Positions 1-31,790 of a DNA stretch of 31,790 bases are shown piece after piece; position 1 is the first letter of the stretch; the number at the start of each line of letters is the position of its first letter. The notes below the pieces were generated by a model. The model saw only the letters and a program-made list of their open reading frames with translations, was not told where the DNA came from and made no database searches. The position numbers and the translations under genes were made by a program. The DNA comes from a virus, in the IMG/VR virus record IMGVR_UViG_3300048919_000554, positions 1-31,790 of that record; one strand, 5' to 3'.

Positions 1-122
<122 letters not shown>

Positions 123-160
123 ACGCTTCTCACGCGACATCCAAAGCGTGTTAAGAAACA

Positions 161-190
161 AGGGGTTAGCATAATGCTGGCCCCTTTTTT
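161..190 (+). terminator. Phage-supplied rho-independent terminator after rplS
   Basis: GGGGTTAGCAT and ATGCTGGCCCC can pair over about ten positions, with two G-U pairs, and are followed by seven T. It sits just inside attL and replaces the host rplS terminator that integration displaced by about 31 kb. The phage sequence differs from the host terminator at 31282-31312, so it is an analogue and not a copy. Confidence 0.8.
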
Positions 191-198
191 TGTTTCAG

Positions 199-247
199 TG
201 TCCATAGAATGTCCACGCAGATCGCGTAATGTCCACAAATGACCACG
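199..247. promoter_or_regulatory. Putative integrase arm-type binding sites (attL side)
   Basis: On the minus strand TGTGGACA (230-237), CGTGGACA (210-217) and TATGGACA (199-206) are three near-identical octamers, with a weaker CGTGGTCA at 240-247. TGTGGACA is the arm-type consensus I recall for P2 integrase. The cluster lies 75-140 bp from the att core, in the space where a P2-like attP arm is expected. A related TGTGGTGG occurs by attR at 31229-31236. Binding is inferred from motif and position. Confidence 0.6.
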
Positions 248-256
248 CCAGAAGAA

Positions 257-281
257 TAAAAAAAACCTGCTGAAGCAGGTT
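257..281 (-). terminator. Rho-independent terminator of the D-ogr operon
   Basis: Read on the minus strand, AACCTGC-TTCA-GCAGGTT forms a perfect 7-bp stem with a 4-base loop followed by eight T. It overlaps the ogr stop codon. It ends the leftward late transcript before that transcript reaches attL and rplS. Confidence 0.9.
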
Positions 282-498
282 ATAGCCAAAGATTGCCTTG
301 ATTGTACTTAGAAGGGTGGGGCGGGGCTGGGACTACTTCGCCAGGCTTAACAATGAATCTGGCAAGGGTTTCATGCGTTACGAACGTGCAACCACAATTG
401 ATGTTCTGGCATTGGTGATACCTCTCTTTCGTTTCAGTGCTCAAGTATCGGCTAGATCTTGCATGTGAGGCATCCTGGCATAATGGGCAGTGCATCAT
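280..498 (-). CDS. ogr: Ogr/Delta family late-gene activator
   Basis: This zinc-finger activator turns on the P2-family late promoters together with the host RNA polymerase alpha subunit. The 72-residue product starts MMHCPLC and matches the 72-residue length of P2 Ogr. Four zinc ligands are visible as C4-x2-C7 and C30-x4-C35, and the central TKERYHQCQN segment is typical of the family. I start at 498, where GAGG lies about ten bases upstream, rather than at the longer reading from 543, which would add fifteen residues absent from the family. It is the last gene of the FI-to-D operon, followed at once by a terminator. It probably acts on boxes such as those at 6968-6977 and 19093-19102. Confidence 0.93.
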   Translation of the reverse strand: MMHCPLCQDASHARSSRYLSTETKERYHQCQNINCGCTFVTHETLARFIVKPGEVVPAPPHPSKYNQGNLWL

Positions 499-572
499 AG
501 TGTTATCCCTCATTTGTAACCTAAGGGGATGATAAATCCTCATCTTATATTTGCAAGTTAATGTTTGCTTTT

Positions 573-1736
573 TTAACTCTCATCTAATTCATATTCAACA
601 TCTGAAATCTTAACCTCAAGCTCTAAGCCCGTCGTGTAGCCGCTCCCGTTAAGGTTATGCACCACCCGGCTGATGATCCACGCCTGCTCGTCTATTACGC
701 GCTTAAAGCCTTTCACCACCACCGGTGTTTCAGGAAATAAATCTGCACGGCCAATAGCCAGCGAGATGGAAAACTCCGCCACGCCGCGCTGTATTTTGTC
801 CCACTTAGCCTGAGCCGCGCGCATCGCCTGCGCCTTTGTCGCGTAGATGGTCGTGAGCTCTAGCACGTTGTCAGACTCACCGGCCATATACTCACCCTCA
901 CGCGCCTCCTGCTCCTTTTTCGCTTGGCTCTTTGCCGGTGCTTTGACGGCTTTCGGGTGCTGCAGTGCGCGCAGGTGCTGCACCTTCGGCTTGCGTTTCA
1001 GCTTCACCTTTTGCTTTTGCGGTTTCGGGTCTTTGGTATGCAGCCATTTCGCTGTGACGCCGGTGTACGCCTCACGATCTGCAATGGCGAACTGATGCCG
1101 GTCGCCGTCGCCGCGCTCGACGGTCATCTGCGGGATGGGTTTGCCACTGGCCGTCATCGCACTACCGGCTTTCAGAAATAACAGTTTCCCGTATTTCACT
1201 GAGACCGATGCGCCGTTACGCTCCGCCAACCGGGCCAGAAACGCCGCGTCGGATTCCTGCGACTGGTCGATATGCGGCACGGCGATCGCTTTCAGGGTGT
1301 CAGCGACGCTGGCCGTCAGTTTGTTACGCTGCGCGATGGTCTCGACAATCACCCCGAGCGTGGTGTCATGCCATGACTGTTCACGGCGTGAGTTCAGCGT
1401 CCCGCGAAAATCCGCGCTGCGCCCCCGGATGGTCAGCGTATCGGGCGCGCCCCGGTGCTCGATTTCATCGACCGTAAAGCTCCCCTTGTTCAGCAGCGCA
1501 GAGCCCTCCCAGCCTAACCACAGCGTGAGCGATGCGCCGCGCGGCGGCAGTTCGACCAGCCCGTCAGCATCATCGAGCTCGATATCGAGCTGGTCGGCCT
1601 CAAATCCGCGATTGTCGGTCATGGTCAGCCCGATGAGCCGATCGCTAAAATTCTGCGTGATATCCGCGCCATTGAGAGTGAGCATATACGCAGGCGCGAT
1701 GCGCGCCCCGGCCTGCACGTTCATTCCGGTGATCAT
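573..1736 (-). CDS. D: Baseplate hub / late control protein GpD
   Basis: The 387-residue product has the length and sequence character of P2 gpD, the hub protein at the centre of the contractile-tail baseplate, related to T4 gp27 and to VgrG N-terminal domains. Visible features are the opening NVQAGARIAPAYMLTLNG, a conserved middle with DTLKAIAVPHIDQSQES, and a lysine-rich linker around residues 240-275 (KPKPQKQKVKLKRK type). Its start overlaps the U stop by four bases (ATGA), so the two are translationally coupled. It is followed downstream by ogr. I see no truncation. Confidence 0.95.
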   Translation of the reverse strand: MITGMNVQAGARIAPAYMLTLNGADITQNFSDRLIGLTMTDNRGFEADQLDIELDDADGLVELPPRGASLTLWLGWEGSALLNKGSFTVDEIEHRGAPDTLTIRGRSADFRGTLNSRREQSWHDTTLGVIVETIAQRNKLTASVADTLKAIAVPHIDQSQESDAAFLARLAERNGASVSVKYGKLLFLKAGSAMTASGKPIPQMTVERGDGDRHQFAIADREAYTGVTAKWLHTKDPKPQKQKVKLKRKPKVQHLRALQHPKAVKAPAKSQAKKEQEAREGEYMAGESDNVLELTTIYATKAQAMRAAQAKWDKIQRGVAEFSISLAIGRADLFPETPVVVKGFKRVIDEQAWIISRVVHNLNGSGYTTGLELEVKISDVEYELDES

Positions 1737-2197
1737 CCCGTCAGCCCTCCGAGCCAGTTACCGGCAGACGTGACCAGATTGTCAGCCTGCGTTTGCAGGT
1801 CGCCATAAATGGCTGCGAGAGAATCATCGATGCGTTTCAGCGACAGGCTAAAGTCGATTTTTCGCGCCTGGCCATCGCTGAAAAACTCGGTGTGCGTATG
1901 GGTCACTTTCTCGATGACATACATCCCGAGGATAAGGCCCGTCCCGTCAATCAGCGGCCACGCGCGCCCTTCATTCGCCATCAGTTCGACCGCCGTCAGC
2001 GACAGACGACCGCCAGTGATTTCAGGGTAAAGCGTGCCCGACAGGGTGCGGGAGGTTTCCCCCTCCCCGAGAAACTGATAGGCCGGTGGCTTGCCGATGC
2101 GGTCATTAGACGCCCAGCGGTAATCCTTCGAATACTGCATAGACTGATACGGCAGGGTATGCCGTTCAAACACAAAAAAGCCCAGCACCATTAGCAT
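1733..2197 (-). CDS. U: Tail completion/assembly protein GpU
   Basis: This 154-residue protein is P2 gpU-like, needed to finish the tail at its head-proximal end. The N-terminus MLMVLGFFVFERHTLPYQS is characteristic of the family. A conserved segment around residues 50-62 (SGTLYPEITGG) is also present. It lies between tape measure T and hub D in the standard P2 order and overlaps D by four bases. The length is close to the P2 protein. Confidence 0.95.
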   Translation of the reverse strand: MLMVLGFFVFERHTLPYQSMQYSKDYRWASNDRIGKPPAYQFLGEGETSRTLSGTLYPEITGGRLSLTAVELMANEGRAWPLIDGTGLILGMYVIEKVTHTHTEFFSDGQARKIDFSLSLKRIDDSLAAIYGDLQTQADNLVTSAGNWLGGLTG

Positions 2198-2209
2198 GTG
2201 TTTCCCTCC

Positions 2210-4651
2210 TTAATCGTGTCTCATGCTGGAGCGCTGGCGCGCCCGTTTCTCACGGTCGAGTTTTTCGACGGCCTCGCGCAGCTGGCGGTCGAGGTCACTG
2301 CCCGGCGCGCCCCCACCCTGCAGGGTGATGTTGTACTCGCTTTTACTCTGGTCGATATAGGACTGCCCGGAAGAGGCCGTCACTGGCCGGTAAGCCTGAT
2401 AACCACCATACCCTGCGGTCTGCGGGATGTACCCGCCACCCGGCGCAGCCTTGTCTGCTTTCGCCGCCGTCTGGTCAAGGTCGCTGGATTCCTTTTTCAC
2501 CACCCCGAGCTTTTCCAGCAGCCAGCTGACTTTGCCGCTTATGCTGTTAAAAATATTGAGCGGTAACATCAGCGCATCCGCCAGCGCCTTACCAAAGGCC
2601 ACACCGACATTTTTGCAGCTGTCGAGCGTCTCCTGCGTGGCTTTCACTGGCGCAAGCAGGTCCTTAAACCACTTCCAGACGACACCGAGCTTTTCCGCAA
2701 TCGCATCAAACACCGGCGCGAGCGGGGCAAATATTTCCCCGACCGGCGCAAAAGCCGCTTTGAGCCCTTCCACCACGCCTGAGAAAAAGGCGCTTATTGG
2801 CTCCCAGTATTTACGGATCAGCAGCGCCCCCGCCACGACAGCCGCGACCACAGCTACCACCGGTAGACTGATTGCACCAATGGCCGTAACAATTGCACCG
2901 CCGACCGTGCTGAATATCACGCCCAGCACACCAGCGGCGGCAATGATGGCGTTAATCCCCATCACCACCGGCCAGGCGACAAGGCCAATTCCGCCCATCA
3001 CGCCAATCAGCGCCAGCGCACCGCCCACAACCACACCGATAGTGGTCGCCAGTCCCTTGTTTTTTGTTATCCAGCCATCGAGCCTGAGCACATACTGCGT
3101 GGCCGTCTGCGTCAGCTTGCGCAGCGAGCCCTCCTGCTGGTCAAACAGGTCAGTCCCGACCGCCTCATACGCCGACTGAAACTCTTTAAAGTCGCCGCCG
3201 AGGTTGTCCTGCATCACCTTCACCAGCTCCTCAGTCTTGCCGTCCGAGGCTTTAAACGCCGCGGTGAGCTGGTCGAGCTTTCCACTTGATGCAGCAGCCA
3301 TCAGCACCGCCGCCGCCGAGCTGGCCTCTTCACCGAAAATGGTTTTCATGTATTCGGCTTTCTGGCCGGTGCCGAGATTGTTCTTCTCAAAACTGCGCTG
3401 CATTTCTTTCAGGATGGAAAATATCGGGCGCGTGTTCCCCTTGCGGTCCGACGTTTTCACCCCGAGCTCTTTGATGGCGTCATACGCTTTACCGGTCGGT
3501 GCCTGCAGGCGACTCAGCACGGCACGGCTTCCTGTACCTGCCATCGAGCCGGTGATTTTGGAGTCATGCAGCGCGCCCACCATCGCCGCGGTTTCCTCGA
3601 TACTGACACCGGCATTTTTCGCCACCGGCGCGGCATAGGTCAGCGCGTCGCTCATCCCGTCAAAGTCAGCGGCGGTTTTGTTCATCGTCATCGAGAGCAC
3701 ATCACCAATGTGCGCGACTTTATCGTTTGAAAGCTGAAACGCGGATTTCATCCCGGTCAGCAGCGCGGCGTTCTCCTCCATCGTTCGCTTATTGGACAGC
3801 GCCATATTCAGTGTGACCGGCGTCGCCGCCTGAATAGCGGCCGCATCGCCGCCGCTTTTGGCAATGATGATTTGCGCACTGGCCGCATCATCGGCAGACG
3901 CTGCAGTATTGTCGCCGAGCTGTCGCGCCTGTTTGCGCAGCGCCTGCATTTCGGACGACTGTTTTTCGACACCCAGCACCGCCTGCAGCTCAGAGTTTTT
4001 CTGCGCAAAATCGAAGCCCGGCATCATCAGTTTCACCCCGGCGAGCGTTCCTGTCGTGGCAATACCAACACCCGCAGCACCCGCAGCCGCCATACTTCCG
4101 GCCATCGATTTACCGGCCTGATATCGCGCTTTTACCTGGTTAAGCTTTGCCTGCTGCGCGCTGACTTTCGCCAGTGCCTCACGCTGACGGTTGAGCTGTG
4201 CGGTGGTCTCGCTGATGCGCGACTTAAGCCCACGTTCATCATTCGCCAGATTGCGGGTATTAATCCCCACCGCGCCGAGCTCGCGTTGCTGGCGTTTAAT
4301 GGATTCGGTGAGGCTGTTGTATTTCGTCTGCAGCCCATCGGCGGCACGTTTAGCCGATTCGAGCACCTGCGCCTGCGCGCGTGTCGGGCGCTCGGTGTTT
4401 TTAAACTGGACGGCCAGCGCAGCCGCTTCCTGTTTCGCCTTATTGAGTGACTGGCCGGTCACTCCGAGCTGCGCGCTGGCTTTCCTGAATCCGTCAATGC
4501 GGGACGCCTGCGCGTTAAGGTCGCGCAGGTTTTTCTGTGAATTGCGGATATCGCCCGAAAGGGATTTGCTGGCGGTCTGGATAGCCTTAAGCGGTCGGCT
4601 TGCCCGGTCGACTGCGTTCAGCAGCACCTCAAGTCTGACATTATTGCTCAT
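2210..4651 (-). CDS. T: Tail tape-measure protein GpT
   Basis: This is the longest gene of the tail operon, 813 residues, essentially the P2 gpT length. It sets tail length and fills the tail tube before DNA passes. The first 190 residues are charged and predicted coiled coil (repeated KQEAAAL- and QLNRQREALAK-type stretches). A TP901-type tape-measure core follows, containing MEENAALLTGMKSAF and TAAPVAKNAGVSIEET-like blocks around residues 290-370. A long glycine/alanine/valine-rich hydrophobic stretch spans about residues 525-605 and could cross the host inner membrane during DNA entry. It overlaps the 3' end of the E' frame by a few bases. Confidence 0.96.
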   Translation of the reverse strand: MSNNVRLEVLLNAVDRASRPLKAIQTASKSLSGDIRNSQKNLRDLNAQASRIDGFRKASAQLGVTGQSLNKAKQEAAALAVQFKNTERPTRAQAQVLESAKRAADGLQTKYNSLTESIKRQQRELGAVGINTRNLANDERGLKSRISETTAQLNRQREALAKVSAQQAKLNQVKARYQAGKSMAGSMAAAGAAGVGIATTGTLAGVKLMMPGFDFAQKNSELQAVLGVEKQSSEMQALRKQARQLGDNTAASADDAASAQIIIAKSGGDAAAIQAATPVTLNMALSNKRTMEENAALLTGMKSAFQLSNDKVAHIGDVLSMTMNKTAADFDGMSDALTYAAPVAKNAGVSIEETAAMVGALHDSKITGSMAGTGSRAVLSRLQAPTGKAYDAIKELGVKTSDRKGNTRPIFSILKEMQRSFEKNNLGTGQKAEYMKTIFGEEASSAAAVLMAAASSGKLDQLTAAFKASDGKTEELVKVMQDNLGGDFKEFQSAYEAVGTDLFDQQEGSLRKLTQTATQYVLRLDGWITKNKGLATTIGVVVGGALALIGVMGGIGLVAWPVVMGINAIIAAAGVLGVIFSTVGGAIVTAIGAISLPVVAVVAAVVAGALLIRKYWEPISAFFSGVVEGLKAAFAPVGEIFAPLAPVFDAIAEKLGVVWKWFKDLLAPVKATQETLDSCKNVGVAFGKALADALMLPLNIFNSISGKVSWLLEKLGVVKKESSDLDQTAAKADKAAPGGGYIPQTAGYGGYQAYRPVTASSGQSYIDQSKSEYNITLQGGGAPGSDLDRQLREAVEKLDREKRARQRSSMRHD

Positions 4652-5104
4652 GATGGTTTCCGCTACGTTGCAGCGCTTTCTCGCGCCACTTGAAGAGCTC
4701 GGTCACGCTCAGGGAATTCAGCTCTGATGGCGGCCAGTGAAAAACCACCGCGATATCCGCCATCAGGTCATCGACCGACAGTTTTTCGGGAAATTCTAGC
4801 GTTCCGAAACAGGCGACAAAAAACCGACCACCTTACCAGCAAGCGAAATCAGGTCGGACACATCCAGACGCGAGACCTCATGCTCGGTGAGTGACGGAAA
4901 GGTCATGCGCGGAAGAACCTTAATCAGCGCATCGACGTCAGACTGCGCCAGCGCCGCCAGCGACACACCGCGCAGGGTTCCCGCGTTCGGTTTGGTCAGG
5001 GTGATTTGCCCGATTTTCTGCTCGCCGCGCATCAGTGGCGTATCGAGGATCACAACGTTCGGGTTTTCGGTTTTGGTAGCGTCGGATTCTTTGGTGTTTT
5101 CCAT
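4641..5104 (-). CDS. E': Tail assembly chaperone E+E' (minus-1 frameshift product)
   Basis: Long-tailed phages make two overlapping chaperones for the tape measure, the longer by a programmed minus-1 slip. A slippery heptamer T TTT TTG lies at 4823-4817 (minus strand) near the 3' end of E. After slipping, the reading continues VACFGTLEFPEK to HWPPSELNSLSVTELFKW and ends at TAA 4643-4641. This adds 58 residues to the first 96 of E, giving 154 in total. P2 uses the same type of heptamer between E and E'. The extension overlaps the T start codon. The heptamer and the open downstream frame are visible; the efficiency is unknown. Confidence 0.85.
4796..5104 (-). CDS. E: Tail assembly protein GpE (unshifted form)
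   Basis: The 102-residue zero-frame product is P2 gpE-like, a chaperone that keeps the tape-measure protein soluble during tail assembly. It includes the family segments TLTKPNAGTLRGVSL and DVDALIKVLPRMT. It lies between tube FII and tape measure T as in P2. The last six residues after the slippery site, SPVSER, occur only in the unshifted form. Its start at 5104 follows an AGAG-type ribosome-binding site. Confidence 0.93.
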   Translation of the reverse strand: MENTKESDATKTENPNVVILDTPLMRGEQKIGQITLTKPNAGTLRGVSLAALAQSDVDALIKVLPRMTFPSLTEHEVSRLDVSDLISLAGKVVGFLSPVSER

Positions 5105-5160
5105 GATGTTTATCTCTTCAAGGTTAAGTGACCGGCCAGCCTCGCTGACCGGGTCAGGGG

Positions 5161-5679
5161 TTACAGTCCAATCGCCTTACGGTGCTCCGCCAGACGGTCG
5201 ACGCCGTCCACTTTCAGCACCATGTTAATCACGTCAATCTCGATGACTTCCCGGCCATCGATAGTGAGCTGGTAATAGGTGCACTCGGTCGACATTTTGG
5301 TCGTCCCGCTTTCACCCTGTTTGTTCTCGCCGCCGTCGTACTCTTTGTGACGGCCACGCATCACCACCTCAACGGCAGAAATCGCGCCGGTGTCGTCGCG
5401 CTGATACGAGCCGGTAAAGCGCAGCGGCACGGTGTCAGCACCCGGCGAGGCGTACTGCGCCCACAGGTCGACGTCGGGCAGACCGCCGAGCGTCCACTCA
5501 AGCGACAGCGCATCGTCATCGAGACCGAGGTCAATCGATACCGAGCCCGGCATCCCGCCGCCGCGATACTTCTCAAATTTGCGGGTCAGCTTCGGCAGGG
5601 TGACGGATTCCACGACGCCCATGTAACTGAGGCCGTCGTTGAACATGTTCAGATATTTAAGTTTGCGCGGTAATGCCAT
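5161..5679 (-). CDS. FII: Major tail tube protein GpFII
   Basis: The product is 172 residues, identical in length to P2 gpFII, which polymerises into the inner tube of the contractile tail. The N-terminus MALPRKLKYLNMFNDG and the segment SVSIDLGLDDDALSLEWTLGG are typical of the family. The gene follows the sheath gene FI with an 11-bp gap, so they share a transcript. I see no anomalies. Confidence 0.97.
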   Translation of the reverse strand: MALPRKLKYLNMFNDGLSYMGVVESVTLPKLTRKFEKYRGGGMPGSVSIDLGLDDDALSLEWTLGGLPDVDLWAQYASPGADTVPLRFTGSYQRDDTGAISAVEVVMRGRHKEYDGGENKQGESGTTKMSTECTYYQLTIDGREVIEIDVINMVLKVDGVDRLAEHRKAIGL

Positions 5680-5691
5680 GCTTGCAGCTCC

Positions 5692-6885
5692 TTAGCTGTT
5701 GACCGAGTCCGACAGGTTCGCCAGATAGGTATCGGTGATGCGCTGGCGCAGGGTCAGGTTTTCCAGCGGCGGGACAGGGGTGTAGTCGTAATCGATATAC
5801 AGTTTCCCCACCTTCAGGGTCGCGGTGTCGTTCGACTCCGGGTCGTACCAGCAGGAGCCATCGACGATATAGCCGTTGTTTTTCAGCTCGCGGAATTTGG
5901 CATTGATACCGGCGACGATGTCGCGAATCAGCGTCGGGGTAATGGGTTTATCCATCGCCCACGCGTGCGCCTCCGCCATCGTGTCGGCCAGCACCTGCGC
6001 GGTGCGGGTATAGTTCTCAAACAGGAAAAGCGGGTCATCCGAGCAGGTGCGGTTTCCCCAGAACTTAAAGCCGTCGTTGCGGATCAGAGTCGTCACACCG
6101 GCCTGATTAAGCAGGTTGGCGTCGGTCGCCGGTTCCTGCAAATCCCACGACACCGAAGCGCTTACGCCGGTAACGCCATTCACGCCGACGTTTGACAGGG
6201 TTTTGTGCCAGCCGGTCGTCTGGTCGATTTTGGCACGCAGACCCAGCGCGCGCGCCGTCGCCCATGCGGTTTCTGTCGCGTTTGCCGTGGTGTCCCACGC
6301 CAGAAAATCAGGGAAGATAACCATCAGCTCACGCTGGCTGAAATTCTCGCGATAATCGATGGCCTCGGAAATAGTTTTGCAGTTCCACGCACTGATATAG
6401 CCAAACGCGCGCAGGCTCTGACAGGTCGACGCGAGCGCGGTCGCCACTTCCTGCGAATCCAGCCCAGGCACGCCGAGAATGCGCGGCTTAACGCCGGTGA
6501 CGATCTGCGCCGTCAGCAGCGCTTTCAGGCCGGTATATTTCCCGTTTTCGTCCGTGGTGCCGATGATGTTCGAAATCGTTTCTTTCTGCGCCGCGTCAGG
6601 GGCGTCGGGGTCGTCGACACCTTCGGCCACGCGTACGACGACAATCACCGGTTTGCACTGGTCGGCGATGGCCTGCAGGGATTGTGAAAGCGTGCCCTGT
6701 TTACCGGCTTTACCGATAGCGCTTTGCACGCTGGTAATCAGTACCGGCTCATTGAGCGGGAATGTCTTTTCGTCAGCATCGCTGGCCGTGCAGACCATGC
6801 CGATGATGGCCGTTGAGACGGTGGAAATGGTGCGCACGCCGTCGTTAATCTCGATGACCTGCACGCCGTGATGATAGTCGCTCAT
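5692..6885 (-). CDS. FI: Contractile tail sheath protein GpFI
   Basis: The 397-residue product matches P2 gpFI (396 residues), the sheath that contracts to drive the tube through the envelope. It opens MSDYHHGVQVIEINDGVR and keeps the VSTAIIGMVCTA strand and the C-terminal ENLTLRQRITDTYL segment. It is the first gene of the FI-FII-E-T-U-D-ogr operon. The upstream gap (6886-7008) carries the terminator of the previous operon and a probable Ogr box. Confidence 0.97.
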   Translation of the reverse strand: MSDYHHGVQVIEINDGVRTISTVSTAIIGMVCTASDADEKTFPLNEPVLITSVQSAIGKAGKQGTLSQSLQAIADQCKPVIVVVRVAEGVDDPDAPDAAQKETISNIIGTTDENGKYTGLKALLTAQIVTGVKPRILGVPGLDSQEVATALASTCQSLRAFGYISAWNCKTISEAIDYRENFSQRELMVIFPDFLAWDTTANATETAWATARALGLRAKIDQTTGWHKTLSNVGVNGVTGVSASVSWDLQEPATDANLLNQAGVTTLIRNDGFKFWGNRTCSDDPLFLFENYTRTAQVLADTMAEAHAWAMDKPITPTLIRDIVAGINAKFRELKNNGYIVDGSCWYDPESNDTATLKVGKLYIDYDYTPVPPLENLTLRQRITDTYLANLSDSVNS

Positions 6886-6967
6886 CCGTTAAACTCCGTG
6901 GTGAAGTGGAGTAACTATTTTCTGTTGCGCGCGCGGCGGGCGCGATGCAATGGCGTTGGAGGGGGAG

Positions 6968-6977
6968 TGACACAACA
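6968..6977 (-). promoter_or_regulatory. Putative Ogr box of the FI late promoter
   Basis: On the minus strand TGTTGTGTCA begins 92 bases before the FI start. The same ten bases occur 100 bases before the O start (19102-19093), and both are followed within ten bases by CTCCA. Two identical sequences at matching distances before two late operons suit an activator site near -55. The TGT half fits the TGT-N12-ACA consensus I recall for Ogr/Delta, but a clean second half is not visible. Confidence 0.55.
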
Positions 6978-6980
6978 AAC

Positions 6981-7004
6981 AAAAAGCCCTCCGGGTGGAG
7001 GGCT
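6981..7004 (-). terminator. Terminator after the tail-fibre operon
   Basis: On the minus strand AGCCCTCC-ACCC-GGAGGGCT forms an 8-bp perfect stem followed by TTTTTG. It lies directly after the stop of the fibre assembly gene and ahead of the FI promoter region, closing the V-to-fibre operon. Confidence 0.88.
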
Positions 7005-7008
7005 CTGG

Positions 7009-7515
7009 TCATTCTGGTTTTACCGGCCAGTCAATATCCGGCGCGCGGGCGGGCTCTACCCGGCCTAACAGAACGCGGTACGTTTTCATCGCTGTCAGGA
7101 GCGCTAATTCTGCTTCTGTCGCAGTCCCCAGCTCCGCCGCATCCTGCAGCGGCGAGATAATCTGCGAAACCTCCGACAAAAGGCTTTGCTTCTTTGCCTC
7201 TGCACGCGCCACATAATCGACCGGTGAGGGGATGATTTTTTTGCCGTCATACATCCATTCGCCATCGATATTGAAACCTGCAGGCACAGATTTTTTTGTG
7301 ACTTCCGCAACCGCCATATTGACCGGCCACAGCGCAGAAACATCGTAATCCGCCGTGCGGATAATCCCGTCATCGGTAAAAGCGATTTTTAACTTATTGG
7401 CTGAAAACAGCGACTGACTGGCGTACCAGTCTTTTCCGTCCTCATCTTGCAGATAAAGAATATTGTCAGCCTCTCTGACGACAGGCTCGTAAGCCGTGAG
7501 TATTTTAAGTTCCAT
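7009..7515 (-). CDS. Tail fibre assembly chaperone (P2 GpG position)
   Basis: This 168-residue protein is a Tfa-type chaperone that helps the neighbouring fibre fold and may stay at its tip. Evidence is the C-terminal pattern EAELALLTAMKTYRVLLGRV and the ending APDIDWPVKP, typical of caudoviral fibre assembly proteins, plus its place directly after the fibre gene. I start at 7515 (MELKILTAYEP), which has GGGG seven bases upstream and overlaps the fibre stop region. A longer reading from 7539 would run into H. Fibre and chaperone usually exchange together, so it should match this H. Confidence 0.9.
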   Translation of the reverse strand: MELKILTAYEPVVREADNILYLQDEDGKDWYASQSLFSANKLKIAFTDDGIIRTADYDVSALWPVNMAVAEVTKKSVPAGFNIDGEWMYDGKKIIPSPVDYVARAEAKKQSLLSEVSQIISPLQDAAELGTATEAELALLTAMKTYRVLLGRVEPARAPDIDWPVKPE

Positions 7516-7517
7516 AT

Positions 7518-9533
7518 TTACCCCGAAATGGTTCGCCATGCACCGTTGATATTTATTTGCATCGGCTTGTACTGAATAGTGTCACCAACCGGCGCATCAC
7601 CTTCGACATACCAGCCCGTAAAGGCACAGCCAGCGGGAACATAGTTCCAGCCATTGCGCGTTAAAACGATTGTCCCGGCACTACCCTGACGAACATCGAT
7701 GACGGTCGCTGTTTTTAGCGGATAGCGCCCGTCGCTTTCGGCTTTGGTGTAGGCTCCGGTTTTAGCCATATAACCCGCATCACATTGCGCTTTGGTGTAG
7801 TAACGGGCATCAATATTTGTCCAGTTGTTAATGCTGGGCTTGTCCAGATTGACTGTGCCAAGTGCTACCGATCCTGTTTCAAGGCTGACTCTGAACGGAC
7901 GCAAGGCATTGTAGTTACCATATTTATCGCCCTTATTTGTCAGCATCAGATAAAGATTAGCGCCATCATTTCGCCAGAATGTGCCGTAATCACCATACGC
8001 AATGCGGAAGTTATTCACGGACTTTCCAGAAATCTCGCCGGGGTATGCCTCGCTGTAAATCTCGTTCCATTCCGTCCACGGACCGTTACCCGAAAAGCTA
8101 CTCGTTAACCCGCGAATGAATTTCCTGCGGCTTGCGTAAGTGGTGTATTCCTGCTGGCAACCGTAGGCGCTCGGGGAGACCAGTAGGGAGCCCGCCTCAC
8201 TTACCGGGTAGTGGTTTGCGGCGGTTGCGTTTGCCGACGCCTGCTGCTGATACATTCCCGCCTGTGCCTGCGTACCCAGCGTATTTAAATCAACATTCAG
8301 GTTGGTTAACTGAAGTTTCAGCGCCCCGACATCGGCGGCGGTAGGCTTGTTGTATTCGCTGTAAAGCTTCACCCATGAAACAGCGCCAGTCCCAACCTTT
8401 CGCCCGATATAGGCCGAGTGGTTCGCGCCATCAATCGCAAAGTAATTCAGTGTCGGTGTGCCGTCATAAGGCAGGGTAACACCTGATTTACCCTGCACAG
8501 TGTCGCGCCAGAATGAGCCGAAATTCTCCTTACCAATTGTGGTATCGCGGGGACCACCGCCTATCCCCATCCATCCCGTCACAGGTACACGCCCGGCAGC
8601 TGTATCCGACGTCGATGTCACAACATCCGCTTTCGCGGCGGTCCCGAGCGTGTCTTTCAGCTCCTTCACCGCCGCACTGACAGCTTTCGGTGTCGCTGCG
8701 AGCGCCTCAGACACGCTGTCGGTCGCACTGCTGAGCTGAACAATCCCCTTCTGTGCTGTGGTCGCGTTCTGAGCCGTATATTTACCCTTAGCAAGGTCAT
8801 ACGCCGCCTTGACCGCTTTCGGCGTCGCTGCGAGCACCTCAGACGCGCTGTCGGTTGTGCTACTGAGCTGGACAATCCCCTTCTGCGCCGTGGTCGCGTC
8901 CTGAGCCGTATACTTCGCACTGGCGAAGTCATAGACTGCTTTAACCGCTTTCGGTGTGGCTGCAAGCGTCTCAGACGTGCTGTCGGTCGCACTGCTTAAC
9001 TGCGTGAAGCCTTTTTCTTTCAGCGTGGCGTCAGGATGTCGGCGTGACTGCTCATGCTCCGCGAGCCTGTCGTCGACATAATCCTGCGTCGCCATCACCA
9101 GTGTGGTATCGATGGACAGCTCGACCGTCTCGATATCGCTCACCATGATAACCATGCGCAGGGTCTGCGCGCGTCCTGACCCTTCCGCCAGCTCGGGCTT
9201 GTAGCTCTCCGCCATGTTACCGACCGCAATCAGCGTGCCGGTCTCGTCGTAAAGTCCCATTTCACGCAGCCAGAAACCGCCGGTCTCAGGGGGAATAACC
9301 AGCTCCGCGACGACATAGTTTTTGTGCTTTTTGTCCTGGCTGATTTTATTCAGCGCATGACGCCAGACCTCATTGACCAGTTTTGTCTGACTGGCGTTCG
9401 GTTCGGGCAGTTTGCCGCCACCGTCCCCGACGGCCATCGCCGTAAAATTCACTTTCTTCCCGTTCGGGACGGTCGCCGCCGCCAGCTTTTCCGCACCGGC
9501 TCTGGTGATAACGGTTTTATATTTTACTGTCAT
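7518..9533 (-). CDS. H: Tail fibre protein GpH (receptor binding)
   Basis: This is a 671-residue side tail fibre that binds the host receptor. The first 150 or so residues are the conserved baseplate-attachment domain (DUF3751 type), with GGFWLREMGLYDETG and DIETVELSIDTTLVM. Residues 172-294 hold three tandem fibre repeats built on QLSSATDS and LAATPKAVKA. The distal part is variable, with GSFWRDT, WTEWNEIYSE and YYTKAQCDAGY motifs seen in many enterobacterial fibres. The C-terminus SIQYKP-like tip is followed by the chaperone gene. Host range is not readable from this. Confidence 0.94.
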   Translation of the reverse strand: MTVKYKTVITRAGAEKLAAATVPNGKKVNFTAMAVGDGGGKLPEPNASQTKLVNEVWRHALNKISQDKKHKNYVVAELVIPPETGGFWLREMGLYDETGTLIAVGNMAESYKPELAEGSGRAQTLRMVIMVSDIETVELSIDTTLVMATQDYVDDRLAEHEQSRRHPDATLKEKGFTQLSSATDSTSETLAATPKAVKAVYDFASAKYTAQDATTAQKGIVQLSSTTDSASEVLAATPKAVKAAYDLAKGKYTAQNATTAQKGIVQLSSATDSVSEALAATPKAVSAAVKELKDTLGTAAKADVVTSTSDTAAGRVPVTGWMGIGGGPRDTTIGKENFGSFWRDTVQGKSGVTLPYDGTPTLNYFAIDGANHSAYIGRKVGTGAVSWVKLYSEYNKPTAADVGALKLQLTNLNVDLNTLGTQAQAGMYQQQASANATAANHYPVSEAGSLLVSPSAYGCQQEYTTYASRRKFIRGLTSSFSGNGPWTEWNEIYSEAYPGEISGKSVNNFRIAYGDYGTFWRNDGANLYLMLTNKGDKYGNYNALRPFRVSLETGSVALGTVNLDKPSINNWTNIDARYYTKAQCDAGYMAKTGAYTKAESDGRYPLKTATVIDVRQGSAGTIVLTRNGWNYVPAGCAFTGWYVEGDAPVGDTIQYKPMQININGAWRTISG
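8652..9020 (-). repeat. Three tandem fibre repeats of about 132 bp inside H
   Basis: Codons 172-294 of H hold three related units. The second and third are nearly identical over 44 residues, both carrying YTAQ, ATTAQKGIVQLSS and LAATPKAVKAA-type stretches. The first lacks the YTAQ-ATTAQ half. The nucleotide sequence repeats as well, so copy number could change by slippage or recombination. Confidence 0.88.
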
Positions 9534-9544
9534 TGTGCTCTCAC

Positions 9545-10075
9545 TTATCCGGGGTAAACCGTGGTGATATCGCCGTCATAGTTCAGGGCGCCGTAATACA
9601 GATGCCCCGGAATATCCTGAATAATGTTCAGACCAATAAGATGACGGCTGGCTGGTTTTGCATCGGCAATCAGCCTTTCCATTTCGTAATACATTTCCTC
9701 GGTGATGCCGGTCTCTAACACGCCGATATCGAGGCGGAATGTGCCGGGCGGGTCGTTGGTTTCCCACCATTCCGTCACGTTAATCAGATACCCGAGCGGC
9801 TCGACCACACGGCGCACCGCACCAATCGTCCCTTTGTGCGCATGGATAAACCACGCTGCGCGGATCACCTCGCGTTTCGTTTCTTCCGGCCAGCTCTCAT
9901 CCCAGCGGTCAACAGAAAACGCCCAGGCAAGCCACGGCAGCAAATTTGCCGGGCAGGTGTCGGCGCTCCACAGACGGCGCAGCGGGACGGGGGTATTTTC
10001 GATATCTGCACAGGCACGTGCCGCCGCCACCTCAAGCGGTGACGAGCCGACCGGCAGCAGTCGGTTATTACTCAT
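9545..10075 (-). CDS. I: Baseplate wedge / tail formation protein GpI
   Basis: At 176 residues it equals P2 gpI, a baseplate wedge protein that connects to the tail fibre. The N-terminus MSNNRLLPVGSSPLEVAAARA and the central LLPWLAWAFSVDRWDESWPEE are diagnostic. The start overlaps the J stop by eight bases, so the two are translationally coupled. H follows after eleven bases. Confidence 0.96.
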   Translation of the reverse strand: MSNNRLLPVGSSPLEVAAARACADIENTPVPLRRLWSADTCPANLLPWLAWAFSVDRWDESWPEETKREVIRAAWFIHAHKGTIGAVRRVVEPLGYLINVTEWWETNDPPGTFRLDIGVLETGITEEMYYEMERLIADAKPASRHLIGLNIIQDIPGHLYYGALNYDGDITTVYPG

Positions 10076-10976
10076 CGTTACCCCCGACCGTCACGCTGTA
10101 CGCGGTGCAGAAAGACGCCTGCGTATCATTGAGCACGATATCGGCCACGGGTGCTACCAGTTCGACACGCTGCACACCCTCGACGTGGAGCGCGGCATAG
10201 ATGGCTGACTTGCGAATATCCCGCCCGAACCGGTGCTGTGCGCTGATATAGGTCTGCAGCTTCGCTTTTGCCGCACTGAGCACCGGCTCGCTTTCTGGGC
10301 CGGGGTAAAGGTAAAGCGCCGCGTCGATGGTGTAGTCCACAATGGTCGCTGACTGGACGGTCACGCGGTCAGCGACCGGCCTCACGTCCTCATCATTCAG
10401 CGCGGCACGCACCAAGGCGAGCAGCTCGTCGGACGCCGCGCCATTATTTTCGCGGGACAATACCGACACGGTGACGCAGGCCGGTTCCGGGCTGATAACG
10501 GAAATATCCGCGACCCGCCCGTCGGCGCTGCGGCCATGAAACTGATATGCCCCGGTAGAGCCTGCGGTACTCAGTCCCTCGGGGGCTTGCTGGACACGCA
10601 GGCGATAGTCGGTGTCCGATTCCATCACGGCAGGTGTCGGCGGCAGCGTGGTCTCGTCTGCAGGTGTGATAACGAGGCGCTCAACGCTGGAATTCGCCCC
10701 TATCTGGTCGAGGTCACCACCGGCGGCATAGGCCAGCATGACCGCACGCGCGGCCTCATTGACGCGCTGACGCCAGATGACTTCACGATAAGCGTTCTCC
10801 TGCAGCAGCTTCACAATCGGCTCAGATTCGAGCATCAGCGTGCGCGCGACCGCCTCCTGCTGGTCTTCGGGATAAAGCGAGACGAGCGTCGCTTTTCGCT
10901 CGGTCAGGATGGTTTCATAATCCAGCTCTTCCACGACATCGGGCGCGGCGAGCTGGCTCAGGTCAACAATAGCCAT
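10068..10976 (-). CDS. J: Baseplate wedge assembly protein GpJ
   Basis: The 302 residues match P2 gpJ in length. It belongs to the T4 gp6-like baseplate J family and forms the wedge ring around the hub. It opens MAIVDLSQLAAPDVVEELDYE and contains WRQRVNEAARAVMLAYA and the late segment AHRFGRDIRKSAIYAALHVEGV, all typical. It is followed by I with an overlap and preceded by W with a six-base gap. Confidence 0.96.
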   Translation of the reverse strand: MAIVDLSQLAAPDVVEELDYETILTERKATLVSLYPEDQQEAVARTLMLESEPIVKLLQENAYREVIWRQRVNEAARAVMLAYAAGGDLDQIGANSSVERLVITPADETTLPPTPAVMESDTDYRLRVQQAPEGLSTAGSTGAYQFHGRSADGRVADISVISPEPACVTVSVLSRENNGAASDELLALVRAALNDEDVRPVADRVTVQSATIVDYTIDAALYLYPGPESEPVLSAAKAKLQTYISAQHRFGRDIRKSAIYAALHVEGVQRVELVAPVADIVLNDTQASFCTAYSVTVGGNDE

Positions 10977-10982
10977 AGCGTT

Positions 10983-11333
10983 TTAGCTCAGTGGAATAGT
11001 GAGTGAAAAGGGCTGGCTCGTCGTCGAGCGCGTGCCGGTAATATCGACAAACAGCGCGCCGTCAGCCTCCCCGCGCTCAAAAGTGATGGTCGACAGTGTG
11101 ACGCGCGGCTCCCACTTCTGGATCGCCGAGTAGCACGCGGCCATAATCTGCAGGCGCAGCGCCGGGGTCTGCGGCTGGTCAATCAGCGCTGACAGCAGCG
11201 AGCCGTATTCACGGCGCATGACCCGCGAGCCAACCGGCGTGACCAGAATGTCGCGCACGCTTTGCCTGATATGGTCGGCTTCAGAAATACTGAGCCCGGT
11301 CTGGCTGTTCATGCCCAGATAACGCACCGTCAA
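10983..11333 (-). CDS. W: Baseplate wedge protein GpW (T4 gp25-like)
   Basis: The 116-residue protein is the gp25-like wedge component that initiates sheath assembly at the baseplate. MTVRYLGMNSQTGLSI and the TPVGSRVMRREYGSLL core with IDQPQTPA are the family hallmark, including the conserved EYGS sequence. It overlaps V by four bases. Confidence 0.97.
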   Translation of the reverse strand: MTVRYLGMNSQTGLSISEADHIRQSVRDILVTPVGSRVMRREYGSLLSALIDQPQTPALRLQIMAACYSAIQKWEPRVTLSTITFERGEADGALFVDITGTRSTTSQPFSLTIPLS

Positions 11334-11971
11334 TGTGTGTCCACCGTTCTGTCATCGCCGCGCTTCACGCCGCCGTGGTCGTGGTCATCCGCCTGCACGC
11401 CGTTGGAGGTAAATTTCCCGCCGGTGTGCGTGATATCGCCTTTCATCATCCCGCCCTTCTGCACTTCGAGTGAGCCGGTGATGAGCTTGTTAGTGCACAC
11501 CACCTCGGGTGTATCGAGCGTGATGCGGGTTTCAGCTTTGACCAGCACCACCGGCACGGTGGCGGTAATGAAATCCGACGCGGTGACGTCGGCTGTTTTG
11601 ATACCGGACACGGTGAGCGCCCCGCTGTCGGGTTCGTACTCGATGACCGCCCCGTCGGGAAAGGCTATGTGAAGCGCATCAGGCGAGGCAGACGGCGCGG
11701 GATTGTCATCAGAGAAAATGGAGGGCAGCACAAAGGCCGTATCGAGCTCACCGCCGATAGCCAGAATCAGCACCTGCTCGCCAACAGAAGGAGCCCACCA
11801 CACACGCGAGCGACCGGCGCGAGAGGTCAGCCAGTTTAGCCACGTGGTTTGCATTCCGCCGGTCTGGACACGACAAAGCCCCTCGACGAGGTCGACGTCG
11901 GTCACAATGCCGGTGCGGATAAGGTTGCGGATCGCGCGGGCGATATCCTGCAGAGAAGTTAAATTGTTCAT
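11330..11971 (-). CDS. V: Baseplate central spike protein GpV
   Basis: At 213 residues this is P2 gpV-like, the trimeric spike that punctures the outer membrane. An OB-fold lies at about residues 15-90, with DVDLVEGLCRVQTGG and WLNWLTSRAGRSRVWWAPSVGEQV. A repetitive beta-helix follows, and the C-terminal tip has DDHDHGG, an H-x-H pattern of the kind that holds a metal ion in P2-type spikes. It is the first gene of the V-W-J-I-H operon. A TGTTGT sequence at 12038-12033 is a possible activator half-site for its promoter, but it sits closer than at FI and O. Confidence 0.95.
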   Translation of the reverse strand: MNNLTSLQDIARAIRNLIRTGIVTDVDLVEGLCRVQTGGMQTTWLNWLTSRAGRSRVWWAPSVGEQVLILAIGGELDTAFVLPSIFSDDNPAPSASPDALHIAFPDGAVIEYEPDSGALTVSGIKTADVTASDFITATVPVVLVKAETRITLDTPEVVCTNKLITGSLEVQKGGMMKGDITHTGGKFTSNGVQADDHDHGGVKRGDDRTVDTH

Positions 11972-12249
11972 GCGTAAAGGATGCCGACGGAGAAGGTTAG
12001 CGGCAATGAATCAGTGTTTGATGGTATCTGTTACAACACTCAAGAATTCACATGCATAGAGAAAAAATCTCGGCTATGCACTAATCAAATGCTTATCTCA
12101 AAATTTATGTCTATAGAATTAATAAGTGGGGTTAAAACAATTTTTACCAGTGGTCAGCATAGTTCTCTAATGACATAATGTTTTCATGCCTATCAACTAT
12201 GTAGTCCTAAAATCTTTGATTGACCCGACTATTAATGGAGAGATAATCT

Positions 12250-13143
12250 ATGGAGTTAACATTAAATCTTAAAGAACTAGCCCCTTTCATAGGATTAATA
12301 GCACTTTATTTTGCTGCAAGAAATTACAGAAGAAAATCCGGAATCCATATTAGGGGACAATACTGCATAAGCTCAGCTATATACGCTGAAGATAAATACA
12401 TCGGCAGCATCACTCTTGAAAATTTCAAAGATAGATCAGTAATTATATTTAAAATATTCATTAAAATAGGCCATAACTATTATATTGAACTAAATGATTT
12501 TGAAAGTGAACCAAAAATCCTGAAATCATACGAGTCATTTACATGCAATTACGAACCCGTCGATTTTTACTGCATGAATATGAAACGAATCAAAATGAAT
12601 AATCTTCTTGACTCAAGAAACTCAAAAATAAACATTGTTCTATCCACTTCACAAGGGAAATATGTCGTCAGGAAATTCATTAAACGATGGGATCCCGTAT
12701 TCGATTTTTTCCGCAATCATCTGACGGTTTGTATACAGCCAATGCACCCGCTAGAGAAGGCTGGCCATTGGGGAAGTGAATTCAAATATTTAGCCAAAAT
12801 AACTACTGAGGACGGATATACTAATACAATACCTGTCTACGCCACCGACATCAACTACCCTAGATTTGAGAATTTCCCACTCACATCAGAAGCAATTTCA
12901 TCACGCGAAAATCTTGAAAATTATCTTCTTGAGCAAGCAATAAAGGGACACCTGAAATGCACTAAAGTAGAAGTAATAGATGCCGAAAAACTTAGAGAGA
13001 AAAATTACGGTCACACCTTTAAAGAAACTTTTGAAGCAGTACATTTCAGTTGGTTTACTTATAAAGTTCTTGGTAGATTATCAACCATTTATAGCAATCT
13101 AAAACTATCACATCAGAATCGAAAATTACGAACAAAAAGATAA
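12250..13143 (+). CDS. Unrecognised membrane-anchored cargo protein (moron) between V and S
   Basis: I do not recognise this 297-residue protein. It has one likely membrane segment near the N-terminus (about residues 10-23, PFIGLIALYFAA) followed by RNYRRK, suggesting a cytoplasmic domain. The soluble part is mixed polar and aromatic with no motif I can name. GGAGAG lies nine bases before the ATG. It is much richer in A+T than the surrounding tail genes and lies on the opposite strand, the usual signature of a separately acquired lysogenic-conversion gene. P2 carries orf30 at this position. Superinfection exclusion or another defence role is possible, but that is inferred only from location. 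Confidence 0.8.
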   Translation: MELTLNLKELAPFIGLIALYFAARNYRRKSGIHIRGQYCISSAIYAEDKYIGSITLENFKDRSVIIFKIFIKIGHNYYIELNDFESEPKILKSYESFTCNYEPVDFYCMNMKRIKMNNLLDSRNSKINIVLSTSQGKYVVRKFIKRWDPVFDFFRNHLTVCIQPMHPLEKAGHWGSEFKYLAKITTEDGYTNTIPVYATDINYPRFENFPLTSEAISSRENLENYLLEQAIKGHLKCTKVEVIDAEKLREKNYGHTFKETFEAVHFSWFTYKVLGRLSTIYSNLKLSHQNRKLRTKR

Positions 13144-13179
13144 CCTTATCGCTATCCACCCTCTTTAATCTAGGTATTT

Positions 13180-13208
13180 ACCGGGCATTGCATTGAGCTT
13201 AGCCCGGT
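13180..13208. terminator. Possible stem-loop between the cargo gene and S
   Basis: ACCGGGC and GCCCGGT form a 7-bp stem around a 15-base loop in the gap where the plus-strand cargo gene and the minus-strand S operon converge. No clear T run follows on either strand, so termination is uncertain. Confidence 0.35.
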
Positions 13209-13222
13209 CAACGATTTATGAT

Positions 13223-13669
13223 TCATTCGAAATGTTTAATGACCAACTCATCAACGAGCTTTTTATCGGCCTGGCTAAATCCAAGTAACTGGCGTTCTGA
13301 ATATTGCACGTCGCGGCTGTGCGGATTCGGGCGATCTTTCAGGCCGAGTTGATGGATCCGCGCGATACGCTGCACCTTGCCGGTAAACTCCACCACGGCA
13401 GCATCATTGCGGCCACTGGCTTTCATATAACGAGCCGTGCGCAACTTCTGAAACATCGCTCGCTTGATTCTCCCCGACTTTGCCCTGAGCGGCTGACGCT
13501 TTCGCGCCTGATAAGGCGTGCCATCCGGCGCTTTTTGCAGTTTAATCCGTTGCTGTTGTGCTTTGCGCAGCTCTTTCGCAATCTCTGCGGCGAGTTTTCG
13601 CCGCCCCGCCGGTGACAGCGCCCCAATCAGCCCGGCCAGCTTATCGTCAAAAGGCTTTAACTCACTCAT
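13223..13669 (-). CDS. S: Tail completion protein GpS
   Basis: The 148-residue product is P2 gpS-like (150 residues in P2), which acts in tail completion and head-tail joining. Typical are MSELKPFDDKLAGLIGALS, the basic RKLAAEIAKELRKAQQQRI helix, and the RIARIHQLGLKDRP block. It overlaps R by eight bases and ends the O-to-S operon. Confidence 0.95.
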   Translation of the reverse strand: MSELKPFDDKLAGLIGALSPAGRRKLAAEIAKELRKAQQQRIKLQKAPDGTPYQARKRQPLRAKSGRIKRAMFQKLRTARYMKASGRNDAAVVEFTGKVQRIARIHQLGLKDRPNPHSRDVQYSERQLLGFSQADKKLVDELVIKHFE

Positions 13670-14129
13670 CCCACTGACTCACCAGCTCGCCATTGATATA
13701 AAGCTCGGTCGGACGTGTGACCGGCTCGGGCAATGCTGGCTCAGGCGCATAGCTCACGTGCAGCGCGCCTTTTTCATCCCTGACAAGCGTGCGCTCAGTA
13801 AGCTGCAGGCTGATACTGATATCAACTCTGTCACCGTCGTTTAAATCCATCTGGAATCGATAGCCCTTTTTGCGCCCCTCATCCGTGGTGCAAATATCCG
13901 GCTGATTCTCTCGCAGCCACACGGCCACCGGCACGAAAATCAAATCAGGGTCGCCGACAAAATCGCAGACGATCACATTCAGGGTGTAAATCTTTTCGTG
14001 CGACAGCGAGGCCGCAAGCCGCGCATCGATATTCCCCTCGTCGGCAAAGATGCGCATCATTTCGGGATTCGCTTTTAACTGCGGTACGGCGTCAGTTAAC
14101 GCCTTGCGCAGGCTCAGTGCTTTCTTCAT
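13662..14129 (-). CDS. R: Tail completion protein GpR
   Basis: Read from 14129 (MKKALSLRKALTDAVPQL) the product is 155 residues, the length of P2 gpR. AGGA lies eight bases upstream of this ATG. A longer reading from 14162 adds eleven residues that are not needed. Its 5' end overlaps the Rz1 gene by 38 bases and its 3' end overlaps S. It acts with S to finish the tail before head joining. Confidence 0.93.
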   Translation of the reverse strand: MKKALSLRKALTDAVPQLKANPEMMRIFADEGNIDARLAASLSHEKIYTLNVIVCDFVGDPDLIFVPVAVWLRENQPDICTTDEGRKKGYRFQMDLNDGDRVDISISLQLTERTLVRDEKGALHVSYAPEPALPEPVTRPTELYINGELVSQWDE

Positions 14130-14382
14130 CGATTTTATCCTGACAGTTTTTGACGGTTTCAACCTTGAGCGCGCAGGCAGTCAGCGCGCCCTCCAGCCTG
14201 CGAATATCGGCGCTCAGGTCGCCGTTAGTGACGGGTTCGCTTCCCGGCATCGGGCAGAGGCTCACCTTCGGGCAGGCGTTGTAAACAATGACCGGCGGAG
14301 GCGCAGGCGGTGCGGGTGTGCAACCGGCGCACAGCATCAGGCAAATCAGCGCGATACCAGCGGCGCAGCTCTTCATTTTCAT
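14092..14382 (-). CDS. Rz1-type outer-membrane spanin lipoprotein (LysC-like)
   Basis: This 96-residue reading frame lies mostly inside the Rz gene in another frame, the classical Rz/Rz1 nesting. It begins with a lipoprotein signal peptide (MKMKSCAAGIALICLMLCAGC), where lipidation would fall on Cys21 after Ala-Gly. A proline-rich mature start follows (TPAPPAPPPV), another mark of Rz1. GAGG sits seven bases before the ATG. With Rz it would bridge the periplasm and fuse the two membranes at the end of lysis. The -3 position is Cys rather than the usual Leu, so signal processing may be slightly atypical. It also overlaps R. Confidence 0.85.
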   Translation of the reverse strand: MKMKSCAAGIALICLMLCAGCTPAPPAPPPVIVYNACPKVSLCPMPGSEPVTNGDLSADIRRLEGALTACALKVETVKNCQDKIDEESTEPAQGVN

Positions 14383-14650
14383 TCATCAGCCTCGTTATCG
14401 TTTCTTCACGTCTTACCGCCAGTTCACCGGCGGCGGTCAGTTCATCCGCGAGCCTGACCTGACCGGCCTCATTCGTTCTGGCAATGCGTTGCGACACGGC
14501 AAGCTGATTTTTCAGCATCCCGATAGTCGTCTTTTGCTCACTGGCGACCCGGTTCGCTCGCTCAAACGAGCGGGACAGATTCGCGTTATCGTGGCGCAGC
14601 CACAGCACCACGGCGAGCAGCCCGGCCAGCAGCATAATCAGCACTTTCAT
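14225..14650 (-). CDS. Rz-type inner-membrane spanin (LysB-like)
   Basis: Read from 14650 the product is 141 residues, starting MKVLIMLLAGLLAVVLWLRHD, a single N-terminal membrane anchor. A long periplasmic coiled-coil region follows (SFERANRVASEQKTTIGMLK through ENEELRRWY). This is the architecture of P2 LysB and lambda Rz. AAGGGG lies six to seven bases before the chosen ATG. Its 3' half encodes Rz1 in another frame, and its start overlaps the endolysin stop by four bases. Confidence 0.9.
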   Translation of the reverse strand: MKVLIMLLAGLLAVVLWLRHDNANLSRSFERANRVASEQKTTIGMLKNQLAVSQRIARTNEAGQVRLADELTAAGELAVRREETITRLMNENEELRRWYRADLPDAVRRLHTRTACASAGHCLQRLPEGEPLPDAGKRTRH

Positions 14651-15156
14651 TGCATCCCCTTCACACAGTAGGCCCATTCTCGCGCACGGCGATTCTCAAG
14701 CCCTTTGTTTCTGTCGCCATTCACGAACACCCAGCGGGTGAGCTGGTCGCACGCCTGCCACCACTGATGACGTTTGATAAATGACACCAGCGTCGAACGA
14801 CAGGCCGCGCCGGTTCCCACGTTGAATGAGAAGCTCACCAGCGCGTCATACACGCGCGGCGGCATTTCAACCGGCACGCAGACGGCGAGACGCTCCTCGA
14901 CGTTCAGCACATCCGCGACAAGGTTCGCCGCCGCCTGTCGCTCGGTAATTTCCCCTTTCGGTGTGACACCGGCAGTGTGGCCGATACCTGACGTCCACAC
15001 TCCCGCGCTGCACTGGTAAGGCGTCAGGCGACATCCTTCGAGGTCGGCAATCAGCGCCAGCCCCTCGGGCGAGGTGTTAAGCAGACGAAAGTCAGGCATC
15101 AGTGCGGCCAGCGCCAGCACGGCGGCCACACTGCAGCGTTTAATGATTGAGCTCAC
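14647..15156 (-). CDS. K: SAR endolysin, GH24 lysozyme with a cysteine-controlled active site
   Basis: This 169-residue muramidase occupies the P2 K position. The N-terminal segment (residues 9-20, SVAAVLALAALM) is weakly hydrophobic and alanine-rich, as in signal-anchor-release endolysins. The catalytic triad is E40-x8-C49-x5-T55, with Cys in the place of the usual Asp. A second cysteine, C42, is seven residues before C49, and C8 lies at the edge of the anchor. This arrangement matches phage P1 Lyz (E42, C51, T57, with C44 and C13), where a disulfide cages the catalytic Cys until the anchor leaves the membrane. The start is GTG at 15156 with GGGGG eight bases upstream, overlapping the holin stop. 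Confidence 0.9.
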   Translation of the reverse strand: MSSIIKRCSVAAVLALAALMPDFRLLNTSPEGLALIADLEGCRLTPYQCSAGVWTSGIGHTAGVTPKGEITERQAAANLVADVLNVEERLAVCVPVEMPPRVYDALVSFSFNVGTGAACRSTLVSFIKRHQWWQACDQLTRWVFVNGDRNKGLENRRAREWAYCVKGMQ

Positions 15157-15349
15157 GCATTGCCCCCTTATCCAGTCCGAGTGAGGTCAGATAGCGATAG
15201 GTTTTGCGCTTAAACCAGTAATTCGTCAGCGCGGTAAAGATGGCGCAACAGCCGCCCACATAGAGCGCCATTTTCTCGGGCGACATCGCCCCGAAATACG
15301 CCAGCCCCACGGCCAGCCAGTAGGCGATAAACGTCGTGATTTTTTCCAT
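15140..15349 (-). CDS. HP1-family holin with two membrane segments
   Basis: Read from 15349 (MEKITTFIAYWLAVGLAYFG) the product is 69 residues. It has two hydrophobic segments, about residues 6-20 and 30-44, and a basic C-terminal tail (FKRKTYRYL). The MEKITT start is typical of the HP1 holin family. P2 gpY is a longer, unrelated three-segment holin, so this slot carries a replacement. With a SAR endolysin it may act as a pinholin that depolarises the membrane. GGGA lies seven bases before this ATG; an alternative ATG at 15361 overlaps gene X. Confidence 0.85.
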   Translation of the reverse strand: MEKITTFIAYWLAVGLAYFGAMSPEKMALYVGGCCAIFTALTNYWFKRKTYRYLTSLGLDKGAMRELNH

Positions 15350-15351
15350 GC

Positions 15352-15555
15352 TCAGTCCCATAGATTCACCGTTTCGGTTTTCGGTGCGCTGTCGGTCTCG
15401 GGCAGCTCAATCGCCGTGCCGTGCGGCAGGATGACGCCCAACTCGGACAGCCCCGGATTAGCCTGCAGCACCGTCTCGACCACGCCCTCTGTGCGCCCGT
15501 AATAGCGCGCACAAATTGCGTCGAGGGTATCGCCCTGCATCGCGTAAACCTTCAT
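15352..15555 (-). CDS. X: Tail protein GpX
   Basis: At 67 residues this equals P2 gpX, a small LysM-like tail protein essential for virion formation. It opens MKVYAMQGDTLDAICARYYGRT, where GDTLDAIC resembles the LysM core. Its start shares a base with the L stop, so it is translationally coupled. Confidence 0.95.
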   Translation of the reverse strand: MKVYAMQGDTLDAICARYYGRTEGVVETVLQANPGLSELGVILPHGTAIELPETDSAPKTETVNLWD

Positions 15556-16061
15556 CAGATTTGTCCCACGATACAGCGCGCCCGGTCCTGAATACGCGCC
15601 ACTGACCAGCGCATATCACGCCACATCTCATCGATGGTGCTGTCGATGCTGTCGGCCTTTTTTTCGCCCTTGCTGGTCGCATCCACGCCGCGATAACGCT
15701 CATAAAGCGTGGCGGTCGTCATCGAGCACACGGCGTTAAAGTAGTGGAAGCAGCGCACGCTTTCGCCGTCGAGCTCGTCGGAAGGAACATCCGCGAGCGT
15801 GGCATGACCGGCGTCGAGCTGCAGGTCGCGCCAGTCGCGCAGCTCCGCGTTAGTCTCCGCGATGGCGGTCTTAATCGCCCGGCGCAAGCGCACAGGGGAA
15901 ACGGTCTGCTCAAGGCGCATTTCTTCGCGCACGCGCTTCGGGTCTACATCAGGAAAAAAGCCCGTGTTTTTAATCACCGGCTCACTCTCGCCCGGTGGCG
16001 GTATCACCACGCCCGGCACGTCCTGCGGCGTTGTTTTGGGCTCAATAATCAGTGTCGTCAT
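15555..16061 (-). CDS. L: Head completion/stabilisation protein GpL
   Basis: The 168-residue protein matches P2 gpL (169), which joins filled capsids to stabilise packaged DNA. NTGFFPDVDPKRVREEMRLEQTVSP and the C-terminal MWRDMRWSVARIQDR are family segments. About 100 bp separate it from M, with no other gene between. Confidence 0.95.
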   Translation of the reverse strand: MTTLIIEPKTTPQDVPGVVIPPPGESEPVIKNTGFFPDVDPKRVREEMRLEQTVSPVRLRRAIKTAIAETNAELRDWRDLQLDAGHATLADVPSDELDGESVRCFHYFNAVCSMTTATLYERYRGVDATSKGEKKADSIDSTIDEMWRDMRWSVARIQDRARCIVGQI

Positions 16062-16160
16062 GACAACCTCGGGAAATAGGTGGGCGGTGGACGCCGGTCG
16101 CAGTCAGGGTAATCAATACCCGCATTGACCGGCGTGCCGCCCGGCTCGGGGAGCGTTCGG

Positions 16161-16922
16161 TTAACCTGCGGCTTTCCTCGGGCGACCAGGCCCTCGTTTA
16201 GCCGGTAAGTCGGTTGTTTTTTTAGTGATCTTTTGTGCAGACTTAAGCGACTGTTGCTTTACCGGTATGTCAGTCTTCGGTCTCAGTTCACGGGCAAGGC
16301 GCTCAATGTCTTTTTTCACTCCGCAACTACCATCCAACTGAATAGCGCGTTGCAGATGACTCATCGCCTCGGCAAGTTGACCGGCGTCGCGCAGGATAAG
16401 ACCGGCGACCTTGTGCAGGCGGGCACGAACCTCGTCAGGCATATCAGCGGTGCGGGTCATTTCGATAACGGTCAGGAGCTGCTGTACATCAACCGACTGA
16501 CAGGCAGCTCGGGCGCGAAGTGCAGCAAGTGCAACCTCTTCGGAGAGCATGTACGGCGCGGTGCGCGAGTGACCATCAGGCATTGACAGGCCGTAGCGCA
16601 GCGCATAACGGGCAATATCTATCGCGCCGGTGATATCCCCGGCATCAAGTCGCCAAAGCAGCACGGTCATCAGGATGTCATCCTGCGCACCAGTGCCGGT
16701 CTCCAGCACACCGGTCACCCAAGGCAGGTAAAACGGCAGAAGCTCGCGCTTTTTATCCGCCTTGCGTTCTTTGGAATGAATTTGTGAAAGCGCTCTGCGG
16801 TCTGCGGCCAGCTTAACGAGCATTTGCTCATAAGCCGTGGCGTGACGCAGCGGGTACTGTTCCCGCTGCGATGCCTTTTCTGCCGAGACCCGCATCGCGT
16901 GACGCCGTGCGGGGCTCGTCAT
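16161..16922 (-). CDS. M: Terminase small subunit / endonuclease GpM
   Basis: The 253 residues are P2 gpM-like (247 in P2), the terminase subunit associated with cutting at cos. MTSPARRHAMRVSAEKA and the YEQMLVKLAADRRALSQIHS segment are conserved. The C-terminal 40 residues are lysine- and proline-rich (KKTTDLPAKRGPGRPRKA), with an AT-hook-like GRPRK that could contact DNA. It starts three bases after the N stop. Confidence 0.95.
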   Translation of the reverse strand: MTSPARRHAMRVSAEKASQREQYPLRHATAYEQMLVKLAADRRALSQIHSKERKADKKRELLPFYLPWVTGVLETGTGAQDDILMTVLLWRLDAGDITGAIDIARYALRYGLSMPDGHSRTAPYMLSEEVALAALRARAACQSVDVQQLLTVIEMTRTADMPDEVRARLHKVAGLILRDAGQLAEAMSHLQRAIQLDGSCGVKKDIERLARELRPKTDIPVKQQSLKSAQKITKKTTDLPAKRGPGRPRKAAG

Positions 16923-16925
16923 CGT

Positions 16926-18107
16926 TTACGCCTCCTCGCCGTCGGTGTGAGTGTCAGCCTTTGGGGCTTCCGAGCTTTGAGGGGCTGCACCGGCAGTCAG
17001 TGCCTGCATGGCTTTCACCATCTCAGCAGCGAACACTTTCGCGCTTTCCGCTTCCGGGGTGGCATCTTCGTCCTGCTCAAGGATTTGGATGTTTTCAATC
17101 AGGCAACCGGCCTCGTAATCCTCGATGACGAAATCAACTTTCACCTGTTCGTAGTTTTCCACCTGGTCGAGTTTAGGGTTTTCGACGATGTGGCGGCGGT
17201 GGCCGTCTTCGTACAGATAGATGGAAATGTTATCCAGCGTGGTGATAAAGACGCTGTTAGCGGGGAAGAAGGGCGCACGAACTGCCTGAAGCTGGCCGAT
17301 AGTTTTCTGGCTGACGATCAGCTCTGCGGCAAGCTGTTCGCTGTTCGCCTGGAACTTGTTAATCATCGGGAAATATTTGTCGGTCAGGATGCGACGACCG
17401 CAGATAACCACCATTTCTGGATTTTCTCGGTGGATCTCTTCAATCAGGGATTCATGCGCATCCATCACCAGTGCGTCGAGGTTGGCGTAATGCCCACCTT
17501 TGCCGATTTTGATGGTGTCGGAAATTACCGTACCGTCATCATCCACGATGTGTGACATCACGCGCTCTGGCGCGTCGTTACGGTACTTTTGCAACCAGCC
17601 AACAGCGACGTCCTGAAGCAACGGATTTTTTGTACGATCGGAGGTTGGTGCCCGACTCGTGCCGTTGAAACCGATGGTGATGTAGTCCAGCGCCTGACGC
17701 TTGATGATGGCGTTACGGATACGGATCTGGAAATCTTCAAATCGCGCCCACAGGTCGAGCTTGTTGTACTTCAGGTTGTAATCGAAGTTGACCGGTTTGC
17801 AGAAGTAACGGAAGGCATCCAGCTTCGAGAAGTCTGCCGTTTTGCGCTCGGTACCACCGTCGGTGTCGGTGGTGCTGGCGATGGTGCCGGTAACATCGAT
17901 GCCGACTTTTTCCTCGGTCAGCTCGCCCACGGTCACCATGTTGATGAGTTGCAGGAAGGAGGACGACTGCTGGATTTTGTCGAAAAGTTTCTGCGTGACT
18001 GACGGCTCGACGTTGAATTTTTTATCGAGGTCAGGCACTTCAATGCCGTTCAGCTCGGCAAGACGGCTCAAGTATTTATTGAATTTAAAACGAGTCTCTT
18101 TACGCAT
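16926..18107 (-). CDS. N: Major capsid protein precursor GpN
   Basis: The 393-residue product is the P2-type capsid precursor, which the O protease trims to make the mature shell protein. It opens MRKETRFKFNKYLSRLAELNG, and the FLQLINMVTVGELTEEKVGI region is typical. P2 gpN is 357 residues. The extra length here is a C-terminal acidic, alanine-rich tail from about residue 345 (EQDEDATPEAESAK, APKADTHTDGEE), which may lie on the capsid surface or be disordered. Confidence 0.95.
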   Translation of the reverse strand: MRKETRFKFNKYLSRLAELNGIEVPDLDKKFNVEPSVTQKLFDKIQQSSSFLQLINMVTVGELTEEKVGIDVTGTIASTTDTDGGTERKTADFSKLDAFRYFCKPVNFDYNLKYNKLDLWARFEDFQIRIRNAIIKRQALDYITIGFNGTSRAPTSDRTKNPLLQDVAVGWLQKYRNDAPERVMSHIVDDDGTVISDTIKIGKGGHYANLDALVMDAHESLIEEIHRENPEMVVICGRRILTDKYFPMINKFQANSEQLAAELIVSQKTIGQLQAVRAPFFPANSVFITTLDNISIYLYEDGHRRHIVENPKLDQVENYEQVKVDFVIEDYEAGCLIENIQILEQDEDATPEAESAKVFAAEMVKAMQALTAGAAPQSSEAPKADTHTDGEEA

Positions 18108-18135
18108 TATGTTTATCCTGTTTGAAATGGTTGGA

Positions 18136-19002
18136 TCAGCAGTCGGTCAGCGTCACATCCGCAACATCACCGCCGGTGCTCAGCAGGCGACGCGGTTGTT
18201 TGATGCTTTCGGTTTTGTCCAGGGTGGTTTTAATCGTGCTGAACTGCTGCGCCGCTTCATCCCCTTGCGCGGCTAGTTTCCGTTCCAGCATTTCGATCGC
18301 GTTTTCCAGTGCGGTAAAACGGGTTAGTGCTGCTTCATCACCGGTCTGCACACGTTCGGCAATAGACGTCACTGCTTCATGCACATCCGCGAAACGAGCG
18401 TCATCGCTCAGTTGCTTGCGGCTGAAAATGCTTTTCACGGTGTCTGTAAGTTTGTTGAGCAGAGTTTCGGGCTGTTCTTCAAACTCCAGTTCGGCGAGGG
18501 TGGCCACAGAAAACAGGTCGCCCGGCTGCTCTTTCTTGCCGTTTAGTGGGTTCGATGTGGCTCGGCTGCAAAATTCGAGATACTCGGTGCCGAGGCTGGC
18601 CGGGTCATCAGTGACAGCCAGACCAGTGAGGTAGCACTTGCCGGAGTTAGCGAAATTCGGGCGAATTTCCATTGAGGTATAAACTTTCTGACCTTTCGCG
18701 ACCATATCGACGAGGTTGTCGAGCGGGGCGACTTTGCCAAACAGCGCCAGTTTGCCTTTTAGAGAGGAATCATCGTCGATGACCTCGGCTTTTACTTCGG
18801 TCACATCGCCATAGCGTGCATACGGGCCATCTGGATAAATACTGCGAATGTGTTCCAGATTGATGCGGCAACCATAGACACGCGGGTCAAAGGTGTCGGC
18901 CATATCCTGAATATCATCAGCGCTGATGACACGACCGTCGCAGGTGTCACCTTCGACGCCGATGCGAAACCATTTCGAGATTTTTGAGGCTTTTTTTGCC
19001 AT
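18136..19002 (-). CDS. O: Capsid scaffold and maturation protease GpO
   Basis: This 288-residue protein combines a herpesvirus-type serine protease with a C-terminal scaffold helix. P2 gpO uses Asp19, His48 and Ser107. Here D19 is present, followed by H51 in NLEHIR and S110 in VYTSMEI, an offset of three from the P2 numbers. The C-terminal third is helical and coiled-coil-like (ALTRFTALENAIEMLERKLAA). It is the first gene of the O-to-S operon, with a probable Ogr box about 90-100 bases upstream. Confidence 0.96.
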   Translation of the reverse strand: MAKKASKISKWFRIGVEGDTCDGRVISADDIQDMADTFDPRVYGCRINLEHIRSIYPDGPYARYGDVTEVKAEVIDDDSSLKGKLALFGKVAPLDNLVDMVAKGQKVYTSMEIRPNFANSGKCYLTGLAVTDDPASLGTEYLEFCSRATSNPLNGKKEQPGDLFSVATLAELEFEEQPETLLNKLTDTVKSIFSRKQLSDDARFADVHEAVTSIAERVQTGDEAALTRFTALENAIEMLERKLAAQGDEAAQQFSTIKTTLDKTESIKQPRRLLSTGGDVADVTLTDC

Positions 19003-19092
19003 GAGTCAGGTGTCCTGAGGTTAGGTTTTCGGGTCAGGCTTAGTTTCCCGACTCCTCCCTACACCCGCCATCGATTGCGGATGGAGTATCCC

Positions 19093-19102
19093 TGACACAA
19101 CA
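19093..19102 (-). promoter_or_regulatory. Putative Ogr box between divergent O and P genes
   Basis: The ten bases TGTTGTGTCA (minus strand) found before FI recur here, about midway in the 166-bp gap between the divergent starts of O (19002) and P (19169). It lies 91-100 bases before O. It could drive both operons, or P may use a separate site that I cannot identify. Confidence 0.5.
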
Positions 19103-19168
19103 TGGGGTTAGCGATTCGTTGCTCCTGTTTCTTTAGCCTTGTCCCGTACCAATCACGGCGAGGCAAAA

Positions 19169-20938
19169 ATGACCATCACCACTGACACCACACTTCTGAG
19201 CGATCCGCGACGACAGGCGGCGCTGCTGTTCTGGCAGGGGTTTTCTGTGCCACAAATCTCGGAGATGTTGCAGACCAAACGCCCCACGGTGCAGAGCTGG
19301 AAACAGCGAGACAAATGGGAAGCGACAGCGCCTCTGACGCGAGTCGAAACTACGCTCGAAGCGAGGCTGATCCAGCTCTATGCAAAACCCGACCTGACGG
19401 CACACGATTTCAAGGTCGCTGATTTTCTGGCGCGGCAGATGGAGCGCCTTTCGCGGGTTAACCGCTACGGTCAGACTGGCAACGAGGCGGATTTAAACCC
19501 TAACGTCGCGAATCGCAACAAGGGCGAAAAGAAGAAGCCGAAGAAGAATTTCTTCAGCGACGAAGCCATCGAGAAACTCGATGAGCTTTTCCTCGACCAG
19601 TCATTCGACTACCAGCTCGACTGGTATCGCGCCGGGTTGGCCCATCGCATCCGCCATATACTGAAATCCCGCCAGATTGGCGCGACGTTCTACTTTGCAC
19701 GTGAGGCGCTAATGAGGGCGCTGAAGACCGGCAACAATCAGATTTTCCTGTCGGCCAGTAAAACGCAGGCCTATGTCTTCCGCGAGTACATCATCCAGTT
19801 TGCAAAGCTCGCCGACGTGGAGCTCACTGGCGATCCGATCATCATCGGCAACAATGGTGCGAAGCTGATTTTTCTCGGCACCAACTCCAACACCGCGCAG
19901 AGTCATAACGGCGATTTGTACGTCGATGAGATTTTCTGGATCCCCAACTTCCAGCGGCTGCGAAAAGTTGCCTCGGGCATGGCCTCACAGAAGCACCTGC
20001 GCACGACCTATTTTTCGACCCCTTCATCCCTGGGGCATGGCGCTTATGCGTTCTGGTCAGGAGAGCTTTTCAATCGCGGTAGGGCCAATGCTGGCGACCG
20101 TGTTGACATCGATATCACGCACGCGGCACTGGCGAAGGGAGTCGCCTGCCCGGACGGTCAGTGGAGACAGATTGTCACCATAGAAGATGCACTCACCGGA
20201 GGATGCACGCTGTTTAATATCGACACACTCAAACAAGAAAACAGTACGGATGACTTCCGTAATTTGTTTATGTGCGAGTTCGTCGACGATAAAGCATCGG
20301 TCTTCCCGTTCGAGGAATTACAGCGCTGTATGGTTGACAGCCTGGAGAAATGGGAAGACGTCGCGCCATTTGCCGACCGTCCATTCAGTTACCGCCCGGT
20401 GTGGATTGGCTACGACCCATCACTACGTGGTGACAGCGCCGGGTGCGTGGTTATCGCGCCGCCGGTGGTCGCCGGGGGTAAATTCCGCATCCTCGAACGT
20501 CACCAGTGGAAAGGCATGGACTTCGCACAGCAGGCCGAATCCATCCGCGAGCTGACACTGAAATACACCGTTGAATACATCGGCATCGATGCGACCGGTC
20601 TCGGTCAGGGCGTGTACCAGCTCGTGCGCTCGTTCTATCCAGCGGCGCGGGAAATCCGTTACACCCCGGAAATGAAAACCGCGATGGTACTGAAAGCCAA
20701 AGACACCATCACGCGTGGCTGTCTGGAGTATGACGTCGGTGCGACCGATCTCACGCAGTCGTTTATGTCTATCCGTAAAACTATGACCAGCAGCGGGCGC
20801 AGTGCCACCTATGAGGCCAGCCGCACCGAAGAAGCAAGTCACGCCGATCTGGCATGGGCAACCATGCACGTCTTAATCAATGAGCCACTGACCGCCGCCA
20901 GCGGCCAGCCGTCATCCTCAATCATGGAATGGAACTGA
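19169..20938 (+). CDS. P: Terminase large subunit (ATPase) GpP
   Basis: The 589-residue product (590 in P2) is the packaging motor. Residues 20-50 hold a helix-turn-helix (AALLFWQGFSVPQISEML and VQSWKQRDKW). A Walker A-like SRQIGATFYF is at 167-176 and Walker B LYVDEIFW at 250-257. The nuclease half includes IGYDPSLRGDSAG and TVEYIGIDATGLGQG. I start at 19169 (MTITTDTTLL), which has GAGG six bases upstream and matches the P2 N-terminus, instead of a TTG thirty bases earlier. The stop overlaps the Q start. Confidence 0.97.
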   Translation: MTITTDTTLLSDPRRQAALLFWQGFSVPQISEMLQTKRPTVQSWKQRDKWEATAPLTRVETTLEARLIQLYAKPDLTAHDFKVADFLARQMERLSRVNRYGQTGNEADLNPNVANRNKGEKKKPKKNFFSDEAIEKLDELFLDQSFDYQLDWYRAGLAHRIRHILKSRQIGATFYFAREALMRALKTGNNQIFLSASKTQAYVFREYIIQFAKLADVELTGDPIIIGNNGAKLIFLGTNSNTAQSHNGDLYVDEIFWIPNFQRLRKVASGMASQKHLRTTYFSTPSSLGHGAYAFWSGELFNRGRANAGDRVDIDITHAALAKGVACPDGQWRQIVTIEDALTGGCTLFNIDTLKQENSTDDFRNLFMCEFVDDKASVFPFEELQRCMVDSLEKWEDVAPFADRPFSYRPVWIGYDPSLRGDSAGCVVIAPPVVAGGKFRILERHQWKGMDFAQQAESIRELTLKYTVEYIGIDATGLGQGVYQLVRSFYPAAREIRYTPEMKTAMVLKAKDTITRGCLEYDVGATDLTQSFMSIRKTMTSSGRSATYEASRTEEASHADLAWATMHVLINEPLTAASGQPSSSIMEWN

Positions 20939-21972
20939 TGAGTAAACGCAACAGCAACAAGAAAACCCAATACACCGCGAAACTGCAGCAGTCCGCAGTG
21001 CCTGCTCAGAGCATGGAGGCGTTTACCTTCGGAGAGCCGACAGCGGTGCTCGACCGGCGCGATATTCTCGATTACGTGGAGTGCGTTGATAACGGGCAAT
21101 GGTATGAGCCGCCGGTGAGTTTCTCGGGGCTGGCGAAAAGCCTGCGTGCTGCCGTGCACCACAGCTCACCGATTTACGTTAAGCGTAATATTCTGGCATC
21201 GACCTACATACCGCACCCGTTACTGTCACAGCAAGACTTCAGCCGGTTCGTGCTCGACTTTCTGGTCTTCGGTAATGCGTTTATCGAGAAGCGAGTCAGC
21301 CTGTCAGGCAAGCCGATCAAACTGGAGACTTCACCGGCAAAATACACCCGGCGAGGAGTAGAGGATGACACTTACTGGTACATGCAATCCGATTCGAAGC
21401 CGCATCAGTTTGCGCCGGGCTCTGTATTTCATTTGCTCGAACCAGATATCAATCAAGAAGTGTACGGCCTGCCAGAATATCTGAGCGCACTCAACTCCGC
21501 TTGGCTGAATGAATCCGCGACGCTGTTCCGCCGCAAGTATTACCAGAACGGTGCACACGCGGGCTACATCATGTATGTGACCGACGCTGCGCAAAGCAGC
21601 ACCGACGTCGAAGCGCTGCGGAAGGCAATGCGTGATTCGAAGGGACTAGGGAATTTTAAGAATCTGTTTTTCTACGCCCCAAACGGCAAGGCAGACGGGA
21701 TTAAAATTGTGCCGCTGAGTGAAGTCGCGACGAAAGATGATTTTTTTAACATCAAGAAGGTGAGTGCTGCTGACATGCTTGATGCGCATAGGATCCCGTT
21801 CCAGTTGATGGGAGGGAAGCCTGAGAATGTGGGGGCATTGGGTGATGTTGAAATGGTGGCAAAAGTTTTTGTTAGGAATGAATTAATTCCACTTCAGAAT
21901 AGAATGCGGGAAGTTAATGATTGGCTTGGGAGTAATGTCATTGATTTTAAAATGTATGGGCTAGATATTTAG
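20938..21972 (+). CDS. Q: Portal protein GpQ
   Basis: Read from 20938 the portal is 344 residues, as in P2. It forms the vertex ring through which DNA is packaged. Core sequences are MEAFTFGEPTAVLDRRDILDY, AAVHHSSPIYVKRNILAST and FQLMGGKPENVGALGD. The start ATG shares its A with the P stop (TGATG). Codon usage shifts toward A+T in the last 150 bases, just before the cargo cassette, hinting at an old recombination point near the gene end. A strong terminator follows eleven bases after the stop. Confidence 0.97.
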   Translation: MSKRNSNKKTQYTAKLQQSAVPAQSMEAFTFGEPTAVLDRRDILDYVECVDNGQWYEPPVSFSGLAKSLRAAVHHSSPIYVKRNILASTYIPHPLLSQQDFSRFVLDFLVFGNAFIEKRVSLSGKPIKLETSPAKYTRRGVEDDTYWYMQSDSKPHQFAPGSVFHLLEPDINQEVYGLPEYLSALNSAWLNESATLFRRKYYQNGAHAGYIMYVTDAAQSSTDVEALRKAMRDSKGLGNFKNLFFYAPNGKADGIKIVPLSEVATKDDFFNIKKVSAADMLDAHRIPFQLMGGKPENVGALGDVEMVAKVFVRNELIPLQNRMREVNDWLGSNVIDFKMYGLDI

Positions 21973-21982
21973 TTTTTATTGG

Positions 21983-22009
21983 CAACACCCCGTTTAGGGG
22001 TGTTGTTTT
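21983..22009 (+). terminator. Terminator after portal gene Q
   Basis: CAACACCCC-GTTTA-GGGGTGTTG is a perfect 9-bp stem with a 5-base loop, followed by TTTT. It ends the P-Q transcript. On the other strand the hairpin is followed by CCAATAAAAA, so it is a weaker terminator for the converging DUF262 gene, whose stop is at 22012. Confidence 0.9.
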
Positions 22010-22011
22010 GT

Positions 22012-23073
22012 TTATAAGTATATGTATTCTTTTAAAATATCCAATCTTCTTTGTCTGTTTGCTTTCTTCTGAACACCTTCTTGTGAGAGTTTTCTATACT
22101 CATCAAGTAAATCCTTTGCGGTGCCATTGTCAAAGTCAGTCTCTGAGCGATAATGTTTAAACCACTCCTCTAGCTTTTCAGAAATTATTTGATAGTTGTT
22201 TTCAACATCTAATTGAACTTTGTGAATAAAAAATGCCAGTGTAAAAAGAGTATAGAAATGGGTTTTCCTTTTGGATATGAACTCGAGGTTTTCTTTGTTC
22301 TTTATGATTTTTGAAATTATGGCTAATAAGGAAAGGAAAAGGTTTTTGTCCTCATCAGCCTCTGGGTATTCCTCATTGTATTGATCGTAGATTTTATTTA
22401 TAGCAGACTGAGAGGTTTCTTCAGCAATACCCATTCGGATGAAGATTAATATGGTGCTGATGAATTGGATATCCAGCATTCTTCTTAGGTCAGTGGAGTT
22501 GAATATATTGAATTCAGCCCAGAAGGGAATTTTTGAAATACAATCGGCAAGCTTTATGAATTCTCCATTGAATTCTGCATTTCTCAGTTCTTGAGGGTTC
22601 AGTGTTGTGTTGGTTCTATTTAGACGTAAGAATAGATTTTTAATATCATCAATGGTAATGCTATTATTTATGAATCTTATTGAAAAGTCATAGCCCCAGA
22701 CTAAAGCTTTCTGTTCCATCTCGAGTTCAGAGAATTTCTTTCCGGAGAAATTGGCGTCTTGATATTCAAGGTATTTTTTATCTAGAGCGAATTTATCAGA
22801 GACGAAATCAAATACTGCTCCTAAGCGTTGCTGTCCATCTACAATAGAATGAACTCGCTGTCCGGTTTCCGGATCGGTTTTATTTTGCCACAAATAAACT
22901 TCTGGAATTGGGAATCCTAGTAATATTGATTCAATTAAGGATATTTTATCTTTTTTTACCCATACATATCGGCGCTGAAAGGAATTATCTATAACTAGTT
23001 CGCCTGATTTAAAGTTATCGGACACCCATTTTATATCTCTACTTTCAACTTTGACATTTCTTACTATGCTCAT
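22012..23073 (-). CDS. DUF262-domain protein (ParB/sulfiredoxin-fold NTPase-like), second gene of the Q-cos cassette
   Basis: The 353-residue product has the DUF262 signatures FQRRYVW at about residues 32-38, IPEVYLW at 56-62 and IVDGQQRL at 77-84, the last being the nucleotide-binding loop. DUF262 is the N-terminal half of GmrSD, BrxU and SspE restriction factors, which also carry a DUF1524 HNH nuclease half. No HNH pattern is visible here; the C-terminal half is helical and charged. Any effector activity would then come from DUF262 itself or from the partner. It overlaps the upstream gene by four bases (ATGA). The genes are strongly A+T-rich compared with the phage. A role in anti-phage defence is inference. 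Confidence 0.85.
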   Translation of the reverse strand: MSIVRNVKVESRDIKWVSDNFKSGELVIDNSFQRRYVWVKKDKISLIESILLGFPIPEVYLWQNKTDPETGQRVHSIVDGQQRLGAVFDFVSDKFALDKKYLEYQDANFSGKKFSELEMEQKALVWGYDFSIRFINNSITIDDIKNLFLRLNRTNTTLNPQELRNAEFNGEFIKLADCISKIPFWAEFNIFNSTDLRRMLDIQFISTILIFIRMGIAEETSQSAINKIYDQYNEEYPEADEDKNLFLSLLAIISKIIKNKENLEFISKRKTHFYTLFTLAFFIHKVQLDVENNYQIISEKLEEWFKHYRSETDFDNGTAKDLLDEYRKLSQEGVQKKANRQRRLDILKEYIYL

Positions 23074-23672
23074 ATTTTACCCGCTCCAAGCATTTCTTTC
23101 AGTTTTTCTAATCCTTGAACATGATAACGTTCTACATCTTCCCAGGATTCATAAATTCTGTAATTAATTTCATTGGGTACATCATAAACAACTTGCAATT
23201 CTTTTTGGCAAGGTTCCATTCGCCCCTTCCATTGCCTGAAGAAATCATTGTTAAATTCAATGTTTTTAAGTGCAACAAATTTTCTGAAAATATTGCCTGT
23301 AACCATGTTGTAATAAGGTACCCTTTCTGTTTTTGCAACATCAAGGTATGCGGACCAACATTTTCTAAATAAATCGCTTGAGACGACAACTATATCCATG
23401 TCGCTTTTATCATGGAAGTTTTTAAATGCTTTTTCTTCTGTTGGAGTTAAGCTGAATCCAAGTTTGGCGCTGCCAACAATTGCTATATTGTTGATGTGTA
23501 TTTCTAACTTCTCTGACATGAATATTTTCAAGTCATCATAAAATTCCGCATGGTTTTTTTTCTTTAATTTATCTCTAAAATACCAGACGTCATGCCCTAA
23601 AAGATATTTTCTGTAAATGTAAGACGGTTCCTTTGAAAGTAAAGCGCCCTTAAAAAAAGTGATATCATCCAT
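23070..23672 (-). CDS. Nucleotidyltransferase-like protein, first gene of the Q-cos cassette
   Basis: The 200-residue product contains GSAKLGFS (67-74) and SDMDIVVVS (90-98), the GS...DxD arrangement of polymerase-beta-type nucleotidyltransferases. The gap between GS and DxD is longer than in MNT or AbiEii proteins. No third catalytic acid is certain. The N-terminus (YIYRKYLLGHDVWYF) and the C-terminus (YESWEDVERYHVQGLEKLKEM) are unfamiliar. GAGG lies seven bases before the ATG. The DUF262 gene overlaps its stop codon, so the two are made in linked amounts. The pair may modify or sense something during infection, but no function is established from sequence alone. Confidence 0.8.
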   Translation of the reverse strand: MDDITFFKGALLSKEPSYIYRKYLLGHDVWYFRDKLKKKNHAEFYDDLKIFMSEKLEIHINNIAIVGSAKLGFSLTPTEEKAFKNFHDKSDMDIVVVSSDLFRKCWSAYLDVAKTERVPYYNMVTGNIFRKFVALKNIEFNNDFFRQWKGRMEPCQKELQVVYDVPNEINYRIYESWEDVERYHVQGLEKLKEMLGAGKI

Positions 23673-24048
23673 CGTATCCTCGTTTAACCTAACAGTTTAT
23701 TATGAATGCAATACAATCTAATAAATTCTATTTTTAGTCAAGGAGTTGCGCGCAATGCTTTCCCCGCCACGCCTGCCCGCTTTATGGGGCGCTTTTAATG
23801 CAACTGCAACAAACCTCTAACCCCATGCCTGGCGGGCTGGCGAGGTGATCGTGAGGCGATCAAAAATTAATGCAGATCCATGCGCCTTATAGATGCATGG
23901 CTAAATTAAATGAATATTCGTGATCTAGGTGGGATTTTCTTACGCCTCGCGGAGCGAGTTGTTTAACCCCGTCAGCGCAAATAGCGAGTCTTCGCGCCAA
24001 CGAGGTTTACAGGAGTTACACGGTGCTGAGTATCACATCCGCTAGATG
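23673..24048. other. Non-coding cos region between the cargo cassette and the SOS gene
   Basis: I see no convincing gene in these 376 bases. They contain a TTGACT sequence (minus strand, 23741-23736) that could be the -35 element of the cargo cassette, then the cos site, then dyad-rich sequence such as GATC-GTGAGGC-GATC near 23848-23863 and CTCGCGGAGCGAG near 23946-23958. These dyads may be terminase recognition elements flanking cos, as the P2 family requires more than the nick site for packaging. Confidence 0.6.
23755..23773 (-). other. cos site (19-base cohesive end, 186-like)
   Basis: On the minus strand the 19 bases GGCGTGGCGGGGAAAGCAT agree with the cohesive end I recall for phage 186 and differ from the P2 end at two positions. 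TGCGCGC follows directly. It lies between portal Q and replication gene A, the expected place on the P2-family map. This is where terminase M/P would make staggered nicks. Confidence 0.9.
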
Positions 24049-24231
24049 CTATTCGACCTCATAGAATACATTTTCTTCTGGTTCGCAGTTTTCGCTGTGT
24101 GCCAGGTCAGCAATGAGGGTGAGCGCGAGCTTAAGGTCCGATGGTTTGCAATTCGCGATCAACGAGACCTCCGCGATGAATTGCACACATGCCCATTTTT
24201 GCTGCGTTCGGCTGAGTTGCTCGCCAACCAT
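24049..24231 (-). CDS. Small LexA-controlled protein, candidate antirepressor (Tum position)
   Basis: This 60-residue product (MVGEQLSRTQQKWACVQFIA start, acidic end EPEENVFYEVE) has a good start: GGAGGG lies seven bases upstream, and 25 bases farther is a perfect LexA box. In phage 186 the tum gene, at the same place between A and cos, is LexA-controlled and its product inactivates CI so that DNA damage induces the prophage. The 186 Tum protein is more than twice as long, so this may be a short analogue, a companion gene, or something else. I do not recognise the family with confidence. Its placement and regulation, not its sequence, support the call. Confidence 0.7.
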   Translation of the reverse strand: MVGEQLSRTQQKWACVQFIAEVSLIANCKPSDLKLALTLIADLAHSENCEPEENVFYEVE

Positions 24232-24255
24232 GAATTCCCTCCCAAAGGATTTTTA

Positions 24256-24271
24256 CTGTATGTTTATACAG
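24256..24271. promoter_or_regulatory. LexA (SOS) box
   Basis: CTGTATGTTTATACAG is a perfect CTGT-N8-ACAG with an A+T-rich centre. On the minus strand it overlaps the likely -10 region of a promoter whose -35 may be TTCACA just upstream, and it precedes the 60-residue gene by 24 bases. LexA would block this promoter until DNA damage. Confidence 0.92.
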
Positions 24272-24352
24272 TATCATATTGTGAATAAAAATGTGAAGTA
24301 AAAGTTCGGGTTTCACGTTCTGTATGTGCATGATATCGATGAAATTTAGTGT

Positions 24353-26569
24353 CTATTTTTGCCTCATTTTTTCTGCTAAAGCGGCGACGCGTTTGAGAAT
24401 ACTCTGAGCTCTCGCACCGTGTGACGGGCGCGCTGAGTAGATCTCGCCTTTGCTTGTTCCTCGGCACCAGTGACCGTTAATACAGCTCTTACCTCCGGCT
24501 ATCAGGTGTAGTGCTTCACCCCGGCTGATGGTTACGCCGGTATTTATATGTACCTCCTCAGTTATCCTGGCTATCGTTTCGCTCTGTTCAGCTCTACCGT
24601 GAGTGAATTTTCGCTGCTGAGCTGGCTTTTTCAGCCTGAGGCGATTGGTAAGCTGTCGCATTTCATACCTGGTTAATGGTTTGGAGAAATCAAGCTCCGG
24701 TGGATCGCTTTCGCTTCCCGTACAGTTATTGACAGAACTCCGAGAGGGCGCGGTTGCGCCCTTAACGTCAACGGCCAAATCAACGGCACGCTTCGGAACA
24801 ATCTTCCATTGCGTCAAACGGGTCAAAATAGGAGTACCAGCTCCGACCTCAGAATCGTAAACACCACGGATGCAAACCGTTTCCTCTCCATACTGGTTAA
24901 ACTCATCACGCGGTTCGTACAGCGTGCGCACCTGCAGATCGTCACGGCGAACAAACGGGCCACCTTGCGCATTTACGTAACCAGCCCAGTCACCTGCATC
25001 AGCGGCATCATGCACAGCCGCAAACTCCACGCTCAGGCCATGCGCTGTTTCTGTATCAGCGAGGCGACGCAATTCGCGGTAAACCGTCACCGGCGCACCG
25101 CCGATAAACTGAAACTGACGGATATGCCAGCGAGCCGCCCACGCAGAAACAGCGGGTGCAGTCTCTTTAAGTAACTCACCGCTTTCATCATCGGTCTCGC
25201 CATCGAGGGCGTAACCGTCAATATTTTTAGAGATGTATTTAGCGACATAACCGGTGGCACTGCCTTTCTCCGGGTCAATCGCTTCGGCGTGAAAGCGTGC
25301 TTTTTTGGCTTTGTCGCTTTTCAGTTCATGACTATCTTCCTGCCACGCGTAATCACGAATGACGCGGCGAACACGTTCGACATCCTCCGGCAACATAAAC
25401 ATGAGCATGTGCCAGTGGGGGGTTGCGTCGTGATGCGGTTCAGCGACACGGATGCCGAAAATACGGATTTCTTCCCGATGCAGTTTCGCCCTGATCCGTG
25501 CCCAAAGGCTGGTGAGATAACCCTGAGTATCTGACGGGCTGGCACCTTTCCATTTGCTGTTACGGTATCCCGCTTTGGTTGTGGCGTGATATTTCGATGG
25601 CGCAGTGAGGGTGTAAAATTCCCCGACATAGCCGAGTTCATTGCAGATGTTTTCGAAACCCCGAATACGCGTCATGAGCTCGCAACGGCGGATTGCAGGA
25701 TTAGCGACCGAGCCGTCATATTTCTCAATCAGGCTAATCCGGTTGCCTTCTTCATCCTCAAGTTCCAGCCCCTTGAGAAACTCACGCGTCCGTCGCTTTT
25801 GTTCGCGCCAGTCTGTTACGCAGTTTTTGCTCGCATAGACATGTTTTTTCTTACTGACATTACCGACAGCAATTTGCAGATGCTCGCGCCACGCAGACGC
25901 AACACGACGCAAACGGCCACGCCACCATGTTTCGGTAAACATGCGGATCACAGCGGGTGCAATGTCATTTTTGTCGAAAAATTTCTTTGTCACTCGCTCC
26001 CAGTGAGGAGGGGTGACATTGAATTGTTGAGTGATAAAACCGGCGTGCATGTACCAGGTATAAAGCGTTTTGAACTCACCAGAGCTGGCGTCGTCGATAT
26101 TAGCCAGCTCTGAGCGGATGAAGTTAGCAATGTCACCGGCCAGCAGATCGATATCCGCGCGCGCCATATCCGGGAGACGGTTAAATCTGGCAATCATATT
26201 CACCATACGTGACGCCAGATATTGCATTAACTGAGTATCAAAATGACCACCGAAAACAGCGGCAGAAACGTCGCTTTTGATGCTGGTACATTCATATTTT
26301 TTTGCGACCAGTTCGAGACGCGGCAATGCCTTTTTGCAGAAGCTGATTAAAAAGGCATTGGCTCGTTCACTGCCCTGCGTTTGCTCCAGTACGGTAGCAG
26401 TGCGGTTAACCTCAAATCGTACGCACTCCGGCTGATGGGCAAGCGCCTTTCGCGCATGCAGCAAAGCCGCGAACATTCTGTCGCGGCGGTGCTGTTGCTC
26501 ATAGGTGAGATATGGGCTGGCTAATGCAGACCCTGGAATGTTCCACGGGTAAGCAAACTGAATAGCCAA
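24353..26569 (-). CDS. A: Replication initiation endonuclease GpA (rolling circle)
   Basis: The 738-residue product (761 in P2) nicks the phage origin and starts rolling-circle replication with host Rep helicase. The HUH motif is TPHWHMLMFM (383-392) and the two active tyrosines are in YVAKYISK (Y441 and Y445). In P2 the same pair performs alternating strand transfer. The N-terminal half contains the MFAALLHARKAL and WWRGRLRRVASAWREH segments typical of the family. P2 has its origin within A; I could not place it here. It is the last large gene of the early operon. Confidence 0.96.
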   Translation of the reverse strand: MAIQFAYPWNIPGSALASPYLTYEQQHRRDRMFAALLHARKALAHQPECVRFEVNRTATVLEQTQGSERANAFLISFCKKALPRLELVAKKYECTSIKSDVSAAVFGGHFDTQLMQYLASRMVNMIARFNRLPDMARADIDLLAGDIANFIRSELANIDDASSGEFKTLYTWYMHAGFITQQFNVTPPHWERVTKKFFDKNDIAPAVIRMFTETWWRGRLRRVASAWREHLQIAVGNVSKKKHVYASKNCVTDWREQKRRTREFLKGLELEDEEGNRISLIEKYDGSVANPAIRRCELMTRIRGFENICNELGYVGEFYTLTAPSKYHATTKAGYRNSKWKGASPSDTQGYLTSLWARIRAKLHREEIRIFGIRVAEPHHDATPHWHMLMFMLPEDVERVRRVIRDYAWQEDSHELKSDKAKKARFHAEAIDPEKGSATGYVAKYISKNIDGYALDGETDDESGELLKETAPAVSAWAARWHIRQFQFIGGAPVTVYRELRRLADTETAHGLSVEFAAVHDAADAGDWAGYVNAQGGPFVRRDDLQVRTLYEPRDEFNQYGEETVCIRGVYDSEVGAGTPILTRLTQWKIVPKRAVDLAVDVKGATAPSRSSVNNCTGSESDPPELDFSKPLTRYEMRQLTNRLRLKKPAQQRKFTHGRAEQSETIARITEEVHINTGVTISRGEALHLIAGGKSCINGHWCRGTSKGEIYSARPSHGARAQSILKRVAALAEKMRQK

Positions 26570-26570
26570 T

Positions 26571-26792
26571 TCATACCCCCCGATAGTGCTTTAATTTAAG
26601 CTCTGTGATTTGCTGGCAGGTAACGCAAAAAATCACCCCTGATATCGCTACACGTCGAGCCTCAGGAATTGGTGCGTCACACTCTTCGCACAGCAGGCGA
26701 GACGGTGCTGCATTACGGCTGCGAGCATTGCTGATGTGGCGTTCGCGGTCTTCCTGCTCACGCTGTTGTGCTAAATCCATTGCGTCGGCCAT
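26571..26792 (-). CDS. TraR/DksA-type zinc-finger protein
   Basis: The 73-residue protein has a four-cysteine zinc finger, CEECDAP followed by FCVTCQ, in the TraR/DksA C4 arrangement, and an N-terminal helical segment (MADAMDLAQQREQEDRERHI). Small DksA-like proteins of P2-like phages lie directly before gene A. They may bind the RNA polymerase secondary channel, but the short N-terminal coiled coil here leaves that open. It starts on the last base of the previous gene's stop. Confidence 0.88.
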   Translation of the reverse strand: MADAMDLAQQREQEDRERHISNARSRNAAPSRLLCEECDAPIPEARRVAISGVIFCVTCQQITELKLKHYRGV

Positions 26793-27019
26793 TAGTGCAG
26801 CTCCTGTGATTCGTTCTCAAAGCGGCAGGCTTCGCGGCGCAGCAATTCGGCGGCTTCTGTGCCGTTCATGCCCTCTTTGGTGATGTGGATAGCCAGCGCC
26901 TCAAGGCGGATTGAAACAGCGAGGGCGCGGTCTTTGCGTTCTTCTTTTCTGGCATCTGTCAGCAATACGGCCAGCGCATCGCTGTCAGTTTTAAAACTAA
27001 GAGATTCGGTATTACGCAT
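26792..27019 (-). CDS. DUF2732-type small early protein
   Basis: This 75-residue, highly charged and mostly helical protein (TDARKEERKDRALAVSIRLEALA, EAAELLRREACRFE) resembles the DUF2732 proteins of P2-like early operons. It has no known function to my knowledge. It overlaps the zinc-finger gene by one base and has GGAG about ten bases before the ATG. Confidence 0.8.
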   Translation of the reverse strand: MRNTESLSFKTDSDALAVLLTDARKEERKDRALAVSIRLEALAIHITKEGMNGTEAAELLRREACRFENESQELH

Positions 27020-27086
27020 AAGTAATTCTCCTGATTTCAGGCAATAAAATGCCCGGCGGGTTTACGCCATTAATTTTTGATCTGGA

Positions 27087-27425
27087 TTAATTCGGCATGG
27101 TTAGCCGTTTTGGAAATAAGCTCACTACTGCGCGAAAATGATTCATTGCGGTAATAAGCGCTTTTTTCTCCTCAGTAGTCAGCTCACTTAATTTGAGCTC
27201 ATGGCGAGCATTCGGGATTTTTGCCAGATAGAAAATGGCGGACAAAGCACGGTTATTTTCTTCAAACAGCGGATCGCGCTTATCACGCATATCAGCAACA
27301 AAGCGCTCAAGCTCTTTACCGCTATCACCCCAGTGTTTCGCTCGCAGTTCTGCAACGTAGTTGAGACCGGCCAGGCGCTCACCGGCCATTAACGGCGCAG
27401 CTTGAGGCACAGCTTCGATAGCCAT
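27087..27425 (-). CDS. DUF5347-type early protein
   Basis: The 112-residue product (MAIEAVPQAAPLMAGERLAGLNYVAELR) resembles the DUF5347 proteins found between the fil gene and A in 186-like phages. It is helical and charged, without catalytic motifs that I can identify. Its start overlaps the upstream gene by 37 bases, so translation is likely coupled. The 67 bases after it hold no gene. Confidence 0.75.
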   Translation of the reverse strand: MAIEAVPQAAPLMAGERLAGLNYVAELRAKHWGDSGKELERFVADMRDKRDPLFEENNRALSAIFYLAKIPNARHELKLSELTTEEKKALITAMNHFRAVVSLFPKRLTMPN

Positions 27426-27589
27426 GAATCCCCCTTATAGCGGGAAGATAAACCAGCCAGTAAATCGGCCTGTGATCGGCTCGGGTGCCAGCGCTTGCCA
27501 TCTTTCCCCATGATCCAGCCGTGACCGCAGTGCATGGCCGGGCTTTGCTTAATGAGAAGAGAGGCTAATGATGGTTCGTTTTTCAACAT
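27389..27589 (-). CDS. fil: Fil-like phage filamentation protein (DUF2724)
   Basis: Read from 27589 (MLKNEPSLASLLIKQSPAMH) the product is 66 residues. The core HGWIMGKDGKRWHPSRSQADLL is that of the DUF2724/Fil group. Phage 186 Fil arrests cell division when expressed and sits right after cII, as here. GAGG lies six bases before the chosen ATG. The longer frame from 27646 would enter cII and is unlikely. Confidence 0.78.
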   Translation of the reverse strand: MLKNEPSLASLLIKQSPAMHCGHGWIMGKDGKRWHPSRSQADLLAGLSSRYKGDSWLSKLCLKLRR

Positions 27590-27596
27590 GGCCACC

Positions 27597-28106
27597 TCAC
27601 ATAAGTCCGAAGGACGCGCCAATACCACTAACGGTATCAACCGCACTTGCCATTGCGGGATTAGCCTGGAGGCGAGCCTGTAAAGCTAGGGCCGAAAGCG
27701 AGAGCATACGAATACCGGCATTAACACTTTCAATCATGGTGCTCTTACGAGCTGAGGTCAGGCGTTCAGTTGAAACTGCGCCGCTTGCCAGTTCGCCGAG
27801 TTCACTCATGGCGCGCATGACGTAGGACTGCAATTTTTCTTTCGCCAGTTCGTTAACCGGCACGCAAGGCAGACAATGGATCTGAGCCAGAAAACCATCG
27901 ACGAGAGTCGAGTCTTCGGTCAGGTCAGTCAGTAGCCACAATTCAGGCGGTTTGAACTGGTGAGGTTGTTCAGGGTTGAGTTTGTTACGTAACGTTTGAA
28001 CATTCATCCCCGCACGCTCTGACAGCTTCGCCATGTTGTGACGCTTCGCAAAAGCCCGGCACGCTTCGTCGTAGTGGGGATGTTTGGAAACTTGAAAATC
28101 AAACAT
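27597..28106 (-). CDS. cII: CII lysogeny-establishment regulator (186 type)
   Basis: This 169-residue protein is the 186-type CII activator, unrelated to lambda CII, that switches on a promoter for the CI gene early in infection. HYDEACRAFAKRHNMAKLSERAGMNVQTLRNKLNPE is a helix-turn-helix typical of the phage regulatory CII family. The length equals that of 186 CII as I recall it. GAGGAAAAACGC precedes the ATG. It lies directly after apl in the early operon. Confidence 0.93.
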   Translation of the reverse strand: MFDFQVSKHPHYDEACRAFAKRHNMAKLSERAGMNVQTLRNKLNPEQPHQFKPPELWLLTDLTEDSTLVDGFLAQIHCLPCVPVNELAKEKLQSYVMRAMSELGELASGAVSTERLTSARKSTMIESVNAGIRMLSLSALALQARLQANPAMASAVDTVSGIGASFGLM

Positions 28107-28141
28107 GCGTTTTTCCTCATTAGCTTAAATAATCGAGTTAT

Positions 28142-28366
28142 TCAGGCGGCTACGTAGCGACAATTTAGGCCTTGAGCGAGAAGTCGCGCGCGGAAGGCAA
28201 CCATGTTGATGCGAGCGGCTCCACCGTCTTTTTTGCGTGGCATCAGCAGAAGGTCACCATCAGTAACCATCTGTTTTACAGTGCGAATGCTGTAGCCGTA
28301 GCGTTCAGCGAATTCGTCATAAGTCATAAGATCTGCGCCGGATGGGATTGCAATTTGTGGAGTCAT
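28142..28366 (-). CDS. apl: Apl/Cox-type excisionase and repressor
   Basis: The 74-residue protein has a winged or plain helix-turn-helix of the Cox/Apl group (MTYDEFAERYGYSIRTVKQMVTDGDLLLMPRKK). In P2-like phages this protein represses the lysogenic promoter and assists excision by the integrase. It is the first gene leftward from the switch region, divergent from cI. GAGG lies nine bases before the ATG. Call by size, position and motif. Confidence 0.88.
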   Translation of the reverse strand: MTPQIAIPSGADLMTYDEFAERYGYSIRTVKQMVTDGDLLLMPRKKDGGAARINMVAFRARLLAQGLNCRYVAA

Positions 28367-28421
28367 AAGTGATCATCCTCGGTTAAGTGTTATTTCAGTG
28401 CATTGGCGTGCATTTTTCAGG

Positions 28422-28450
28422 TTGAAGCGAAATCTAACCTTATTTATTTG
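28422..28450 (+). promoter_or_regulatory. Possible pL-type lysogenic promoter
   Basis: TTGAAG (28422-28427) and TATTTG (28445-28450), 17 bases apart, point toward cI. The -10 is poor. If real, it faces the lytic promoter with overlapping transcripts, the arrangement known in phage 186. Confidence 0.35.
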
Positions 28451-28459
28451 AGGTGTCAA
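28431..28459 (-). promoter_or_regulatory. pR-type lytic promoter before apl
   Basis: On the minus strand a consensus TTGACA (28459-28454) and TAGATT (28436-28431) are 17 bases apart. They lie about 65-90 bases before apl, the first early gene. The -35 lies inside the palindrome at 28446-28461, so a protein bound there would block the promoter. Confidence 0.72.
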
Positions 28460-28461
28460 AT
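28446..28461. promoter_or_regulatory. Candidate CI operator palindrome
   Basis: ATTTGA-GGTG-TCAAAT is a perfect 6-bp inverted repeat with a 4-base spacer that covers the -35 of the lytic promoter and lies 30 bases before cI. This is the place for a CI site. I do not see clear additional copies in the gap. Confidence 0.55.
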
Positions 28462-28491
28462 TGGATTTTTGCGATTACTCGGATTTTTAAG

Positions 28492-29070
28492 ATGAAACTT
28501 GACGAACTAGAAGGTGGGAAAGCTGTGTTACAGCGCATGCTGGACGCTTATGGTTTCACTATGCAAAAGCAGCTTGGCGATATGCACGAACTGTCATCTG
28601 GGACGATCAGCACATGGATAAGACGAGATTATTTTCCTGGTGATGTGGTGGTTGCTTGTGCTCTGGATACAGGAGTATCGCTTCGCTGGTTGGCGACAGG
28701 GAAGGGGAGTAAGTACGATACAGATCATACCGGTGGCAAGATGAAGACGTTAACTCGTTTCGATATCTTGGCTGGCAACCTGGTTGAAAATGATAAATGG
28801 ATAGTTGATGAGTCGCTGCTCTCAGATGCGATAACGAGCCCAAAGTATGTTTGCAAGGGGCAGAGCTCATGGATTGTCGATTTTGACACAACGGACATCT
28901 CTAATGGCCGTTGGCTTCTGAGCATCGATGGCGATCATGACATTTATGATGTTGCGAGAATTCCAGGCAATAAAATCAAGGTAAGCAATTCGGGTACTGA
29001 TTTTCAATGCGCGGTATCAGAGGTTGAATGCATTGGCTTGGTACATCTCACCCTGAGCAGAACAAACTAA
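28492..29070 (+). CDS. cI: CI immunity repressor (186 type)
   Basis: Read from 28492 (MKLDELEGGKAVLQRMLDAY) the product is 192 residues, the length of 186 CI. A helix-turn-helix spans about residues 20-50 (GFTMQKQLGDMHELSSGTIS). GVSLRWLATGKG at 61-72 ends the DNA-binding domain. The C-terminal domain has no Ala-Gly cleavage site or Ser-Lys pair of the LexA type that I can see, so induction would need an antirepressor, consistent with the LexA-box gene. The longer reading from 28453 lacks a better ribosome-binding site and would cross the operator. It is followed by int after seven bases. Confidence 0.92.
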   Translation: MKLDELEGGKAVLQRMLDAYGFTMQKQLGDMHELSSGTISTWIRRDYFPGDVVVACALDTGVSLRWLATGKGSKYDTDHTGGKMKTLTRFDILAGNLVENDKWIVDESLLSDAITSPKYVCKGQSSWIVDFDTTDISNGRWLLSIDGDHDIYDVARIPGNKIKVSNSGTDFQCAVSEVECIGLVHLTLSRTN

Positions 29071-29077
29071 AAGAATT

Positions 29078-30106
29078 ATGGCGATAAAAAAACTTACCTC
29101 TGGTGAATGGCTTTGTGACTTCCGTGTCGATGGTGCCGAAAGTCGTCGTGTGCGGAAGAAGTTTTCGACCAAAGGTGAAGCGGCAGCCTACGAACAATAT
29201 TATCGTGAAGAGGCTCAAAATAAGCCGTGGATGGGGGAGAAGGAAGACCGTCGACGTCTGAGCGAGCTGATTGAGCTTTGGCATAATCTACATGGTCAGT
29301 CGCTAGAGGCCAGTAAATCTAGGTTAGCCAAACTACATATTGTTTGCCGTGGATTAGGGAATCCGATTGCGGCACAACTCACTGCCAAAGATTTTGCTCA
29401 CTATCGTGATAAAAGACTGAAGGGCGAAATTGACAATGGCTACCATGCGAACCCCGAAAAGTGGATAGCCAAACCGGTTACTGTAAATAGGGAACAGCAA
29501 TATCTTGTAGCTGTTTTCAATGAGCTTAAGCGATTAGGGGAGTGGGAGCTGCCAAACCCTCTTGAAGGCGTTAGAGTATTCAAAGAAGCTGAAAAGGAAA
29601 TGTCATGGCTAACTCAGGCGCAAATTCGCGAATTGCTTGATGCTTGTGAGTCATACGGGAAAATATACTTAACCCGCATCGTGAAGGTATGCCTTGCGAC
29701 CGGTGCCCGATGGAGTGAAGCTGAACGTCTAACGCATTCGCAACTTTCACCCCACAAGCTGACCTTTACAAAAACAAAGGGAAAGAAGAACCGCACGGTT
29801 CCGATCCCACGGTGGCTCTATGATGAGTTGTCTCCTCTGCAGGGGAGAATGTTTCATCCCTGCTATCAGGAGTTCAAGAAAATGCTTGCCTTGACCGATA
29901 TAAAGTTAGCAGAAGGGCAGAAGACGCATGTGCTACGCCATACATTTGCGAGCCATTTTATGATGAATGGTGGCAATATTCTAGTACTTCAAAGAATTCT
30001 TGGGCATGCAAATATTCGTGAAACTATGCGTTATGCTCATTTTTCTCCAGATCATTTAGAAGAGGCGGTATGTTTCAACCCTTTGTCTCATTTACAGGTG
30101 AAATAG
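29078..30106 (+). CDS. int: Tyrosine integrase
   Basis: The 342-residue recombinase (337 in P2) integrates at rplS. The N-terminal arm-binding domain is MAIKKLTSGEWLCDFR. Catalytic residues are R211 (ATGARWSEAERL), H284 and R287 (HVLRHTF), H310 (ILGH) and Y319 (MRYAHF). It lies seven bases downstream of cI, in the same direction, so the two are probably one lysogenic transcript as in 186. Its stop codon directly touches the start of the RelA/SpoT-domain gene, which is unusual for P2-like phages, where int normally ends next to attP. Confidence 0.96.
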   Translation: MAIKKLTSGEWLCDFRVDGAESRRVRKKFSTKGEAAAYEQYYREEAQNKPWMGEKEDRRRLSELIELWHNLHGQSLEASKSRLAKLHIVCRGLGNPIAAQLTAKDFAHYRDKRLKGEIDNGYHANPEKWIAKPVTVNREQQYLVAVFNELKRLGEWELPNPLEGVRVFKEAEKEMSWLTQAQIRELLDACESYGKIYLTRIVKVCLATGARWSEAERLTHSQLSPHKLTFTKTKGKKNRTVPIPRWLYDELSPLQGRMFHPCYQEFKKMLALTDIKLAEGQKTHVLRHTFASHFMMNGGNILVLQRILGHANIRETMRYAHFSPDHLEEAVCFNPLSHLQVK

Positions 30107-31129
30107 ATGGAAGACATTGAAGATAAATATGCAGTAAGGAAACCTAAGTTTGATGGTTTAATGACAGCCTTAAAGTTTTCTCTCTCGCAGATTATAGTAA
30201 AAAAAGATATATCATTGTTTGAGCTTGATGGAAGGGTAAAAACTTTAGATTCTATTAGAAATAAGATGTTGCGCAAGTCATACATAGATCCTTTTGATGA
30301 CATTGAAGATATTTGTGGCTTGAGAATTGTCTGCTATTACACATCTGATATGGATGCGGTTGCTGAGTTGATCAAAGAAGAGTTCCACGTTCTTGAAGAG
30401 TCTGATAAGCAAAAAGAGGCAGAAGATGATAGGTTTGGGTACTTGTCAAGGCACTATATTGTTAAGCTTAAAAATGAGTGGCTAACTGCACCTTTATATA
30501 CTGATTATGAAGGGCTGAAGTTCGAGATACAATTGAGAACAATGCTAATGCATACATGGGCTGCTATTAGTCATAAATTACTTTATAAAAAGGAGAGTGA
30601 CGCACCGCGAGAAGTTAAACGACGTTTGAACAGGTTAAGCGCATTGATTGAACTTGCGGATGAGCAGTTTAATGCTATCCGACAAATAAAAAACGAATAT
30701 GTTGCTAAGCTTGAGAGTGATGAAGGTGATAAAAATACACCTCTTAATTCAGATGGTCTAATTTTACTTGTTAATAAATACTCACCTGGCAGAATCACAA
30801 AAGATGACGATATACCTCAATTTCTCTCTGAAATTGAAAATTATAATATGACGATTTCTGACTTTGAATACAAAATTAAGTTGTGTTTACCCTACCTCGA
30901 TGAGCTAGAAGAGAAGATACTGCGAGCACAAGGTTTTGGCAATCTGCCTGTATGGACCATTGCTGGTTATTGCAGGACAGTTATGGATATGACGTCTGAC
31001 GATTACTACGAGGGGAGATGGGATAATACCACATCATTGCAAGACGTAGGGGAGCCGAATAGTTTTTGGAGTCAATGGCGACAACTCATTGCCGAGTACA
31101 GTTCAAAAGTTAAGTCTAGTATGCATTGA
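30107..31129 (+). CDS. RelA/SpoT-domain nucleotide synthetase, candidate toxSAS/CapRel-like defence protein
   Basis: This 340-residue protein has an apparently intact (p)ppGpp-synthetase-fold domain in its first 165 residues: GRVKTLDS (42-49), DIEDICGLRI (65-74), GYLSRHY (111-117), EIQLRT (140-145) and WAAISHKLLYK (151-161). There is no HD hydrolase domain and no TGS or ACT domain, so it is not housekeeping RelA or SpoT. The C-terminal half (170-340) is helical and unlike anything I recognise. Single-gene CapRel proteins of similar length combine a toxic synthetase with a C-terminal inhibitory and phage-sensing part. The ATG follows the int stop with no gap and AGGTGA seven bases upstream. 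No separate antitoxin gene is visible. Substrate (GTP or tRNA) is unknown. Confidence 0.88.
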   Translation: MEDIEDKYAVRKPKFDGLMTALKFSLSQIIVKKDISLFELDGRVKTLDSIRNKMLRKSYIDPFDDIEDICGLRIVCYYTSDMDAVAELIKEEFHVLEESDKQKEAEDDRFGYLSRHYIVKLKNEWLTAPLYTDYEGLKFEIQLRTMLMHTWAAISHKLLYKKESDAPREVKRRLNRLSALIELADEQFNAIRQIKNEYVAKLESDEGDKNTPLNSDGLILLVNKYSPGRITKDDDIPQFLSEIENYNMTISDFEYKIKLCLPYLDELEEKILRAQGFGNLPVWTIAGYCRTVMDMTSDDYYEGRWDNTTSLQDVGEPNSFWSQWRQLIAEYSSKVKSSMH

Positions 31130-31228
31130 TGACCATATTCTGCCCACACAGCATGTTTTTCACCGCATTTGGCTGCACCAGAGATACATATAACTAACTG
31201 TTTATAATAAAAAATGTATATTTATCAA

Positions 31229-31236
31229 TGTGGTGG
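31229..31236 (+). promoter_or_regulatory. Possible integrase arm site near attR
   Basis: TGTGGTGG differs in two positions from the TGTGGACA octamer repeated beside attL and lies seven bases before the attR core. It may be an arm or core-flanking site; one weak copy is thin evidence. Confidence 0.3.
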
Positions 31237-31242
31237 GTTAAA

Positions 31243-31258
31243 AGCGTCTGAACTAAGA
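31243..31258 (+). repeat. attR core, 16-bp direct repeat with attL
   Basis: This is an exact copy of the sequence at 107-122 that contains the rplS stop. Downstream sequence from here on is the original host DNA, starting with the rplS terminator. Confidence 0.93.
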
Positions 31259-31281
31259 CTCGCTTAAGCAACATCCTGTTA

Positions 31282-31312
31282 AAAGGGCTGGCCGCAAGGC
31301 CGGCCCTTTTTT
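31282..31312 (+). terminator. Original host rplS terminator
   Basis: AAGGGCTGGCC-GCAA-GGCCGGCCCTT forms an 11-bp stem with one G-U pair and a GCAA loop, followed by a T run. It belonged to the trmD-rplS transcript and has been separated from rplS by the prophage. It now could stop transcripts leaving the RelA/SpoT-domain gene. Confidence 0.92.
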
Positions 31313-31385
31313 ATGTAAATCCGCGCCGCTTGTTAACCTTCGTTTCATAAATCATTTACAATAGCCGCTCTCTAGCGGAGGGCAA

Positions 31386-31790
31386 GTGAATAACGCACTG
31401 CATCAATCAGCCTTGAAACGCACAGCGGCCTGGACCGCGCTGTTTGCGATCCTGCTGATCGTGGTCGCGCCGCTGATCTCCATTTCGCTGCAAAAAGATC
31501 CCATGAGCGCAATGTCGGGGATGCATCATGATATGAGCCAGATGTCGATGGCAGAACATCATGGTGAGTCGCCGTACTCAATGCCTGTCGATCACGCCGA
31601 AGCCTGTGGCTATTGTGTGCTAATGGCCCATGTGCCGGGCCTGATGCTGGCGCTGATCGTGCTGTTGTGTGCTGTGCTATTGCGACATCGCGTTAAACCG
31701 CCGCGACAGGCGGTGAGTCACTGGCACTTTTTCCCCTGGTTGTATCCTGATACCCGCGCGCCACCGCAGCGGTCAGCTTTTTCCCTTTAA
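31386..31790 (+). CDS. DUF2946 family membrane protein (host)
   Basis: The 134-residue product starts with GTG; GGAGG lies five bases upstream. It has an N-terminal membrane segment (about 15-34), a Met/His-rich loop (MSAMSGMHHDMSQMSMAEHH), HAEACGYC, and a second membrane segment (about 83-103). This is the DUF2946 layout. In several enterobacteria DUF2946 genes precede a TonB-dependent copper receptor, and the Met/His loop suggests copper handling, which is inference. The stop codon is the last three bases of the window. Confidence 0.88.
   Translation: MNNALHQSALKRTAAWTALFAILLIVVAPLISISLQKDPMSAMSGMHHDMSQMSMAEHHGESPYSMPVDHAEACGYCVLMAHVPGLMLALIVLLCAVLLRHRVKPPRQAVSHWHFFPWLYPDTRAPPQRSAFSL

Follow-up and report, generated by a model that had tools for sequence, protein, structure and literature searches.

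Our analysis of the window, i.e. the whole stretch of DNA under study (a single IMG/VR record, 31,790 bases long), revealed a small alarmone synthetase (SAS) encoded directly behind the integrase of a P2/186-like prophage, which is inserted at the 3' end of the host gene rplS in an enterobacterial genome. The protein most likely represents a new subfamily of SAS, marked by a helical domain not described before, and we see about an even chance that it is single-gene cargo by which the prophage defends its lysogen against superinfection: a synthetase expressed in the lysogen, gated by its C-terminal domain and triggered by phage to arrest growth. According to the mechanism proposed here, the CI-int transcript would provide for SAS synthesis in the lysogen, the SAS start codon adjoining the int stop. 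The N-terminal part of the SAS would use ATP as pyrophosphate donor, the acceptor being most likely a nucleotide of guanine or adenine. Until an incoming phage is sensed, the helical domain at the C-terminus would keep the synthetase quiet; it would then free the enzyme, which would halt the growth of the cell.

The initial annotation had the gene begin immediately behind the int stop codon, beside attR and within the CI-int transcription unit, and this placement was borne out. The + strand carries the genes for CI, Int and SAS in this order, 7 bp lying between the first two and 0 bp between the last two: the int stop codon TAG (30104-30106) runs straight into the SAS ATG, and 113 bp separate the SAS stop codon from attR (Table 1). 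Since the att repeat occurs at both 107-122 and 31243-31258, the gene lies inside the prophage. Its position behind int suggests that lysogens express it together with CI and Int. A Shine-Dalgarno-like site is located ahead of its start codon, and sites comparable to it are present in the related loci L011 and L012. A consensus scan detected no + strand promoter in the CI-int-SAS unit; CI itself is also without one, so the scan says little on expression. The open reading frame is not a product of chance, since it extends over 340 codons at 37% GC in surroundings of 46-54% (int 46%, phage about 53%), matches a Pfam family significantly and has near-full-length relatives. Two genes of the - strand (22012-23672) at the classic P2 hotspot tin/old, located between a putative portal gene (20929-21972) and gpA, provide the prophage with a second defence candidate, in a conventional hotspot. 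The first of them matches GmrSD_N (PF03235, E 6e-21) and PADLOC NsnA (E 3e-38), and its partner of 200 amino acids is without matches.

Table 1. Features of the prophage ends, the lysogenic unit and the SAS gene in the window.
Feature	Position	Strand	Basis
attL core	107..122	.	16-bp direct repeat with 31243-31258; 3' end of host rplS
186-type CI repressor gene, opening the lysogenic unit; possible start at 28492	28453..29070	+	PF07022 + PF16452
int, tyrosine integrase	29078..30106	+	PF24624 + PF00589
AGGTGA, Shine-Dalgarno-like, inside the 3' end of int	30096..30101	+	read from the sequence; 5 nt ahead of the SAS ATG
SAS, 340 aa, with a helical domain at the C-terminus	30107..31129	+	ORF + Pfam + alignment + model
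Synthetase domain, residues 36-165	30212..30601	+	PF04607; invariant columns; VIA Z 20.1 to RelQ 5dec over residues 5-198
Linking helix, residues 166-203, RelQ-like	30602..30715	+	AF2 model + structural alignment
All-alpha C-terminal domain (about residues 204-340), a candidate for sensing or regulation	30716..31126	+	AF2 of the domain alone
Conserved phage attP arm, from the cargo stop codon onward	31130..31242	.	blastn to L015, L002, L011, L009
attR core AGCGTCTGAACTAAGA	31243..31258	.	second copy of the 16-bp direct repeat (first copy at 107-122); inside the 3' end of rplS

The Pfam search identified RelA_SpoT (PF04607) on residues 42-164 of the SAS (E 7.8e-25), and neither a hydrolase nor a TGS or ACT domain was found in the 340-residue protein, in agreement with the earlier description of a full set of synthetase motifs with no hydrolase or known regulatory domain. 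The donor site consists of R43, K45, S49, K53 and R56, and is followed by D68 (Mg), the G-loop Y112 and further by E140/Q142/R144, H156 and Y160-K161. Apart from R56, for which a few relatives have K or T, all these residues are invariant in a nine-member alignment; in a 19-member alignment S49 varies and the rest of the set stays invariant. Relatives in independent phages match almost the entire protein at 41-58% identity, with intact reading frames and conserved donor, acceptor and G-loop residues in about 12 of them.

The AF2 model of the full-length protein (pLDDT 87, pTM 0.75) is closest in its core to RelQ/YjbM (PDB 5dec) and RelP (6ewz). Over residues 5-198 the VIA Z was 20.1 for RelQ and 19.7 for RelP (24-32% identity over the aligned core), compared with 13.7 for CapRel, 11.3 for Tas1 and 7.6 for FaRel2, and the N-terminal length is similar to that of RelQ and RelP. 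RelQ/YjbM was also the best match in a sequence search of the PDB (phmmer E 3e-19; profile E 8e-25, against E 5e-4 for the CapRel profile). This closeness favours an unlikely alternative in which the gene is stress cargo encoding a (p)ppGpp synthetase of RelQ type, by which lysogen physiology or the maintenance of lysogeny would be tuned, with no phage sensing. However, the RelQ/RelP full-length equivalog has about 210 amino acids ending in a tetramer helix, which the SAS of the window does not fit: it is a phage-borne protein of 340 residues with an extra conserved helical domain not present in RelQ, it scores 87.7 bits in NCBIfam YjbM against a cut-off of 320, and its gene occupies a slot in common with defence-type genes. 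The initial annotation had named clustering with non-toxic SAS as evidence against its reading, and such clustering was found in part. By fold and sequence the core lies nearer to the non-toxic RelQ and RelP than to known toxSAS, which counts against single-gene defence, but in a synthetase-only tree, where several deep branches are weakly supported, the family forms its own clade, separate from RelQ, amid a wide group of SAS from mobile elements. The PADLOC candidate PDC-S33 matches only the SAS core of the protein (residues 20-185, E 9e-17), and a literature search on PDC-S33 returned no paper.

A second alternative, to which we give an equally low probability, is a CapRel/FaRel2-like enzyme, i.e. 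a pyrophosphokinase of the tRNA 3'-CCA that is restrained by its C-terminal domain and differs in the sensor alone. The gene is, consistently with this, prophage-borne, solitary and two-domain in its product, which shares the G-loop tyrosine and the donor set of FaRel2 (R64, K66, S70, K74, R77, D90; PMC11782079). FaRel2 uses K28/R29 in a basic N-terminal extension (PMC11782079), and such a tRNA-anchoring extension is absent from the SAS of the window: 42 residues precede the donor arginine, with a net charge of -1 to -6 in seven P2-like carriers, versus 78 residues with a net charge of +6 in CapRel. Furthermore, the family has kept H-x3-YK, an acceptor motif of alarmone synthetases that CapRel is without. 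The lack of a basic extension together with the retained motif makes a nucleotide acceptor more likely than tRNA.

The C-terminal region was folded alone by AF2 into seven helices (pLDDT 87.6, pTM 0.83). Pairwise identity amounts to 37% in residues 201-310, compared with 59% in the core, and for the pair L002-L011 dN/dS was 0.145 in the C-terminal domain versus 0.026 in the core, about 5.6 times faster, as estimated from one close pair with near-saturated dS. The domain is under purifying selection and evolves faster than the core, as a sensor would, and D216, R229, E242, E268, W283, R290, Y300 and R304 are invariant in the nine-member alignment. Being separate and faster-evolving, it is a natural candidate for holding the synthetase off and for sensing. 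The initial annotation had proposed a sensor in the C-terminal 170 residues; a separate C-terminal domain was confirmed, but its length is about 130-140 residues (roughly 205-340). Against the gating role, the domain could instead serve oligomerisation or ligand binding. No Pfam family matched it, and Foldseek returned no PDB fold at E<=0.001 (best VIA Z 3.5), by which a new fold is not proved. Weak profile matches of the domain were set aside as coiled-coil or chance. Weak matches to a related domain were obtained in prophage SAS of Firmicute type (A3 vs A4: 80% probability, E 1.4e-5) and in the SAS of a Streptomyces plasmid (26%, E 7e-4), and no such domain was detected in a Klebsiella plasmid SAS or in a second SAS found in the same slot in locus L057.

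The proposed relationship to CapRel of prophage SJ46 (PDB 7ztb, PMC9712102) has to be given up. Both are one-protein prophage SAS with an extra, faster-evolving C-terminal domain, and they share donor residues and the G-loop tyrosine, which are common to all SAS and hence not diagnostic. CapRel has a pseudo-zinc-finger and a YXXY motif for neutralisation, whereas the C-terminal domain described here is all-helical and contains neither; YXXY is absent from residues 200-340, and hhalign of this domain with the CapRel C-terminus gave E 0.39 with no alignment to the CapRel antitoxin domain. BLASTP detected in common only a 16-residue motif around the EIQLRT core, the family forms a separate clade, and the CapRel profile match falls far below those of RelQ and RelP. 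Thus, the SAS of the window is not a CapRel; the resemblance is one of architecture and context and does not extend to kinship, and the protein may act in a CapRel-like self-contained way.

In all seven P2-like carriers the SAS gene is codirectional with int at a distance of at most 10 nt, whether behind or ahead of it: directly after int in the window, L002, L009, L011, L012 and L016, and between CI and int in L010. The family is rare and patchy in distribution, which favours defence cargo. Among 392 enterobacterial genomes (the family of the Pluralibacter assembly) four had matches at E<=1e-20, one of them full-length; blastn found no copy in 5,426 E. coli genomes, and one relative occurs in a Vibrio filamentous phage record at 46% identity. 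The identities of int and SAS to those of the window disagree (91% and 47% in L011, 83% and 57% in L009), which indicates that SAS alleles are exchanged or diverge fast. L017 and L094 are parts of the same 55.7-kb contig with the SAS at its start and int at its end, as if it were circular with int and SAS adjacent. In L009 (7025-7300) 80 bp of the rplS 3' end lie between two att cores, reflecting a tandem prophage or a chimeric assembly, and this locus was therefore not used as proof of a free phage genome.

Rarity and low GC would also suit a neutral or decaying moron acquired near attP, but the intact frames in about a dozen relatives, the invariant active site and dN/dS well below 1 make this very improbable. 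That SAS toxins usually have neighbouring antitoxins (PMC11782079) would favour the least probable alternative, the toxin of a two-gene addiction module. However, no partner gene recurs beside the SAS across 11 loci, which argues against a separate antitoxin and agrees with the earlier description of a solitary gene. The alternative is further opposed by the distance of only 113 bp from the SAS stop to attR and by the int-side neighbours, which in all relatives are CI, int or non-recurrent cargo. An intact synthetase with neither a hydrolase nor a recurrent partner has to be either harmless at its basal level or held off in cis. In having no recurrent partner the family differs from the toxSAS toxin-antitoxin systems FaRel2, PhRel and PhRel2, which have an adjacent antitoxin gene. 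PhRel/ATphRel of mycobacteriophage Phrann, compared here by its description, is likewise prophage-encoded with a reported anti-superinfection role (cited in PMC9712102), but consists of two genes, one of them a separate antitoxin.

The initial annotation considered a gene between int and attP unusual, which does not hold, whereas its notion of a defence-type location does. This position is a recurrent one-gene cassette site with defence- or toxin-like single genes among its cargo: a codirectional ORF of at least 200 amino acids starts at -40 to +30 of the int stop in 19 of the 46 int loci whose sequence extends 600 bp or more beyond int. The post-int genes differ among phages with near-identical CI-int. 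In L043 int is 96% identical to that of the window, but the cargo is an FRG protein (PADLOC PDC-S15, E 1e-111); L044 and E. coli FORC 064 carry a membrane protein in the slot, and in the E. coli strains 2779 and EC18 it is empty. Other cargo comprises RES-like proteins, membrane proteins and a DCD-dUTPase-like protein with a transmembrane segment. Homology by blastn stops just before the int stop and restarts at query positions 2729-2731, the SAS stop being at 2730; with phage homology taken up again right at the end of the cargo gene, the slot accommodates one gene. The second SAS mentioned above (L057:5052-6386, PADLOC PDC-S33) has 444 amino acids and an unrelated C-terminus. RES-like proteins of about 400 amino acids with a weak Pfam match only are encoded directly behind int in L111, L112, L118 and L121.

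The other cargo of the slot and the SAS-type defences known from prophages, CapRel SJ46 and Phrann PhRel (PMC9712102), point to a defence role of the SAS as well. Variable single cargo at a conserved site, also beside CI/int, is characteristic of prophage defence hotspots such as P2 tin/old and fun and the Vibrio cI-int locus (PMC9122126, PMC9519451), and PD-T7-4 often overlaps an integrase gene (PMC9519451). Unlike these hotspots, the site in the window lies between int and attP, and no description of an int-attP slot was found in PMC9122126 or PMC9519451.

More tentatively, and with rather less confidence than the defence role itself, the family might constitute a new class of one-protein immune alarmone synthetases, in which a RelQ-type enzyme with an undescribed helical sensor gate is distributed over prophages of several bacterial groups and tied to lysogeny through the CI-int transcript in an unrecognised int-attP cassette slot. 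If the SAS is a defence gene, phage triggering of synthetases would not be confined to the CapRel/PhRel lineage but would also have arisen on a RelQ-like core, joined to another kind of sensor, and immunity may employ true alarmones instead of tRNA modification. The int-attP slot is a simple hunting place for single-gene systems, as its cargo can be read directly behind int in P2/186-like prophages. Cargo was also observed between CI and int, namely a 293-residue BRCT protein (weak PADLOC PDC-S48 match) in L016 (4085-4966), and DUF2511 proteins in E. coli (L128-L130).
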